A program made the position numbers and the translations under genes. DNA of 64,000 bases from Solibacteraceae bacterium (GTDB lineage Bacteria > Acidobacteriota > Terriglobia > Bryobacterales > Bryobacteraceae): the NCBI GenBank assembly GCA_021324015.1, contig JAJPJX010000143.1, forward strand, positions 1-64,000. Direction: 5' to 3'. The notes beneath the pieces were generated by a model that made no database searches, was not told the DNA's origin, and was given only the letters and a program-made list of their open reading frames with translations. How positions within the stretch are numbered: the first letter of the stretch is position 1; every line of letters begins with the position of its first letter. Positions 1-64,000 of the stretch are shown here, one piece after another.

Positions 1-1112
1 CGGCGGGCGGCATTGTGGCGGACCGGTGGAGCCGGCACAAGGTGGTGATCGGCACGCAGACGGCGTCCATGCTGCTGGCGTTCGCACTGTCGCTCTTGAC
101 CCTCACCGGAGTGGTCCAGGTGTGGCACATATTCGTGCTTTCCGCGATGTTGGGCGTGGTGAACGCCTTCGATATCCCGGCGCGGCAGGCTTTCCTGGTG
201 GACATGGTGGGGCGGGAGGACCTGATGAACGCCATCGCGTTGAATTCCTCCATGTTCAACGGGGCGCGTATCGTGGGACCGGCGGTGGCGGGCATCCTGG
301 TAGCCAGCATCGGCGAAGGCTGGTGCTTTTTCGCCAACGCGGTGAGTTACATTGCGGTGATCGCAGGGCTGCTGCTGATGCGCGTGAAGCCCCATGCGCA
401 GGCTCCCCTGGACGGCTCGCCGCTGGGCCACGTGATCGAGGGGTTCCGATTCGTGGTGCACCACGCGCCCATCCATGCGCTGCTGATCCTGCTGGGGATT
501 CTGAGCGTAACGGGAATGCCGTTCGCGGTGCTGATGCCGATTTTCGCGGACCAGATCCTGCACGGCGGGGCGCGCGGCCTGGGGCTGCTGATGGGCGCCT
601 CCGGGGTGGGCGCGCTGGCTGGGGCGCTGGTGCTGGCCACGCGTAAGAGCGTGCGCGGGCTGGGGCGCTGGGTAGCCCTCTCGGCGGGCGCCTTCGGCGG
701 GACCCTGGTGCTGTTCGCCGTTTCGCGCTCCTTCTGGCTCTCGTTCGCCATCCTGATCCCTGTGGGCTTTGCCATGATGATTGAAATGGGCTCGTCGAAC
801 ACGCTGATCCAGACCATGTCGCCGGACCACCTGCGCGGGCGCGTGATGTCGGTGTATTCGATGGTGTTCATGGGGATGTCCCCACTGGGGGCGCTGCTGG
901 CGGGCGTGTGCGCGGGCAAATTCGGCGCGCCCCTGACAGTGGCGGGGGGCGGGGTGATCTGTGCTGCGGCGGCCGGGATCTTCTGGATGCAACTGCCGGC
1001 CATCCGGATTGCCGCGCGGAGGTTGATCGTGGCGCAGCAACTGGCGGGCGGAGACCCGCCGCAGGAAATCACGGCCGGCGGCATCGCAGTCGAGCCGCCG
1101 GCGGAGGAGTGA
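1..1112 (+). CDS. MFS transporter, 5' end outside window
   Basis: This is the C-terminal part of a major facilitator superfamily efflux protein, acting in the inner membrane. The frame is open to the left edge, so the true start lies outside; a GTG at 15 is internal. What remains is about 370 residues with repeated hydrophobic segments. A conserved MFS loop signature (ADRWSRHK, the D-R-x-x-R/K type between TM2 and TM3) lies at the very start, so roughly the first two helices are missing. The PARQAFLVDMV stretch and the SPDHLRGRVMSVYSM motif are typical of the EntS-like MFS_3 group, which exports siderophores or drugs; the substrate cannot be deduced. The stop is one base before the start of the following kinase, so the two are probably cotranscribed. 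Confidence 0.88.
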   Translation, partial: AGGIVADRWSRHKVVIGTQTASMLLAFALSLLTLTGVVQVWHIFVLSAMLGVVNAFDIPARQAFLVDMVGREDLMNAIALNSSMFNGARIVGPAVAGILVASIGEGWCFFANAVSYIAVIAGLLLMRVKPHAQAPLDGSPLGHVIEGFRFVVHHAPIHALLILLGILSVTGMPFAVLMPIFADQILHGGARGLGLLMGASGVGALAGALVLATRKSVRGLGRWVALSAGAFGGTLVLFAVSRSFWLSFAILIPVGFAMMIEMGSSNTLIQTMSPDHLRGRVMSVYSMVFMGMSPLGALLAGVCAGKFGAPLTVAGGGVICAAAAGIFWMQLPAIRIAARRLIVAQQLAGGDPPQEITAGGIAVEPPAEE

Positions 1113-1113
1113 T

Positions 1114-3819
<2,706 letters not shown>

Positions 3820-3843
3820 GCATGTGGGGAACTGCGGGTTTCT

Positions 3844-4467
3844 TCAATCCTTATTCGGACGCCCGCGATGCTCGCCTTCCGGCGGAAACTGCGGGTGATT
3901 GCGCACCTCGCGCATGTGCCAGAGGTGGCGGCGTTCGTGGGCGGCCAGGAAGCCGAAGCATTGCCCCAGGCTCAGGCGCAGGAAGCGGTGCCCGGGAAGG
4001 ACGAGCTTGATGCGCGCCAGGTCCAGCCCGTTGGCCTGCCCGAGCCGCAGGATCAATTCCTCCTGATAGTGCAGGAAAGTGGGCAGCAGGGCGGTGATCG
4101 GGTTGCCGTTCACCGGCGCGAATTTGCTTCCGGCCCGGAATTTCCGTTTGGGCGGAGGCTCCATATTGCGAATCGCCAGCGAGCCTAAGAAGCCGTAATG
4201 GAACGGCCCCTGGCTAAAGGGCCCGCTCCGCCGGGCTTCTTCGATCGCCGTTTCGAGCGGCTTGCGCCAGACTTCCGCGCTCATGTTCAGATGCATCAGA
4301 TGCTCGGACATGGACCAGCGGGCGGGTTCCTGGCGCCATTGGAACTGCGACTCCGCCAGGCCCTTTGTCAATTCACGAACTTCCTGCTTGATGCGCTCGA
4401 ACTGGCGTTGGTATTGCGCCAGCTCCGGGTTGAGCGCTTGGCCAGCTGCATCCCCGACGTTGGACAT
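3844..4467 (-). CDS. DinB-like superfamily protein
   Basis: A 207-residue protein with the DinB/YfiT four-helix architecture. This family includes metal-dependent thiol S-transferases and many proteins of unknown reaction. Candidate metal ligands are the histidine in the WSMSEHLMHL region and the H-x3-H pair in AAHERRHLWH near the C terminus, which fits the family's three-histidine site. The ATG at 4467 was chosen because GGAG sits six bases upstream; an in-frame ATG four codons earlier (4479) is possible. It is transcribed convergently with the kinase (25 bases apart) and divergently from the hydrolase at 4546. No signal peptide is seen, so it is probably cytoplasmic. Confidence 0.8.
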   Translation of the reverse strand: MSNVGDAAGQALNPELAQYQRQFERIKQEVRELTKGLAESQFQWRQEPARWSMSEHLMHLNMSAEVWRKPLETAIEEARRSGPFSQGPFHYGFLGSLAIRNMEPPPKRKFRAGSKFAPVNGNPITALLPTFLHYQEELILRLGQANGLDLARIKLVLPGHRFLRLSLGQCFGFLAAHERRHLWHMREVRNHPQFPPEGEHRGRPNKD

Positions 4468-4545
4468 GGCTTGCTCCATCTCTATCTTTATAGCGAACCG
4501 GCCGAAGCCTGTGCACCCACCTGGGGAGTACACTGGGCTTCTGAC

Positions 4546-6636
4546 ATGCGAATCCTCTTGGTGATCTGCCTCTGCGCCGCGGCCCAGGCGCAGGAGTCGT
4601 TGCAGGTGACCGCCGGGCTCGGCGGTATGCTGGAGCGTCATTTGACGAGCCTTGCGAAGGCAGCCTGGGAACAGCGGGCAGCGCGCGTGGCGGCCATCCG
4701 CACGCCGGCGGAGGCAGCCGCGCGGCAGGCGTATATCCGGGAAAAGGTCGTGGAGGAGTTGGGCGGCTTTCCTCCGAAGACCCCGCTCCACGCGCGCACA
4801 ACCGGTACGCTCGCGCGGGAGGGCTATCGCGTGGAAAAGGTGATCTACGAGAGTCAGCCCGGGTACCTGGTGACGGCCAACCTGTACGTGCCGGCGGGCG
4901 GCGCTGGCCCGTTTCCGGCGGTGCTGGGCACTGCGGGACACAGCGCCGGGGGGAAGGCGTACACACTCTACCAGCGGGTGTGGATCACGCTGGCGCGGCG
5001 CGGATTCGTGGTGCTGGCCGTGGATCCGCCAGGACAGGGCGAGCGCCTGGAGTACTTCGACGCGGAGACCGGCCAGTCGCGCCTGGGAGCCGGCGGCACG
5101 GGCGAGCACACCATGGCGGGCATTCAATGCCTGCTGGCCGGAACCAGCTTCGGGCGCTACGAACTGTGGGACGACATCCGCGGGGTGGATTACCTGCTGA
5201 GCCGGAGCGAGGTGGATCCGAAACGCATCGCCGTGGTGGGCAATTCCGGAGGCGGTACGCAATCGGCGTACCTGGCGGCGGTGGAACCGCGCTTGGCCGC
5301 GGCGGTGCCTTCCTGCTACCTGACCTCGTGGGAAAAACTGTGGAGCGGGCCGGGGCCGCAGGATGCCGAGCAGGACTCGGTGAACTTCCTCAAAGACGGC
5401 CTGGATTTCGGCGATTTCCTGATCGCCTTTGCGCCGCGCCCCATCAAGATGCTGACGGCCATCCGCGACTTCTTCCCCATCGAGGGCGCCCGGGCCACCT
5501 TTGCGGAAGCGCGGCGGGTGTTTGAGGTGATGGGGGCGGCGGACCGCATCGACTTTTTCGAGTATGACGATCCGCACGGCTGGTCGAAACCGCGGCGGGA
5601 GGCCACCTACCGCTGGCTGGCGCAGTGGCTCCAGCACAAAGCGGACGCGGGGGTGGAGCCGGAGTTCGATACGGAGCCGGAGGAGAACCTGTGGTGCACG
5701 CCCACCGGGCAGGTGGCCACCTCCATGAAGAGCGAGACGGTGCAGTCGCTGAACCGCGCTATGGCGGAGAAACTCTACGTGGCGCGGGCGGCGGCGCATG
5801 CGGGCGCCGCCCAGGTGCGGGAGTTGATCCGCGCGCGGCTGGGCGTGGAGCGCCTGCGGCCAGCCGCCGAGAAGCGCGGCGAAGTGGGGCGGGACAGCTA
5901 CCACATCGAGAAGATCGCGCTCACCACCGAGCCCGGCATCACCGTGCCGGCGCTGGCATTCGTCGGCGCTGCCGGGGAGCCGCGCATGCCGGCGGTGCTC
6001 TACCTGAACGACGCCGGAAAGGCGGCGGACGCCGCCCCCGGCGGGGATCTCGAGGCCCTGGTTCGCGCCGGATACCTGGTGCTGGCGGTGGATGCGCGCG
6101 GCTGGGGCGAAAGCGGACTGGGGCGGGAGGCGGGATACCGTGCTTCGTTCCCGCGGGCCATGCGCGCCATCCTGGTGGGTAGGACGCTGGCCGGCATGCA
6201 GGTGAGCGACGCTCTGGCGGCCTTCGAGTACCTGGCCGCCCGCCCGGACGTGGACCCGGCGCGCATTTCCGTCCTGGGCAAGGGCAACGGCGGAGTGCTG
6301 GCGCTTTTCGCGGCGGCGCTCGAACCGCGCATCCGCAAAGTGGCCTGCGAGCACGCGGTCGTGTCCTACCTGGATATCGCGCGGGCCAAGCTGCATGCGG
6401 GCATCGTGGATATCGTGGCGCCGGGGGTGTTGAAGGATTTCGACCTGCCGGACGTCGCGGCGTCGATCGCGCCGCGGTCGGTGTGGATCGTGGAGCCACG
6501 CACGCCCGCCGGCGCGGCAGAGCCGGTGAAAGAAGCCGCGGCCGAATTCGGGCATCACGCGGGCCTGCGGGTACTGGAACGGCCCGAAGGGTGGGCGTTC
6601 TCGAAGGTCTATGCGGACTGGCTGCGGGCTCAGTAG
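4546..6636 (+). CDS. Secreted tandem alpha/beta hydrolase, second domain degenerate
   Basis: A 696-residue exported protein: residues 1-16 form a signal peptide ending AQA-QE. Two alpha/beta hydrolase domains of the acetyl-xylan esterase/prolyl-oligopeptidase type follow. The first (to about 370) has the nucleophile elbow G-N-S-G-G with Ser234 and a likely catalytic His in DPHGWSKP. The second (about 420-696) keeps the fold pattern but reads G-K-G-N-G at the elbow (Gly580 replaces Ser), and the His region reads [10 protein letters not shown]. Only the first domain is therefore likely to be active; the second may be structural or bind substrate. The ATG at 4546 was chosen because it begins the signal peptide, although the frame stays open upstream. 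The substrate is probably an ester on plant polysaccharide, which is an inference. Confidence 0.82.
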
Positions 6637-6719
6637 CCGTGCGGGCGCGGCGGCGTTGTCGCATCCTGCCGGAGTATAATTTCTGCGATTCGCGCTTTAT
6701 TGCGCACGACCAGAACCGT

Positions 6720-7628
6720 ATGCAGAAGATCACCCCCCATCTGTGGTTCGACAAGCAGGCCCGGGAAGCGGCTGAGTTCTACGTGGGTGTATTTCCGGGT
6801 TCCAGGATCAACAGCGTGACCACGCTATCCGGCACGCCGTCGGGTGACTGCGACCTCGTGTCCTTCGAGCTTGCGGGCCTGCCGTTCCTGGCGATCAGCG
6901 CCGGGCCCTTCTTTAAGTTCAATCCGTCCGTGTCCTTCCACGTGAAGTGCAGCACGAAAGAAGAGGTCGACGCGACATGGGAACAACTGGCCCCGGGCGG
7001 GAAGGTCCTCATGCCTCTTGACACGTACCCCTTCAGCGCGCGGTACGGCTGGCTCGAAGACAGGTACGGTCTCTCCTGGCAGGTGATTCATGTCGGCGGA
7101 AACCCCGTAGTTCAGAAACTCACTCCCGCACTCATGTTCGTGGGCAACGTGTGCGGCAAGGCCGAAGAAGCGATCCACTTCTACGCATCAGTGTTCCAGA
7201 GCGCGCCCGGTGCCGCGGGGACTGGGGAGACGAAAGCAGACGTTCTGGCGCGCTACGGCAAGGGCGAGGAGCCGGACAACGAAGGGACCCTGCGGTATGC
7301 GCGCTTCTCATTGCTCGGCCAGGAGTTCGTCGCCATGGATTCCGCGCACGAGCACCGATTCGCGTTCAATGAAGCGATATCCTTCATGGTGCCGTGCGAC
7401 ACGCAGGAAGAGATCGATGATCTCTGGGGGAAGCTCTCGGCGGACCCGAAAGCGGAACAGTGCGGCTGGCTGAAGGACAGATACGGCGTGTCCTGGCAGA
7501 TCACTCCCGCCGTGATGCGGGAACTCATGGGCGGCGGCGACCAGAAGCGCATCGAGCGCGTGACCCAGGCGTTTCTCAAAATGAAGAAGTTCGATGTGGC
7601 CGCGCTCATGCGGGCGGCCGCGGGCTGA
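6720..7628 (+). CDS. PhnB-like VOC protein, two domains
   Basis: A 302-residue cytoplasmic protein made of two vicinal-oxygen-chelate domains of the PhnB type (often annotated '3-demethylubiquinone-9 3-methyltransferase-like', a label not backed by activity). Each half begins with a P-x-L-x-F-x-x-x-A-x-E-A-x-x-F-Y pattern ([18 protein letters not shown] near residue 4; [22 protein letters not shown] near residue 138) and ends with a GWLxDRYGxSWQ motif, so the protein arose by internal duplication. The second domain carries a C-terminal extension rich in lysine and methionine. The first in-frame ATG gives the expected domain start. No specific substrate can be assigned. Confidence 0.85.
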
Positions 7629-7733
7629 CGAGCTGTTTCATTTCCACAGGAATAGCCCGGCTTCGCCCGGCGCCGATCTGCCCCGTTGAGCGAATAGCAT
7701 TTTATGATCGCTGAGCGGATTCGAGCAGAAGGC

Positions 7734-8525
7734 TCACTGGTGATCGTAGCTGATGACACGGACCAATTTCCAGCTTCCGCTCGCCTTTGTCCAGATCTCT
7801 GTGAACCGGGCAATCGCGTCCAGGTGTTCGCTTCCGTCCTTCGGCTTCGCATAGAACCGATGGGTGCCGGCCTCGATGGCCCCAAATCCTGGAGCGGCGT
7901 TCACCACGAGTGAATTTTGGACGAGTTCTCTGCGCAGCACGAGACCCTCACCGCAACGTTGGCGGAGGGAATCCAGTTGCTCCTGATACCCCGTTTTACC
8001 ACCACGGTCATGATAAAACTCCAAATCGGGGCTTAGGTAATTTGCGTAGGCCTCAACATTGCAGGTGTCGAACGCTTCAAACAGCTGGCGATCCACCTCG
8101 CTGATTTCCTTTAACAGCTTGTTGCGGGGAAGCAGACCGGGCGCTGGCCGCACGTCAACCGCGGCCCGCATTTTTCCGCTTGCGGCGCCCACCAGATGGT
8201 CCGCCACTGGCCTCAACGTAAAATCGAGCCCCCCGGCCGCCTCCATGTGGAATCGGATCTCACCGCCGGCGAGCTGAACGGCGCTGATCGGCATCTGCTG
8301 GTCGATGCTCGCGCCCATCGTGCCCGTCAGGATCCCGCCCTCGCCTGTCAGAACAAGCACGGCGGTGTCGCGTTTCAGCCTGCCATCGGACGTGCGGACG
8401 TTAAACGAACCAAACCAGGTTCCAAGGAAAGCGGCGCTACTCGCAGGATTACTCGTCTGCGCGATCAGGGGCAGTGCGGTGAGCAGAGGCCAAAGCACAT
8501 TGGACAACTGGGATTTCATCAGCAT
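7734..8525 (-). CDS. Secreted protein with C-terminal SnoaL/NTF2-like domain
   Basis: About 263 residues. The N terminus (MLMKSQLSN then a hydrophobic run ending LIAQTSNPA) looks like a signal peptide. Residues about 30-135 form a beta-rich region of unknown family. From about 140 (EISEVDRQLFEAFDTCN) the sequence resembles DUF4440/SnoaL-like NTF2-fold domains, ending FTEIWTKASGSWKLVRVISYDH, typical of that family. Such domains bind small molecules or act as isomerase scaffolds; no catalytic residues are evident. The start at 8525 is preferred over the longer frame (8675) because it places the signal peptide at the N terminus, but no strong ribosome binding site is visible. Confidence 0.72.
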   Translation of the reverse strand: MLMKSQLSNVLWPLLTALPLIAQTSNPASSAAFLGTWFGSFNVRTSDGRLKRDTAVLVLTGEGGILTGTMGASIDQQMPISAVQLAGGEIRFHMEAAGGLDFTLRPVADHLVGAASGKMRAAVDVRPAPGLLPRNKLLKEISEVDRQLFEAFDTCNVEAYANYLSPDLEFYHDRGGKTGYQEQLDSLRQRCGEGLVLRRELVQNSLVVNAAPGFGAIEAGTHRFYAKPKDGSEHLDAIARFTEIWTKASGSWKLVRVISYDHQ

Positions 8526-8835
8526 GCCGGAGATATACGCACCGGGCAGCGCCGCGGTTCCCCTGGCAGGGACGACCTGCGTTGGCTCGGGTTCTGCGCC
8601 AATCGTTACGACGCGCGATGACCGTGGTCCACGCGCATAACGTCCCCCAATGGAGGGGAGCCCACTCGGTGTCATTGTGTCACCGTGTAATGCCGCGGAC
8701 TGTGCGGAGTAGTCCTGGCGTGGGAGGCGTAAACGGAACGCCGAAGGATCGGTTCGTTGGCCGGGCCAGGGTTGATCCTCCGGGTTTCAGACCTCACAGC
8801 TCGCTATAATCAAGTCGCACATTGTTATTGATACC
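8526..8835. other. Gene-free stretch, nothing recognised
   Basis: About 310 bases between the start of the NTF2-like gene and the 3' end of the tRNA. Short open frames here show no family pattern or ribosome binding site. The region should hold the promoter of the minus-strand NTF2-like gene, but no convincing -35/-10 pair was picked out by eye. Confidence 0.4.
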
Positions 8836-8924
8836 TGGTGCCCGGGGCGGGACTTGAACCCGCACTCACCTTGCGGTGAAAAGGATTTTAAGTCCTTTGC
8901 GTCTGCCGATTTCGCCACCCGGGC
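8836..8924 (-). tRNA. tRNA-Leu (anticodon UAA)
   Basis: A complete class II tRNA. The acceptor stem GCCCGGG (8918-8924) pairs with CCCGGGC (8840-8846), the discriminator base is A, and the CCA end is encoded in the DNA (8836-8838). The anticodon loop CTTAAAA gives anticodon UAA. The long variable arm (CACC-loop-GGTG type) and the G/A-rich D arm fit tRNA-Leu. The T arm has GGTTCAAGTCC. Confidence 0.97.
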
Positions 8925-9014
8925 CGGGCGCGTTTCGGAGGGCTGGCCGTCCTCTCAAAATGTAGCATAGAGCCGGTTCCGCCGAACCTTCGAGGAGGAA
9001 GCCACTCGCACACT

Positions 9015-9566
9015 ATGGCAAAACGGAATGTCGGAGAAATGCTCCAGCCGCGGAAACTGGTGACGATTCTTGGCGGCCAGGTGGACCTCCCCGATCCCGG
9101 CCGGCTGGTGCACCTGCAATTCCGCCGGTTCGCGGGATGCCCCATCTGCAACCTGCACCTGCGCTCCATCGCCCGGCGCATCGATGAGATCTCCGGCGCG
9201 GGCGTCAAGGAAATCGCAGTGTTTCACTCTTCGCGGGAGACTATGCTGCCCTACCAGGGCGATCTCCCCTTCGCGGTGATCGCGGATCCCGCACGCGCGC
9301 TGTACGCGGAGTTCGGCGTGGGAGCTTCTGTGAGAGCTATTCTGGATCCGCGGGCCTGGCTGGCCGGTTGGCGCGGGGGCCGTGCGAAACATCCCTTCAA
9401 CCGGAACGCCGGCGAAGGCGGCCACTTGGGTTTGCCCGCCGACTTCCTGGTGGCAAGAGACGGCCGCATCCTGGAACGCAAATACGGCGTCCACGCCGGC
9501 GATCAGTGGTCGGTGGACGAACTCCTCTCTCTGGTACGCCGGTTTTCAGCCGGTTCTCCCGCGTGA
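9015..9566 (+). CDS. Peroxiredoxin-like (AhpC/TSA superfamily) protein
   Basis: A 183-residue thioredoxin-fold protein of the AhpC/TSA-related 'peroxiredoxin-like' group. The motif F-A-G-C-P-I-C-N-L-H-L near residue 40 places a C-x-x-C at the active-site position, so the peroxidatic cysteine is probably the first Cys. The GLPADFLVARDGRI segment later in the protein is the usual beta-strand pair of this family. The ATG is supported by a GGAGGAAG-type sequence about a dozen bases upstream. No signal peptide is seen. It starts 91 bases from the tRNA gene on the opposite strand and ends 12 bases before the lactonase gene, which may be cotranscribed. Confidence 0.82.
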   Translation: MAKRNVGEMLQPRKLVTILGGQVDLPDPGRLVHLQFRRFAGCPICNLHLRSIARRIDEISGAGVKEIAVFHSSRETMLPYQGDLPFAVIADPARALYAEFGVGASVRAILDPRAWLAGWRGGRAKHPFNRNAGEGGHLGLPADFLVARDGRILERKYGVHAGDQWSVDELLSLVRRFSAGSPA

Positions 9567-9578
9567 TTTACTGAAGAA

Positions 9579-10712
9579 ATGTGGCAGCCTCAAGAGCCCA
9601 TTCTGGCGTACGTGGGCACCTATACCGGCGCGACGGGCGCGGGCGGCAACGGCGACGGCATCTACCTGTACCGCATGGACCCCTCCAGCGGCATGCTGGC
9701 GCAGGTCTCGGTGGCCGCCCGCATCCCCTCGCCCTCCTGGATGGCGATCCACCCGAACGGCCATTGGCTGTACGCGGCAAGCGATCTCTCGGGCTCCAGC
9801 AGCGGCAGCGGGTCGGTGAGCGCCTTCTCGATCGACCGGGCCAGCGGCGCGCTGACGCCGCTGAACGTGGTGAGTTCTCAGGGCGCCGGCCCGGCGTACG
9901 TCAGCGTACACCCGTCCGGCAAGTATTTGTTGGTGGCCAACTACTTCGGGGGGAGCATCGCAGTGCTGCCCATCCTGGCAGGCGGGTCCGTGGGCGACGC
10001 AACCGATGTTCACATAGGCACCGGGTCTCCGGGACCCACCCAAGCCGCCAGTGCGCCGCCGGGCAGCTTCGCCATCAGCGGTCACGACGGGCCGCATCCG
10101 CACATGATCCAGAGCGATCCCAGCGGGCGCTACGTACTGCACACCGATCTGGGGACGGACCGGATCTTCGTCTGGACCATCGGACTGAGCGCCGGCAAAC
10201 TCGCGCCTCACACGCCCCCTTACGTCTCCCTCCCGCCGGGGGACGGCCCGCGACATTTCGTGTTCCACCCCAACGGCAAGTGGTTCTATTCGGTGCAGGA
10301 GGAGGCCTCCACCATCGCGCGGTTCGACTGGGATCCGGGTAGCGGCACACTCAGCCTCCGGCAGACGCTCTCCACTCTTCCCCAGGGATTCGCTGGCACC
10401 AGTTTCATTTCGGACGTCCGCATTTCCCGCGACGGCGGCTTCATCTATGCGGCCAACCGGCTGCACGACAGCATCGCCATATTCGCAGTGGACCCGCAGA
10501 GCGGCGATCTGGCCCTGGTGGACGAGGCGCTGACCCGGGGGGACTACCCGCGCAGCTTCAGCCTGGATCCCGCCGGCGGCTTCCTGTTCTCGTGCAACCA
10601 GAGAAGCGACGCCGTCACGGCGTTCCGGGTGGAGGAGGGCGGCCGCCGTCTCGCCTTCACCGGCCAGTACACCCCCGTCGGCAGCCCCGCCATGATCCTG
10701 TTTCTGACCTAG
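9579..10712 (+). CDS. Lactonase family protein (6-phosphogluconolactonase-like beta-propeller)
   Basis: A 377-residue seven-bladed beta-propeller of the YbhE/Pgl lactonase family. It opens with the characteristic AYVGTYTG motif and contains blade repeats such as PSWMAIHPNGHWLYAASD, GPAYVSVHPSGKYLLVANY and GPRHFVFHPNGKWFYSVQE. Family members hydrolyse 6-phosphogluconolactone or related sugar lactones. HDGPHPHMIQSDPSGRY carries the conserved His residues near the expected active site. No clear signal peptide is present, which favours a cytoplasmic pentose-phosphate or sugar-acid role. The spacing of 12 bases from the preceding peroxiredoxin-like gene suggests an operon. Confidence 0.88.
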   Translation: MWQPQEPILAYVGTYTGATGAGGNGDGIYLYRMDPSSGMLAQVSVAARIPSPSWMAIHPNGHWLYAASDLSGSSSGSGSVSAFSIDRASGALTPLNVVSSQGAGPAYVSVHPSGKYLLVANYFGGSIAVLPILAGGSVGDATDVHIGTGSPGPTQAASAPPGSFAISGHDGPHPHMIQSDPSGRYVLHTDLGTDRIFVWTIGLSAGKLAPHTPPYVSLPPGDGPRHFVFHPNGKWFYSVQEEASTIARFDWDPGSGTLSLRQTLSTLPQGFAGTSFISDVRISRDGGFIYAANRLHDSIAIFAVDPQSGDLALVDEALTRGDYPRSFSLDPAGGFLFSCNQRSDAVTAFRVEEGGRRLAFTGQYTPVGSPAMILFLT

Positions 10713-10765
10713 GCGGGGTGACGGCGGGCCCGGCGCATGATAAATTGCCTCAGGGAGGGGCTTGT

Positions 10766-11263
10766 ATGTCGAGTGGTACTCAGGCGGCCGCCGACTGGAC
10801 CCGCCGGCAATCCATGGCGCTGGTGGAAACCGTGCGCACGGTGCTGGCCTCAAAGAGCGGAGAGATCTGGTCGGCCGGTCCGGAAACTACCGTTTTCGAT
10901 GCGATTGCGCTGATGGCCGACAAGGGCGTGGGGGCCCTGGTCGTAATGGCGGAGGGCAAGCTGGTGGGGATTGTCTCCGAGCGCGACTACGCGCGCAAGG
11001 TGATCCTGCTGGGGAAGCACTCCAAAGAAACTCAAGTGCGGGAGATTATGACCAGTCCGGTGGTGACCGTGACGCCCGGGCACACCGTGGAACAGTGCAT
11101 GGAAATTGTCACCGAGCGCCGCGTGCGGCACCTGCCGGTGATGGAAGGCGAGCGCGTGGCGGGCATGATCTCGGTTGGGGACCTCATTAAGGCAATCATC
11201 TCGGCGCAGGCGCACACCATTCACCAGTTGAGCAATTACATCGCAGGGGATTACCCGGCTTGA
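10766..11263 (+). CDS. CBS-domain pair protein
   Basis: A 165-residue protein that is almost entirely a Bateman module: two CBS domains (about 25-90 and 95-150), with characteristic segments ALMADKGVGALVVM, VGIVSERDYARKVIL, REIMTSPVVTVTP and RVRHLPVMEGERVAGMIS. Such free-standing CBS proteins bind adenine nucleotides, NADH or SAM and regulate partner enzymes. The ATG at 10766 was chosen for its strong purine-rich ribosome binding site (GGGAGGGG) five bases upstream; frames extending further upstream lack support. Its last codons overlap the start of the following esterase by four bases. Confidence 0.93.
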   Translation: MSSGTQAAADWTRRQSMALVETVRTVLASKSGEIWSAGPETTVFDAIALMADKGVGALVVMAEGKLVGIVSERDYARKVILLGKHSKETQVREIMTSPVVTVTPGHTVEQCMEIVTERRVRHLPVMEGERVAGMISVGDLIKAIISAQAHTIHQLSNYIAGDYPA

Positions 11264-12315
11264 GCGGCCGCGCCGGGCAGCTGGCGGTGCTGCTGACATC
11301 CGCCCTGGCCCTCGCAGGGCAGCCCAACCTGCTGGTCTACCGGGATCTCCAGGGCCAGCCGCACACGGTGCGGACGCCCCGGGACTGGGAACAGCGGCGC
11401 CGGCAGATTCTGGCCGCCATGCAGCAGGTCATGGGTCCGCTGCCGGAAGACCGGCACGTACCGCTCGAGATGCAGGTGATCGAAGAAGTGCGCCTGCCCA
11501 AATACGTGCGCCGCAAGATCACCTACGTGCCGGAGGCTGGCGACCGCGTGCCCGCCTGGCTATTGATCCCCAATCAGGCCGCGGACGGCACGCGGCGCAA
11601 ATTGCCCGCCATGCTGTGCCTGCACCAGACTACCCGCATCGGGAAGGACGAACCGGCTGGCCTGGGCGGCAAGCCGAACCTGCATTACGCGGCGGAACTG
11701 GCGGAACGGGGCTATGTAACCCTGGCTCCGGACTACCCGAATTTCGGCGACTACACCTTCGACCCCTACGCTCACGGCTACGCCAGCGCCACCATGAAAG
11801 GCATCTTCAACCACATGCGGGCCATCGATCTGCTGGCCTCGCTGCCGGAGGTGGACGCCCGCCGCATCGGCGCCATCGGGCACTCGCTGGGCGGCCACAA
11901 CACCCTGTTTCTGGGCGTCTTCGACCGGCGCGTGCGGGTCATGGTCACCAGTTGCGGCTTCAATTCTTTCGCCAAGTACATGGGCGGCGACCTCACCGGC
12001 TGGAGCCACCGCGGATACATGCCGCGCATCGCCAGCGAGTACGGGAAATCGGCCTCCCGGATGCCGTTCGATTTCACGGAAGTGCTGGCCGCGCTGGCGC
12101 CCCGCCCCGTGTTCATTAATGCCCCGCTGGGGGACACGAATTTCGAAGTCTCCGGCGTTCGCGACTGCATCGCTGCCGCGCAGCCGGTTTATGCCAGCCT
12201 GTTCCACGCCGCGGACCGGTTGGCGGTGGACTATCCCGAAGGCGGGCACGATTTTCCTCCGGCCGTGCGCCAGGATGCCTATCGCTTTCTGGACCGCTGG
12301 CTGAAAACGCCCTAG
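11260..12315 (+). CDS. Secreted alpha/beta hydrolase (dienelactone hydrolase/acetyl-xylan esterase type)
   Basis: A 351-residue exported hydrolase with a short signal peptide (to about residue 20, ending ALAGQP). The nucleophile elbow G-H-S-L-G-G lies near residue 209, an aspartate candidate in the APLGDTNFEVSG region, and the terminal histidine in YPEGGHDFPP. The architecture resembles the 'alpha/beta hydrolase, putative acetyl-xylan esterase' proteins common in Acidobacteria and Planctomycetes. The TTG start at 11260 overlaps the CBS gene stop by four bases (TTGA), so translation is probably coupled. It may deacetylate plant polysaccharide; this is inferred from family only. Confidence 0.82.
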   Translation: MSGRAGQLAVLLTSALALAGQPNLLVYRDLQGQPHTVRTPRDWEQRRRQILAAMQQVMGPLPEDRHVPLEMQVIEEVRLPKYVRRKITYVPEAGDRVPAWLLIPNQAADGTRRKLPAMLCLHQTTRIGKDEPAGLGGKPNLHYAAELAERGYVTLAPDYPNFGDYTFDPYAHGYASATMKGIFNHMRAIDLLASLPEVDARRIGAIGHSLGGHNTLFLGVFDRRVRVMVTSCGFNSFAKYMGGDLTGWSHRGYMPRIASEYGKSASRMPFDFTEVLAALAPRPVFINAPLGDTNFEVSGVRDCIAAAQPVYASLFHAADRLAVDYPEGGHDFPPAVRQDAYRFLDRWLKTP

Positions 12316-12317
12316 CT

Positions 12318-13259
12318 TCAGGCGGAGGCGGCGCCCAGGCTGCGGAAATACGCGATCGTGCTGGCCAGGCCTTCCTCGAGGGAAACGCGAGGCTCCCAGC
12401 CAAGCAGCCGCCGGGCCTTGGAAATATCCGGGCGGCGCAGCTTCGGATCGTCCTCGGGCAGCGGCCGGAAGACGGTCTCCGATCCCGTGCCCGTCAGCCG
12501 GCGGATGCGCTCGGCGAACTCCAGGATAGTGATCTCGGCGGGATTTCCGAGGTTGACCGGGTAGCGTTCCTCGGACTCCATCAGGAGGCGGAGTCCTTCC
12601 ACCAGGTCGCTGACGTAGCAGAAGCTGCGGGTTTGCGAGCCGTCCCCGAAGACCGTGAGCGGGGCCCCGCGCAGGGCTTGGTCCACGAAGGAGGGCACCA
12701 CCCGGCCGTCGTCCAGCTTCATGCGCGGCCCGTAAGTATTAAAGATACGCGCGATGTTCGTGCGCACCCCGAAGGTCCGGTGATAGGCCATGGTCAGGGC
12801 CTCGCCGTAACGCTTGCTTTCGTCGTAGCAGGAGCGCGGTCCCACCGGGTTCACGTTGCCCCAGGAGGTTTCCACCTGCGGGTGCACCAGCGGGTCCCCG
12901 TAGCACTCCGAGGTGGATGTGAACAGAAAGCGGGCGCCCTTCTCGCGCGCCAGTTCCAGCATGTTGCGCGTGCCGGTAGAGCCCACTTCCAGCGTTTCGA
13001 CGGGATGCCCCAGGTAATCTTTCGGGCTGGCTAGAGAGGCCATGTGCAGCACCGCGTCCACGGAGCCTTCGATGACCACCGGTTCGGTCACGTCGTGGCG
13101 GACAAACCGGACGAGAGGGTGGCCTTCCAACTGGGCCAGGTTCCGTTCGCTGCCGGTCAACAGATTATCCATCGCCACGATATGGTGGTTTTCGGCGGCC
13201 AGCCGGTCACACATATGGGAGCCGATGAAGCCGGCCGCCCCGGATATTACGATGCGCAG
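12318..13259 (-). CDS. NAD-dependent epimerase, UDP-glucuronate decarboxylase type
   Basis: A short-chain extended Rossmann enzyme of about 313 residues. Seen: the NAD-binding G-A-A-G-F-I-G-S-H motif at the N terminus, [10 protein letters not shown], and the catalytic Y-D-E-S-K motif with the neighbouring RYGEAL. This combination is typical of UDP-xylose synthase (UXS), which decarboxylates UDP-glucuronate to UDP-xylose, and of close dTDP-glucose dehydratase relatives. The start is uncertain: an upstream GTG at 13301 adds 14 unconserved residues without a ribosome binding site. A GGAGGA sequence sits about four bases before a CTG at 13259, exactly where the Rossmann strand (RIVISG) begins, so a CTG start is proposed. 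The gene converges with the esterase, two bases apart. Confidence 0.85.
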
Positions 13260-13333
13260 GGGGTCCTCCTCCGTAAACTTTCTATTGTAGCCAGACTCCA
13301 CAAAGTACCGTGCTACATTCAGAACAGATTTCC

Positions 13334-15187
13334 ATGGTTCAACCGTCGTGGCTTGAAGTTCTCATCCTGTTGCTGCTGCTCGGCACGTCTCTGGCGCTGT
13401 TCTGGCTGCGGTTGCGCAAGGCAGTGGGCGCCACGCTCGATGCGCGCAAAGACCCGGATTTCCAACTCGGGACGCTGGGCCCGCGTCTCCGCGGATTCGC
13501 CTGGGAAGTGCTCCTGCAAGGGAAAGTGATCCGCGAACGCCCGCTGCCCGGCGTGGCGCACGCCTTGGTATTTTGGGGCTTTTGCGCCTTCGCGCTGATC
13601 AGCATCAACCATCTGGCCGAGGGATTCGGCCTGCATCTGCTTTCCCGCGAGGAAGGCTTCGGCCTGGTTTATTTCGATTTTGTGGGTGTGTTCGCACTGG
13701 CTGTGGCGGTTTCCATCACCGGGCTGGCGATCCGACGGTTTGTGGCGCGTCCGGAGTGGCTGGGCAAGGTCTCGGCGGAATCGGGCGTGATCGCATTTCT
13801 GATTTTTTTCCTGATGGCCACCTACCTGGCCGGCTTGCCGGATTATGGCTTGGCGGAGGGCAGCCCTGCGGCCCGCGTGAACTGGTGGCTGCACACCCTG
13901 ACGCTGCTGGCCTTTCTGCCGCTGATCCCGCATACCAAGCACCTGCACCTGGCGCTCAGCCCGCTCACCGTGTTTTTGAAGCGGCCGCGGTTCAGCCAGA
14001 TTCCGCCGCTGGCCGGCGACGAGGACTTCGGCCTGGATACAGGCAAAGACGTGACCCGGATCGAGGCCCTGCAAGCCTATACCTGCGTGGAGTGCGGCCG
14101 CTGCACCGAACACTGCCCCGCCTACAACACGGGCAAGGTACTCAACCCCAAGGAAATCATCCTGGGACTGCGCGCCTATCTGAATGCCGAAGGCCCGCGC
14201 AGCGAAGCGCCGCTGCTGGGCGCGCACCTCTCCAGCGAAGCCGTATTTCAGTGCACCACCTGCGGCGGCTGCGAATATCAGTGCCCGGTGGGCATACAGC
14301 ACCTGCCCGTGATCATCGGACTGCGCCGTGGAGCCGTGAATACCGGTAAATGGGAGGACGACTACGGCACCAAGCTGTTCCTGAATCTCGAACGTAACGG
14401 AAACTCCCTGGGCTTCGCCTCCAGCGAGCGCCAGAAGTTTATCGAGAAGCACGCGCTGCCCTACTACGACGGCAGCCAGGAATACTGCCTGTGGCTGGGC
14501 TGCATGGGCGCCTACGATCCGCAGGGGCGCGAAATCGTGCTGGCGCTGGTGGAGGTGCTGCGCTACCTGGGCATCTCCTTCGGCGTGCTGCGCCGCGAGA
14601 AGTGCAACGGCGATCCCACGCGCCGCCTGGGCAACGACTACCTGTTCTCGCAGATGGCCGAGTTCAATATCGAGCAGATCCGCGGCAGCCAGGTGCGCAA
14701 GATGGTCTCCATCTGTCCGCACTGCGTGCGCACCATCAGCGAGGACTGGAAGGAGTGCGGTGCCAGCTTCCAGATCGAGCATCACAGCGAACTGCTGGCG
14801 CGCTACCGGGACAAGCTGCCGGCGGCGCCTGCCGGCGGAGAGCGGGTGGTCTTTCACGACCCCTGCTACCTGGGGCGCTACCGGAACATTTATGACCCGC
14901 CGCGGGAAGTGCTGGCGCGCGCCGCGGAGGTGGTGAACCCGCCGCGCGCCCGGGAGCGCTCCTTCTGCTGCGGCGCGGGCGGCGGGCAGATGTTTCTGGG
15001 CGAGGAGAAGGGCAAGCGGGTCAACGTGGCGCGCGCCGAAGAACTCGCCGCCACTGGAGCCGCGGTGGTGGGCACAGCCTGCCCCTTCTGCCAGACCATG
15101 TTCCGCGACGCCTTCGGCACGCTGCCCTCCCCGCCCCCGAAACTGCTGGACATCGCGCAGATCACCGCGGCATCGCTGCGCTCGTAA
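13334..15187 (+). CDS. Membrane-anchored iron-sulfur oxidoreductase (nitrate-reductase-gamma/ferredoxin/CCG domains)
   Basis: About 617 residues in three parts. The N-terminal ~210 residues hold five or six hydrophobic helices of the nitrate reductase gamma (di-heme cytochrome b) type. Two ferredoxin motifs follow, C-x2-C-x2-C-x3-C-P ([12 protein letters not shown] and [12 protein letters not shown], near residues 250-310). The C-terminal half has two CCG domains of the HdrB/HdrD/GlpC type ([38 protein letters not shown]). The order matches proteins proposed to pass electrons from ETF or soluble carriers to menaquinone, but no etfAB is in view, so the partner is unknown. The ATG at 13334 gives an N terminus that begins just before the first helix; a GTG at 13310 is possible. 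Transcribed divergently from the epimerase. Confidence 0.87.
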
Positions 15188-15271
15188 ACTCGCCGGCCAC
15201 TCGCACACGCCCCTTGCGTCCGGCTCCCCCGGCAGCATAGAATCGTTCCACCGAACTGGGAGGGGGCCAGA

Positions 15272-18200
15272 ATGAAAGCGATCGCATCCTCTCTGCCGCC
15301 GGATTGTCCGGTCGCGCTGGATAAGGCGGAGGCTGTTTCCCCGCAGGCGGGCCGAATGTTGCGCCGGGTCTTCTGCACGGTTGCGCCGCTCGCCATGGCT
15401 GCGGCCCTGGTTTACGCGCAACAGCGCAACACGGCCGGGTTGTTCGGCCGGGTTACCGATCAGCAGAATGCCTCGATGCCCGGCGCCGTGGTCCGTTTGC
15501 GCAACGTGCAGACCGGCATCACGAACACAGACGCCACCGATGATCTGGGCCAGTTTCAATTTTCGCTCGTGCCCGTGGGCGAATATCAGGTTTCCGTGGA
15601 GAAGCCCGGGTTCAAGAAAGTGCTGCAAAGCGGGATCGTGTTACAGGTGAATGACAACCGGCGCCTGGACGTGACCCTGGAGGTCGGCGAGGTCACCGCC
15701 ACCGTGCGCGTGGAAGCCTCCGCCGCCGCGGTAGAGACCTCCAGCGCCACCCTCAAAGACACGGTGGACAGCCAGCGCGTCGTGGATCTGCCCCTCAACG
15801 GCCGCAACCTGGCGGACCTGACGTTCCTGGTGCCGGGCGTCACATCGGCCAACGGCGTGGCGGGAGGGAGCGGCGACGGCGCCAAGGTTCCGCGCGCCGC
15901 GCGGCAATTCTCTGTCAACGGCTCCCGCCAGAATAACGTGAAGTACACGCTGGATGGCGGCGACAACGAAGACACCCTCCAGAATGCCGGGATGCCCTTT
16001 CCTTTTCCGGACGCCGTGCAGGAATTTAGCGTGCAGACCTCCAACGAGGATGTGGAGTTCGGGAAAAGTTCCGGCGGCTCCGTCAACATCGTCACCAAGA
16101 GCGGCACGAACTCCTTCCACGGCGACGCCTTCTGGTTCGTCCGGAACACGGATCTGAACGCCAACAACTTCTTTTCGCACTCGCCGGACCAGTTGAAACG
16201 CAACCAGGGCGGATTTACCTTCGGCGGGCCGGCCATCAAAGACAAGCTGTTCTTCTTCGGCGGGTATCAGCAGACCTGGGTGCGCGCCCTGAGCGGCAGT
16301 GGCAGCGCCATCAGCATGCCGGCCAGCCATCGGTCGGGCGACTTCTCGGACCTGCTCGGCGGATCCAAGCCGGTGGCGATCACGGATCCCGGGACGGGCG
16401 TGCCGTACCCCGGCAACATCATCCCCAAGGCGCAATTCTCGCCGGCGGCCCAAAATCTGCTGGCCTACGCGCCCGTGCCGGGCCCCGACGGGCTGGTGCA
16501 CTTTTCGTATCCCTCCCAGCAGGACGATAAGGAGTGGATCTCGCGCGTGGACTACCGCATGTCCGACAAGAACAGCCTGTACCTGCGGCTGTACCGGTTG
16601 ACCGACGTGGTGCCCGCGCAGATGCAGCCGAACAATATTTTCTCCAGCCGCCAGGGCGTAACCGGCGTCGCGGAAAACGGCACCGTCAGCGATACCTACG
16701 TGCTCACGCCGGACGTCATTGTGGACACGCACTTCACCGCGAACCGCTACAGCGGCAACCGCGTCAGCCCGTTCCCCGGCAGCATCAAGGCGCTGGGCGT
16801 GAACGTGAACCCGGCATCGAACGAAGTGGCGGTGAGCATCAACGGCACCAGCGGCATCAGCATGTCCACCACGCGCCCGGCCGTCTTCGCCCGCAGCAAT
16901 TTCGAGCTGGCGCATTCCTGGCGCTGGATCAAGGGCCGCCACAGCCTGGTCTGGGGAGCGGATATCGAGGATTCGCGCTACAACGAAACCAACGCCTTCC
17001 TCGGTTCCGGAACGTTCGGCTTCAACGGGCGGTTCACGGGTTTCGACCAGGCGGACTACCTGATCGGCGATCTCTCGAATTTCCAGCAGGGCAACGGGGA
17101 GATCGAGGCCAAGCGCTACCACTATTTCGGCTTTTACGGCGGCGACACGTTCCGCGCCACCTCCCGCCTGACGTTGAGCTTCGGGCTGCGCTGGGAGCCC
17201 TACCTGCCCATGACCGATCTGCGCAACCGCATCGTGCAGTTTCGCCAGCAGGATTACCTGGCCGGCTATGTCTCGCCGCGATATGTCAATTCTCCTGCCG
17301 GCCTGCTTTATCCCGGCGACCGGACCAAGGAGGGCGACACGATCCCGGGGGGCGGCACCGCCGGCAACCTGCGCGAGATCAGCCCGCGGCTGGGCTTCGC
17401 CTGGGACGTAGTGGGCGACGGGAGGACCAGCCTGCGCGGCGGATACGGGATCTTTTTCGATACGCCGGAGTTGTTTTTCCTGAATAACATGAACGACCAG
17501 TCGCCGTTCAGCTTCACGGTGCAGTTCCTCAACGGAAAGTTCGACGATCCGTACGCCGGCCGCACGCAGCTCAACATCTTCCCGTACACCGGCGACTTCT
17601 CCCCCAATTCGCCGTTTGCCCTGCCCATGAGCGCGTCGGCACTGCAATCCACCTTGCCCATGCCGTACACGCAGAACTGGAATCTCTCGCTGGAACACCA
17701 GTTCCGGAAATCCTGGATCGTGCGGGCCAGCTACGTGGGCACAAAGTCCACGCACCTTTCCGGCAACTACGATGCCAACGCGTCCCTGTATGACTTCAGC
17801 CAGAGCCTGAGCCAGAATCAAAAGACAATCAACCAGCGCCGGCCGCGCCAGCAATACCAGAACATCACCCTCTTATTCGCCGGTTTGAACCAGTCTTACA
17901 ACTCGCTTCAGGTGTCGGTGAACAAGACTTACAGTCACGGCATCAGCAACCAGTTGAGTTACACCTGGTCGAAAAACATCGACGACCTGTCGGGCAATTC
18001 CGAAATCACCACCAACCTGGTGCAGGACCCGTTCAACTTTTTCCGGTTCCGGGGACTCTCGGACTACGACCGGAGGCACCGGCTGGTGGATTCGCTGGTG
18101 TGGGCTTTGCCGGACGCGGGCAAGGCCATGCAATCGCGATTCGCCAGCGCCTTGCTGGGCAACTGGCAGGCCAGCGGCATCGTAACCCTGCAATCGGGCA

Positions 18201-18616
18201 CGCCGTTCAGCATCGTGAGCACCAACGACCCCTCGGCGGGAGCGGGCAGCCCCATGGGCGACCTCACGGGCGCGCTGGCGCTTTCCGGTTCTCGCAGCCG
18301 TGGCCAGCAGATTGCCTCCTACTTCAATACCTCAGCGGTCGCGCAGGCGGCTCCCGGAACGTTCGGCACCCTGGGGCGCAACATCCTGATCGGCCCGGGC
18401 TACGCCAATGTGGATTTCGCGCTGTTCCGCATCTTCCCGCTCCACAAGCTCGGGGAAGCCGGCCGCGCGACCCTGCGCGGCGAGGCTTTCAACCTGTTCA
18501 ACCGTCCGGAACTGGCGAACCCGGGCAACAAGATCGGCAACAAGACGTTCGGGGTCATCACCGCCACCTCGGCGGACCCGCGCATCCTTCAGCTTTCCGC
18601 CAAGATCGAATTCTGA
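15272..18616 (+). CDS. Oar-like TonB-dependent outer-membrane receptor
   Basis: A 1,114-residue outer-membrane protein of the acidobacterial Oar-like class. After an N-terminal extension and signal peptide (ending near residue 50, ALVYAQQ) comes a carboxypeptidase-regulatory-like beta-sandwich (GLFGRVTDQQNASMPGAVV, about 52-135), then a plug domain (VVDLPLNGRNLADLTFLVPG; LDGGDNED) and a long beta-barrel ending in the aromatic residue Phe (LSAKIEF), as expected for BAM-dependent insertion. A GGGAGGGGG ribosome binding site precedes the ATG. The stop overlaps the start of the GH28 gene (TGATG), suggesting a receptor-enzyme unit for plant pectin. The ligand is not identifiable from sequence. Confidence 0.92.
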   Translation: MKAIASSLPPDCPVALDKAEAVSPQAGRMLRRVFCTVAPLAMAAALVYAQQRNTAGLFGRVTDQQNASMPGAVVRLRNVQTGITNTDATDDLGQFQFSLVPVGEYQVSVEKPGFKKVLQSGIVLQVNDNRRLDVTLEVGEVTATVRVEASAAAVETSSATLKDTVDSQRVVDLPLNGRNLADLTFLVPGVTSANGVAGGSGDGAKVPRAARQFSVNGSRQNNVKYTLDGGDNEDTLQNAGMPFPFPDAVQEFSVQTSNEDVEFGKSSGGSVNIVTKSGTNSFHGDAFWFVRNTDLNANNFFSHSPDQLKRNQGGFTFGGPAIKDKLFFFGGYQQTWVRALSGSGSAISMPASHRSGDFSDLLGGSKPVAITDPGTGVPYPGNIIPKAQFSPAAQNLLAYAPVPGPDGLVHFSYPSQQDDKEWISRVDYRMSDKNSLYLRLYRLTDVVPAQMQPNNIFSSRQGVTGVAENGTVSDTYVLTPDVIVDTHFTANRYSGNRVSPFPGSIKALGVNVNPASNEVAVSINGTSGISMSTTRPAVFARSNFELAHSWRWIKGRHSLVWGADIEDSRYNETNAFLGSGTFGFNGRFTGFDQADYLIGDLSNFQQGNGEIEAKRYHYFGFYGGDTFRATSRLTLSFGLRWEPYLPMTDLRNRIVQFRQQDYLAGYVSPRYVNSPAGLLYPGDRTKEGDTIPGGGTAGNLREISPRLGFAWDVVGDGRTSLRGGYGIFFDTPELFFLNNMNDQSPFSFTVQFLNGKFDDPYAGRTQLNIFPYTGDFSPNSPFALPMSASALQSTLPMPYTQNWNLSLEHQFRKSWIVRASYVGTKSTHLSGNYDANASLYDFSQSLSQNQKTINQRRPRQQYQNITLLFAGLNQSYNSLQVSVNKTYSHGISNQLSYTWSKNIDDLSGNSEITTNLVQDPFNFFRFRGLSDYDRRHRLVDSLVWALPDAGKAMQSRFASALLGNWQASGIVTLQSGTPFSIVSTNDPSAGAGSPMGDLTGALALSGSRSRGQQIASYFNTSAVAQAAPGTFGTLGRNILIGPGYANVDFALFRIFPLHKLGEAGRATLRGEAFNLFNRPELANPGNKIGNKTFGVITATSADPRILQLSAKIEF

Positions 18617-20181
18617 TGAGACGAGCCATTCCGATCCCCGTTCTGGCGCTGGCGCTGCCTATCCTCCAGGCGGTGGCCTTTCAGGATGTCCGCTCCTACG
18701 GCGCGAAGGGCGACGGCGCCGCCAAGGACACGGCGGCCGTGCAGGCGGCCATCGACGCGGCGGCCAACGCGGGTGGCGGGGTGGTGGTCCTGCCGCCGGG
18801 GCGCTACCTCTGCGGCACCATCCATCTCAAAAGCAACGTGACCCTGTATCTCTCCGCCGGCGCCACCCTGGCCGCCAGTCCCGACAACGCCGACTTCGAT
18901 CCCTACGAAACGCTGCCCTTCAAATCTGTATCCGACGACGAAACCACGTACTTCCACTACGCCCTGGTGGCCGCCGACGGCGCTGAGAACATCGCCATCC
19001 TCGGCCAGGGCGTCATCGATGGCAACCGCTCACGGCGCCACGGTCCCAAGACCATTGCGCTGAAACTGTGCCGGCACGTGGCCGTGCGTGGCATCACCGT
19101 GAAGAATTCCCCGAACTACTCCGTCAGCTTCTGGGGCTGCGAGTACGTGGACGTGGACGGCGTCACGGTCCTGAACGGCTATGCCGACGGCATCGATCCC
19201 GATTCCTCGCGCTATGTGCGGATCGCCAACTGCTTCGTCGATTCCGCCGACGACGCCATCTGCCCGAAAGCCAGCCCCTCGATGGGCATGGACCAGGTTC
19301 GCCCCACCGAGCATCTCACGGTGACCAATTGCGTGCTCAGCACCAACGCCAACAACTTCAAGTTCGGGACGGAATCGAGCGGCGGCTTCCGGAATATCGC
19401 CTTCAGCAACAGCGCCATGTTCGCGCGCGCCACGGGCCGCCATGCGCACTCGGGGATTTCGATTGAGTCGGTGGACGGCGCGCAGATCGACGGCGTGGTC
19501 GTCTCGAACGTGACCATGCGCGATGTCATGGCGCCCATCTTCATCCGGCTGGGGAACCGCGGGCGCGGTCTCGATCCCGCTGTGCCGGGCTCCATCGAGA
19601 ACGTCTCGATGCAGAACGTCACCGCTACCGGCGCCACCCTGGCCTCCTCGGTCACCGGGATTCCCGGTCATCCGGTGCGGCGCGTGGAGCTGGACGGCAT
19701 CCGCGTCACCGCCGAGGGCGGCAGCCGCGAGGTGCGAGGGCTGGATGTGCCGGAGGCCGAAGCCAAGTATCCCGAATCCGCCATGTTCGGACCGCTGCCG
19801 GCCTACGCGCTGTATGCCCGGCATGTGGAGGGACTCGCCGTGCGCGGATTCGAGTCGCGCTGGGCCGGCGAAGACCTGCGGCCCGCGCTGATCTTCGATG
19901 ACGTCCGAAGTCTGGAACTGGATGGCTTCCGCGCGGAAAGCGCCGCCGGTTCGGAACCCGCGGTGTGGCTCCACAACGTAGTGGACGGCCTGGTGCGCGG
20001 CTCCTCCATGGGACCGGCACAGCATTTCCTGCGCGTGAGCGGAGCCCAAAGCAATCGCGTGAACCTGCTCGCAAATGACTGGTCTCGTGTGACGGAACCC
20101 GTGATCTACGGCGCGGGCGTGGCACGCTCCGTAGTCCGGGCAGTCGGCAATATCACCGCGCCCGAAGGGGCCGGCCGCTAG
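18616..20181 (+). CDS. Glycoside hydrolase family 28 (polygalacturonase-like) protein
   Basis: A 521-residue exported right-handed beta-helix protein. A signal peptide (to about residue 22) is followed by the pectate-lyase/GH28 entry motif FQDVRSYGAKGDGAAKDTAAVQ. The catalytic centre appears as DGIDPDSS and SADDAICPK, matching the family's N-T-D and D-D aspartates; the usual G-H-G and R-I-K motifs are replaced around KFGTESSGGFRN, as in many bacterial exo-acting or unusual-specificity members. Predicted role: hydrolysis of galacturonan or rhamnogalacturonan in the periplasm. Translation overlaps the Oar-like receptor stop by one base, so the two are probably coexpressed. Confidence 0.88.
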   Translation: MRRAIPIPVLALALPILQAVAFQDVRSYGAKGDGAAKDTAAVQAAIDAAANAGGGVVVLPPGRYLCGTIHLKSNVTLYLSAGATLAASPDNADFDPYETLPFKSVSDDETTYFHYALVAADGAENIAILGQGVIDGNRSRRHGPKTIALKLCRHVAVRGITVKNSPNYSVSFWGCEYVDVDGVTVLNGYADGIDPDSSRYVRIANCFVDSADDAICPKASPSMGMDQVRPTEHLTVTNCVLSTNANNFKFGTESSGGFRNIAFSNSAMFARATGRHAHSGISIESVDGAQIDGVVVSNVTMRDVMAPIFIRLGNRGRGLDPAVPGSIENVSMQNVTATGATLASSVTGIPGHPVRRVELDGIRVTAEGGSREVRGLDVPEAEAKYPESAMFGPLPAYALYARHVEGLAVRGFESRWAGEDLRPALIFDDVRSLELDGFRAESAAGSEPAVWLHNVVDGLVRGSSMGPAQHFLRVSGAQSNRVNLLANDWSRVTEPVIYGAGVARSVVRAVGNITAPEGAGR

Positions 20182-20212
20182 CCAGTCAAAGGCTTCGCCC
20201 TTAGTATCCCTT

Positions 20213-20282
20213 CTGACTCCTGTCTCCTGACTCCTGACTCCTGACTCCTGTCTCCTGACTCCTGTCTCCTGACTCCTGTCTC
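20213..20282. repeat. Ten-copy heptanucleotide tandem repeat (CTGWCTC)
   Basis: Ten exact, uninterrupted seven-base units alternate between two versions, CTGACTC (A) and CTGTCTC (T), in the order A T A A A T A T A T; a partial CTC follows. The array fills most of the 114-base space between the convergent GH28 and RidA genes. It does not encode anything recognisable. Heptanucleotide arrays of this kind (STRR-like) are known in cyanobacteria and some other soil bacteria; function is unknown. Confidence 0.95.
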
Positions 20283-20295
20283 CTCGCATAACGGT

Positions 20296-20676
20296 TTAGC
20301 GCTGCGGAACCCGGGCGATCGCGTCAATTTCGACCTTGATGCCGCTGAGCACCGATTGCACCGTGGTGCGCGCCGGCCGGACACCAGGGAAAAAGCTGGC
20401 GTACACGCGGTCGAATCGCTCGAAATCGTGAATGTCCTCGAGGTGGCAGGTGCACTTCACCACGTCGTCGAACGAGCAGCCTGCCTCCGCCAGCAACGTG
20501 CTGATGTGCTGCATGGTGAGCCGGGTTTCCTCTTCGATACTGCCGCACACCACCTCGCCGGTAGCCATGTCCAGCGGGCCTTGGCCGCTGATGTACAGCC
20601 AGCCGTCGATCAGCACGGCGGCGGAATAGGATCCTGTGTGCGCCTTCTTGTCGGGATGCCGGATTTCGGTCTTCAT
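20296..20676 (-). CDS. RidA family protein
   Basis: A 126-residue YjgF/YER057c/UK114 (RidA) protein. It shows the family pattern: SYSAAVLIDGWLYISGQGPLD near the N terminus, the central CTCHLEDIHDFERFD and the C-terminal RPARTTVQ with the conserved arginine that binds carboxylates of enamine/imine substrates, followed by VEIDAIA. RidA proteins hydrolyse reactive 2-aminoacrylate-type intermediates and normally work as trimers in the cytoplasm; other Rid subgroups act in catabolic pathways. ATG at 20676 is preferred over the GTG one codon upstream. Confidence 0.93.
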   Translation of the reverse strand: MKTEIRHPDKKAHTGSYSAAVLIDGWLYISGQGPLDMATGEVVCGSIEEETRLTMQHISTLLAEAGCSFDDVVKCTCHLEDIHDFERFDRVYASFFPGVRPARTTVQSVLSGIKVEIDAIARVPQR

Positions 20677-20707
20677 CACGCCAATTGTAGGCCACGGCGC
20701 GTCCGGC

Positions 20708-21871
20708 TCACTGCCCCAGGTTCTCGTACCACTTGAGGTTTCCGGTGGAGGCTCCGATGCACACGATATCCGGGCGGCGGTCTCCGTTAAGATCGGCGCT
20801 GACGCAGCCGGAGCCGGCCATGCCGCCGTTGTCGATCACCTCGTGGCGCCAGTTTTCGCCGCGGGCGTCCTGCGCGTAAAAGACGTGCACGCTGCGGCCC
20901 TTGCCGCGATCGCCGGCGGCGATGTCGTCCAGGCCGTCGCCATTGAAATCCGCTACCACGACCTCATGGCCCTCCGCCAGTTCGGAGAAGATCACGTGGC
21001 GCTGCCACTGGTGCGCCGGGCCCTCCGTGTAGACCACCACCTCGTTGCCGTGCCAGGGCTCCACGGCGGCCAGGAAGCGGCGCTTCTGCCAGTGGCCCAG
21101 GCGCACATCGCTCGTGCCTTTGCGCGGGGGTTCTTCTTCGTGCCCTTTGGCCAGCCGCTCGTTTTTCCATTGCAGGTTCTCGCCCCGGCCGCTGGCCGAG
21201 TGCAATACGATGCCGTCGAAGCCGGCGGTCAGGATCTGTTCGCGCTTCGTTCCATCCCAATGAACCACCCGCAGCCGATGTAGCACGCCGGTGAGCTGAT
21301 CGTCGATCAGTCGGCGCTTCCAGTCCTCCTGGCGGTAGTACACCAGCGAGACATGGTCTTCGTACTTGGGCGCCAGCGCGCGGGCGCCGATCAGCGGCGC
21401 GTTGATCAGCTCCTTTTTGCCGTCGCCATCCACGTCGGCCCAGCCGATATGGTGTGAAGTGGTCAGCTCGTCAATGCGCGTGGCCTTCCACAGTCCCCGG
21501 GGATCGCCGTCGTGGTGCAGCAGCCAGACAAATCCGGGGCTCTTGGCGGCCACCATGCTGAAGCCGTTTTCAAGCGCGATCTCCGGAATGCCGTCGCCGT
21601 CGATGTCTTCCGCCGCCATGTTGACCAGGCCCTGCATGTCCCGGATGAGCACGTGCCGCTCCCAGGAGGGGTTTTCGTACCAGGCCAGCTCGGTGAGCCG
21701 CTGGGTCAGTCCCACTACATCGGGTTTGCCGTCGTGGTTGATATCGGTCACCATCACCGAGTAGCCGCCGGGGATGTTCGGCTCGATGACGTGCTCCTGG
21801 AAGCGAACCGGCCCGTGCGGCCCGTCCGCACATACCGCCGCGGCGAAGAGGAACAGCAGGGATACGCGCAT
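20708..21871 (-). CDS. Secreted FG-GAP/VCBS-repeat beta-propeller protein
   Basis: A 387-residue exported protein (signal peptide about 1-15) made of FG-GAP/VCBS repeats. Repeated calcium-binding-like motifs of the type D-x-N/D-x-D-G-x-x-D/E are visible: DINHDGKPDVV, DIDGDGIPEIA, DVDGDGKKELI, DFNGDGLDDIA and DLNGDRRPDIV. These form an integrin-like beta-propeller. Proteins of this type are abundant in Acidobacteria and Planctomycetes and probably act in extracellular binding; no enzyme residues are evident. It lies 29 bases downstream of the RidA gene's start region on the same strand, so RidA may be cotranscribed after it. Confidence 0.88.
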   Translation of the reverse strand: MRVSLLFLFAAAVCADGPHGPVRFQEHVIEPNIPGGYSVMVTDINHDGKPDVVGLTQRLTELAWYENPSWERHVLIRDMQGLVNMAAEDIDGDGIPEIALENGFSMVAAKSPGFVWLLHHDGDPRGLWKATRIDELTTSHHIGWADVDGDGKKELINAPLIGARALAPKYEDHVSLVYYRQEDWKRRLIDDQLTGVLHRLRVVHWDGTKREQILTAGFDGIVLHSASGRGENLQWKNERLAKGHEEEPPRKGTSDVRLGHWQKRRFLAAVEPWHGNEVVVYTEGPAHQWQRHVIFSELAEGHEVVVADFNGDGLDDIAAGDRGKGRSVHVFYAQDARGENWRHEVIDNGGMAGSGCVSADLNGDRRPDIVCIGASTGNLKWYENLGQ

Positions 21872-22016
21872 GATGCCCTATGATATCCCCTCGGCGCCTG
21901 CGGTTTTCCGGGGTCATAACTTTTTTCAGGATAGACCCCCATCCGCGTTCCCCGTACCATCGAGCTTGACGGATCTCTTGCTCACGATTTCGTGAGCTTC
22001 CCGCAAATACCTGGAC

Positions 22017-24650
22017 ATGACTATGCCTATTCGACACATGCTCTGCGCGGCTGCCTGCCTGGCGGGCCTGATGCACGCGCAAACCGCTTCGATACCTACC
22101 GCCTACCAGGACTTGTATACGCAGCTCAACGGTGAGCTTCAGACTTTCGCCTCCACCGTGAACTCCTCCTGGAATCACATCTCCTACCCCGTAGCCTTCA
22201 GCGCGCAGTTGACCTCGGCGTCCGCGGAACAGGGCCCGGCGCTGCTGGGGACGAACTACTATATCGGCGTGTTGCAACAGGTGGACTCGCTCAAAGCGCT
22301 GGGCGTCAAAGCCATCACTGTCCACATCGACTTCCCCATTCTCGATCCGGCGTTTTATCAGAATCCGGCCGACTTTCAGAATTACCTCAACTTTTACAAA
22401 CAACTGGCCACCGACATCCGGGCGCGCGGTTTGAAGCTGATCGTCGAGAGCACGCTGGTGTTCCCGCTGGACGGCATTGGCTCGTGGGATCTGAGCGGCT
22501 ACTATGCCACCCTCTCCGAAGCCCAATACATGGCGGGCCGCGCCGCAAACATTCTCACGATCGCGCAACAGTTGAAGCCCGATTATCTCTCGGTGCTTAC
22601 GGAACCGGACACCGAGGCCACCGAGAGCGGATTCGGCGACCTGGGCACCACCGGCGGCGCCACCAATCTGCTCAATACCATTCTCACCACCCTCACGCAG
22701 AACGGAGTGCAGGGGATTCCGATCGGCGCGGGCTGCGGAACCTGGCTCTCCAACTACCAGCAGTTCATCCAGAGCTTCGCGGCGTATCCGGTCCAGTACA
22801 TCGACATGCACGTGTACCCCTCCGGCAACAATTACCTGATGAACGCCCTCTCCTACGCCGATACGGCGGCCAGCTACGGTAAGCCGGTGGCAATCAGCGA
22901 GGCTTGGGAGTACAAGGAGCGCGACAGCGAGTACGGCACCCTGAGCACCGGAGACCTGGCGGCGCGCAACGTGTGGAGCTTCTGGCAGCCCATCGACACG
23001 GAATTCCTGCAAGCGATGGTCAACTTCGCCCAATACAAGCGCCTTCTGTTCTTCGCGCCGTACTGGTCGCCGTATTTCCAGGCTTACGTGGATTACAACT
23101 CCACTGTCGGGATGACGGATCTGCAGATGATGAACCTGGCGCAGAGCGCCGAGGTGGCCGCGCAGACGGCCGGACAGTACAACGCCACCGGCCTGAGTTA
23201 CGCGGCCGCCATCATCTCGCCGCCCGATACCACGCCGCCCGGCGCGCCCGGCAGCCTCGCCGGACAGGCTTCCACTTCGCAGGTCGGCCTGACCTGGACC
23301 GCCTCCACGGATAACATCGGCGTGGCCGGGTACCGGATTTACAAGAACGGCACCCTGGTGGCGACCACCGCGTTCACCTACTATCAGGACCTGGGCCTGC
23401 CCTCCAATATGACCAACACCTACGGGGTGGCGGCCTACGACGCGGCCGGAAACGCTTCGCCGGTGGTGACGGTCACGGTGACCACGCTATCGCCCCCCGA
23501 TACCACTCCGCCGTCCTATCCCGTGGGGCTGACCGGCGTGGCCGTGGCCTGGAACCAGATCAACCTGACCTGGGTCGCTTCGACGGACAACGTAGGGGTG
23601 GCAGGCTACCAGATATTCCGGGGCAGCTCAGCCACCAGCCTGGCTCCCCTGGGCGGCTCTACCACGCCGGGCTACACCGATACCCTGGTGGCGCCAAGCA
23701 CCACCTACTATTACGCCGTGGCGGCGTATGACGCGGCGGGTAATTTCTCGTCGAAGTCGGCCGTGGTGATGGTGACGTCACTGGCGGACACTACCCCTCC
23801 CACCGTGCCCCAGCACCTGACCGCGCAGGCTGTCTCCATGACCCAGGTGAACCTGGCGTGGGCCGCCTCCACGGACAATTTCATGCTGGCCGGCTACAAG
23901 GTATATCGCGGCACGTCGCCCTCGGCCTTGACGCTACTGGCGGTGATCACCAGCACGTCCTACAGCGATACCCTCGCGGCTCCCAAGACTACCTACTATT
24001 ACACCGTAGCAGCCGTGGACGTCGCGGGAAATCTTTCCGCGCAGTCTCCCGCGGTAACCGTGACCACACCGGCCGACCTGGTTCCGCCCTCCACACCCGC
24101 TGGCCTGCAAGCCACGTCCACCTCGTTGACCCAGGTTTCGCTCGCCTGGTCGGCTTCGACGGACAACTACAAGGTCGTGGGCTATCGCATCTACCGGGGC
24201 GCAAGTGCCTCTTCCCTGACTCTCATCGGTTCCAGCACGACCACGTCATTCACGAGTGCTTCACTTCAGGCGGGCACCACCTACTACTTCGCCGTAGCAG
24301 CCGTGGACTTGTCGGGAAATCTCTCGCCGCAGAGTCCGGCAGTTGCCGTGCAGACGCTCCCCGATACGGTTGCCCCCTCGGTTCCGGCAGGGTTGACGGC
24401 CACGGTGGCTTCGGGCTCGAAGGTGAGTCTGACCTGGACTCCCTCCACGGACAACGTCAAGGTGGCCGGCTACAAGGTCTACCGGGGAACCTCTGCCACC
24501 AGCCTGACGCTGCTTGCGGGATCGGCAACTACCGCCAATACTGACACGCGCACCGTATCCAAGAAGACGTATTACTATGCGGTCTGCGCCTATGATCCTT
24601 CGGGCAACACCTCGGCGCTCAGCGCCACCATATCAGTCACCATGCCGTAG
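22017..24650 (+). CDS. Secreted glycosidase-like protein with five FN3 domains
   Basis: An 877-residue exported protein. After the signal peptide (to about residue 22) a TIM-barrel-like region (about 25-395) has two candidate catalytic glutamates, in LSVLTEPDTEA and AISEAWEYKE, the pattern of clan A glycoside hydrolases (GH5/GH53-like), though no family could be fixed. Five fibronectin type III domains follow, starting near residues 402, 496, 590, 686 and 782; each begins with D-T-T-P-P or a variant and carries a W-(T/A)-A-S-T-D-N segment. FN3 arrays in bacteria serve as spacers or carbohydrate-surface linkers. ATG at 22017 is used; a second ATG two codons later is possible. Confidence 0.82.
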   Translation: MTMPIRHMLCAAACLAGLMHAQTASIPTAYQDLYTQLNGELQTFASTVNSSWNHISYPVAFSAQLTSASAEQGPALLGTNYYIGVLQQVDSLKALGVKAITVHIDFPILDPAFYQNPADFQNYLNFYKQLATDIRARGLKLIVESTLVFPLDGIGSWDLSGYYATLSEAQYMAGRAANILTIAQQLKPDYLSVLTEPDTEATESGFGDLGTTGGATNLLNTILTTLTQNGVQGIPIGAGCGTWLSNYQQFIQSFAAYPVQYIDMHVYPSGNNYLMNALSYADTAASYGKPVAISEAWEYKERDSEYGTLSTGDLAARNVWSFWQPIDTEFLQAMVNFAQYKRLLFFAPYWSPYFQAYVDYNSTVGMTDLQMMNLAQSAEVAAQTAGQYNATGLSYAAAIISPPDTTPPGAPGSLAGQASTSQVGLTWTASTDNIGVAGYRIYKNGTLVATTAFTYYQDLGLPSNMTNTYGVAAYDAAGNASPVVTVTVTTLSPPDTTPPSYPVGLTGVAVAWNQINLTWVASTDNVGVAGYQIFRGSSATSLAPLGGSTTPGYTDTLVAPSTTYYYAVAAYDAAGNFSSKSAVVMVTSLADTTPPTVPQHLTAQAVSMTQVNLAWAASTDNFMLAGYKVYRGTSPSALTLLAVITSTSYSDTLAAPKTTYYYTVAAVDVAGNLSAQSPAVTVTTPADLVPPSTPAGLQATSTSLTQVSLAWSASTDNYKVVGYRIYRGASASSLTLIGSSTTTSFTSASLQAGTTYYFAVAAVDLSGNLSPQSPAVAVQTLPDTVAPSVPAGLTATVASGSKVSLTWTPSTDNVKVAGYKVYRGTSATSLTLLAGSATTANTDTRTVSKKTYYYAVCAYDPSGNTSALSATISVTMP

Positions 24651-24654
24651 CACC

Positions 24655-24695
24655 GGCGTAACCGAGCTGCGACCGCTGGGAGCGGTTCTTACGCC
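24655..24695. terminator. Nested hairpin between convergent genes
   Basis: An outer stem GGCGTAA (24655-24661) / TTACGCC (24689-24695) encloses an inner stem ACCGCT (24672-24677) / AGCGGT (24681-24686) with a three-base loop. It sits just after the FN3 gene stop and includes the stop codon of the opposing DUF362 gene. There is no T-run longer than a few bases, so a terminator role is likely only because of position. Confidence 0.4.
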
Positions 24696-26275
24696 ACCCA
24701 GCGGATGCCCTCGACCGTGTCGCCGTCGTTGCGCGGACCTACCAGCAGCGCGCTGATCTGCGCCGGGACGGCTTCGGCCTGCACGCGGAAAACCAGCAGG
24801 TTCTCGCCGGGGCGGAGTTCCACAGCTTGCTGGAACTGCCCGACGCGGAACTGCGTGAGGTTTTCCTGCTCCATCACCCGGGCGCCGTTGAGCAGCGCGG
24901 TAAAGCGCCCCCGGGCGCCCACCCACAGAAACGCCTTGCGGTGGCCTTCCGCCTGCACGCGCACCGCGGCGGCGAAACTGGTCCCCGGCGCCCAGCGGGC
25001 GAAGCGCAGCACGTCGGTCGGGGCAGTGTAGCGCTCCCAGGTCTCCATGGGGGCCTCGGGATTCTTGGTGACGCGCCACTCGCGGTTATTGCGCCCGTAC
25101 CAGCGGCGGGGCTTGGCCCACCGGCGGCGCAGTTTCCCGGGATCGTCCCCCAGGATGTCGAACTCCGCCAGGTCCCGGCGGCCCATCTCGCGCATCTGGG
25201 CCAGGTGCAGAAAGTCGATGTCCCAGGGATTGAAGCCCATCAACTGCGCGGCCAGCGCATCGGCGCCCACTGGATCCACGCTGGCCATCACCAGGTTGCT
25301 GCGGATCATCTGGTCCGGCCGGTCGTTGTTGTGCTCGGTGTATTGCAGGCCGCGGATCCCGTCCACCACCGTGAAATCCGGAGGGTGGAAGGAGGCCAAG
25401 TCGATGATGAACGGATCGATGCGGTTTTCTACCGAGTGCTGCTCGTGCAGGTTGACGTTCCAGAACTTGCCTGGCACGGCGTAACCCAGGCGCGGTGCGG
25501 TGCCCACGTAGCTCTTCATCGAGGCAGTGATGCCGCACTGTTCGTGCACCTTCATGACCGGCACGGTGATCAGGAAATCGCACTTGCGGATGGTATTGGT
25601 GACGAAGTAATCGGGGCGGGCGCCGAACGCTTTGACTCCCGTGCGCGAGACCGGCACCTCGACGCGCCGCAGCCGGCCGGAGGCGTCTTTCACGCCGTCG
25701 TAGTTCAGGTCCACGTAGTCATAAGTCTTGCCAGGGAAGCGCGTGGCCATGTCCCTGAGCAGGCTGTTCAGAGTGCCGCCCGCGCCGGGGAATTCCTTGT
25801 CCCCCCAGTCAAAGGTCGTGGCGTCCACGCGCGCGCTGTTCTGCGAGACGACGTTATCTTCGGCGGGATCGCGCAGGCTGCGGTAGCTGCCGCCCTCGGC
25901 GATGGTGACACGGGCAGCAGGCGCCTTGCGTGCTACGTACTCCAGCACCGCGCGGGTCACCCGCAAGTCAGTGACGTCGCCGGACGTGTAGCCCGACTGC
26001 GGCCGCAGAAACACGATGTTCGGCTTGATCACCACCCAGGAGCCTGGCCGGATGCGGTCCTCGAAGCCGCCGGCGTACTCGATGGCCTTCCACACCATGT
26101 CGCGGACGCGCCCGTCGTCCAGCGGATCCTCCGGGGAGGCCGGCCGCGCCAGGCGTGCGTGCGTGGAGTGCACCAGGCCGATCCGCCGTTTGCCGGGGGC
26201 CGACCCAGAAAGAGCCGCCGCCGACGCGGCTTGCGCCGCGGCTGCCAGGAATTCGCGCCGATTGATCTTCGCCAT
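24689..26275 (-). CDS. DUF362 domain protein with Tat signal
   Basis: A 528-residue protein. The N terminus MAKINRREFLAAAAQAAS is a twin-arginine export signal, so the protein is probably folded with a cofactor before export. DUF362 segments are clear: WVVIKPNIVFLRPQSGYTSGDVTDLRVTRAVLEYV, ARVTIAEGGSYRS, and CDFLITVPVMKVHEQCGITASMKSYVG. DUF362 proteins often occur with iron-sulfur domains; here no ferredoxin motif is present. The last ~100 residues look like a beta-sandwich (RWAPGTSFAAAVRVQAEGH onwards), possibly a carbohydrate-binding-like module. Its function is unknown. It is divergent from the gene at 26345. Confidence 0.85.
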   Translation of the reverse strand: MAKINRREFLAAAAQAASAAALSGSAPGKRRIGLVHSTHARLARPASPEDPLDDGRVRDMVWKAIEYAGGFEDRIRPGSWVVIKPNIVFLRPQSGYTSGDVTDLRVTRAVLEYVARKAPAARVTIAEGGSYRSLRDPAEDNVVSQNSARVDATTFDWGDKEFPGAGGTLNSLLRDMATRFPGKTYDYVDLNYDGVKDASGRLRRVEVPVSRTGVKAFGARPDYFVTNTIRKCDFLITVPVMKVHEQCGITASMKSYVGTAPRLGYAVPGKFWNVNLHEQHSVENRIDPFIIDLASFHPPDFTVVDGIRGLQYTEHNNDRPDQMIRSNLVMASVDPVGADALAAQLMGFNPWDIDFLHLAQMREMGRRDLAEFDILGDDPGKLRRRWAKPRRWYGRNNREWRVTKNPEAPMETWERYTAPTDVLRFARWAPGTSFAAAVRVQAEGHRKAFLWVGARGRFTALLNGARVMEQENLTQFRVGQFQQAVELRPGENLLVFRVQAEAVPAQISALLVGPRNDGDTVEGIRWVA

Positions 26276-26344
26276 GTCTCAATTCTATATAAAAAGGCCT
26301 TAAACTGATAGTGGAAAATACATCACCTGTAGGAGATTGCCCTT

Positions 26345-27190
26345 ATGCAACTCACCCGCCGCGGGATCCTGATGGCGCCGCTGGCCGCCCCGGCCGTGAC
26401 CACGGAGGACATGCCGCTCGTACCGTTCGGCCGCTACAGCGTCTCGCGCCTGATCGTGGGAGGCAACCCGGTGAGCGGGAACTCGCACGTTTCTGCCGCC
26501 CTCAGCGCCGAGATGCGAGATTACTTCACGGCCGCTAACGTGAAGAAACTACTGAGGGATTGCGAAAAGGCGGGCATCAACACCTGGCAGTCCCGCGGAG
26601 ACCGGCACATCCTGCGACTGCTCAACGAGTACCGCCTGGAGGGAGGCGCCATCCAGTGGATCGGGCAAACCGCCTCGGAACTGGCGGACATTCCGCGCAA
26701 CATTCGCGAGATGGCTGCGGCAGGCGCTATCGGCATCTACCACCACGGCTCCAAAACCGATGCCCTATGGGCCGATGGGCGGATCGGTCAGGTACGCGAG
26801 ATGCTGAAGGTGATGCGGCAGACCGGGGTGCAGGTGGGTCTGGGAACCCATATCCCCGAGGTGGTGGACCACGTGGAATCCGAGGGTTGGGACCTGGATT
26901 TCTATATGACGGCGGTGTACAACCTGGCACGCCCCCCGGAGCTGTTCCGGGACGAAGACCGCGAGAAGATGCTGGCGCGCGTCCGCCGGACGTCGAAGCC
27001 CTGCCTCATCTTCAAGGTATACGCCGCCAGCCGGCAATGCGACTCGCCGGCCCGCATGCGGGCCGCCCTGGGCCTGGTGTTCCGCTATGCCAAGCCCACG
27101 GACTGCGTGGTCATCGGCATGTTCCCGAAACACCGGGAGCAAGTGCGGGAAAACTGCTGGCTGGTAAGGGAAGCGCTGGGAGTGGGTTGA
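26345..27190 (+). CDS. Aldo/keto reductase-like TIM-barrel protein, function unknown
   Basis: A 281-residue protein that opens with MQLTRRGILMAPLAAPA, a short twin-arginine-like export signal. The following segment VPFGRYSVSRLIVGGNPVSG resembles the first strand of aldo/keto reductases (the K-V-S-x-L-x-L-G-G pattern), and a barrel-like order of strands continues (GINTWQSRG; GAIGIYHHGSK; VGLGTHIPEVVDHV; DCVVIGMFPKH). The usual AKR catalytic tetrad is not obvious, so this may be a non-redox barrel. A TAGGAGA ribosome binding site precedes the ATG by eight bases. The gene ends exactly where the convergent gene's stop begins. Confidence 0.6.
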   Translation: MQLTRRGILMAPLAAPAVTTEDMPLVPFGRYSVSRLIVGGNPVSGNSHVSAALSAEMRDYFTAANVKKLLRDCEKAGINTWQSRGDRHILRLLNEYRLEGGAIQWIGQTASELADIPRNIREMAAAGAIGIYHHGSKTDALWADGRIGQVREMLKVMRQTGVQVGLGTHIPEVVDHVESEGWDLDFYMTAVYNLARPPELFRDEDREKMLARVRRTSKPCLIFKVYAASRQCDSPARMRAALGLVFRYAKPTDCVVIGMFPKHREQVRENCWLVREALGVG

Positions 27191-27934
27191 CTAATCGACC
27201 TCTCTGGCGTCCACGTCGGCGGGCTTGCCCAGAGAGAAGTGGTCAAACCAGATGGTCAGTTCCGCCTTGCCCACCAGGCGCGTGTCCACCGCGCTGATAA
27301 TGCGGCGGGGAACGGCGCGGCCCTGGTAGAGATAGTAGTCCCGGACAAAGTACACGTCCTTTACGAACAGGGAGGGATTCTTCACGAACTCGCCCCATTC
27401 GCGCAGGGGCAGGTAGCTGGCGGAGTCGATCCAGAGCTCTCCGGCGAACAGCCCGGCCCGCTTCTGCCGGGGGGAAACCTGGAAGACATACGCCTGCTTG
27501 CCGGCGTAGTCCTGGATGCCCTTGTAGGAGAACTTGTAGTTCTGCGGAGTAACGGACAACGTCCCTTGGGCACGAGCTTCCGCGTCCCGTTCGGCCGCCA
27601 GGTACCGGGCGATGACCTCGCGCTTAATGGTGTCGTCGCCCTCGAAGCGTAAGCCGCGGTAAACCGTCCGGCCCAGACGAGAGACGAAGCGCAGCGCGTG
27701 CAGTGTGCCGCGCTTCTTGAGCTTCGGCAGGCGCGCATCGATATTCACGTCCATGCTCAGGTCTTGGGGCTGCTGTTTTTCAGCATCCACCGCCTGGAGA
27801 TAACGGGCCACGATTTCGGAAGGAAGGGGAGGCACAGAAGTGGGCAGGCTGCCGGCTCCCAGAGGGAGCATCAGGGCGGCCCCGAAACCCATAATCCTCA
27901 TCGCCTTGGACTGGACGAAACGCATCACACCCAT
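27191..27934 (-). CDS. Exported protein, possible LolA/outer-membrane-lipoprotein-sorting-like
   Basis: About 247 residues, with an N-terminal basic region followed by a hydrophobic run (MGFGAALMLPLGAGS), consistent with a signal peptide. The mature part is rich in beta strands: GTLHALRFVSRL, YVFQVSPRQKRAGLFAGELWIDSASYLPLREWGEF, YYLYQGRAVPRRIISAVDTRLVGKAELTIWFDHFSLG. This arrangement resembles LolA/LolB-fold or DUF4292-like lipoprotein-binding proteins, but the resemblance is weak. The start at 27934 was chosen to place the signal peptide at the N terminus; 27925 and 27901 are alternatives, and none has a good ribosome binding site. Confidence 0.6.
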   Translation of the reverse strand: MGVMRFVQSKAMRIMGFGAALMLPLGAGSLPTSVPPLPSEIVARYLQAVDAEKQQPQDLSMDVNIDARLPKLKKRGTLHALRFVSRLGRTVYRGLRFEGDDTIKREVIARYLAAERDAEARAQGTLSVTPQNYKFSYKGIQDYAGKQAYVFQVSPRQKRAGLFAGELWIDSASYLPLREWGEFVKNPSLFVKDVYFVRDYYLYQGRAVPRRIISAVDTRLVGKAELTIWFDHFSLGKPADVDAREVD

Positions 27935-28098
27935 GTAGAGCACGGAACCGCCCAAACTGTTACAGCAGTTGGTCGATTTCTCCCATTTTACACAATGCAA
28001 AGCAGATCGCCAGCTTCCCGGGAGCCGCCGGAGCCGCCATGGGATCCCGCTGGGCGCCAACATGCCGGCAGGTGACGGCGGTTCGGCACGACAGGTGT

Positions 28099-29667
28099 CT
28101 ATTTTGCCTGACTCAGGCTCTCGGGCAAAGCCCAGGCGTACAGGACCCCCTGGACACCCTCGACGACATATTGACGCCCGTCTAGCTCATAGGTCATCGG
28201 AGAGCTCACCATGTTCCCTCCGGCGCTGGCGTGCCAGAGCGTCTTTCCGGTACGCGCGTCCAGCACCAGCAGGTTGCCCTGGGAATCGCCGGTGAATAGG
28301 AGCCCTCCGGCAGTGCTGAGAATCCCGGCCACGCTCTCGCCCGGGCCGAGCTCGTGGTTCCAGCGGATCTGGCCGGTCCGATAGTCGATGGCGCGGAGCG
28401 TGGAGTCGGAGTAAAGATTACGGTCGCGGCCGGCCCAGCCTTCGGGCTTGCCGGTGGCGGTGTAGTAAAAGATACTGAACACCCGGCGGGCGACCACGTA
28501 GAACAGGCCCGTCTCCGGGCTGAAACTGGGAGACATCCAGTTGGTGGCGCCGTCCGAACCGGGCTCGACCAGCGTACCGTCGGGGCGCGGTTCCTTCTCC
28601 GGATTTGGGATAGGCCGGCCCCGCGAATCGATGCCCTTGGCCCAGTTGGTCTCGATAAAGCGGGAGGTCAGCAGGTGCTGCCCGTCGGTGCGGTCCAGCA
28701 GGAAAAAGTACCCGTTGCGGCTGGCCTGGGCCAGCAGTTTGCGCGGCCTGCCCTGGTAGGAAGCGTCCAGCAGGACCGGCGTCTGCACGGCGTCCCAGTC
28801 GTGAGTGTCGTGCGGGGAGGGCTGGAAATACCACGCCAGTTTTCCGGTGTCCGGGTGCAGGGCCACGATGGAGCAGGTGTAGAGGTTGTCGCCCTTGCGG
28901 ATGTCGCCGGCAAGCACGGGGTTGGGATTCCCGGTGCCCCAGTAGAGAAGATTCAGTTGCGGATCGTAAGTGCCCGTCATCCAGGTCATGCCGCCGCCGT
29001 GGGTGATGGCGTCAGTGCCCTGCGGCCAGCTCTCCGAACCGGGCTGGCCGGGTTTGGGTTCCGTGTACCAGCGCCATTGCAGGCTGCCGGTTTCCGGATC
29101 CACGGACTCGAGATACCCGGGGATGTCGGTGACGTCGCCCGAGACGCCTACGATGATGTGATTGCGCACCACCAGCGGCGCCATCGTGGAGAAATAACCC
29201 AGCTTCCAGTCGGCCAGTTCGATGGTCCAGCGGACGCTGCCGTCGCGGGCGTTGAGGCAGACCAGGTGCGCATCGGGCGTGGTGAAGTAGAGCCAGTTAC
29301 CCCACATGGCCACCCCGCGGTGGCCTATGTGGTCGCCGCCGGCGGACTCATAGTGGTAGTGCCAGACCTCGCGGCCGGTGCGCGCGTCCACGGCCCATAC
29401 ACGGTCCGGCACCGTCAAGTAGAGGATGCCGTTGATCAGCAGGGGCGTGGATTTGATGGCCACCGAGCGGGGCTGAAAGGCCCAGGCCAGCGTCAGGTAG
29501 CCGGCGTTGGAGGCGTTGATCTGCTTCAAGGGGCTGTAGCGCCGTCCCGAGTAGTCGCCATTGTAAGTGGGCCAGGTATCCGTGGGCAGCTTCAGCAAAG
29601 CCGAGGGGTTCAGCCCCTGGGGCCAGGCGCAGGCGGCCAGCGCAAGAGCCAGTACGGCGGTCTTCAC
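28099..29667 (-). CDS. PQQ-dependent dehydrogenase (quinoprotein propeller)
   Basis: A 522-residue periplasmic eight-bladed quinoprotein with a short signal peptide (to about 16). The hallmark WPTYNGDYSGRRYSPLKQIN starts the mature protein, and tryptophan-docking blades such as VWAVDARTGREVWHYHYES and LVCLNARDGSVRWTIELAD follow. The vicinal Cys-Cys pair over PQQ in methanol/ethanol dehydrogenases is not present in the corresponding region (YESAGGDHIGHRGVAMWG). The family oxidises alcohols or sugars and passes electrons to cytochrome c. The start overlaps the stop of the upstream cytochrome c gene by four bases (ATGA), so the two proteins are almost certainly a functional pair. Confidence 0.9.
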   Translation of the reverse strand: MKTAVLALALAACAWPQGLNPSALLKLPTDTWPTYNGDYSGRRYSPLKQINASNAGYLTLAWAFQPRSVAIKSTPLLINGILYLTVPDRVWAVDARTGREVWHYHYESAGGDHIGHRGVAMWGNWLYFTTPDAHLVCLNARDGSVRWTIELADWKLGYFSTMAPLVVRNHIIVGVSGDVTDIPGYLESVDPETGSLQWRWYTEPKPGQPGSESWPQGTDAITHGGGMTWMTGTYDPQLNLLYWGTGNPNPVLAGDIRKGDNLYTCSIVALHPDTGKLAWYFQPSPHDTHDWDAVQTPVLLDASYQGRPRKLLAQASRNGYFFLLDRTDGQHLLTSRFIETNWAKGIDSRGRPIPNPEKEPRPDGTLVEPGSDGATNWMSPSFSPETGLFYVVARRVFSIFYYTATGKPEGWAGRDRNLYSDSTLRAIDYRTGQIRWNHELGPGESVAGILSTAGGLLFTGDSQGNLLVLDARTGKTLWHASAGGNMVSSPMTYELDGRQYVVEGVQGVLYAWALPESLSQAK

Positions 29668-30416
29668 TTCAGGGTCTCCAGGTACGCAAACAGATCATGA
29701 ATGTCCGCGTCGGTGTATTTCGCGAGCAGTTCGCGGTGCCCCGCCAGCGGGTCGTGCACGGTTACCCGCACCTGGCTGCGCGGCCAGGAGTGATACCAGC
29801 CGCCGCTGTCGCGAATGGCCACCGTGAACTCGTCCAGGTGCACAACCCGGCCCTCGAACGTCTGGCCGCCGGGCGTGGTGACCGCCGCGGTCCTCGGAGC
29901 CCCGCGGGGGTACAGGAAGCGAACCTCGAGGTCGAGCGGGGTGAATTTCGCCGCCACTCCCGCCAGGTCGCCGGCGGGCGAGTGGCACGCGCGGCACCCG
30001 CCTGCACCGTCGAAGAAGGCTCTGCCGGCTTGCACGCTGCCCGTGAGCAGCCGCGCGGCAGGGTAATCGTTGGAGACGTGCGCGCTGTGCAGCGACTCGT
30101 CCACCCGCGCGTGCAGGAAGGCTACGATATCGGATACCGCCGCCGCGGAGAGAGGGAAGGCCGGCATGCCTTTATCGGGGCGGCCGTTGCGAATGACCGG
30201 CGCGATCAAGTCGCCGTTGACGTCGTGATTCACCAGGGGCGAGCGGACCAGGTCCGGCGCGCGGTTGCCAGTGGCATCTTCGCCGTGACAGAAGCCGCAC
30301 GCCTGCACATACTGCGCACGCCCGCGCTGGATGGCGGCTGCTGGTGTCTCCGCAGCCAGCGGAAGACCGCCCAGGGCCAGCGCAAACACAAAAATCCGGT
30401 TGGGGATCCAGGTCAA
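29664..30416 (-). CDS. Periplasmic di-heme cytochrome c
   Basis: A 250-residue exported cytochrome. The signal peptide (NRIFVFALALGGLPLAA) is followed by a first class I heme site C-G-F-C-H with its distal methionine probably in KGMPAF, and a second site C-R-A-C-H about 115 residues later. A C-terminal beta-rich part (VRFLYPRGAPRTAAVTTPG) lies between the second heme site and the end, as in cytochromes fused to PQQ-dehydrogenase partners of Acidobacteria. A TTG at 30416 is the only start that includes the signal peptide and it has GAGGGAG upstream; longer frames run into an unlikely N terminus. It is the direct electron acceptor candidate for the PQQ enzyme. Confidence 0.88.
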   Translation of the reverse strand: MTWIPNRIFVFALALGGLPLAAETPAAAIQRGRAQYVQACGFCHGEDATGNRAPDLVRSPLVNHDVNGDLIAPVIRNGRPDKGMPAFPLSAAAVSDIVAFLHARVDESLHSAHVSNDYPAARLLTGSVQAGRAFFDGAGGCRACHSPAGDLAGVAAKFTPLDLEVRFLYPRGAPRTAAVTTPGGQTFEGRVVHLDEFTVAIRDSGGWYHSWPRSQVRVTVHDPLAGHRELLAKYTDADIHDLFAYLETLK

Positions 30417-30486
30417 ATGGAAAACTCCCTCTGAAAATCTGCGGATAGCTTCATCATCCCACAGGTGAGTGGGGACGGTGCGGCGT

Positions 30487-31293
30487 CTATGGCAAGCGGC
30501 GGATCTTGATATTCCGGAACCAGGCGGCATCCCCATGGTTCTGGAGGGAGATAGGGCATTCCCTACGCGGCTGCTTGACCAGCAGTTCGTAGGCGGGAGT
30601 GCCCGCACCCCAGCGCTTGGCGCAACTTTCGGCGACGGCCTTAGAATCCAGGCCGGCGTCCACCACCTTGACGCCGTTCAGCCAGTGCTCCACGTGGCTG
30701 CCGCGAACTACCAGGCGGGAGTGATTGAATTCCCCCACTGGTTTGGCCGCCTCCCGCAAGGGCGCCACCATGTCGTACAACGCGCCGGTGTACTGCACCT
30801 CGCCGTGCAAAGCGCCGGCATAGCGCTGCTGGTCGATCAACTGGTATTCGAAGCCGATGACGTACTCCTGCCCGCTGGCGCGCCGCGGGGGGCGGTGCGC
30901 CAGCGAAAAGTTCACCAGGGCTTCAAAAGGATGCACGGGCGCGGCGGCCAGGAAGATGCGGTCCTGAATGCGATACTTGACGCCGGTGTTGCTGCCGCGA
31001 GCCAGGCGCCAGTCGAAGAGCAGTTCGAAATCCCGGAATTTCTCACGGCTGAACAGATCTTCAGTGATGCGCGGGTGCGGGGTAGCTTTCAGGCAGCCGT
31101 CCTCGATGCTCCAGGCATCGCCCGGCGGGTTCTTGACACGCGGGTCCTCCCAGCCGTTCATGGTGCGCCCATCGAAGAGCAGTTCCCAGCCCGCCGCCTG
31201 TTCCGCAGGAGTCAGGAGGTTGTGGGTTTCCGGACCAGCGGCCAAGGCGCCGCAGCAGAGCAAAATGGCCAGGTACGCGGATCGGCGAGTCAC
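30487..31293 (-). CDS. DUF1080 (3-keto-disaccharide hydrolase-like) protein
   Basis: A 268-residue exported protein with a signal peptide ending near residue 20. The DUF1080 signature is clear: GWELLFDGRTMNGWED, WSIEDGCLKATP, the conserved FELLFDWRLARGSNTGVKYRI, and the C-terminal SLQNHGDAAWFRNIKIRRL. DUF1080 proteins adopt a jelly-roll fold; some are 3-keto-glycoside hydrolases that cleave oxidised sugars, so a role with nearby sugar or alcohol dehydrogenases is conceivable but not demonstrated. It is separated by 12 bases from the MtaB-like gene and is on the same strand. Confidence 0.92.
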   Translation of the reverse strand: MTRRSAYLAILLCCGALAAGPETHNLLTPAEQAAGWELLFDGRTMNGWEDPRVKNPPGDAWSIEDGCLKATPHPRITEDLFSREKFRDFELLFDWRLARGSNTGVKYRIQDRIFLAAAPVHPFEALVNFSLAHRPPRRASGQEYVIGFEYQLIDQQRYAGALHGEVQYTGALYDMVAPLREAAKPVGEFNHSRLVVRGSHVEHWLNGVKVVDAGLDSKAVAESCAKRWGAGTPAYELLVKQPRRECPISLQNHGDAAWFRNIKIRRLP

Positions 31294-31305
31294 GCGCCCA
31301 TTGTA

Positions 31306-32739
31306 CTACCGGCCGTGGGAGGGCACTCCGGCATGAGTGGGAGCGGAGGCCAGGCCATAGCTGGCTGGGTCGAACAGGCGGCCGTACCGGCCGGCCATCT
31401 CTTCGGCCAAGCCGTCTTCGCGGGCGGGAAGGGCCGCGAACTCGCGCTCGATGCGCGCCAGCCACTGCGTCTCCTTGGCCGAGAGCCGCAGGGTTCCGGC
31501 CTCCCGATGTTCGTTCAGAATGCTGACCGCCGTCTGCCCGGCGCCGACCGTGCGCCGGTAAGGATTCGCTTCGGCTACGATGGCGGCGGCGATGCGCGAG
31601 ACCGCCGCGGGGGACAGCACGGCCGCCTGTGGGCTCAGGTGCTCGTCGGAGGCCACCAGCCAATCGCGCAGCGTCAGGGCCCCGCCCCGCGCGGCGGCCG
31701 TGTTCATGAGCCGGCAGTCGTAGGCCAGCAGTTCGGTGTAGGCCTCCGGAGCGCTGCCGGAGAGCAGACGGATGTTCTGCACCGATTCGTTGCTCCACAG
31801 GTCGCACATGGCGCCGGCAATATTGCCCAGGGGGCTGAAGTGTGCGCAGGTGGCGGATTTTCCTTCCATGGAAATGGGGCAGCCCGTAATGGCCTTGAGG
31901 ATGGGGCCTTCATAGGCGCAGTCCTTGGAGGGGCCGATCGCCCCGGCCTCGAAGGCGGCCAGGCTGCGCGCGGCGCTCATGGCCCGCACCACCGCGGCCA
32001 GCACCTCCGGGAGCATGCGCTGGTGGGCCAACTGCATGGCGGTATTGGCGAAGCCGCAGGCCGAATCGCCGCCCGGCACCGCGGGCGCGTGCGCGGCGCA
32101 GGCAGCGGCCATGCGCTCCCACAGCCAGTGCATGTCCCGCATGGCCAGCACGCCAAGGGCGAAGACCAGTCCGCGCACGTCGCCATAGACCAGGGCTTCG
32201 TCGTGCACTTCCTTGCCGCCCACGGACTCGATGGAGAGGATATCGGCGCCCGCTTCGAGGCACAGATCGAAGGAGCGCCGCAGCCGCTCCCAGGCCTCTC
32301 CGCCGCGCAGACGCGGAGGCCGGGTCTGATCGCGGATGTCGGTGGGCGTCACCCGGAGTGCGCTCTTCAACCCGTGCTTCTGGTGGGCCTCGCGCAGGTG
32401 CGCGTGCAGCAGGGCGGTGATCTCCGCGCCCCATTCCGGGGTTTCCGTCATGGCGGGCAGCAGCTCGAACTCGAGCACCAGGCCCGGCACGCCGAGAGCC
32501 AGCGCGCGGCGCACCACCGCCTGTGCAATTTCCCGGTAGTGTTCCCGCACCTGCGGCCAGGTGGCGGTTTCGATGCCGATGGCGGGCAGCGTAAAGTTCA
32601 CTTCGGGGAAGACCTCGCCGGCGCCGATGACCAGGTCAAACCCGCAGCGCACCGGCTTGGGAGCGCGGCCGAAAATCAGGTTCTGCGGATCGGCGATGGC
32701 CGGGGATGTGAAAACGTGCGGGGGAGCAATTTCAGACAT
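31306..32739 (-). CDS. MtaB-type methanol:corrinoid methyltransferase
   Basis: A 477-residue cytoplasmic protein of the MtaB family (methanol:5-hydroxybenzimidazolylcobamide methyltransferase). Seen: FGRAPKPVRCGFDLVIGAG, FPEVNFTLP, ILSIESVGGKEVHDEAL, and the cysteine-rich region SKDCAYEGPILKAITGC. Candidate zinc ligands E171, C228 and C274 have nearly the spacing of the E164/C220/C269 set known in the Methanosarcina barkeri enzyme. Normally MtaB moves the methyl group of methanol to the corrinoid protein MtaC, and MtaA completes transfer; neither partner is in this window. A GGGAGG ribosome binding site supports the ATG at 32739. The substrate could be methanol or another methylated compound. 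Confidence 0.85.
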   Translation of the reverse strand: MSEIAPPHVFTSPAIADPQNLIFGRAPKPVRCGFDLVIGAGEVFPEVNFTLPAIGIETATWPQVREHYREIAQAVVRRALALGVPGLVLEFELLPAMTETPEWGAEITALLHAHLREAHQKHGLKSALRVTPTDIRDQTRPPRLRGGEAWERLRRSFDLCLEAGADILSIESVGGKEVHDEALVYGDVRGLVFALGVLAMRDMHWLWERMAAACAAHAPAVPGGDSACGFANTAMQLAHQRMLPEVLAAVVRAMSAARSLAAFEAGAIGPSKDCAYEGPILKAITGCPISMEGKSATCAHFSPLGNIAGAMCDLWSNESVQNIRLLSGSAPEAYTELLAYDCRLMNTAAARGGALTLRDWLVASDEHLSPQAAVLSPAAVSRIAAAIVAEANPYRRTVGAGQTAVSILNEHREAGTLRLSAKETQWLARIEREFAALPAREDGLAEEMAGRYGRLFDPASYGLASAPTHAGVPSHGR

Positions 32740-32827
32740 GGGCCTCCCTGTCAGACTCCAGGATACCCTGCGGCTCGGGGCTCTGTCACAATGGAAGTTG
32801 GCCGGCCCGCGGCCGCATGGGGGTGAG

Positions 32828-33175
32828 ATGATCGACAGTCTCGTCAACCTGCTCTTCCGTTGTCCCCACCGCCGATTGACTCGTCCCGTGACTCCGGTGA
32901 GCAAAGAGGGTGTGCCCCACGGCGCGACTTACGTGGTTTGCCTGGATTGCGGCAAGCAGTTCGCCTACGACACGCAGGAAATGCGCATCGGCAAGGCGAT
33001 TGAAAGCTCGCACGAGGCGGGGGTCCTCCCGCCCGGGATGCCCATGGCGCGGAAGAAGAAAATGACCTACGCGCTCTGGGCCCTGCCGGTGGCCGTGCTG
33101 CTCGGCTCGGCGGTCAAGGGCAAGAAGCCCCGCCCGAAGAAGGAAGACCCGCAGGATTCGCCCCCGGAAGAATGA
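32828..33175 (+). CDS. Small zinc-ribbon membrane protein
   Basis: A 115-residue protein with two pieces. The N-terminal ~50 residues hold four candidate zinc ligands (CPH near residue 12 and C-L-D-C-G near residue 37) and resemble small zinc-ribbon proteins. A single hydrophobic segment (YALWALPVAVLLGSAV) lies near residue 85, followed by a highly charged tail (KGKKPRPKKEDPQDSPPEE). The function is unknown. A GGGGGTGAG sequence precedes the ATG. The stop codon is three bases from the 3' end of the opposing tmRNA gene. Confidence 0.75.
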   Translation: MIDSLVNLLFRCPHRRLTRPVTPVSKEGVPHGATYVVCLDCGKQFAYDTQEMRIGKAIESSHEAGVLPPGMPMARKKKMTYALWALPVAVLLGSAVKGKKPRPKKEDPQDSPPEE

Positions 33176-33178
33176 GGG

Positions 33179-33529
33179 TGGTGGAGGCGGCGGGAGTCGA
33201 ACCCGCGTCCGAGAAAGTCCGTCATGAAGAGCCTACGTGCGTAGCCGGTTCGAAAATTTCGGCGGCCACCTCAGAGCCGGCAAGAGGGATGGCCTCCTAG
33301 CCCGATTGATCTCGGCCTGCGGCTCCGGACCGAAGCCCTCGGCCTATCCCGCAACATGACGCTCACTGGCCGCCGCGCGGGCTCAACGGCTGGAGCGGCT
33401 GCTTAATTAATTAAGCAGCGTAAGCAAACTGCTGGTTGGCAGTTATGGTTTTCCGATCGTTTTACGGGAGCTCGGAACCCGGCACGCCTCCCCACCACGA
33501 TCCAATCCCGTCGAATCCGTTACGCCCCC
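33179..33529 (-). ncRNA. ssrA: Transfer-messenger RNA
   Basis: A complete one-piece tmRNA. The 5' end (GGGGGCG, then TAACGGATTCGAC) pairs with the 3' acceptor strand CGCCTCC-A, and CCA is encoded (33179-33181). The T arm contains GGTTCGACTCC. The tag reading frame (33411-33440) is GCC-AAC-CAG-CAG-TTT-GCT-TAC-GCT-GCT-TAA, giving ANQQFAYAA, preceded by the Ala carried on the RNA. It rescues stalled ribosomes and marks the product for Clp-type proteolysis through the terminal Ala-Ala. A TAGAAT box lies about 45 bases upstream of the 5' end. Confidence 0.97.
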
Positions 33530-33649
33530 ACGGCGAAGGACGACACAACCACACGTGGTGAAAGCCACCTTCATTCTACCACGCGCCTCCCGCCGCCGCT
33601 GTTTGGCGGTGATATAGTCGAAATAGTCCGCAGGGATGCTGTCATTGCC

Positions 33650-35365
33650 ATGCTGCAAATCATCCGCAGTCCGAAAGTCTACGACGTAGTGGTCATTGGT
33701 TCCGGAGCCGGCGGCGGCACCGCCGTCCACGTGCTCACCAGCATGGGAATGAACGTGGCCCTGCTGGAGGCCGGCCCGATGCTCCACCCGCAGAAGGACT
33801 TCAAGGAGCACGTGCTGCCCTACGAGGTGGATCACCGCGGCGCGGGCGAACACGCCGAACTGTATTTCGGGCGGCAGCAGTGGGGCTATTTCAGCGCGCC
33901 CAACGGCTATTGGGATATCAACGGCGAACCATACACGGTGGCGCCCGGCAACGAATTCCGCTGGTTTCGGTCCCGCATTCTGGGCGGCAGGACGAATCAC
34001 TACGGGCGTATCTCGCTGCGCTTTTCCGACTACGACTTCAAACCCTACTCGACCGACGGGCTGGGCGACGATTGGCCCGTGACCTACGACGAGATCGCGC
34101 CTTACTACGACAAGGCCGAAGAATTCATCGGCGTGACGGGCACCAAAGAAGGCCTGCGCACGGCCCCAGACGGAAAATTCCTGCCGCCCATCGCCCCGCG
34201 GGTGCACGAGGTGCTGGTGCAGAAGGCTTGCCAGCGGCTGAACATTCCGTGCATTCCGTCGCGCATGGCCATGCTCACCAAGTCCATTCACGGCCGTGCC
34301 GCCTGCCACTACTGCGGGCAGTGCGGGCGCGGCTGCCGTACGGCTTCGGCATATTCCTCCAGCCAGGCGCAGATCTTCCCCGCCATGAAGACCGGCAGGC
34401 TGGAAGTGTTCACCGGCGCCATGGCGCGCGAACTGGTGACCGACCCCAACACGGGCAAGGTGACCGCGGTGAACTACGTGGACAAGGCCACGCGCACGGA
34501 CCAGCAGATCCGCTGCCGGGCGGTGGTGCTGGGGGCCAGCGCCTGCGAATCGGCGCGGCTGCTGCTGAATTCGAAATCGTCCCGGCATCCCAACGGGCTG
34601 GCGAATTCCTCCGGCGTGGTGGGCCGCTACCTGACCGACAGCGTGGGGTTCGGGCTGAGCGGTTACATTCCGGCCCTGGAAGGCCTGCCGCGGCATAATT
34701 CCGACGGCATCGGCGGGATGCACGTCTATATCCCCTGGTGGCTCTTCGACAAAAAGGACAAGGAATTCCCGCGCGGCTACCACGTCGAGATCGGCGGCGG
34801 CTTCCACATGCCGCAACTGGGCAGCTTCCACGGCGTCTGCCGCAAGCACGAAGGCTACGGCCAGGTGTTGAAGGAAGCCGTGCTCAAAGGCTACGGCTGC
34901 ACGGTGGGTTTCGCCGGACGCGGCGAGATGATCCCCAACGAGCACTCCTACTGCGAGATCGACCCGGACCGCGTGGACGCCTACGGCATCCCGGTGCTGC
35001 GCTTCCATTTCCGCTGGAGCGAGCACGAGATCAGGCAGGCGCGGCACATGCGGGAGACCTTTACCCAGATCATCGAGACCATGGGCGGCAGGGTGCTGGG
35101 CCTGGCCAACCCGGAGCGGGAGAGCGAAGGCATCTCCACCGGCGGCACCATCATCCACGAAGCCGGCACCATCCGCATGGGAGACGACCCCAGGAAATCG
35201 GCGCTCAACAAGTACAGCCAGACGCACGACGTGCGGAACCTGTTCGTGGCGGACGCGGCTCCCTTCGTCAGCCAGCCGGACAAGAACGTGACGCTGAGCA
35301 TCATCGCGTTCTCGTGGCGCATGTCGGAACACCTGGCCGAGGAGATGAGAAAAGGCAATGTCTGA
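33650..35365 (+). CDS. GMC-family oxidoreductase, large subunit
   Basis: A 571-residue FAD enzyme of the glucose-methanol-choline family, probably a membrane-associated sugar or polyol dehydrogenase. Seen: the FAD-binding motif VVVIGSGAGGGTAVHVL (about 13-29), GGRTNHYGRISLRFSDYDF, and the C-terminal NLFVADAAPFVSQPDKNVTLSIIA signature. An unusual four-cysteine motif C-x2-C-x2-C-x3-C (CHYCGQCGRGC, near residue 222) resembles the iron-sulfur-binding stretch of FAD-dependent glucose/fructose dehydrogenases. The following small subunit gene starts eight bases before this stop, so the pair is translationally coupled. The substrate is not predictable from sequence. Confidence 0.92.
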   Translation: MLQIIRSPKVYDVVVIGSGAGGGTAVHVLTSMGMNVALLEAGPMLHPQKDFKEHVLPYEVDHRGAGEHAELYFGRQQWGYFSAPNGYWDINGEPYTVAPGNEFRWFRSRILGGRTNHYGRISLRFSDYDFKPYSTDGLGDDWPVTYDEIAPYYDKAEEFIGVTGTKEGLRTAPDGKFLPPIAPRVHEVLVQKACQRLNIPCIPSRMAMLTKSIHGRAACHYCGQCGRGCRTASAYSSSQAQIFPAMKTGRLEVFTGAMARELVTDPNTGKVTAVNYVDKATRTDQQIRCRAVVLGASACESARLLLNSKSSRHPNGLANSSGVVGRYLTDSVGFGLSGYIPALEGLPRHNSDGIGGMHVYIPWWLFDKKDKEFPRGYHVEIGGGFHMPQLGSFHGVCRKHEGYGQVLKEAVLKGYGCTVGFAGRGEMIPNEHSYCEIDPDRVDAYGIPVLRFHFRWSEHEIRQARHMRETFTQIIETMGGRVLGLANPERESEGISTGGTIIHEAGTIRMGDDPRKSALNKYSQTHDVRNLFVADAAPFVSQPDKNVTLSIIAFSWRMSEHLAEEMRKGNV

Positions 35366-35975
35366 CGAGAACCTGGACCTTTCCCGGCGCGACGCGCTGC
35401 GCAACCTCGGGATCACCCTGACCTTGACCACCGCGGGGGCGGGCGTGGTTTCGGCGCAGGACGCCGCCCACGTGCACCACCTGGTGACGCAGGAAAAGAC
35501 CGCCGGGCCGTACCAGCCCAAGTGCTTCAACCCGCACGAATACGCCACTCTGCGCCGCCTGAGCGAGCTGATTATGCCGGCCGACGAGCACTCCAAGAGC
35601 GCGATCGAGGCCGGCGCGCCGGAGTTTATCGACCTGCTGGCCAGCCGCAACGACGAACTGGCGCACATCTACACCGGGGGGCTGGCCTGGCTGGACCAGG
35701 AGATCGAGCGGCGCCACGGCAGCACTTTCCTCGCCGCCGCGCCGGAGCAGCAGACGGCCATGCTGGACCTGATCGCCTACCGCAAGAACGAGTCGCCGGA
35801 GCTGGGGCCGGGAATCCGCTTCTTCGCCTGGGTGCGCAACATGGTGGTGGACGCCTACTTCACCAGCAAGATCGGCATGGACTACCTGGGCTTCATGGGT
35901 AACGGCGCCATGTCGCACTTCAGCGTCCCCCAGGCGGCCATCGACTACGCGCTCAAGCGCAGCCCGCTGGCGTAG
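35358..35975 (+). CDS. Gluconate 2-dehydrogenase subunit 3-like, Tat-exported
   Basis: A 205-residue small subunit. The N terminus LSRRDALRNLGITLTLTTAGAGVVSA is a twin-arginine signal, so the heterodimer with the GMC subunit probably crosses the inner membrane folded ('hitchhiker' export of the large subunit, which has no signal). The rest matches the gluconate 2-dehydrogenase subunit 3 family: FNPHEYATLRRLSELIMPADEHSKSAIEAGAPEFIDLL. It overlaps the large-subunit gene by eight bases. The usual third partner, a cytochrome c subunit, is not adjacent. Confidence 0.93.
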   Translation: MSDENLDLSRRDALRNLGITLTLTTAGAGVVSAQDAAHVHHLVTQEKTAGPYQPKCFNPHEYATLRRLSELIMPADEHSKSAIEAGAPEFIDLLASRNDELAHIYTGGLAWLDQEIERRHGSTFLAAAPEQQTAMLDLIAYRKNESPELGPGIRFFAWVRNMVVDAYFTSKIGMDYLGFMGNGAMSHFSVPQAAIDYALKRSPLA

Positions 35976-35981
35976 CCGCGG

Positions 35982-37607
35982 CTACCCCACCAGCGCCTCG
36001 GACCGCGCGTCCACGTCCACCAGCTCCGGCTGCTCTTCCAGCGGAACCGAAAACGCGCGCTCGATCCTTTCGCGATACACGGGGCCGGAGTTGTACGTGC
36101 AGAACGGATAGATCCTGCCGTCGGGCGCGGCGTAGTGGATCACGCAGCGCTTCACCCGTTCCACGTCGTAGTTGTAGGCGTCCATGAAATGCATGCCGGC
36201 TACCATCAGGGTGCGGTAGGTGAAGCCCTGCCGTTCCTTCTCCCCGCGGCCGTAACGCTTGTCGGTGAAACCTTGCAGAGTCTGCAGAAACTTGGTGAAG
36301 GTCAGCCCCTCGGGCGCCTTCTCCTGGTGAAAATGCTTGCGCAGCAGGTTCCAGGTCTGGATCTTGGTGAAAAACTTCACCCGCTGCCGGCCGGCCTTGC
36401 GGGCCATCAGATCCATTTCCTGGAGCATGGGTCCCACGTCCACAAAACGCGTCACCGGCACGGCCCGGCGCTGCTGGTCCACGAACAGGTAAGTCCCCAG
36501 CGAGCAGTGCGGGTGCGGCGTCAGGTGTGTGGTCAGTTCCCCGCGCAGCGCGCTCAGCAGCTTGGAAAACGGCGTCACGCAGGAAAGCGGAAACCAGTCT
36601 TCGTAGACGTTGCAGATCCCGGTCTGATCCTCGACGGCGTGCGCGAAATCGGAAAGCGTGAAGCGCTTGGCCTCCAGTTCCCGGCGCGCGATGCGCCCCG
36701 TGAAGGCCACCGGCTGGAAGCTGATGCCGCTCACGCAGTCGATATTCTCCAGCGCCAGCCGCAGCATGTCCCCTACCTGGTGGTCGTTCACGCCCTTCAC
36801 GATGGTGGGCACGAACACGATCTTCAGCCCCGCGCGGCGCACGTTTTCGATGCACTTCAACTTCTTCTCCCACAGGGGCTCGCCGCGCGTGCGCCGGTAC
36901 ACCTCGTCGCACACCCCGTCGAATTGCAGGTACAAGGTGTGCAGTCCCGCCTCTTTGGCCTGGCAGGCGAACTCCAGGTTGGTGAATTTGATGCCGTTGG
37001 TGGCCGCCTGCAGGTGCGAGAAGCCCATCTCCCGGGCCAGCCGCAGCACGTCCAGAAATCGCGGATAGATGGTCGGCTCGCCGCCGGAGAACTGCACGAT
37101 CCGCCCGGCCACCGGCCGCTCGTCGCGCAGCGCTTGCAGCATGCCGCGCACCTGCTCGAAGTCCGGCTCGTAGAGGTAGCCCGCGGCGTTGGCGTTGGCG
37201 AAGCATACCGGACAGGTCAGGTTGCAGCGGTTAGTCAGGTCGATATTGGCCAGCCCTGTGTGGCTGGTGTGCAGGGAGCACAGGCCGCAGTCGTGCGGGC
37301 AACGCCGCGCATCCGCGACCGCCGGATTCTCCAGCCCGCGGCTGTCGCCGAAGGTCCATTCCTCCATCTTGCGATACAGCCGGGCATCCGAGAAGACGAT
37401 GTCGCGGAAGGCGCCGTGGAGCGGGCAGCTTTTCTCCATAACCACGCGGCCGTCCTCCTCGAACAGGCGGGCGGCAATCAACTGCGTGCACTCCGGGCAC
37501 AGCGACTCGGTGGTCCGGGGGAGACCCTTCGCGATCGGTGTGATGGGCGCTCCCGTATAGGTAGTTTCAGGCTGTAATATCTGAAAGACGCCGGCCATGG
37601 TGTCCAT
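35982..37607 (-). CDS. Radical SAM protein, tetraether-lipid-synthase-like
   Basis: A 541-residue radical SAM protein with the layout of the archaeal tetraether lipid synthase (Tes/MJ0619) group. N-terminal rubredoxin-like cysteines are C37-x2-C40 and C61-P-L-H-G; an auxiliary-cluster motif C103-x3-C107-x2-C110 (CPHDCGLC) precedes the radical SAM cluster C128-x3-C132-x2-C135 (NRCNLTCPVCF). QFSGGEPTIYP and ATNGIKF are SAM-binding segments. In Tes the enzyme couples hydrocarbon chains to make membrane-spanning lipids; in Acidobacteria such proteins are candidates for iso-diabolic acid or branched tetraether synthesis. No signal or membrane segment is seen. It follows a paralogue separated by a terminator, so it has its own transcript. 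Confidence 0.75.
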   Translation of the reverse strand: MDTMAGVFQILQPETTYTGAPITPIAKGLPRTTESLCPECTQLIAARLFEEDGRVVMEKSCPLHGAFRDIVFSDARLYRKMEEWTFGDSRGLENPAVADARRCPHDCGLCSLHTSHTGLANIDLTNRCNLTCPVCFANANAAGYLYEPDFEQVRGMLQALRDERPVAGRIVQFSGGEPTIYPRFLDVLRLAREMGFSHLQAATNGIKFTNLEFACQAKEAGLHTLYLQFDGVCDEVYRRTRGEPLWEKKLKCIENVRRAGLKIVFVPTIVKGVNDHQVGDMLRLALENIDCVSGISFQPVAFTGRIARRELEAKRFTLSDFAHAVEDQTGICNVYEDWFPLSCVTPFSKLLSALRGELTTHLTPHPHCSLGTYLFVDQQRRAVPVTRFVDVGPMLQEMDLMARKAGRQRVKFFTKIQTWNLLRKHFHQEKAPEGLTFTKFLQTLQGFTDKRYGRGEKERQGFTYRTLMVAGMHFMDAYNYDVERVKRCVIHYAAPDGRIYPFCTYNSGPVYRERIERAFSVPLEEQPELVDVDARSEALVG

Positions 37608-37702
37608 TCTAGGCGCCGCCGTCCCAAGAACAGTACAATCAGGTGCCGAACGGTGAAAATTGAGAGTTGTACGGCGCCGTTTGGGGGATGAAAGGAGAAA
37701 GC

Positions 37703-37739
37703 AAAAAAATGGGCCGCCGGCTTGCTTTCCCGGCGGCCC
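37703..37739 (-). terminator. Rho-independent terminator of the upstream radical SAM gene
   Basis: On the minus strand a very strong stem (GGGCCGCCGG paired with CCGGCGGCCC, loop of nine bases, 37711-37739) is followed by ATTTTTTTGC (37710-37701). It lies 28 bases downstream of the stop codon at 37767. Confidence 0.93.
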
Positions 37740-37766
37740 TAGGTTGTTTGTGGCTTTGAGACTTGC

Positions 37767-39866
37767 TTAATCTCCGAAAGAACCGACCTCTTCCCGGACT
37801 TCGGTGCGCTCCTCGGCCTTGGGAGCCGCGGGCTGTAACTGCACCAGGGCCGGAGCGGGAGCCTCTTTCAAAACGTGTTCGCGGTACAGCTTTGCCATGC
37901 GCGCGTCCTCCTCGGCCTGCTTCTGCTTCAGGGCCCGGGCGCGCAGCTTTTCCTCGCGCGCCGTCTTGGCGATGCCCAGCTCGTCCAGGTCGTGCTGTAC
38001 CTCTTTGGTCACGATCTCGTCGCGCAGCAGCAGGCGGTGTTCCGTGCTGGCCAACTGCACCTTCTTGCCCCCGGCGAAGATCTCATGCCGCCCGTGCTCT
38101 TCGTACCACTTCGTGAGCGTGGCGGTCATGTGCATCTTCTCCACGATGTTCCGCCAGCCTATGCCCGTGTTGTAGGCGCAGAAGGAAATCTCTCCCTGCT
38201 GCGTGGCGTACGGGATAATGCACTGCTCGGTGCGCCGGAAATCGTAGTTGAACAAGTCCTGGAACCACATGCCCGCGATGAACAGGAAGTTCCAGCGGTC
38301 GCGGCGGCGGATCTCAATGTCTTCCAGGCTGCGGTCCGCGCCCACCTTGCCGTAGCTCTTGCCGGTGGCGCCGAAGGTCTTGTCGAACTTCCTCAGCAGG
38401 TCGGTGAGCTTGAAGTGCGTGGGCGCCTGGAAGGGATCGTAGTTGCGCGCCAGCGACAGGGCCATGCCCAGGATGGAGAGCCACTTGCCGCGGGCGGCGT
38501 CGTTCACCCGCGCCACGTCCCGCGCCAGCCGGTCGGCATTCAGGAACGCAGTCACCGGGGCGGATTCCCTGGTCTCCTTGTCCACCATTACGGCCATGCC
38601 CACGCCGCAGTTGGGATGGCACCCGCAGCTCAACTGGCCCCAGGTCGCCTGCGGGCCGTGCACCAGGTCGCTCCAGTCGGAGAAGGTGCTGATGAACGAA
38701 ATCGGGAACCAGTCGCGCGCCGGCTCGCCCAGCCCGGTCTGCTTCTTCACGTCGTGGGCCAGGTGCGAGAGGGTGTAGCGCTGCGCCGTGCGCCGTTCGT
38801 CGGTGATGGCCTCGTCCCGGCCCGTGAAGGACACCGGCTGGAACGACAGGAACGGGATCTTCTTGGGGTTGTCCAGCGCGAACTGGACAATGCGGCCCAC
38901 CTGCTCGTTGTTGATGCCGTTGATGATGGTGATCACCGGGATGATGTCCACGCCGTGCGTGTGCAGGTTCTCGATGGCCCGCAGCTTCACGTCGAACAGG
39001 TTGCCCACCTTGCGGTGCGCGTTGGCGGCGTTGCCGATGCCGTCAAACTGGAGGTAGGCGTACCGCAGGCCGGCTTCCGCCGCCTCCCGGCAGAATTCCG
39101 GGCTCTTGGCGAACTCGATGCCGTTGGTGGCCGCCTGCACGCTGGTGTAGCCCACCTTCCGCGAGTAGCGCACCGCATCCAGGAAGTACGGCGAAATGGT
39201 CGGCTCGCCGCCCGAAAACTGCACCGACATCTGCCGCCGCGGCTTGATCGAAATGGCGTTGTCCAGCAGCGTCTTGATGTCGTCCCAGGTCAACTCGTGC
39301 ACGAAGCCCACCTGGTTGGCGTCCATGAAGCACGGGTCACACATCATGTTGCAACGGTTGGTCAGGTCCACCGTGAGCACCGAACCGCGCCCGTGGGTGA
39401 TGGTGCTGGAGCCGTGGTTGTGCAGCTTTTCGTCGTTGTGCGCACGGATGTCGCGCCCCGGAAACACGGACTCCAGGTGCTTGAAGAAAGCCGTGTCGAT
39501 GGACATCACGTCCTCGAAGTGGCCGTGCACCGGGCAGTCCTTCACCATCAGGATCTTGCCGTCGCGTTCGATGATCTTGGCCTTGATCTCGCCGGCCTTT
39601 TCGTTCAGCAGCACCGAGAGCGGTTTCTTGCCGTCCAGGATCTCTTTCCGGATCTCCGGCACGCAGCGCGGGCACAGCGAGTCGGTCTCGCGCGGCCACC
39701 CCAGGGGAGGCTTCGTTTTCTGATAGGACTTCAGCAGCGGCTTATCCGACCATTGCGGAGTAAACGAAGGATTCTGACGGATCTGGTTCGCCTTGTCGAA
39801 GACGGTCCAGGCCGCCTGCGCGACATAGGTCATCGCTTTTTCTACGTATTTGATCGGCTTGTGCAT
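37767..39866 (-). CDS. Radical SAM protein, divergent paralogue of the neighbour
   Basis: A 699-residue radical SAM protein with the same domain order as the gene downstream of it. It conserves the rubredoxin-like set (C65-x2-C68 and C111-P-V-H-G), the radical SAM cluster C172-x3-C176-x2-C179 (NRCNMMCDPCF), QFSGGEPTISP, ATNGIEFA, and a C-terminal block (IAGMWFQDLFNYDF; FCAYNTGIGWRN) shared with it. It lacks the CPHDCGLC motif and instead has a glycine/histidine-rich linker; a different Cys-rich stretch (SCGCHPNCGVG) appears later. An additional ~120-residue charged, Ala/Pro-rich tail follows the shared core. ATG at 39866 gives an N terminus of amphipathic helices. Probable role: coupling or modification of long-chain lipids, by similarity only. 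Confidence 0.72.
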   Translation of the reverse strand: MHKPIKYVEKAMTYVAQAAWTVFDKANQIRQNPSFTPQWSDKPLLKSYQKTKPPLGWPRETDSLCPRCVPEIRKEILDGKKPLSVLLNEKAGEIKAKIIERDGKILMVKDCPVHGHFEDVMSIDTAFFKHLESVFPGRDIRAHNDEKLHNHGSSTITHGRGSVLTVDLTNRCNMMCDPCFMDANQVGFVHELTWDDIKTLLDNAISIKPRRQMSVQFSGGEPTISPYFLDAVRYSRKVGYTSVQAATNGIEFAKSPEFCREAAEAGLRYAYLQFDGIGNAANAHRKVGNLFDVKLRAIENLHTHGVDIIPVITIINGINNEQVGRIVQFALDNPKKIPFLSFQPVSFTGRDEAITDERRTAQRYTLSHLAHDVKKQTGLGEPARDWFPISFISTFSDWSDLVHGPQATWGQLSCGCHPNCGVGMAVMVDKETRESAPVTAFLNADRLARDVARVNDAARGKWLSILGMALSLARNYDPFQAPTHFKLTDLLRKFDKTFGATGKSYGKVGADRSLEDIEIRRRDRWNFLFIAGMWFQDLFNYDFRRTEQCIIPYATQQGEISFCAYNTGIGWRNIVEKMHMTATLTKWYEEHGRHEIFAGGKKVQLASTEHRLLLRDEIVTKEVQHDLDELGIAKTAREEKLRARALKQKQAEEDARMAKLYREHVLKEAPAPALVQLQPAAPKAEERTEVREEVGSFGD

Positions 39867-40182
39867 CTCTTCTGTGACTCCTCGTGGGTTGCGCAGCTTC
39901 CCCAGCAATCTCTCCGAGTGAACGGGAACGACAGCCTCACACCTTTGCGGACCTTCGCAACCGGTGTGATGAGTCAGTATAGTGAATCTCCGCGGACGGG
40001 TGCCATGAATAGGAATTAAACTGTTGATTTCTTTGGTTGTATGGCGACATCGGGGGTTGAACGGCAGTTTTCCCGGGCTGAGCGGTGGCTCGGTTCTAGC
40101 CCGTTGAAACACAGTCACTTACGAAGCAGAAGTCCGGTTTCGAACAGATTTCCCCGCCGCGCGGTTCGGGTACACTGGGACC
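39867..40182. other. Intergenic region with 5' leader and divergent promoters
   Basis: About 315 bases between the divergent radical SAM gene and queG. It holds the hairpin and TATACT box described separately and a purine-rich leader just before the radical SAM ATG. No open frame with a recognisable product was found. Confidence 0.5.
39937..39981 (-). promoter_or_regulatory. TATACT box and 5'-terminal hairpin upstream of the radical SAM gene
   Basis: On the minus strand TATACT (39981-39976) resembles a -10 box. The predicted transcript would begin about seven bases later, at a stem-loop: TCACACC (39969-39963) pairs with GGTGTGA (39943-39937), and inside it TTGCG (39960-39956) pairs with CGCAA (39949-39945), loop AAGGTC. 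No good -35 box was found. It could protect the mRNA end or bind a regulator. Confidence 0.45.
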
Positions 40183-40251
40183 ATCGGCGCGTTTCCGGAT
40201 TCGGAGAGCATCAAACGGCTGGCCCGCGAGTGCGGTTTTGATCTGGCCGGA

Positions 40252-41250
40252 GTGGCCCCCGCCACACCCCTCCCCGAAAGCGCGTACTATCCCGCATGGG
40301 TAGCCGCCGGCTATGCCGCCGAAATGGGCTACCTCACCGGCCGGCGCGCGGAGGTGCGCGGCGATCCCCGCCGCCTGATGGCCTCCGCGCAATCGGTCAT
40401 TTGCGTGGGCAAGCTGTACAACACTCCGCTGCCGTATTCCACCGCGTTCACGGACGCGGAATTGGGCTGGATTTCGCGCTACGCCTGGGGCGACGACTAC
40501 CACGATGTGCTACGCGAGGGGCTGCGGCGGCTGGCCGTGCGCCTCATGGAGGCTTCCGCCGAGCCCTTCGAGTGGAAAATCTGCGTGGACACAGCGCCCC
40601 TGCTCGAGCGGGCCTACGCGCGGCACGCCGGCCTGGGCTGGATCGGTAAGAACACCTGCCTGATTCACCAGGGCATGGGCTCCTGGTTCTTCCTGGGGGA
40701 ACTGCTGGTTTCGTTCGCGGCCGAACCGGACCGGCCGCCGCCGGACCGCTGCGGTTCCTGCACGCACTGCATCGACGCCTGCCCCACCCAGGCCCTGGTG
40801 CCCACCGGCCGGCCCGGAGGTCCCCCCTATGCGCTCGATTCAGGCCGCTGCATTTCGTATTTCACCATCGAGTTGCGCGGCACCATCCCCGCGGAGATCC
40901 GCGCCGGCGTGGGCGCGCAGGTCTTCGGGTGCGATATCTGCCAGGACGTCTGCCCCTGGAACCGCCGCGCGCCGGTCACCTCCGATCCCGCCTTCGCCGT
41001 GCGCCTGTCCGCGCCGCCGCTCGAGCGCCTGGCAGCCCTCTCGGAGGAAGACTTTCGCGCCTTGTTCCGGAACAGCCCGGTCGAGCGGGCGCGCTACCGC
41101 GGCTTCCTGCGCAACGTCGCGGTGGCCATGGGCAACGCGCGCATGGAGAAGTTCCGTCCCGCCCTCGAGCGCCTGGCCGCCTCGCCGGATCCCCTGGTCG
41201 CCGAACACGCCCGCTGGGCGCTGGAGCAACTGGCTAGCGATCCATCGTAA
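40252..41250 (+). CDS. queG: Epoxyqueuosine reductase QueG
   Basis: A cobalamin- and iron-sulfur-dependent enzyme that reduces epoxyqueuosine to queuosine in tRNA anticodons. Seen: SYYPAWVAAGYAAEMGYL-like N-terminal helix region, WKICVDTAPLLERAYARHAGLGWIGKNTCLI, two ferredoxin motifs (CGSCTHCIDACP; CDICQDVCPWN) and a C-terminal HEAT-like region. Homologous sequence (SIKRLARECGFDLAGVA) continues upstream of the first canonical start (GTG 40252) to at least 40183, with no ATG, GTG or TTG; the frame is open from 40108. The natural start is therefore probably a non-standard codon (ATC at 40183 or CTG at 40219) or a mutated ATG. With the extension the protein is about 355 residues, close to the family norm. 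Confidence 0.9.
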   Translation: MAPATPLPESAYYPAWVAAGYAAEMGYLTGRRAEVRGDPRRLMASAQSVICVGKLYNTPLPYSTAFTDAELGWISRYAWGDDYHDVLREGLRRLAVRLMEASAEPFEWKICVDTAPLLERAYARHAGLGWIGKNTCLIHQGMGSWFFLGELLVSFAAEPDRPPPDRCGSCTHCIDACPTQALVPTGRPGGPPYALDSGRCISYFTIELRGTIPAEIRAGVGAQVFGCDICQDVCPWNRRAPVTSDPAFAVRLSAPPLERLAALSEEDFRALFRNSPVERARYRGFLRNVAVAMGNARMEKFRPALERLAASPDPLVAEHARWALEQLASDPS

Positions 41251-41341
41251 GCACGACGCGAAACGCGCTCCAGCCGGAAAAGTTCGTTTCGGGAGCGTAC
41301 GCCCGCAAGGCCAGCGGCTCCGGCGAACCGATGGAGGTTCC

Positions 41342-41441
41342 TGGAAAGATGTCACTGTGGCAGACGCCGCAGGGTTGGACCCTGATCCGCACCGCTCTTG
41401 GACCGGGCTCGGGAGTTTCGCGTTTCCACGATCTCAAACGG
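41342..41441 (-). pseudogene. Frameshifted remnant of a zinc alcohol dehydrogenase N terminus
   Basis: On the minus strand one frame reads P-F-E-I-V-E (41441-41424) and the next frame continues K-R-E-T-P-E-P-G-P-R-A-V-R-I-R-V-Q-P-C-G-V-C-H-S-D (41425-41351), the classic first ~45 residues of zinc-dependent alcohol dehydrogenases including the C-G-V-C-H-S-D zinc/catalytic motif. A frameshift joins them and no further ADH sequence follows, so this is a decayed fragment. It abuts the 3' end of the apiosidase-like gene and lies 90 bases from queG. Confidence 0.75.
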
Positions 41442-41445
41442 GCTT

Positions 41446-43116
41446 CTAGCGCAGTGCGGCGGCTCCAGGCGCAGGCAGATTGGCCGCCAGGCTGTCGATG
41501 ATCAGTACCCAATCGTTGCCGTCAGGCGCCGTAAACGTCCGGGCGCCCTGCGTGGGGAACACGCCGATCAAGGTCGCCGCGCCGGTTTGCGGGTTATACC
41601 ACCAGCACTTCGCCTGCGATCCCGGGTCCGTGACCTGGCTCATGTCCACGGTCTTCGCCGTGGCGTTGCCGTCCGACAAATACGCGATGACGCTCTGCCC
41701 GTCGGAGGTGCGGGCCGCTACCGACAGGGTCGGCCCCCACTCGTATCCGCCAGTCAGCACCGTGTGATTGATGTCCGGCACCAGCAGCCAGTGTTCCCGG
41801 GAATAGAAGAGGTCTCCCAGAATCGACTGGGAAACCGAGCCCGGCGACCCGAGCTGGTTCTGCCACGGATCCGTCGTGATCTGGGGTGCGGAAAATGCCC
41901 AGATGGCGTAATTTCCAAAGATCCTTCCGAGGTAGGTTCCGGACAGAATCGCCCAATAGCCCTCTTGGCGGACCTGGAAGTCCGTCATGGAGTGCTCGCC
42001 CTCGTACCAGTCTTCTCCCATCAGCGGCGGCAGCCACGGAAACCGGGAATAGTTACTGGCCGCCCCGGTCGGAATACTGGTCGGAACCAGGTAGACCCAG
42101 TTCAGGCCCAACCAGGAGGGAGGCCCGGCCAGGGCATCCAGGCTGGATTCCCCGCGGATGGCCTCTGCGGTGATCAGGTGGTTGGGATCCGCAGCCTGTA
42201 AGGCCACCCCCAGGTCCGCAATTTTCCCGGAGATGTTCGAATTGCTGGGGTCCCAATCACCGCCCAACACCCAGATCAGATTCGGCTGGTTTCGATAGCG
42301 GGTTCCCAACCAGGTGCCGTAGGCGGTCATCACGGCGTCGGAGCTGTTTTGATAGCTGTTGTAGTATCCACCCGAGGCGTCTATCCCCACAAAGCCCGGG
42401 TCCAGCATAACCGTGATGCCGTAAGCCGCGGCCCGCTGGAGTACATAATCCACGTGCGACCAATAGGCAGAATCTTCGTTGGTAAAATCCGGGCCGTCAA
42501 ACGGAGCGTTTCCGTAGTAGTTGTAGGGCGGGTTCGCCTGGTAGATATTGTCCGCCGCACCTACCCAGATCGTGTTGAAGCCCCGGGACGCCCGATCGGA
42601 GAGGTAGCGCTCCACCTGCCCGTTGGAAAGCTGGGTGATCAGCGACCAGGCGTCCTCTCCGACCATAAAAAACGGGGTATTCTGCTGGTCCACCAGATAC
42701 CGGCCCGTAGAACTCAGCTTGAGCGGATACACCGGAGCCGGCCGGACGCGCAGGGAAAAAACCGGAGATTGGGCCAGCGTGACACTGCCCTGAGAGGCTG
42801 CCGTCACGACGAGAGGGATAGCCCCGGTCCGGGGCGAGGTGATCTGGAACCGGCCAGCATAGGTGGTGGACCCAGCCTGAACGGGCGACAACGTGCCCAG
42901 TTTCTTAACCGGCACACCCTGGGCATTCAACACCAGCACCACGACGGTGTCAGTGATCACGGTTCCGCCGGACACCGTCGCCGTGATGGTCACCGAAGTG
43001 CGAGTGTTCGCTTGAACATGGGCCGGTGTGGCTGACAGCGAACTGATGGACGTGGCAGCCCATATGGCAGGAGCGATCAGACTCAGATAAAGGACCAGGC
43101 GGCCGACCCAGCGCAT
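41446..43116 (-). CDS. Secreted apiosidase-like (DUF4038) glycoside hydrolase
   Basis: A 556-residue exported protein. The signal peptide (MRWVGRLVLYLSLIAPAIWA) is preceded by AAAGGAG. An N-terminal Ig-like domain (about 25-125) is followed by the DUF4038 (apiosidase-like, GH140-related) TIM barrel: KLSSTGRYLVDQQNTPFFMVGEDAWSLI, GFNTIWVGAAD, IWVLGGDWDP (candidate catalytic acid/base Asp/Glu region), and LPPLMGEDWYEGEH with the second acidic residue. A C-terminal beta domain (about 470-556, putative collagen-binding type) ends the protein. GH140 enzymes release apiose from rhamnogalacturonan II; the specificity here is only inferred. Confidence 0.86.
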   Translation of the reverse strand: MRWVGRLVLYLSLIAPAIWAATSISSLSATPAHVQANTRTSVTITATVSGGTVITDTVVVLVLNAQGVPVKKLGTLSPVQAGSTTYAGRFQITSPRTGAIPLVVTAASQGSVTLAQSPVFSLRVRPAPVYPLKLSSTGRYLVDQQNTPFFMVGEDAWSLITQLSNGQVERYLSDRASRGFNTIWVGAADNIYQANPPYNYYGNAPFDGPDFTNEDSAYWSHVDYVLQRAAAYGITVMLDPGFVGIDASGGYYNSYQNSSDAVMTAYGTWLGTRYRNQPNLIWVLGGDWDPSNSNISGKIADLGVALQAADPNHLITAEAIRGESSLDALAGPPSWLGLNWVYLVPTSIPTGAASNYSRFPWLPPLMGEDWYEGEHSMTDFQVRQEGYWAILSGTYLGRIFGNYAIWAFSAPQITTDPWQNQLGSPGSVSQSILGDLFYSREHWLLVPDINHTVLTGGYEWGPTLSVAARTSDGQSVIAYLSDGNATAKTVDMSQVTDPGSQAKCWWYNPQTGAATLIGVFPTQGARTFTAPDGNDWVLIIDSLAANLPAPGAAALR

Positions 43117-43343
43117 GCAAACAGCTCCTTTCGGAACATCGGGGCGATGGCACACATTTACCCCTGGAAATTTGTACCACTGCGTGCAGTTCACGCACCA
43201 AATCGACGATGGCATGTAAGTCCCTTGGAATCAAATGACCGGGTCGTTTCCGGAAGCGCAGCCGTGGCTTTTTGTCCGAATGAATTTCCCGGCGATCCAG
43301 GTTGCCGGGATGTGTGCGTCTACAAAGCGACCGCGAAGCGGTT

Positions 43344-43372
43344 TTGCAGATCCGGCGCGCGTGTTGTAGAAT
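43344..43372 (+). promoter_or_regulatory. Sigma70-type promoter for rplU-rpmA-obg
   Basis: TTGCAG (43344-43349), a 17-base spacer and TAGAAT (43367-43372) form a near-consensus promoter. Transcription would start near 43379, about 54 bases before the rplU ATG. Confidence 0.8.
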
Positions 43373-43391
43373 TGGATCTTAGACCTGACGG

Positions 43392-43407
43392 CACTGAGTT
43401 CTCAGTG
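43392..43407 (+). promoter_or_regulatory. Leader hairpin of the rplU transcript
   Basis: CACTGAG (43392-43398) and CTCAGTG (43401-43407) are perfectly complementary and lie in the predicted 5' leader, 26 bases before the rplU start. L21 leader elements in other phyla bind L21 for feedback; whether this does is unknown. Confidence 0.45.
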
Positions 43408-43432
43408 TGTTCCGGCTCAAAACGAGGGTGTG

Positions 43433-43741
43433 ATGCAAGCCATTATCGAAACCGGCGGGAAACAATACCGGGTGGCCCCGGGGGATGTGGTCCGCGTGGA
43501 AAAATTGCCTGGCGAGGCCGGCACGGAAGTAGCCCTGCGCCTGCGCGCGGTCATCAAGGATGAAGGCCAGGTGGTGGCCGGTGCGGACCTGGGTGAAGCG
43601 ACCGTGAAAGGGACCATCGTCGATAGCGGGCGCGGCAAGAAAGTTCTGGTCTTCAAGTTCAAGCGCAAGAAGCAATACAAGCGGACTATCGGGCACCGCC
43701 AGGCGTTCACGGAAGTCAAGGTCGGCGACATCATCATTTAG
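43433..43741 (+). CDS. rplU: 50S ribosomal protein L21
   Basis: A 102-residue ribosomal protein bL21, binding 23S rRNA in the large subunit. The sequence starts [25 protein letters not shown] and ends with the basic [17 protein letters not shown] segment and VKVGDIII, the family's normal pattern and length. ATG 43433 is chosen over the GTG one codon before, with GAGGGTG just upstream. It begins the conserved rplU-rpmA-obg order, with rpmA starting ten bases after its stop. Confidence 0.98.
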
Positions 43742-43750
43742 GTGTGAAGC

Positions 43751-44008
43751 ATGGCTCATAAAAAGGGTTTAGGCAGTTCCAAGAACGGGCGCGACTCCAA
43801 TGCGCAGCGTCTCGGGGTGAAGGTCTTCAGCGGCCAGTTGGTGCCCGGCGGTTCGATTATCGTCCGCCAGCGCGGCACGAAGGTGAAGCCCGGCCTGAAT
43901 GTGGGCAGAGGCAAGGACGACACCCTGTTCGCCAAGGTCACCGGCGTCGTGGAATTTCGCGACCGCGGCCGGATGGGTCGGTTCGTTAGCGTCAACGCCG
44001 TCGCGTAG
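43751..44008 (+). CDS. rpmA: 50S ribosomal protein L27
   Basis: An 85-residue ribosomal protein bL27 with the conserved [25 protein letters not shown] terminus, whose extended tail reaches the peptidyl transferase centre. There is no N-terminal cleavable extension of the Firmicutes type. It lies between rplU and obg in the usual order. Confidence 0.98.
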
Positions 44009-44077
44009 CCGGGGGCCTCAGGGCCTGCCCGGCAAGGAAATCAGGCCGCCGGTTTGATCCATACCGGCGGCTTTTCT

Positions 44078-45091
44078 ATGTTCATCGATGAAGTCAGAAT
44101 TCTGGTAAAGGCCGGCGACGGAGGTAATGGCTGCCTGGCCTTCCGCCGGGAGAAGTACGTACCCCGCGGCGGCCCCTCGGGCGGCGATGGCGGGCGCGGC
44201 GGGGACGTCATTCTGGTGGCCACTGAGCATCAGAATACCCTCCTCCATCTGCGTTACAATCCAGAACACCAGGGCGAGCGGGGACGCCACGGCGAAGGCA
44301 GCAACCGGACCGGCCACGACGGGCGCCCGGTGGAGGTCCAGGTGCCGGTCGGCACTATGGTGTTCGACGCTGAGACCGGCGAGCGCCTTTACGACTTCAC
44401 CAAGCCCGGGGAGCGCTGGACCGCAGCCCGCGGCGGGCGCGGCGGACGCGGCAACGCCCGCTTCGCCACCTCCACCCACCAGGCGCCCACGGAGTTCGAA
44501 CTCGGCCGTCCGGGCGAAGAGCGCCGCCTGCGCCTGGAACTGAAACTGCTCGCCGATGTGGGGCTGGTGGGCTTTCCAAATGCCGGCAAATCCACACTGA
44601 TTTCTCGCATCTCCGCCGCGCGGCCTAAGATTGCGGACTATCCCTTTACCACCATCGAGCCCCACTTGGGCGTGGTCACCGTAGACAATTACCGCAGCTT
44701 CGTCGTGGCGGATATTCCGGGCCTGATCGAGGGTGCCCACCTGGGCCACGGCTTGGGGATCCAGTTTCTGCGCCACATTGAGCGCACCCGCCTGCTGGCG
44801 CACCTGGTGGACGTCTCCGAAGCCAGCGGGCGTGACCCGGTCTCGGACTTCGAGACGGTGATGCGGGAACTGGCCAGCTTCAGCGAAGACCTGGCCGCCA
44901 AGCCTATGTTGGTGGTGGCCACCAAGATGGATGCCGCGCAGGACCCCAAGCGGGTGGCCGCCCTGCGCAAGCTGGCCAAAAAGCGAAAGTTACCGTTCCT
45001 CGAGATCTCCAGCGTAACGGGTCAGGGGTTGGACGAATTGCGTTACGCCATGGCCGAACGAATCCTGGAGCCCGAGCCGCAACCGGAATGA
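44078..45091 (+). CDS. obgE: GTPase Obg
   Basis: A 337-residue GTPase that acts in late 50S assembly and stress control. The N-terminal Obg fold ([43 protein letters not shown]) has the Gly-rich type II helices; the G domain begins with GFPNAGKST (near 165), DIPGLIEG (G3) and ends without an OCT domain, as in many Gram-negative members. The G4 motif reads T-K-M-D rather than N-K-x-D. ATG 44078 starts the Obg fold exactly; a longer frame from 44054 is not supported. Third gene of the ribosomal operon. Confidence 0.96.
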
Positions 45092-45098
45092 GGCGCGG

Positions 45099-46343
45099 CT
45101 ACCGGGCGCAGCAGATCTCGGTGGCCACCAGGTCCGGCCGGCCGGAGGCATTCACACGGGCGAAATAGTTCTTTGCCCCCAGGTTCTTGTAGACCTCGCC
45201 GGCCACTTCGGCGGCTTTGGGACCAACGGAGGGCCGGCCCCCAGTAAGCAGAACGACTACCACCAACTTGCGTCCATGGTTGTCGTCGTTGAAGGAACCG
45301 AACCAGCCCAAGTGGGTGTGCAGGTCCGTGCAGGTGCCGGTCTTTCCGGCGATGGGCTCATCCTGTTGGGCGCGCCGCGCGGTGCCGAACTCCACGGCGC
45401 CGCGCATGCCCGGCTTGACGGCAGGAATGAATTCGCCGATCTCCAGGTGGCGCTTCAGCCGGGGCTCGAAGTGCGCGATTTCCCCGGCGCTGCGCGGATA
45501 CTGGAGATAGTACAGCGTGCCGCCGTTGGCCAAGGCCGTCATGAGGGCGGCCAGTTGCAGCGGGGTCTGGGAAATCTCCTCGCCAAAGCTGGTGAGCATG
45601 CCCACGCCGCCGTTTTTGGGAGGCTCGAGCGGAAAGCGCCCCAGTTGCTCATCAGGGATTTCCCAACCAGCCTTTTCCCCATAGCCGAACTCGTGCGCGT
45701 AACGGCTCACCGTTTCGAAGCCCAGCTTGGTGCCCAGCGTAGCGAAGAAGTAGTTGTTCGAGTGGGCCAGCGCGTATGTCAGCGTCATCCCGGGCTTGCC
45801 GAAGAGCCGGTACTGGTTGGCCGACCTCAGCAGCCCCTCGCTGAGAGCCGCCAGAGCCACGCTCACCTTGATGGTCGAACACGGTTGAAAGCCGCTGCTC
45901 AAGGCCAGCTTCTGGTTGACCATGGTGAGGATGCGGCCGTTATTGGGATCCACCACCACCACCGAACCGTTATACGGTCCCAGGGCTTCCACGGCTGCGC
46001 GGCGGACTTCCAGATCCTCGCCATCCACGTTGTCTCCCAGGGTGGAATCGGCAAAAGTCGGCTCGGTCCAGGGGCCGCCGCGGATGATGGGCGCCGCAGA
46101 GGTTAGCCGGGCGGACCGGCGGCGAGTTGCGGAACTGCTCTCCACCACGGCCCGCGTGTAGGACACCCGCTTGACATAAGCGGCGGGTTTCTTGGTGGGA
46201 GCCGTCCTGGCCGCAGTGTAGTGGCGGCGGTGGTGGTGACGCTTCCGGGAGGTGGCCCCGAAGCTCGGACTTCCAGCAAGAGCCAGCAGAAGCAGCAGGC
46301 TCAAATAGCGCAGGAACATGCGATGAATAGATCGGTTGTTCAT
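45099..46343 (-). CDS. Penicillin-binding transpeptidase, class D-like
   Basis: About 414 residues of a periplasmic peptidoglycan transpeptidase. A signal/anchor segment (about 9-30, YLSLLLLLALAGSP) is followed by a His/Arg-rich linker and the transpeptidase domain with all three active-site motifs: S-T-I-K (SxxK), S-N-N (SxN) and K-T-G-T (KTG). The family cross-links peptidoglycan and is the target of beta-lactams; there is no N-terminal PBP dimerisation domain, so it is a small single-domain PBP. ATG 46343 includes the basic N terminus; 46319 is an alternative. Convergent with obg, seven bases apart. Confidence 0.88.
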   Translation of the reverse strand: MNNRSIHRMFLRYLSLLLLLALAGSPSFGATSRKRHHHRRHYTAARTAPTKKPAAYVKRVSYTRAVVESSSATRRRSARLTSAAPIIRGGPWTEPTFADSTLGDNVDGEDLEVRRAAVEALGPYNGSVVVVDPNNGRILTMVNQKLALSSGFQPCSTIKVSVALAALSEGLLRSANQYRLFGKPGMTLTYALAHSNNYFFATLGTKLGFETVSRYAHEFGYGEKAGWEIPDEQLGRFPLEPPKNGGVGMLTSFGEEISQTPLQLAALMTALANGGTLYYLQYPRSAGEIAHFEPRLKRHLEIGEFIPAVKPGMRGAVEFGTARRAQQDEPIAGKTGTCTDLHTHLGWFGSFNDDNHGRKLVVVVLLTGGRPSVGPKAAEVAGEVYKNLGAKNYFARVNASGRPDLVATEICCAR

Positions 46344-46514
46344 GAATCGGGATACAGAGCGCCTTCGCCGGTGAACCGGGGAGTCTGATAGCCAGAGCGT
46401 GGAACCTGGGGTGCCGGTGGAGCAGCCGGACCCCTCCATTGTGGACTTTCCCTCCACGCCGCGTCAATACCCTCCAGTCTATTTTAGCGTCGCCGCAGGA
46501 AATTCGGGTAGGCG

Positions 46515-47261
46515 TCAGGCAGCCGTCCAGCCGCCGTCGATCGTCATCACCGAGCCAGTCACGAACTCGGCTTCGGGAGAACACAGGTACAGCACCATGT
46601 GGGCGATCTCTTCCGGCTTCCCCAGCCTGCCGACGGGCTGGCGCAAGTTCAGTTCGGCTCGCACTTTTTCCTTCTCGTGCTTGTGGTACTTTTCCAGGTA
46701 GGCCTCGACGAAGGGGGTGTCCACGGTCCCGGGGCAGATGCAGTTGACACGCAGCTCGCCGGCATACTCCACGGCCAATTGGCGGGTCATGGCCACTACG
46801 GCGCCTTTGGTGGCGCAGTAGGCGAAGCGCTTCTTGATGCCCACCAGGCCGGCAACCGAACCGATGTTGACGATAGAGCCTTTGGATTGTTTGAGCAGCG
46901 GCATGGCCGCCTGGGTCACCAGGAAGCTGCCCTCGACGTTGACGCGGAACAGGCGCTGGAAATCGGCCAGCTCGGTCTGTTCGATCCCTCCCACCAGGCC
47001 GATGCCGGCGTTGTTGACCAGGATGTCCAGCCTAGGAATCTGCAAGAATGCCCGCCGCACCGCGGGTTCATCGGTAATATCGAAAATGAGCACGGAGGCG
47101 CCGGGCAGTTCCCGGGCGAGCGCTTCCGCGCGCGCCTGGTCGATGTCCACAATGATCACGGAAGCCCCGGCCTGGGCCAACACCCGGCTGGTGGCCTCGC
47201 CGATTCCGCTGGCTCCGCCGGTGATCAGCGCAGCGCGTCCATCTAAACGAAAAGGAGTCAT
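46515..47261 (-). CDS. Short-chain dehydrogenase/reductase
   Basis: A 248-residue classical SDR. Seen: NAD(P)-binding T-G-G-A-S-G-I-G, NNAG (LVNNAGIG), the catalytic S (IVNIGSVAG) and Y-x3-K (FAYCATKGA) and the terminal GSVMTIDGGW. Aspartate at the end of the second strand (VDIDQA) favours NAD over NADP. The closest known pattern is sugar/polyol or 3-oxoacyl-type SDRs; the substrate is unknown. An AAAGGAG-type sequence is not clear on this strand, and the start lies four bases from the divergent uracil-DNA glycosylase start. Confidence 0.9.
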   Translation of the reverse strand: MTPFRLDGRAALITGGASGIGEATSRVLAQAGASVIIVDIDQARAEALARELPGASVLIFDITDEPAVRRAFLQIPRLDILVNNAGIGLVGGIEQTELADFQRLFRVNVEGSFLVTQAAMPLLKQSKGSIVNIGSVAGLVGIKKRFAYCATKGAVVAMTRQLAVEYAGELRVNCICPGTVDTPFVEAYLEKYHKHEKEKVRAELNLRQPVGRLGKPEEIAHMVLYLCSPEAEFVTGSVMTIDGGWTAA

Positions 47262-47264
47262 CGG

Positions 47265-47957
47265 TTGAATTGTAGCGCCCTGCACCTTCTGGCTGACGAA
47301 GTGGTGCACTGCCGGCGATGCCCGCGGCTGGTGGAGTACATCGCGGAAGTGGCGCGCGTGAAGCGGAGGGCTTACCGGGAGTGGGAATACTGGGGTAAGC
47401 CGGTGCCGCCTTTCGGCGATCCGCAAGCCCGGCTGCTGGTGGTGGGCTTGGCCCCGGCGGCGCACGGCGGCAATCGCACAGGCCGCATCTTCACCGGCGA
47501 CCGTTCCGGAGACTTCCTGTTCCGCGCGCTTTACCAGACTGGGTTCGCCTCTCAGCCGGAGAGCGTCTCGCGCGACGACGGCATGCAGCTTCGCGGCGCC
47601 TACATCACCGCCGTGGCGCGCTGCGCGCCGCCCGGCAACAAGCCCGCCCCCGAAGAGCTGCGCAACTGCCGCAGCTACCTGGAGAGGGAACTGGATCTGT
47701 TCCCGCTGCGCGTGGTGGTGGCCCTAGGCAAGATCGCCTTCGACGGCTACCTGGGCATTCTGCGCGACCGCGGCGTGATCGCGAGCCGCGCCCCGTTCGT
47801 CTTCGGGCACAACCGCGAGTTCCGCACGGCGCCCGGCCAGCCGGTCCTGATTAGCTCCTACCACCCCAGCCAGCAAAACACGTCCACCGGCAAGCTCACC
47901 GAAAAGATGCTGCTCCAGGTGTTCCGCCGCGCGCGGAGGATCGTAGATCAGGGTTGA
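47265..47957 (+). CDS. Uracil-DNA glycosylase family 5 (UdgB-like)
   Basis: A 230-residue iron-sulfur uracil-DNA glycosylase of the UdgB group. Motif A is GLAPAAHGGNRTGRIFTGD, in the form lacking the usual activating Asp/Asn; motif 2 is SSYHPSQQNT. Cysteines for the [4Fe-4S] cluster are the N-terminal C-R-R-C and two later cysteines (ARCAPP; NCRSY). UdgB removes uracil, hypoxanthine and other deaminated bases. The start is TTG at 47265, almost back-to-back with the SDR start, so the two share a compact divergent promoter region. Convergent to the amidase. Confidence 0.92.
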   Translation: MNCSALHLLADEVVHCRRCPRLVEYIAEVARVKRRAYREWEYWGKPVPPFGDPQARLLVVGLAPAAHGGNRTGRIFTGDRSGDFLFRALYQTGFASQPESVSRDDGMQLRGAYITAVARCAPPGNKPAPEELRNCRSYLERELDLFPLRVVVALGKIAFDGYLGILRDRGVIASRAPFVFGHNREFRTAPGQPVLISSYHPSQQNTSTGKLTEKMLLQVFRRARRIVDQG

Positions 47958-49366
47958 GACTGCGGCCTCGGCTCGAACGGTCCGGGAAAGACGCCGCGGG
48001 CCTGTTCCAGCTTCACGGCCAGCTCCAGCAACAGTTCCTCTTCGTAGGGCCGGCCCACAAGTTGGATGGCCACCGGCAGCCCTTCCGGGGAGAGGCCGAA
48101 GGGAATCACCAGGGCCGGCAGGCCCAGCAGGTTGAAAGGCGTGGCCGGCATCATCGCCTGGAAGAGCCCGATTTCCCGTCCGCCGACGTCGAAGCGGCGC
48201 AGGCGGTGCGGGAAGGCGGTCACGCCGCAGGCGGCCAGCAGCAGCACAGGGTATTGCTCCATCTGGCGCAGTAGGCTGGCGCGCATGCGGTCGCGGGTGG
48301 CCAGATTGAGCAGAAGCTGCGCCGCGGTGGGCTCGGGCTGCTCGAGCGCCTGGTTCAGAAATTCCGTTCCGGTCCAGTGCGCTTCGTTTTCCCGGCCGCC
48401 GATCAACTGGCGGGTCAGCGGCGCGGGCAGTTGGCCGAAGAAAAACCACCACAGGTTGGGCGCGCGTTCCAGGCCCTCGGGCTGGAACTCTTCGGCCGGA
48501 ATGCCGATTTGTTCCAGAGTGCCGGCGGCCCGGCGCACGGTCTCGCGCACGGCCGGCGCCACCGGCACCTGGTAGAACTGCTCGGCCACGCCCACCCGCA
48601 GGCCCTGGAGGTCGGGCGCGCGCAGGGGGACGGGCGCGGAAAAAGGATCCTGGTTGTCGTAACCGGCCAGCGCGGCGAAGAGCAGCCGCAAGTCCTCCGC
48701 CGTGCGCGCCATGGGCCCGGCGACCCCCAGCAATCCTGCGGGGTGGCAAATCAACGGAAAGTGTCCGGCGGCCGAAATGCGGCCGGGCGTGGGCTTGAGC
48801 CCGGCGATGCCGCAAAAGGCGGCGGGAATGCGTACGGAGCCGCCCCCGTCGCTGCCGATGCCGCCGGCCGAACAGAAAGCCGCGATGGCCGCCGCCTCCA
48901 CGCCGCTCGAACCGCCGGGGGTGTATTCCAGGTTCCACGGGTTGTTGGTGCGGCCGGTGAGGTGATTATCGGTTTCGTAGTTGGAAAGAAACTCCGGGCA
49001 GTTGGTTTTGCCCAGGATAATGGCGCCGGCCGCGCGCAGGCGGGCCACGGCGGTGGCGTCCGCGGCGGCGCGGTGATCCAGGCGGAAGCTACTGCCGCAG
49101 AGCGTGGGCAGGCCGGCCATGTCGAAGCTGTCTTTGACAGTCACCGGAACGCCGTGCAGCAGCCCCAGCGGCTCCCCGTGGGTGACCGCCTCCTCGGCGC
49201 ACCGGGCGGCCGCGCGCGCCTCCTCCGCCAGCACCACCACGAACGCGTTGATCTCGGGATTCCGGCTTTCGATCTGGCGCAGATGGGCCTCCACCAGTTC
49301 CACCGGGGAGATGGCGCGCTCGCGCACCAGGGAGGCCATCAGGCAGAGCGAGGAGCGGTAGGGCAT
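47948..49366 (-). CDS. Amidase signature family protein
   Basis: A 472-residue amidase. The Ser-cisSer-Lys triad is visible: V-T-V-K-D-S-F (Lys near residue 75), the Gly/Ser-rich TPGGSSGVEAAA (cis-Ser and nucleophile Ser), and the intervening GSDGGGSVRIPAAFCGIAGLKPT. LGKTNCPEFL is also typical. Family members hydrolyse amides or act as GatA; the absence of gatB/gatC nearby argues for a stand-alone amidase. No signal peptide. ATG 49366 has GAAGGC upstream. Its end overlaps the convergent glycosylase stop by ten bases. Confidence 0.93.
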   Translation of the reverse strand: MPYRSSLCLMASLVRERAISPVELVEAHLRQIESRNPEINAFVVVLAEEARAAARCAEEAVTHGEPLGLLHGVPVTVKDSFDMAGLPTLCGSSFRLDHRAAADATAVARLRAAGAIILGKTNCPEFLSNYETDNHLTGRTNNPWNLEYTPGGSSGVEAAAIAAFCSAGGIGSDGGGSVRIPAAFCGIAGLKPTPGRISAAGHFPLICHPAGLLGVAGPMARTAEDLRLLFAALAGYDNQDPFSAPVPLRAPDLQGLRVGVAEQFYQVPVAPAVRETVRRAAGTLEQIGIPAEEFQPEGLERAPNLWWFFFGQLPAPLTRQLIGGRENEAHWTGTEFLNQALEQPEPTAAQLLLNLATRDRMRASLLRQMEQYPVLLLAACGVTAFPHRLRRFDVGGREIGLFQAMMPATPFNLLGLPALVIPFGLSPEGLPVAIQLVGRPYEEELLLELAVKLEQARGVFPGPFEPRPQSQP

Positions 49367-49401
49367 GCTTGCCTTCAGTGTAACCCTGCCGCAGGCCCGG
49401 C

Positions 49402-51888
49402 CTATTCCCAGCGCAAGGCAGTTAGGGGATCCACGCGCAGTGCCCGGCGCGCCGGAAGCCAACACGCCAGCACGGCCACAAGCGCGAGGAGAGCGGCTAC
49501 TGTCAGGTAGGTCGGCGGGTCCGCCGGGCTGACGCCGATCAACAGACGGGTCATGGCGCGGGTCAGTCCCCAGGCCGCCGCCAGGCCCGCCAGGAGGCCG
49601 GCGATTACCCGCCCGAGCGCCTGCCGTGACACCAGCCTCAGAATGTCGCCCCGCCCGGCGCCCAGCGCCATGCGGATGCCGATCTCCTGTGTGCGCCGGC
49701 TCACGGAGAAGGAAACCACCCCATAGACGCCCATGATGGCCAGCAGCAGGCCGAGCGTTCCCATGGCTGCGGCGAGAGAAGCTCCCAGGCGGAAGAGGAA
49801 CAAGCCCGCCAGCCCGCGCACCACTTGCCGCATCGAGCGCGCGTCCAGAATCGGCAGGTCGGGAGCGAGTTCCCGGATCTTCTCCTCGACCGCGGGAATC
49901 AGCGATTCGGGCGGAACGGAGCTCCGCACCTGCAGGGTTCGCAGGGAACTGGGGTGCTGCGCCAGGGGAACGTAGAAGTACGGCAGCGCTTCGGGGGACA
50001 GGAACAGGTATTGCCCGTCCCGGGCCACGCCTACCACTTCAGTGAGGGGCGCGGAGGAGCTTCGCAGGCGGAAGCGCCGGCCCACGGGATCTTGGCCGGG
50101 CCAGAACCGCCTGGCCATCGTTTGATTCACAATCGCTACCGGCGGCGCGGCCTCGTTATCGGACTCCCGGAACGGACGCCCGCTGAGCAGCGGAACCCGC
50201 ATGGTGGCGAAGTAGGCCGGATCGACGCTGTTGAAGGAGATCGCCGGCGCCTGGTGACCGGCCGGGAGGGACCTGCCTTCCACGTAAACTGCTCCACCGT
50301 GACTGAGATAGGTCAGCGGCACGGTCAGAGCCAGGCTGGCGGACCGGACCCCGGGCAGGGCACGGACCCGCTCCTCCAACTCCCGATAGAATGTCCGGCT
50401 GCGGGTTTCGTCCAGCCCGGCGATGTGGGTATCGAGCATCACGGTCAGCACCTGGTCGGGATCGAACCCCAGATACATGCGCTCGGCGTGGCCGAGGCTG
50501 CGCACGAACAGCCCGGCCACCACCAGCAGCATCAGCGAGCCGGCCACCTGCGCCGCCAGAAGCAGGCCGCGAGGGCCGTGGCGCGCGCCAGGCGGGGAAT
50601 CATAGCGGGCGGCCTTGAGCATCTGGTTCAGGTCCGCCCGGCCAGAGCGAAAGGCGGGCCACACGCCCACGAAGAGGCCGGTAAGGAGAGCGGCGGCTAG
50701 GGAATACGTGAAGACCCGCCAGTCCAGCCGGCAATCCAGGCGGAAGCCGTAACCCGCGGTATTAGTGGTCACCGGATGGAGAAAGGAGCCACCGGCGTCA
50801 AGCACCCACTCCCCGAACAGCACGCCCGCGATGCCGCCCACGAGCGCCAGGAGGAGCCCCTCGGTCAGTAGTTGCCGGATGAGCCGGCCGCGGCCGGCGC
50901 CCAGGGCCGCACGGATAGCCATCTCGCGCTGGCGAGCCAACGCTCGCACCAGCAGCAGATTCGCCACGTTCATGCAGGCCAGCAGGAGCACCAGCCCGGC
51001 CAGCGCCAGAAACAGAATGGCGATGATAGGGACAAAACTGGCCACAAAGGGCGCCGGGCGCGTCAACCACTCCGGGATTACGCGCACCCGCACGCCTTTC
51101 TCGGTGGCCGGATATTGCTCCGCCAGGCGGGCGGCAATCACATCCACGGAACTCTGCGCCTGCCGGAGGCCGACACCGGGCTTCAACCTTCCGAAGGCAT
51201 TCAGTTCCCGGTCCTGGCGATCGGTCCAAAAGGCGCCCGTGGATTCCGGCGAAGCCGCGTTCAGGGACACGTACCCGTCCATATCGATCGAGAACAAGCT
51301 GCCGTGAAATTCCGGCGGCGTCACGCCAATCACGGTAGCCGGGCGGCCATCCACGCGAACCTGCTTGCCCACGACGCCGCGCTCGCCCCCAAATCGCTTT
51401 TGCCAATAGGCGTGGCCCAGGACCACCAGAAGTTCCCCGCGCGCCTGTTCGCCTTCTCCAGGCGCGAGCAGACGGCCGAGCACCGGTTTCACCCCCAGGG
51501 CCGAGAAATAGTTGCCTGTGACCGCGCTATATGCGAACTGGCCGGCCTTGCCGTCGGCGGTGAGCCCGCCCCACGCGATGAGGACATAGGCGAACAGATC
51601 GGAGAAGGTGTCCGCCTGCTTCCGGAAATCCTGTAGGGCGAGATAGGAGAACTTCGGGAAGCTCCGTTCCCCGTATTGCGGCGCCAGGACCATGATTTGT
51701 TCCGGCGCCGGCACCGGCAATGGGCGGAGCAACCAACCATTCAGCACGCTGAAGATGGCCGTATTGGCGCCGACGCCCAAGGCTAGTGTGCCCGCCACCA
51801 GAGCGGCGAGGCCGGGCGATTTGCGGAGCATGCGCAGCCCGTAGCGCACGTCCTGAGCCAGAGTGTCCAGCGCAAGGACGCGAAACAT
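49402..51888 (-). CDS. ADOP-type duplicated ABC permease
   Basis: An 828-residue inner-membrane permease of the acidobacterial duplicated orphan permease type. Two MacB-like periplasmic (PCD) domains alternate with FtsX transmembrane domains: the first FtsX domain (LVLLLACMNVANLLLVRALARQREMAIRAALGAGRGRLIRQLL) and the second (GVVSFSVSRRTQEIGIRMALGAGRGDILRLV). The ABC ATPase is not encoded alongside, which explains 'orphan'. This group probably exports peptides or lipids, or signals mechanically. ATG at 51888 has a GGGGTGG ribosome binding site. Confidence 0.9.
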   Translation of the reverse strand: MFRVLALDTLAQDVRYGLRMLRKSPGLAALVAGTLALGVGANTAIFSVLNGWLLRPLPVPAPEQIMVLAPQYGERSFPKFSYLALQDFRKQADTFSDLFAYVLIAWGGLTADGKAGQFAYSAVTGNYFSALGVKPVLGRLLAPGEGEQARGELLVVLGHAYWQKRFGGERGVVGKQVRVDGRPATVIGVTPPEFHGSLFSIDMDGYVSLNAASPESTGAFWTDRQDRELNAFGRLKPGVGLRQAQSSVDVIAARLAEQYPATEKGVRVRVIPEWLTRPAPFVASFVPIIAILFLALAGLVLLLACMNVANLLLVRALARQREMAIRAALGAGRGRLIRQLLTEGLLLALVGGIAGVLFGEWVLDAGGSFLHPVTTNTAGYGFRLDCRLDWRVFTYSLAAALLTGLFVGVWPAFRSGRADLNQMLKAARYDSPPGARHGPRGLLLAAQVAGSLMLLVVAGLFVRSLGHAERMYLGFDPDQVLTVMLDTHIAGLDETRSRTFYRELEERVRALPGVRSASLALTVPLTYLSHGGAVYVEGRSLPAGHQAPAISFNSVDPAYFATMRVPLLSGRPFRESDNEAAPPVAIVNQTMARRFWPGQDPVGRRFRLRSSSAPLTEVVGVARDGQYLFLSPEALPYFYVPLAQHPSSLRTLQVRSSVPPESLIPAVEEKIRELAPDLPILDARSMRQVVRGLAGLFLFRLGASLAAAMGTLGLLLAIMGVYGVVSFSVSRRTQEIGIRMALGAGRGDILRLVSRQALGRVIAGLLAGLAAAWGLTRAMTRLLIGVSPADPPTYLTVAALLALVAVLACWLPARRALRVDPLTALRWE

Positions 51889-51970
51889 CCACCCCGATCG
51901 TACGCCGGCTCCCCCGGGAAGGCAATGGGAACGGGACGTGCTTCCCCGGAGCGCACGGTAGAATAGCTTT

Positions 51971-53164
51971 GTGCCGACATTGGGCTTTCCCGAAGCGCGC
52001 CAGTGCGTGCTGGAGAAGGTGTGCGCCGCGCGCGGTGTACCGCGCCGCGAGGAGGCGGCACTCACCTGCGCGGCGGGGCGCGTGCTGGCGGAAGATGTCG
52101 CTGCGGACCGCGACTACCCCGCCGTAGCGCGCTCGGTGCGCGACGGCTTTGCCGTACGCTCCGCCGACCTGCCGGGGGAACTGCGCGTCATCGGCGAGGT
52201 GCGCGCCGGCGAACATTTTTCGGCCTCGGTAGGTCCCGGCGAGGCGGTGGAGATCATGACCGGTGCGCCGGTGCCGCGGGGCGCGGACGCGGTGGTGATG
52301 GTGGAGCACGTGCGCCGCGAGGGAGATCGGGTGCGTGTGGACCAGACCGCCGAGCCTGGCCAGTTCATCAACCCGCAGGGCGCGGAAGCGCGCGCCGGAA
52401 CGCGGCTGCTCGCGGCGGGCAAACGCCTGGACTATACAGACATCGCCCTGCTGGCGGCGGCCGGGCGCGCTACGGTTCCGGTATACGCCAGGCCGTGCGT
52501 GGCCGTCCTGGCCACCGGTGACGAGATCGTGCCGGTTACCGAGACGCCGCGCGAGTACCAGATTCGCAATTCCAACGTCTATTCGCTGGCCGCGCAGGTG
52601 GAGCGCGCGGGCGGGACGCCGCGGATTTTGCCTGTCGCCCGGGATGAATTCGACCACACCCGTGAATTGGTGGCACAGGGGCTGGAAGCAGACCTGCTGC
52701 TGCTCTCCGGGGGAGTTTCGGCCGGTAAGTACGACCTGGTGGAGCAGGTGCTGGCGGAGTTCGGGGCGGAGTTCTTCTTCGACCGCGTGCTGATCCAGCC
52801 GGGCCAGCCGCTGGTATTCGGGCGGGCGGCGGGCAAGTTCTTTTTCGGGCTGCCGGGCAATCCCTCTTCCACCATGGTGACCTTCGAGATCTTCGCGCGG
52901 GCGGCGGTGGAACTGCTGGGCGGGCAGGCGGAGGTGAGGCTGCCCATGCCGCTCGCCCAACTCACGCGCGACTTCCGGCACCGCCCCGGGCTGACGCGCT
53001 TCCTGCCGGCCAGCCTGAGCCCGGACGGCGCCGACGTCTCGCCGGTGACCTGGCAGGGCTCCGGCGACGTGCCGGCCCTCACGCGCGCCAACGCTTTTCT
53101 GGTGACGGAGCCGGACCGGGCGGAGTGGAAAGCCGGAGATCTCATCCGCGTGCTGCTGAAATGA
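51971..53164 (+). CDS. moeA: Molybdopterin molybdotransferase MoeA
   Basis: A 397-residue enzyme that inserts molybdate into adenylated molybdopterin. Seen: DYPAVARSVRDGFAVRSAD, MTGAPVPRGADAVVMVEHV, ATGDEIVP, SGGVSAGKYD and FGLPGNPSSTMVTFEIF, the standard MoeA/Gephyrin-E motifs. The start is GTG at 51971; an in-frame upstream start is not evident. First gene of a moeA-moaC-moaB operon with four-base overlaps. It shares a divergent promoter region of about 80 bases with the ADOP permease. Confidence 0.97.
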   Translation: MPTLGFPEARQCVLEKVCAARGVPRREEAALTCAAGRVLAEDVAADRDYPAVARSVRDGFAVRSADLPGELRVIGEVRAGEHFSASVGPGEAVEIMTGAPVPRGADAVVMVEHVRREGDRVRVDQTAEPGQFINPQGAEARAGTRLLAAGKRLDYTDIALLAAAGRATVPVYARPCVAVLATGDEIVPVTETPREYQIRNSNVYSLAAQVERAGGTPRILPVARDEFDHTRELVAQGLEADLLLLSGGVSAGKYDLVEQVLAEFGAEFFFDRVLIQPGQPLVFGRAAGKFFFGLPGNPSSTMVTFEIFARAAVELLGGQAEVRLPMPLAQLTRDFRHRPGLTRFLPASLSPDGADVSPVTWQGSGDVPALTRANAFLVTEPDRAEWKAGDLIRVLLK

Positions 53165-53637
53165 AGAAGCTTTCGCACTTCGACGCGGCCGGAAGCCCGC
53201 GCATGGTGGATGTTTCCGGCAAGGCGGAAACGCGGCGCACGGCCCGCGCGCACGCCTTTGTGCGTATCCGCCCCGCGGTGCTGCGCAAACTGCCGGAGAA
53301 CCCCAAGGGCAACCCCCTGGAGATCGCGCGCATTGCGGGCATCGGCGCGGCGAAGAAAACCGCGGAGTTGATTCCGCTGTGCCATCCGCTGATGCTCTCC
53401 CACGCCGATGTGGAGGTACGAATGGAGGCGCGGGGGGTGCGCATCCTGGCCAGCGCCGCGACCACCGCGCAGACGGGCGTCGAAATGGAGGCCCTCACGG
53501 CCGCCGCGGTGGCGGCGCTGACCGTCTACGACATGACCAAGGCGCTGGACAAGTCCATCGAAATCCAGGACGTGTACCTGCTGGAGAAAACCGGCGGCAA
53601 GAGCGGGGATTTTCGCCGCGCGAAGGGAAAAGCATGA
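53161..53637 (+). CDS. moaC: Cyclic pyranopterin monophosphate synthase MoaC
   Basis: A 158-residue MoaC, which converts 3',8-cyclo-GTP to cyclic pyranopterin monophosphate, the first committed molybdopterin precursor. Motifs: MVDVSGKAETRRTARA, GAAKKTAELIPLCHPL and TGVEMEALTAAAVAALTVYDM, with the catalytic Lys/His/Asp set retained. The ATG overlaps the moeA stop by four bases (ATGA). Confidence 0.98.
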   Translation: MKKLSHFDAAGSPRMVDVSGKAETRRTARAHAFVRIRPAVLRKLPENPKGNPLEIARIAGIGAAKKTAELIPLCHPLMLSHADVEVRMEARGVRILASAATTAQTGVEMEALTAAAVAALTVYDMTKALDKSIEIQDVYLLEKTGGKSGDFRRAKGKA

Positions 53638-54140
53638 CTGCGGCGGTGGTGACCATCAGCGATTCGACGCATGCCGGCACCCGCGAGGACCGCTCCGGCC
53701 CGGCGGTGCGCGAGTACCTGGAGCGGCTTGGCTGGCAGGTGCCGCTACGGGAGGTGCTGCCGGACGATGCCGCGCGGATCAGCGCGCGGCTGGCGGAACT
53801 GGCGGATTCCGGCGCCGTTTCGGCCATCTTTACCACCGGCGGGACGGGCGTGGCGGCGCGGGACGTCACCCCCGAGGCTACGCGCCGGGTGGTGGAGAAA
53901 GAGATCCCCGGATTCGGCGAACTGATGCGGACGCGGGGGCGCGAAGCGACCCCGCTGGCCAGCCTCTCGCGGGCCCTGGCCGGCACGCGCGGCAGGGTGC
54001 TGATCGTCAACCTGCCGGGCTCGCCTAAGGGCGCGGTGGAGTCCTTGAGTGCTATCGTGGAATTGGTACCACACGTGCTGGACTTGTTAGGTGGGAACAC
54101 CGAACACCCGCCGGTCCCGGAACGTAGTCGAAACCTCTAA
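53634..54140 (+). CDS. moaB: Molybdopterin adenylyltransferase, MogA/MoaB type
   Basis: A 168-residue member of the MogA/MoaB family, which adenylates molybdopterin before molybdate insertion. Motifs: AVVTISDSTHAGTREDRSG, IFTTGGTGVAARDVTPEAT and NLPGSPKGAVESL. It overlaps moaC by four bases. The MoaB assignment over MogA is tentative. The operon here lacks moaA, moaE and moaD, which must lie elsewhere. Confidence 0.93.
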   Translation: MTAAVVTISDSTHAGTREDRSGPAVREYLERLGWQVPLREVLPDDAARISARLAELADSGAVSAIFTTGGTGVAARDVTPEATRRVVEKEIPGFGELMRTRGREATPLASLSRALAGTRGRVLIVNLPGSPKGAVESLSAIVELVPHVLDLLGGNTEHPPVPERSRNL

Positions 54141-54153
54141 CGTCAGGAGTGGC

Positions 54154-55245
54154 ATGGGCCTCTTTCGATTTTTTCTCACGGGTTTGGTTTGCCTGGCCGC
54201 CGTGGCCCAGCAGCCCTCGCAACCGCCTCAGCAGCCGCCGCAGCCCACCGACACCACCCCCTCGTTTCGGACCTCCGTGCAGGTGGTGGTGGCGCCGGTG
54301 ACGGTGCTGGACCGCGATGGCGGTTACGTCAACGGGCTGGGGCCTGAAGTCTTTCATCTGTACGACAACGACAAAGAGCAGAATATCAAAGTGGACGTGG
54401 CCTACCAGCCCATCTCCCTGGTGGTGGCGATTCAATGCAGCGACCGCATGGAGCCGGTGCTGCCGCAGATCTACAAGGTCGGCTCCCTGATTCAGCCGCT
54501 GATGGTGGGCGACCAGGGCGAGGTGGCGGTCATCGCATTCGACAGCCGCATCCGGGTGATGCAGGATTTCACCTCCGACCAGAACCTGGTGGCCGCGAAA
54601 ATCAAGGAGATCCACGCCGGATCGAGCAGCCACCGCATGAACGACGCGGTGATGACCGCGGCGCGCATGCTGCGCACGCGGCCGGCCAACCGCCGGCGGA
54701 TCCTGCTGCTGATCAGCGAGACGCGCGACGGCGCAAGTGAAGGCCGCGTGAAGGACACCATGCTGGCGCTGGAACTGGCGAATGTGAATGTCTATGCGGT
54801 GGACGTCTCGCGCGTGGTGACCACGGTAATGGGCCGCGGGCAGCCGCCGCGCCCGGACAACCGGCCGCCGGCCGCGCATCCCCTGCCTTCAGGTGTTCCG
54901 GCCACACCGACCACGGTGATGCAGACCTACGGCACCGAAGGCGGACGGGCGGAGTTCGTGCCGCTGCTGGTGGAAATCTTCAAGGACGTAAAGGCCATCT
55001 TCGTAGACAACCCGGTGGAAGTGTACACCAAGGGCACCGGCGGCGCCGAGTATGGGTTCGTGAAGGAGAGGGCGCTGGAGCGCGCCATCGGCGAGATCGG
55101 CGACGAACTCCACAGCCAGTACATGATCAGCTACACTCCTTCGAACCGCGAAGAAGGCGGCTGGCACGAAATCGAGGTGAACGTAGAAGGCCGCCGGGAC
55201 GTGAAGATCCGCACCCGGCCGGGCTACTGGGTGGCCTCGCAATAA
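54154..55245 (+). CDS. Exported VWFA-related domain protein (acidobacterial type)
   Basis: A 363-residue exported protein (signal peptide ending CLAAVAQQ, then a Pro/Gln-rich linker). It matches the acidobacterial VWFA-related family: FRTSVQVVVAPVTVLDRDGGYVNGL, a von Willebrand A-like domain with a modified MIDAS (ISLVVAIQCSDRM) and the C-terminal YMISYTPSNREEGGWHEIEVNV. Such proteins probably bind surfaces or partners; no enzymatic function is known. GTCAGGAGTGGC precedes the ATG, 13 bases after the moaB stop, so it may belong to the same transcript. Confidence 0.88.
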   Translation: MGLFRFFLTGLVCLAAVAQQPSQPPQQPPQPTDTTPSFRTSVQVVVAPVTVLDRDGGYVNGLGPEVFHLYDNDKEQNIKVDVAYQPISLVVAIQCSDRMEPVLPQIYKVGSLIQPLMVGDQGEVAVIAFDSRIRVMQDFTSDQNLVAAKIKEIHAGSSSHRMNDAVMTAARMLRTRPANRRRILLLISETRDGASEGRVKDTMLALELANVNVYAVDVSRVVTTVMGRGQPPRPDNRPPAAHPLPSGVPATPTTVMQTYGTEGGRAEFVPLLVEIFKDVKAIFVDNPVEVYTKGTGGAEYGFVKERALERAIGEIGDELHSQYMISYTPSNREEGGWHEIEVNVEGRRDVKIRTRPGYWVASQ

Positions 55246-55252
55246 GGCCGGG

Positions 55253-56092
55253 CTACCAGGCGAGCACCGGCGGGAAATACTCGGCGATGAGTTCCTGGTA
55301 GAAAGGCTTCAGTGTTTCCACATCCGGACGTTCGGCGCTTTTCGAGTAGAGATCGTAAGGGCTAAACCTGCGCACCCATTCGAACATCCGCTTATCCCGT
55401 TCGTTCATGAGGTACTCGTAAGCGCCCTCGTGGTGGCACGGATAGAACGAGTGGTAGCGGATCATGTAGAGCCCTTCCTCCGGCAGATAGCTTTTCACGA
55501 CGTGATACAGATATTCGTCGTGGCCCCAGGAGAGATGCACGCGGTCCAGGCCGCAGCCTTCGGAGTAGACGCCCAGCCGCGTTTGATATTCGGGCACGCG
55601 CGCGTCCGGATTTTGGGCGAAGAACTCCGGGTACACGATCCGGTCTGACCAGGCGCAGCCCACCGGGAAGGTATCGCCGACCACGGCCCACTGCGGCTCG
55701 CCGAACAGGCAGAGGATCTTGCCCAGGTCGTGAACCAGGCCGGTGAGGATGAACCAGCGCGGGCCGCCATCGCGGCGGATGGCTTCGGCGGTCTGGAGGA
55801 GGTGCTCGATCTGGGAGAGGTCCGTATCCGGATCGCTGTCGTCCACCAGGGTATTCAGGAACTCCATGGCTTCCCAGACGCCCATGCGGCGCTTTCCAAG
55901 AGACAGATATTCGCGCTTCTTTTGCTGGACGAAGGAGTAAGTCTGATGCGTGTGGTTCAGGCGATAGAACTCGCGCACGACACCGGGGGAGTCGTCGGTG
56001 TGCTGCCGGAACTCCTCCGGCTTGCGTTCGCGGTCGTAGCGCGACTGGACGAAATCATCCCACTGGTCCAGGCTGCTCAGCGGACCTTGCAT
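55253..56092 (-). CDS. Inositol oxygenase (MIOX family)
   Basis: A 279-residue protein of the myo-inositol oxygenase family, a mixed-valent di-iron enzyme that converts myo-inositol to D-glucuronate. The HD-domain-like iron-ligand set is visible in order: [21 protein letters not shown], the H-D pair of [31 protein letters not shown] and [25 protein letters not shown] is a near-invariant MIOX block. Length fits the family (about 285 residues). An AAAGGAGGG ribosome binding site supports ATG 56092. Convergent with the VWFA gene, seven bases apart. Confidence 0.92.
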
Positions 56093-56224
56093 CCGGCGCC
56101 CTCCTTTCCTTGCTCTCAATCTAGCATGGGCGCGTCAGCAAGCAGCCGATTTTGCCATGTTGGAGCTCTCGTTACTGTGATTCAGGCGACTTTTCTACTG
56201 TCCTTGCCGTATGGAAATCCGCTG

Positions 56225-56246
56225 GGCGTCACATTACAGTGACGCC
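56225..56246. promoter_or_regulatory. Operator-like inverted repeat before the second Oar-like gene
   Basis: GGCGTCAC (56225-56232) and GTGACGCC (56239-56246) form a perfect 8-base inverted repeat around a 6-base centre, ending 17 bases before the ATG. It has the size of a helix-turn-helix operator, or could fold as an RNA hairpin near the ribosome binding site. Confidence 0.5.
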
Positions 56247-56263
56247 AAAAAGGGGATTTCCTC

Positions 56264-59200
56264 ATGATCCATGTCGATCGCCGAGTCCATGTGTCCGCGC
56301 TAGTCGCGGCCATGGTGTTGGGTGTTCCGGGGCCGCGCCTGCGCGCCCAGGAGGTGGCCGTGGCGCAGGTCGGCGGGGTGGTTTCCGATCCGAGCGGAGC
56401 GCCCATCGCGGGAGCGCAGGTGCGCATGACGGAGACCAGCAAGGGGCTGGTGCGCAGCACGCTCACCGATGGCCAGGGGCGCTATGCGCTTCCGAACCTG
56501 CCGGTGGGGCCGTATCAGCTCGAAGTTACGGCCAGCGGCTTCAAGAGCTACTTGCAGTCGGGCATTGTGCTCCAGGTGGGCAACAACGTCGAAGTCAACG
56601 TGCCCATGCAGCTTGGGTCGCTTTCCGAAAGCGTGGAGGTGACCGCGGGCACGACCATGGTGGAGACCCGGGAGAACACGGTCTCGCAGGTCATCGACGA
56701 GCGCCGGATCGTGGATCTGCCGCTGAACGGGCGGCAGCCCACACAGCTTATTTTGCTCTCCGGGGCAGCCCTGACGACGCCGGGCGGTGATATGCGGGGC
56801 AGCAAGAACTTCTGGAGTTCGACCACTATCTCCGTGGCCGGCGGGCAAGGCAATGGGGTGAACTACCTGCTGGACGGTGGGGACAACAACGATTCGTTTA
56901 CGAATGTAAACCTGCCGATTCCCTTCCCGGACGCCTTGCAGGAGTTCAGCGTGGAAACCAGCAGCCTGCCGGCGCGCTATGGCTTGCACCCGGGCGCGGT
57001 GGTCAACGCGGTGACAAAATCCGGGACCAACAGCCTGCACGGCGACCTGTTCGAGTTTCTGCGCAACGGCGACGTGAACGCGCGCAACTTTTTCGCCCCC
57101 GTGCACGACAGCCTGAAGCGGAACCAGTTCGGAGGCACACTGGGGGGCCGGATCATCCGTGACAAGCTGTTTTTCTTCGGCGGGTTCCAGGGCACCTTCA
57201 ACCGCCAGGACCCGCCCCAGTCCATCAGCTACGTGCCCACGGCGGCGGCGCTCGGCGGGGACTTCAGCGTGATCGACTCGGGGGCCTGCGTTTCGGGGGG
57301 CAAGGGGAAAACCATTCTGGACCCCACCACCGGCCAGCCGTTCGCGAACAACCAGATCCCCGCCAGCCGGTTGAACCCGCAGTCGGTCAACCTGGCGAAA
57401 TACCTGCCGGCGGCGCAGAACGACTGCGGCAAGGTGACCTACGGGATTCCCACCACGGGGGACGAGGACCAGGGGGTGCTGCGCATCGACTGGGTGCAAA
57501 ACGCGAAGCACACCCTGTACGGCCGGTACTATATCGCGGATTACCGCAACCCGTCGGTATTTGACGGCAAGAACCTGCTGACCACCACGCAGGCGGGCAA
57601 CCTGGAGCGCGCGCAGACTCTGACGCTGGGGGACAACTACACCATCAGCAGCAACACGCTGAATGCGTTCCACGCCACGGCCACGCGCCGCCGGGACGAC
57701 CGCGGCGCGCCAGGCAACGACATCAACCCACACACGGTGGGGATCGACGTGCCCGCGCCGGTCCCCAACTTCATTCAGGCGTCGGTAAGCGGGTATTTCA
57801 GCGTGGGCTGCGGCACGTGCGCCAACGCGTTTTTCAACGTTAACTCGCTGCACCTGGCCGACGATTTGGACGTGATCCGCGGCAAGCACCAGATGGCCTT
57901 CGGCGTGGATTACATCCGCGACCAGTTCAATTCCCTCAACGCCTGGATTTCGAACGGCAGCTTCAGCTTCAACGGGCTGTACGCCAGCGGCAAGAACATG
58001 GGCGACGCGCTGGCGGCGTACATGCTGGGGGCGATGAACGACTTCACCCAGAGCGCCAACCTGCAAAACGCCACGCGGGGGACGGTCTTCGCGCTGTACG
58101 CGCAGGACAGCATCCGGCTGACGCCGCACCTGACGGTGAACCTGGGTCTGCGGTGGGACCCGACGCTGGTGCCCTACGACTACTTCCACCGGGGGAACAG
58201 CTTTTCTCTAGCGGCTTTCGAGGCCGGCCAGCGGAGCAAAGTGTTCACCAACGCGCCCGCCGGGCTGCTGTTCTACGGTGACCCGGGGATTCCACCGGGC
58301 TTCCAGCATAACCGCCTGGCGAACCTTTCGCCGCGCGCGGGAATCGTGTGGGACCCGAGCGGAAGCGGGCGGCAGACGATTCGGGTATCGGGCGCGATTC
58401 TGCGCGACACCGAGGAGATGTTTTACAACGAGCGGCTGACCACCAACTCGCCGTACGGGACGCAGGTGGATCTGCCCTATCCGTTTCCTTCGGGCGGGAC
58501 CCTCACCAATCCCTGGGCCGCGTATCCAGGCGGCACGCCCTTCCCGCTGCCCTCGCCGCTGCCCTCCACCTTCAATTTCCCCAATGCGGGCGTGTACGTG
58601 ACGCTGCCCATGGACCTGACGCCGACCTACATGGCGCAGTGGAACGTGAGCTACCAAAGACAGATCGCGCCCGACTGGCTGGCGTCGGTGAGCTATCTGG
58701 GAAACAAGACCACGCACGTCTGGGTGGGCGAGGACATCAACCCGGCGCAGTACATTCCGGGCAACTCGGCCAGCACCAACCTGCGCCGGCCGCTGTATTT
58801 GCAGAACCCGAAGCTGGGCGCCGCCTACTCGAGCATCACGGCTTCCGACCAGAACGCCAACGCGCACTACAACGCGCTGCTGCTTTCTCTCCAGCACCGC
58901 TTCAGCCAGGGCTTCACGCTGCTGACCAATTACACCTGGTCGCACTGCCTGAGCGACTCGGACTTCACCGGGGAACTGGCGGGTTCGCAGTACATGAACC
59001 CGTACAACCGGGCGGCGGATTATGGAAACTGCAACTTCGACCTGCGCCACCAGTCGAACACATCTCTGATCGTGACCAGCCCGGTGAAGGGCAACGGGCT
59101 GGCGGGGCGCATTCTGGGCGAGTGGCGGCTTTCGCCCATCATTTCCGTGCACTCGGGCCTGCCCATGAACATCACCACAGGCACGGATATTTCGCAGACC

Positions 59201-59554
59201 GGCATCAACGCGGACCGCCCGAACCTGACCCTGTCCGACGCCTATCTCGCGGCCTCGGATCCGCGCTACTATCTGAACCGCGCGGCTTTTCAGAACCAGG
59301 CGCCGGGGACGTTTGGGAACCTGGGGAGGGACGTGCTGATCGCGCCGGGAGCGGTCAACGTGGATTTCGCGCTAAGCCGCCTGTTCCACTACCGCGAGCG
59401 GTGGCAGGTGGAGGCGCGCGCGGAGGCTTTCAACGCCATCAACCACGCAAACTTTAACGCCCCCACGACGAACCTGAGCAACTCGAAGTTCGGCGTGATT
59501 CAGGGCGCGGGCGACCCGCGTATCCTGCAGTTCGCCATGAAGCTGTATTTTTGA
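56264..59554 (+). CDS. Oar-like TonB-dependent outer-membrane receptor (second copy)
   Basis: A 1,096-residue outer-membrane protein of the same class as the receptor at 15.3 kb: signal peptide, carboxypeptidase-regulatory-like domain (VGGVVSDPSGAPIAGAQVRMTETSKGL, about 36-115), plug (IVDLPLNGRQPTQLILLSGAALTTPG; LDGGDNNDS) and a beta-barrel ending in Phe. The barrel differs substantially from the first copy, so it is probably specific for another ligand. It lies divergent to the inositol oxygenase gene and upstream (convergent) of the glycosidase-like gene. AGGGG precedes the ATG by about nine bases. Confidence 0.92.
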   Translation: MIHVDRRVHVSALVAAMVLGVPGPRLRAQEVAVAQVGGVVSDPSGAPIAGAQVRMTETSKGLVRSTLTDGQGRYALPNLPVGPYQLEVTASGFKSYLQSGIVLQVGNNVEVNVPMQLGSLSESVEVTAGTTMVETRENTVSQVIDERRIVDLPLNGRQPTQLILLSGAALTTPGGDMRGSKNFWSSTTISVAGGQGNGVNYLLDGGDNNDSFTNVNLPIPFPDALQEFSVETSSLPARYGLHPGAVVNAVTKSGTNSLHGDLFEFLRNGDVNARNFFAPVHDSLKRNQFGGTLGGRIIRDKLFFFGGFQGTFNRQDPPQSISYVPTAAALGGDFSVIDSGACVSGGKGKTILDPTTGQPFANNQIPASRLNPQSVNLAKYLPAAQNDCGKVTYGIPTTGDEDQGVLRIDWVQNAKHTLYGRYYIADYRNPSVFDGKNLLTTTQAGNLERAQTLTLGDNYTISSNTLNAFHATATRRRDDRGAPGNDINPHTVGIDVPAPVPNFIQASVSGYFSVGCGTCANAFFNVNSLHLADDLDVIRGKHQMAFGVDYIRDQFNSLNAWISNGSFSFNGLYASGKNMGDALAAYMLGAMNDFTQSANLQNATRGTVFALYAQDSIRLTPHLTVNLGLRWDPTLVPYDYFHRGNSFSLAAFEAGQRSKVFTNAPAGLLFYGDPGIPPGFQHNRLANLSPRAGIVWDPSGSGRQTIRVSGAILRDTEEMFYNERLTTNSPYGTQVDLPYPFPSGGTLTNPWAAYPGGTPFPLPSPLPSTFNFPNAGVYVTLPMDLTPTYMAQWNVSYQRQIAPDWLASVSYLGNKTTHVWVGEDINPAQYIPGNSASTNLRRPLYLQNPKLGAAYSSITASDQNANAHYNALLLSLQHRFSQGFTLLTNYTWSHCLSDSDFTGELAGSQYMNPYNRAADYGNCNFDLRHQSNTSLIVTSPVKGNGLAGRILGEWRLSPIISVHSGLPMNITTGTDISQTGINADRPNLTLSDAYLAASDPRYYLNRAAFQNQAPGTFGNLGRDVLIAPGAVNVDFALSRLFHYRERWQVEARAEAFNAINHANFNAPTTNLSNSKFGVIQGAGDPRILQFAMKLYF

Positions 59555-61696
59555 CTAGACCGGCTGCCAGCGTGCCTCCCACCGGGCGGCGGCGGGATCT
59601 ACGAAGAGGGAGGTTCCTTCGCGGCGCACCGCGGCGGTGGCGTCCCGGAACGCGAGGCCGCCCAGCATAGCAGGTAGCTCGACAGCGGCGGGCGAGGGTC
59701 CGGCGGGGCGCGCGAAACGCAGGCGCCAACCGCGGCCGTCCGGTTCCAGGCGGAGATCCAGCTTCCCGAAGCGGGTGGGCGAGGCGGTGAGCAGGTACGG
59801 CTCGCGGGACGCGAGTTCGGGATTGCCGATGCCGGGGAGGAGCCGGAGCGCCGGGCCGTCTTCGAGAGCCAGCAGGTGGCGCAGATACAGGATGCATTCG
59901 GCGCTGGCCCAGTTGTGCGGCATATCGCCGACATAGCCCGCCAGCACGGAGCCGCGCAGGGGCTGTTCTTCCCGCCAGCAGTAGAGCGGCGTGGCGTGGT
60001 TCAGAAAGCCGGTGAAGGTGAGCCGCGCCCAATCCGCCAGCCCCGCCCACAGGTGGACGTGGGAGACGAAAGGCGCGTTGTAGTTCCAAAGGCCCTCGTG
60101 CGGCAGCCAGCCGGTTTCGACGGGGACATCTTCGCGCGTGCAGGCCTGCATCAGGGCGATGTGGCCGCGCACCACGGGATCCTGCTTCTCGAAGACCAGG
60201 CCTGGGTAGATGGCGTGGGAGAGAGCCCACTGGGCGGTTTGGGGGCGCGGGCGGTCCCACTCGGAGGGTGCGGACCACTGCGGGTCTTCCCTCATGAGCA
60301 TGGGCAGGTAGTCGAAGCCGGCGGGATGGCGGCGCATCTCCTGGCGGGCGGCGGCGAAGCAGGCGGAGCGCAGCTCGCGGTAGAAGCGGTGGGCGGAATC
60401 GAAGCCCGACAGGCCCAGGCGCGCGGCCGCTTCGGTGGCGGCGCGCAGCCCGGCCAGAGACCAGAGGGTGTTGGTGAACTCGGAGCGAATGCCGCCCAGG
60501 CCGCCATCGCCGAAGCCCTGCGCCAGCAGGCCGTAGCGCGCGTTGGCGTTGGCTTGGCCGCGGGCGCGGTCGCGCATGCTCTGGAGAAACGCGATGGCGC
60601 GCAGGACCTGCGGCTGGAGGGCGCGGAAGTACGTCCAATCCTGGGACAGTTCGGCCTGGCGCACGAGCGAGAACAGCGCGATGCCGGTATCCTTCCAGTG
60701 TTCCTTACCCCCGCCGGCGAAGATGCCGCCGTCTTCCTGCTGGCGGGCCCAGGTGGCTTCCAGGCCCTGCTGGACTTCGGCGTCATAGCCCAGGTAGCGG
60801 GCGGCTTCCAGGATGAAATGGCCGTCCACCACCCACAGGCCGCGGTAGACGGTGGGGCCGACCTGAAAGGTCAGCTTGCCGCCGCGCACCTCCCGGGCTT
60901 GCACGATATTGCGCGCGCAGGCAACCAGGAACTCGTCCTGGCGGCCAGGCATTTTCCAGGCGACCGGGCCGGAGAAGGGCCGCCAGCCGCGCCAGTATGC
61001 GCGGGCCTGCGCCAGGAGGCTATCGGGGTCGCGCAAGCCCGGTTCGAGGCGGGCCAGGTCCTGGCCCTGCTGCGGAAATCGGAAGAGGCAGCGAAGCGGA
61101 CGGCCGTCCTGGGCGACGCTTTCGGGAGCGGTGAGGGTGTAGCCGGCGCCGGTGTCGCCGGCGCGCAAGGGCACGTCCGCGGCGAGCAGCAGGCGGCCCT
61201 CCGAGAAAACGGCGCGATCCCGCACGCTGATCTCGCGGCGGGTGTGCAGGCAAACCTGCGGGACGGCGTGCACGGCCGCTTCTTGGCGAGGACGCACCTC
61301 CAGGATGACGTTATCCACGCGGCCTTCGGCGGGATTGTTGGTGGCGAACGTGATGAGTTCCAGGAAGGCTTCGGGGCGATCGATGCGCGTGTGCAGGAGG
61401 GGGACGCCGGGGGCTTCGAGACTTTGCCCGGAGACACGATCGGGCTCCATGCCGCGCAGCGAAAAAGATACGGTCAGGGGGAAGTAGTCGATGGGCTTAC
61501 CTGGGCCGGGATGACCGTAGCGCAGTTCCCCGCGCTGGCCGGCAAGGCTCTTATACGGATCGTCGGGGAAGCAGAAGGCGGTCTGCCAGGACCGCGGTGC
61601 GTAGCGGAAATCGATCGCGGGCGGCGCGGCGGCGCCATCGAGCAGCGCGGCGGCCAGAGGGCTTCCGGCGCATTGAAAAAAGCGGCGGCGGTGCAT
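59555..61696 (-). CDS. Exported six-hairpin glycosidase-like protein
   Basis: A 713-residue protein with a Tat-like N terminus (MHRRRFFQCAGSPLAAALLDG). The N-terminal ~260 residues look beta-rich. The C-terminal part shows an (alpha/alpha)6 toroid pattern: GLWVVDGHFILEAARYLG, the tandem ELSQDWTYFRALQPQVLRAI and GLGGIRSEFTNTLWSLAGLRAA, and a WSAPSEWDRPRPQTAQWALSHAIYPG segment. No family was recognised with certainty; inverting glycoside hydrolases of the six-hairpin superfamily are the best fit. The start overlaps the end of the broken Gfo/Idh gene region (three bases between stop and start) and the two are probably one operon. Confidence 0.65.
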   Translation of the reverse strand: MHRRRFFQCAGSPLAAALLDGAAAPPAIDFRYAPRSWQTAFCFPDDPYKSLAGQRGELRYGHPGPGKPIDYFPLTVSFSLRGMEPDRVSGQSLEAPGVPLLHTRIDRPEAFLELITFATNNPAEGRVDNVILEVRPRQEAAVHAVPQVCLHTRREISVRDRAVFSEGRLLLAADVPLRAGDTGAGYTLTAPESVAQDGRPLRCLFRFPQQGQDLARLEPGLRDPDSLLAQARAYWRGWRPFSGPVAWKMPGRQDEFLVACARNIVQAREVRGGKLTFQVGPTVYRGLWVVDGHFILEAARYLGYDAEVQQGLEATWARQQEDGGIFAGGGKEHWKDTGIALFSLVRQAELSQDWTYFRALQPQVLRAIAFLQSMRDRARGQANANARYGLLAQGFGDGGLGGIRSEFTNTLWSLAGLRAATEAAARLGLSGFDSAHRFYRELRSACFAAARQEMRRHPAGFDYLPMLMREDPQWSAPSEWDRPRPQTAQWALSHAIYPGLVFEKQDPVVRGHIALMQACTREDVPVETGWLPHEGLWNYNAPFVSHVHLWAGLADWARLTFTGFLNHATPLYCWREEQPLRGSVLAGYVGDMPHNWASAECILYLRHLLALEDGPALRLLPGIGNPELASREPYLLTASPTRFGKLDLRLEPDGRGWRLRFARPAGPSPAAVELPAMLGGLAFRDATAAVRREGTSLFVDPAAARWEARWQPV

Positions 61697-61699
61697 GCA

Positions 61700-62986
61700 T
61701 CAGACCTCGGGCAGGAGGTAGGGGGCGCGATAAGAGCGGGTCAGAAGCTCGGAAGCCTGGGCGTCGCCCACGATAGCCTCGCGCTCGGCGTCCCAGACCA
61801 GTTTGCGGCCGGTGCGGAGCGCGAGGTTGCCCAGGTGGGGCACGGCGGTGGCGCGGTGGCCGATTTCGATGTCGGCGTTGGGGCGCTGCCGGGACTTGAC
61901 GCAATCCAGGAAGTTGCGGATGTGGTAGTCGCTGAGCGATTCGGGCATGAAGTTGGAGACCCGCGGCTGGCCCACGGTGCGCGGCATGGCGCGGTCTTTC
62001 TCAGGGATCAGCTCGTAGCCGGAGCGGTCCAGATAGAGGGTGCCGTTGACGCCGTGGAACACGATGCCGTAGTCGCTGCGATCGGCGGTGTAGGCGTTAG
62101 CCTGGCGGAGGGTGTACTCCAAGGTCCACTCACGCGGATACTCCCACAGGGCGCTCATCGTGTCCGGGGTTTCGTAAAGGTCGCGGATGGCGAACTTGCC
62201 GCCCGCGGCCACCGCCGAGCGCGGGCGGTCCTGGCCCATGACGTGATGCACGGTGGCGACGTGGTGCGTGCCCCAATCGGTCATGGTGCCGCCGGCGAAG
62301 TTCCAGAAGGAGCGGAAGGCGCCCGAAGCTTTGACGCGGTTGTAAGGGATGACGGGCGCGGGGCCGAGCCAGAAGTCCCAATTGAGGGTTTCGGGCGACG
62401 GCTCGTCGGGCGGAAAGCCCACGCCCGGCCAGCGGTTGTGGATGTTCCAGATGCGCACGTGGGTGACCTTGCCGAGCTTGCCGGACTGCACCAGTTGGGC
62501 GGCCTCGATGTAGTGCGGGCCGCTGAGCTGCTGCGTGCCGCACTGCACCACGCGGCTGTACTTGCGCGCGGCCTGGACCATGCAGCGGCCTTCGGCGATG
62601 CAGTAAGTGACGGGCTTTTCCACGTAGACGTCTTTGCCGGCCTGGCAGGCATGAATCGTGGGGATGGCGTGCCAGTGATCGGGCGTGGCGATCATGACGG
62701 CGTCGATGTCTTTGCGGTCCAGGACGCGCCGGTAGTCCTCGACGATCTCGGCCTAGCCGGCCAGCAGTTCCTGGTTGGCCTTGCGGGCGTTGAGCTGGTT
62801 GACGTCGCAAACCACGGGAACTTCCACTTCGGGATTCTTGAGAAAGACCTTGAGATTGAAGCGCCCTTGCCCGCCGGTGCCGATGGCGCCCACGCGGATG
62901 CGCTCATTCGCGCCCGCGGCGCGCGAGGCCAGCAGGACTGCCGGCATGCCCACAAACATTCTGCGGCCGATTGACGAGTTCCGCAT
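61700..62986 (-). pseudogene. Gfo/Idh/MocA family oxidoreductase interrupted by an in-frame TAG
   Basis: A NAD(P)-dependent sugar or inositol-type dehydrogenase family gene. The first ~77 codons give a Tat-like signal (SSIGRRMFVGMPAVLLASRAAGA) and the Rossmann motif VGAIGTGGQGRFN. A TAG at 62753-62755 then interrupts the frame. The same frame continues after the stop with the normal family sequence (DIDAVMIATPDHWHAI, DVYVEKPV) and a complete C-terminal domain to 61700, so only one base separates an intact ~428-residue protein from the broken one. The start has a strong AAAGGAG ribosome binding site. It could be a real nonsense mutation, a sequencing error, or readthrough. Confidence 0.88.
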
Positions 62987-63367
62987 TCCAGACTCCTTTG
63001 CAGAGTAGAATAGCGGATTTCACGGATGCGAACAGAGACACGTCGGCCGAGAGAGGGGAGTCAAACGGCGGGATTTCGGAGACAGAAGGCCGGACCGGCG
63101 GAATTTTCCGCCGGCGCGGCTGGTTTCTGCTGGTTTTCTGCTTGCGGGATCGATCCCTGCTCCCCGCCTTCGCGGACGGGGAGCGCAGTCACGCCTGTGA
63201 CGTTGAAAACTCGGGTGGGCCCACCGACTACTGCGTTCTATCGTGGCTGCTTCGGCGACGAGCAGCTCTTTCGATTTCAGAGTAACCGCAGGGATGCGCG
63301 GTCAAGCCGCCCGGCCGGCGGCAAGCGGTTGAAAAAGCAGGCGAATAAATTTTCTCTGCGGGTGTGA
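62987..63367. other. Palindrome-rich gene-free region
   Basis: About 380 bases between the Gfo/Idh start and the DUF1501 stop. It contains perfect or near-perfect inverted repeats: 63095-63114 (CCGGCGGAA / TTCCGCCGG), 63159-63184 (GCTCCCCG / CGGGGAGC), and 63214-63225 (GGTGGGCCCACC). Open frames here have no homologous look. The promoter of the Gfo/Idh gene should lie at its left end. Confidence 0.55.
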
Positions 63368-64000
63368 TCAGGCCACCATTTCGGTGATGACCCGGCCGCC
63401 GATATCGGTGAGTTTCTTGAAGCGGCCGGCGCTGAGGTAGGTGAGGCGATTCTGGTCCAGACCCAGGAGGCGCAGGATGGTGGCGTGGACGTCGCGCAGG
63501 GGGATGGGCTGGTCCACGCTTTTCAGGCCGAAGTCATCGGTCTGGCCGAAGGTGGCGCCGGGCTTGACGTCCCCGCCGGCCATCCAGACCACCAGGCCGT
63601 ACTGGTTGTGATCGCGGCCGGGCTTGTCGGTGACCAGGTTGTTATCGAAAGGCGTGCGGCCCATTTCGGAGGCCCAGACGACCAGAGTGTCTTCGAGCAG
63701 GCCGCGGGCCTTGAGATCCTGCAACAGGCCGGCGACGGGCTTATCGACTTCCTTGCAGTGCTTGGGGAGACGGCCCTTGATATCGCCGTGGTCGTCCCAG
63801 CGATCCCCGCCCGCGCCGTGCAGGGCCAGCACGAAGCGCACGCCGCGCTCGACCATGCGGCGGGCCAGCAGACACTGGCGGCCGAAGGGTTCGGAGACGG
63901 GATCGTCCAGCCCGTAGAGCTTGCGGGTGGCTTCGGATTCGGACTGGATGTTCACCAACTCGGGGGCCTTGATCTGCATGCGGAAGGCCAGCTCGTAGGC
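63368..64000 (-). CDS. DUF1501 family protein, 5' end outside window
   Basis: The C-terminal ~210 residues of a DUF1501 protein (sulfatase-like fold, often Tat-exported, common in Planctomycetes and Acidobacteria). Seen: GLDDPVSEPFGRQCLLARRMVERGVRFVLALHGAGGDRWDDHG, VVWASEMGRTP and GRDHNQYGLVVWMAGGDVKPG. The ATG at 63979 is internal, because homologous sequence (AYELAFR) continues to the right edge. The function is unknown; such genes usually pair with DUF1549/DUF1553 cytochrome-containing proteins, which may lie beyond the window. Confidence 0.9.
   Translation of the reverse strand, partial: AYELAFRMQIKAPELVNIQSESEATRKLYGLDDPVSEPFGRQCLLARRMVERGVRFVLALHGAGGDRWDDHGDIKGRLPKHCKEVDKPVAGLLQDLKARGLLEDTLVVWASEMGRTPFDNNLVTDKPGRDHNQYGLVVWMAGGDVKPGATFGQTDDFGLKSVDQPIPLRDVHATILRLLGLDQNRLTYLSAGRFKKLTDIGGRVITEMVA

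Follow-up and report, generated by a model that had tools for sequence, protein, structure and literature searches.

The branched tetraethers known as brGDGTs are widely used to read past temperature and pH, and neither their producers nor the enzymes that make them have been settled. The 64,000 nucleotides of Solibacteraceae DNA analysed here (the window) carry two neighbouring genes, which we call P1 and P2, that an original prediction from sequence described as a tandem radical SAM pair resembling tetraether lipid synthase (Tes), and the question they raise is whether two such proteins act on successive steps of one pathway or on different chain substrates. What the two enzymes do and contain (reactions, substrates, products and cluster content), and whether their genes are co-transcribed, we infer from their sequences and ligand residues, their folds and clades, gene order and co-occurrence across genomes. 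Both ORFs were found where predicted, on the same strand (Table 1); the start of P2 is taken as the ATG at 39866, where similarity among relatives sets in, the mechanical ORF call beginning upstream at 40118. A terminator scan found no terminator-like site in the gap between the genes, which may be co-transcribed, and an Rfam scan of the whole window returned only a tmRNA and one tRNA.

Table 1. Features of the P2–P1 locus, in window positions; ligand assignments are by alignment
Feature	Position	Strand	Basis
P1 (541 aa), tes; predicted Tes-type radical SAM lipid-coupling enzyme	35982..37607	-	NF045702 equivalog 578.6 bits, 7tol, predicted model
P1 putative [4Fe-4S]C ligands C368, M472, C488, C503	36099..36506	-	aligned with MJ0619 C338, M439, C455, C470
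P1 radical SAM motif C128-X3-C132-X2-C135	37203..37226	-	Pfam match and alignment
P1 putative [4Fe-4S]N site C103-P-H-D-C107-G-L-C110..H113	37269..37301	-	aligned with MJ0619 C73, C77, C80, H83
P1 rubredoxin-like iron site C37, C40, C61, H64	37416..37499	-	aligned with MJ0619 C9, C12, C33, H36
Intergenic gap, 159 bp, P2 upstream and P1 downstream	37608..37766	-	coordinates and terminator scan
P2 (699 aa), radical SAM protein, Tes-like but in its own clade, lacking the N-terminal [4Fe-4S] ligands	37767..39866	-	NF045702 310 bits, 7tol, model, clade
P2 other putative [4Fe-4S]C ligands M533, C549, C563, and Y553	38178..38270	-	alignment
P2 C414-G-C416-H-P-N-C420; C420 = cluster ligand C338, C414 and C416 extra	38607..38627	-	alignment
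P2 radical SAM motif C172-X3-C176-X2-C179	39330..39353	-	Pfam match and alignment
P2 H-x-H-G-x-S...G-R-G, Cys-free, at the place of the Tes [4Fe-4S]N ligands	39384..39422	-	alignment
P2 rubredoxin-like iron site C65, C68, C111, H114; spacer 42 residues versus 20	39525..39674	-	alignment

P1 is a true Tes by profile cut-off, ligands and fold, and its lipid coupling is predicted from sequence and model. It scores 578.6 bits against the NCBIfam Tes equivalog NF045702 (cut-off 450), matches 7TOL in a sequence search with an E value of 3e-141, and gives a predicted model that superposes on 7tom with Z 52.1 (2.2 Å across 485 residues, the next-ranked fold reaching Z 21.8), across which alignment P1 and archaeal MJ0619 are 44% identical. 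The Tes cofactor set named in the original prediction, three [4Fe-4S] clusters and a rubredoxin-like iron, fits the cysteines of P1; all MJ0619 metal ligands are found there, for the rubredoxin iron, [4Fe-4S]N, the radical SAM cluster and [4Fe-4S]C; they are kept in 42/42 P1 sequences, except that one N-terminally truncated row is without the rubredoxin site. The motif CPHDCGLC, rightly singled out in the 541-residue copy, supplies three cysteines that P2 does not have there, and H113 just beyond it, the counterpart of MJ0619 H83 and conserved in all 42, is presumably the fourth [4Fe-4S]N ligand. For [4Fe-4S]C, Met439 of MJ0619 has been named as a ligand (PMC9433317); the remaining three would be C338, C455 and C470, matched in P1 by C368, C488 and C503, and Y492 aligns with Y459. 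P1 thus has the same fold and, by residue, the same four metal sites as Tes/GDGT-MAS (MJ0619; NF045702; 7TOL, 7TOM), but comes from a bacterium, where the tails it encounters are likely to be iso-C15 instead of phytanyl.

P2 fails the same equivalog (310.1 bits), so the profile confirmed Tes membership at this level for only one member of the pair. Even so, P2 matches 7TOL with an E value of 5.3e-61, its predicted model superposes on 7tom with Z 38.7 (2.9 Å across 476 residues, the next-ranked fold reaching Z 18.6), and it shares with P1, as predicted, the rubredoxin-like N-terminal cysteines, the CX3CX2C motif and a common C-terminal part. Both proteins match Pfam Radical_SAM and the HMPTM N-terminal ribbon above curated cut-offs, share 34% identity across 533 aligned positions, and resemble Tes far above chance. 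Best matches to radical SAM families unrelated to Tes, such as methyltransferases, peptide maturases and MoaA, would have told against a Tes-like pair; for P1 and P2 alike, matches of this kind fell far short of those to Tes in profile, sequence and fold comparisons. The TrsS radical SAM (seleno)protein profile NF045646 (cut-off 490) gave 342 bits for P1 and 203 bits for P2, each below its cut-off.

The two are nevertheless not equal paralogues, as P2 sequences form a clade of their own (SH-aLRT 100), with archaeal MJ0619 on the P1 side, and have lost the [4Fe-4S]N ligands. These ligands (C73, C77, C80 and His) are present in 42/42 P1 and absent from 66/66 P2 sequences, in all of which the stretch separating the rubredoxin site from the radical SAM motif is free of Cys. 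What is invariant in 66/66 P2 comprises the radical SAM and rubredoxin residues, C338, M439, C455 and C470 (thus including the labile Met), Y459 and, among SAM-contact residues, those tabulated; equally uniform are the replacements of H440 by Trp and of H458 by Pro (MJ0619 numbering) and the presence of both extra cysteines, C414 and C416, at whose places P1 sequences have Cys in 3/42 and 29/42 cases, respectively. P2 therefore resembles Tes in its fold, its radical SAM and rubredoxin sites and its C-terminal catalytic cluster residues, and departs from it in its profile score, missing ligands, 42-residue rubredoxin spacer and extra invariant Cys. It also has a helix about 24 residues long at its N terminus, and its C-terminal part is more extended than that of Tes.

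A lipid-coupling role for bacterial Tes homologues, including two in Solibacter usitatus, has already been proposed, as has the combination of Tes with PlsAR in that organism (PMC10087280). The homologues reported from Koribacter and Solibacter are 42% and 40% identical to archaeal Tes, that of Edaphobacter aggregans 32% (E 4e-61; PMC8941075); by these values the first two look P1-like and the third P2-like. In the available text of Zeng et al. (2022) and Halamka et al. (2022), acidobacterial Tes homologues are one set, and two clades, a missing cluster and co-inheritance with PlsA are not described. The two-clade split, the loss of cluster ligands and the link to a reductase are accordingly what is new here.

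The reading to which we incline, with rather more belief than doubt, is that P1 and P2 work in parallel, P1 on ether lipids to give brGTGT and brGDGT and P2 on ester lipids to give iso-diabolic acid. Each would link two lipid tails through their terminal methyl carbons, forming an sp3–sp3 C–C bond: the 5′-deoxyadenosyl radical would abstract hydrogen from one tail end, a sulfide belonging to the C-terminal [4Fe-4S] cluster would hold the carbon of that tail, and the radical of the second tail end would attack that carbon. In Tes the S–C intermediate has been placed on [4Fe-4S]C, with [4Fe-4S]N at the surface (PMC9433317). P1, with the full cofactor set, would most likely couple iso-C15 ether lipids supplied by PlsA/PlsR into branched tri- and tetraethers, and P2, as the general acidobacterial version without the surface cluster and with the catalytic one kept, would most likely couple the iso-C15 tails of ordinary ester lipids. 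If P2 does couple lipids, the N-terminal cluster of Tes would be dispensable for sp3–sp3 coupling.

Across genomes the two genes are distributed differently, P1 being patchy, and the tandem arrangement is rare. They are adjacent in three genera, that of the window and those of G434 and G302, and about 3.5–6 kb apart in two further genomes; however, P1 was found in 0/80 named P2 loci (53 of them at least 10 kb), so that a conserved P2–P1 operon was rejected as a rule, and in P1 genomes where the matches listed place P2, the two are mostly on different contigs. Counting any non-P1 match as P2, family f1 has a P2-range or other non-P1 match in about 172/195 genomes and P1 in 37/195, and family f8 has such a match in 35/35 genomes among the matches listed. 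In the phylum sample, no match exceeds the Tes cut-off in 131/164 matched genomes, and 15/33 P1 genomes contain a single match at E≤1e-30. Nine P2-bearing named genomes, among them Acidipila rosea, Granulicella aggregans and Acidicapsa dinghuensis, are without P1, judged on the genomes alone.

Around P1 (13 loci, L100–L112, together with L205 and L206), no neighbour was seen to recur across families except the PlsA operon. P1 genomes carry, elsewhere than in the window, a protein with two BcrAD_BadFG domains and DUF2229, which, going by published descriptions, we take to be a putative split PlsA. A plsR-like gene directly follows plsA in 26/27 loci of this type, the exception having plsA no more than 60 bases from the start of its contig, and two genomes of one genus show tes-plsA-plsR in a single orientation. 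Split PlsA was found in 36/37 P1 genomes of family f1 versus 4/158 others, and in full in 15/33 P1 genomes of the phylum sample versus 3/264 others (4/264 counting one fragment), counts that are post hoc because the type was chosen after its sighting in P1 genomes and 21/21 rows of the search profile come from such genomes. The profile still recovers full-length members in three P1-negative genomes and a fragment in another, G239; 18/33 P1 genomes of the phylum sample lack a full split PlsA, and eight of the 33 have no PF09989 match at 1e-15, one of these (G111) having a fragment. Phylogeny weakens the raw counts further: on the rpoB tree, independent pairs for the split type numbered 6.5 in the same direction, 0.1 opposite and 7.5 without difference (median p 0.03, range extending to 0.22), and for any PF09989 protein, present in 25/33 P1 genomes versus 48/264 others (Fisher p 5e-11), the median p was 0.125, not significant (52-row rather than 69-row tree). 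The P2 tree held three supported independent pairs for the PlsA association, 2–3 concordant and 0 opposed. Split PlsA/PlsR would be the ester-to-ether reductase of P1 bacteria, comparable to the PlsA/PlsR and Ger reductases, acting as a co-occurring partner at other genome sites.

P1 thus travels with a putative ester-to-ether reductase that P2 does not need, and of the two options first offered for the pair, different substrates are therefore favoured over successive steps. We consider it unlikely that P2 forms iso-diabolic acid ester lipids from which P1 then closes the tetraether in one brGDGT pathway: the adjacency or proximity in five genomes would suit such an order, as would the PlsA-like genes near each of P1 and P2 in some genomes, but each gene occurs alone in many, and expressing Tes in Methanococcus maripaludis yielded GTGT and GDGT (PMC8941075). 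The PlsA-like genes near P2 are of another type (P2 lies about 50 bp after one and, in a second locus, about 3.3 kb before another), and P2 may therefore act on ether lipids too.

An equally improbable alternative is that Acidobacteria make iso-diabolic acid with a homologue of the Bacillota/Thermotoga Mss, reportedly the bacterial membrane-spanning lipid synthase of Sahonero-Canavesi et al. 2022, which would leave Tes-like proteins with other or minor roles. The reaction proposed for Mss likewise joins iso fatty acyl chains tail to tail (PMC13274423), and Mss has been called the confirmed bacterial coupling enzyme, with matches in 11/97 Black Sea Acidobacteria MAGs (PMC11868695); this is a minority, however, set against the non-P1 matches of families f8 and f1. 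Searched with the Tes profile at 1e-30, Thermotoga maritima returned nothing, and Mss may therefore represent a different lineage. Still less probable is that P2 has given up lipid coupling for another radical reaction, such as sulfur insertion, desaturation or modification of some other substrate, which would suit its lost ligands, its Trp and Pro replacements and the two extra cysteines near the catalytic cluster, but agrees poorly with the retained fold, the invariant catalytic-cluster ligands, labile Met, Y459 and tabulated SAM contacts, and a distribution that tracks reported iso-diabolic acid by subdivision, where the assignment of families to subdivisions is a guess.

With parallel action of P1 and P2 as the preferred reading, we put forward more tentatively, as a possibility short of an even chance, that P2 founds a second Tes-like family, which would supply Acidobacteria with their main iso-diabolic acid synthase and couple the unactivated methyl ends of ester lipids while having one iron-sulfur cluster less than Tes, and that P1 with PlsA/PlsR forms a separate ether route to brGDGTs. 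Iso-diabolic acid has been reported in subdivisions 1, 3, 4 and 6 (PMC13274423) and makes up 12–30% in Edaphobacter strains (PMC11354219). In Solibacter usitatus, according to the available text of PMC10087280, two Tes homologues and PlsAR are accompanied by iso-C15 diethers and brGDGTs but not by iso-diabolic acid; if the second homologue is a P2, the presence of P2 would be insufficient for iso-diabolic acid. The 'Tes homologues in Acidobacteria' divide into two clades that differ in cofactor residues and in genomic partners, each with a testable lipid prediction: P1 with split PlsA, as opposed to P2 alone, would distinguish brGDGT makers from soil Acidobacteria making iso-diabolic acid only, and the two proteins may make different lipids used in reading past climate.

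Three smaller observations concern P2. Its N-terminal helix has a hydrophobic moment of 0.53, a value reached by 3.2% of all P2 windows, and is no more than suggestive of a membrane anchor. queG lies beside P2 in 19/80 named loci, and members of a single ORF cluster (c2) are found in the neighbourhood of P2 in four loci of family f8.

The radical SAM pair of the window had been predicted to resemble tetraether lipid synthases, and for P1, its 541-residue member, this was borne out by profile search and by structural superposition. P1 scored 578.6 bits on NF045702, the NCBIfam equivalog for the tetraether lipid synthase Tes, whose cut-off is 450; its top PDB relative was the archaeal Tes 7TOL/7TOM (E 3e-141; runner-up, 1e-5), and its AlphaFold2 model (mean pLDDT 87.0, pTM 0.88) superposed on 7TOM with a Z-score of 52.1 (2.2 Å over 485 residues), compared with 21.8 for MoaA, the next match. 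From profile score and modelled fold, P1 can be assigned as a Tes. P2, the 699-residue member, scored 310.1 bits, below the NF045702 cut-off; it matched 7TOL (E 5.3e-61), and the superposition agreed with the original prediction, its model (pLDDT 83.4, pTM 0.85) giving Z 38.7 to 7TOM (2.9 Å over 476 residues) versus 18.6 to MoaA. In a protein tree of 42 P1 and 33/66 P2 sequences with the archaeal reference protein MJ0619, P2 formed a single clade (SH-aLRT 100) and MJ0619 fell on the P1 side, in a region where several long branches meet and finer placement is unsure. Profile score, tree and model together indicate that P2 is a sister clade. The named-record relatives of the P2 of the window, among the best 80 of 582, were Bryobacterales and other Acidobacteria at no more than 84% identity, which makes the source organism an Acidobacterium close to Bryobacteraceae. 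In family f26, genomes G247 (loci L067, L119) and G136 (L078, L079) hold a pair of diverged P2 copies each, with about 66% and 52% identity to the P2 of the window, and family f36 genomes G145, G169 and G209 have three Tes-family matches apiece; the sequences of these multi-copy genomes indicate further duplication inside the P2 clade.

In MJ0619 the rubredoxin iron is bound by C9, C12, C33 and H36; Tes has a radical SAM motif CX3CX2C, a surface cluster, [4Fe-4S]N, held by C73, C77, C80 and a conserved His, and a cluster near the active site, [4Fe-4S]C, with a labile Met439 and evidence for an S–C substrate intermediate (PMC9433317). We compared these sites in 109 aligned sequences (MJ0619, 42 P1 and 66 P2, including the window pair and leaving out near-copies and proteins below 455 aa), where conservation suggests C338, C455 and C470 as the three [4Fe-4S]C cysteines and H83 as the conserved His of the Tes paper. 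The Tes metal sites are kept in all 42 P1 sequences, save for the rubredoxin site in one truncated row. All 66 P2 sequences retain both the rubredoxin site and the CX3CX2C motif, together with C338, M439, C455, C470, Y459 and the tabulated SAM contacts, and every one of them lacks the [4Fe-4S]N ligands (C73, C77, C80 and H83, MJ0619 numbering). This loss is not a misalignment, since none of the 66 has a single cysteine in the whole [4Fe-4S]N stretch. The four f26 copies have none of these ligands. The residue pattern thus implies that the cluster missing from P2 is only the surface one, the residues of the catalytic cluster staying in place. P2 also has invariant extra cysteines C414 and C416, beside C420, fixed changes of H440 to Trp and H458 to Pro, and a rubredoxin spacer of 42 residues (64/66) or 48 (2/66), the P1 spacer being 20 in 40 of 42.

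The PF09989 (PlsA-like) proteins are of several types, one of which, here called split (about 1,030 aa, two BcrAD_BadFG domains and DUF2229), has a plsR-like gene directly behind it, read in the same direction, at 26 of 27 loci. Raw counts, which are inflated by relatedness and concern a type defined post hoc, after its sighting in P1 genomes (the source of 21/21 profile rows), placed it, fragments counted, in 40 of the 195 genomes of the family set: 36 of 37 with P1 (the exception being G512) versus 4 of 158 others (Fisher p 1e-33). These four were G435, G415 (whose P1 is truncated) and two members of a genus that includes four P1 genomes, G506 and G511. Full-length copies occurred in 15/33 P1 genomes versus 3/264 others in a phylum sample of 297 genomes at least 90% complete (p 1e-13), or 4/264 with a fragment in P1-negative G239 (p 5e-13). 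Independent pairs were drawn from an rpoB tree of 69 chosen genomes, 34 with P1. Across 14 supported pairs differing in P1, split PlsA differed the same way in 6.5 on average, the opposite way in 0.1 and not at all in 7.5 (median p 0.03, range 0.008–0.22). A smaller tree, with 17 rows fewer, yielded 13 pairs, 8.3 of them concordant and 0.0 opposed (median p 0.008), and on it PF09989 proteins of any type showed no significant association with P1; the P2 tree held too few independent pairs for a PlsA comparison. The gene order P1–plsA–plsR, with all three in one orientation, occurs in G224 and G277, of one genus, and in G462 a plsA fragment adjoins P1 divergently. In the genome of the window, contig C184 bears the split type, and two further types are found on C188 and C43. 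Because it is inherited together with the ester-to-ether reductase, P1 probably serves the ether branch.

Tes-family matches at 1e-30 were found in 164 of the 297 phylum-sample genomes, 33 being above the P1 cut-off (15 of these without a second match) and 131 having a match without P1, the weaker matches being not necessarily all P2. In the family set 182 of 195 genomes had a match at 1e-50, 37 had P1, and about 172 had a non-P1 match, taken from match counts to be P2. P1 was absent from all nine genomes reached via named P2 loci, where P2 is present by choice: Acidipila rosea, Granulicella aggregans, Acidicapsa dinghuensis, two Acidobacteriaceae strains without species name, and four MAGs labelled Edaphobacter, Paludibaculum, Solibacter usitatus and Chloracidobacterium. 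P2-range matches also occur in f36 genomes and in G171, which may be Chloracidobacterium and Luteitalea, respectively, and would then be of subdivisions 4 and 6. According to a 2026 paper, iso-diabolic acid was detected in subdivisions 1, 3, 4 and 6 when 46 strains from seven subdivisions were surveyed (PMC13274423), and Edaphobacter strains contain about 12–30% (PMC11354219). As the Tes-family protein of P1-less groups reported to make iso-diabolic acid, P2 probably serves the ester branch. In Tes the first tail radical is stored on [4Fe-4S]C and the second is coupled to it (PMC9433317); iso-C15 tails could be coupled in bacteria by Tes-like chemistry, since the isopropyl end is common to iso-C15 and phytanyl tails, an argument also made in PMC8941075. 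Solibacter usitatus, described in PMC10087280 as having two Tes homologues, PlsAR, iso-C15 diethers, brGTGT and brGDGT and no iso-diabolic acid, fits the ether branch; if its second homologue were an intact P2, this would count against the assignment of P2 to the ester branch. In G010 (locus L207, 6355–13470), a plsR-like gene, a plsA-like gene of another type and P2 lie in one orientation, with a plsA–P2 gap of about 50 bp, possibly as a P2 ether-lipid operon, and at L176 P2 precedes a PlsA-like gene, likewise not of the split type, by about 3.3 kb.

The surroundings of the pair are tabulated below. A terminator scan found no terminator-like site between P2 and P1, and the two are probably co-transcribed.

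Features of the P2–P1 locus and RNA genes of the window
Feature	Position	Strand	Remarks
P2	37767-39866	-	upstream of P1
P1	35982-37607	-	159 bp downstream of P2
queG-like gene (epoxyqueuosine reductase; our own assignment)	40252-41250	+	diverges from P2, upstream side
GMC oxidoreductase	33650-35365	+	converges on pair, downstream; internal Cys-rich stretch CHYCGQCGRGC
Gluconate 2-dehydrogenase subunit 3	35358-35975	+	overlaps GMC oxidoreductase; start (SRRDAL) looks twin-arginine-like
tmRNA	33179-33529	-	176.8 bits
tRNA	8839-8924	-	single tRNA of window

The tandem proved to be a recurring yet rare arrangement: P2 and P1 are also adjacent in G434, from a different genus of the family to which the window belongs, and in G302, from a different family, but P1 was near P2 at none of 80 named P2 loci. 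In G167 and G125 the two lie about 3.5 and 6 kb apart. A queG-like gene lies divergently upstream of P2 at 19 of the 80 named loci and in G040 (family f3); queG–P2 is perhaps an old neighbourhood later joined by the tandem P1. An ORF cluster, c2, recurs near P2 in four genomes of family f8 (L101, L102, L115, L116), with a lipoprotein-like start at two loci.

Acidobacterial Tes homologues and their possible role in brGDGT synthesis are already in print (PMC8941075, PMC10087280, PMC11868695). Among open-access titles and abstract openings, we found no report of the two-clade split, the lost cluster or the co-inheritance with PlsA.

Some P1 proteins stand apart. Those of L032 (G301) and L033 (G313), from families f46 and f67, are 46–48% identical to archaeal MJ0619 versus 41–42% to the P1 of the window, and possibly represent separate transfers from archaea; neither genome had a PF09989 match at 1e-15, nor did the five f10 genomes with P1. 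The P1 proteins of L056, L058 and L059 (families f55 and f10), about 47–48% identical to that of the window and scoring 493–523 bits, form a divergent Tes group in which the ligands are kept.
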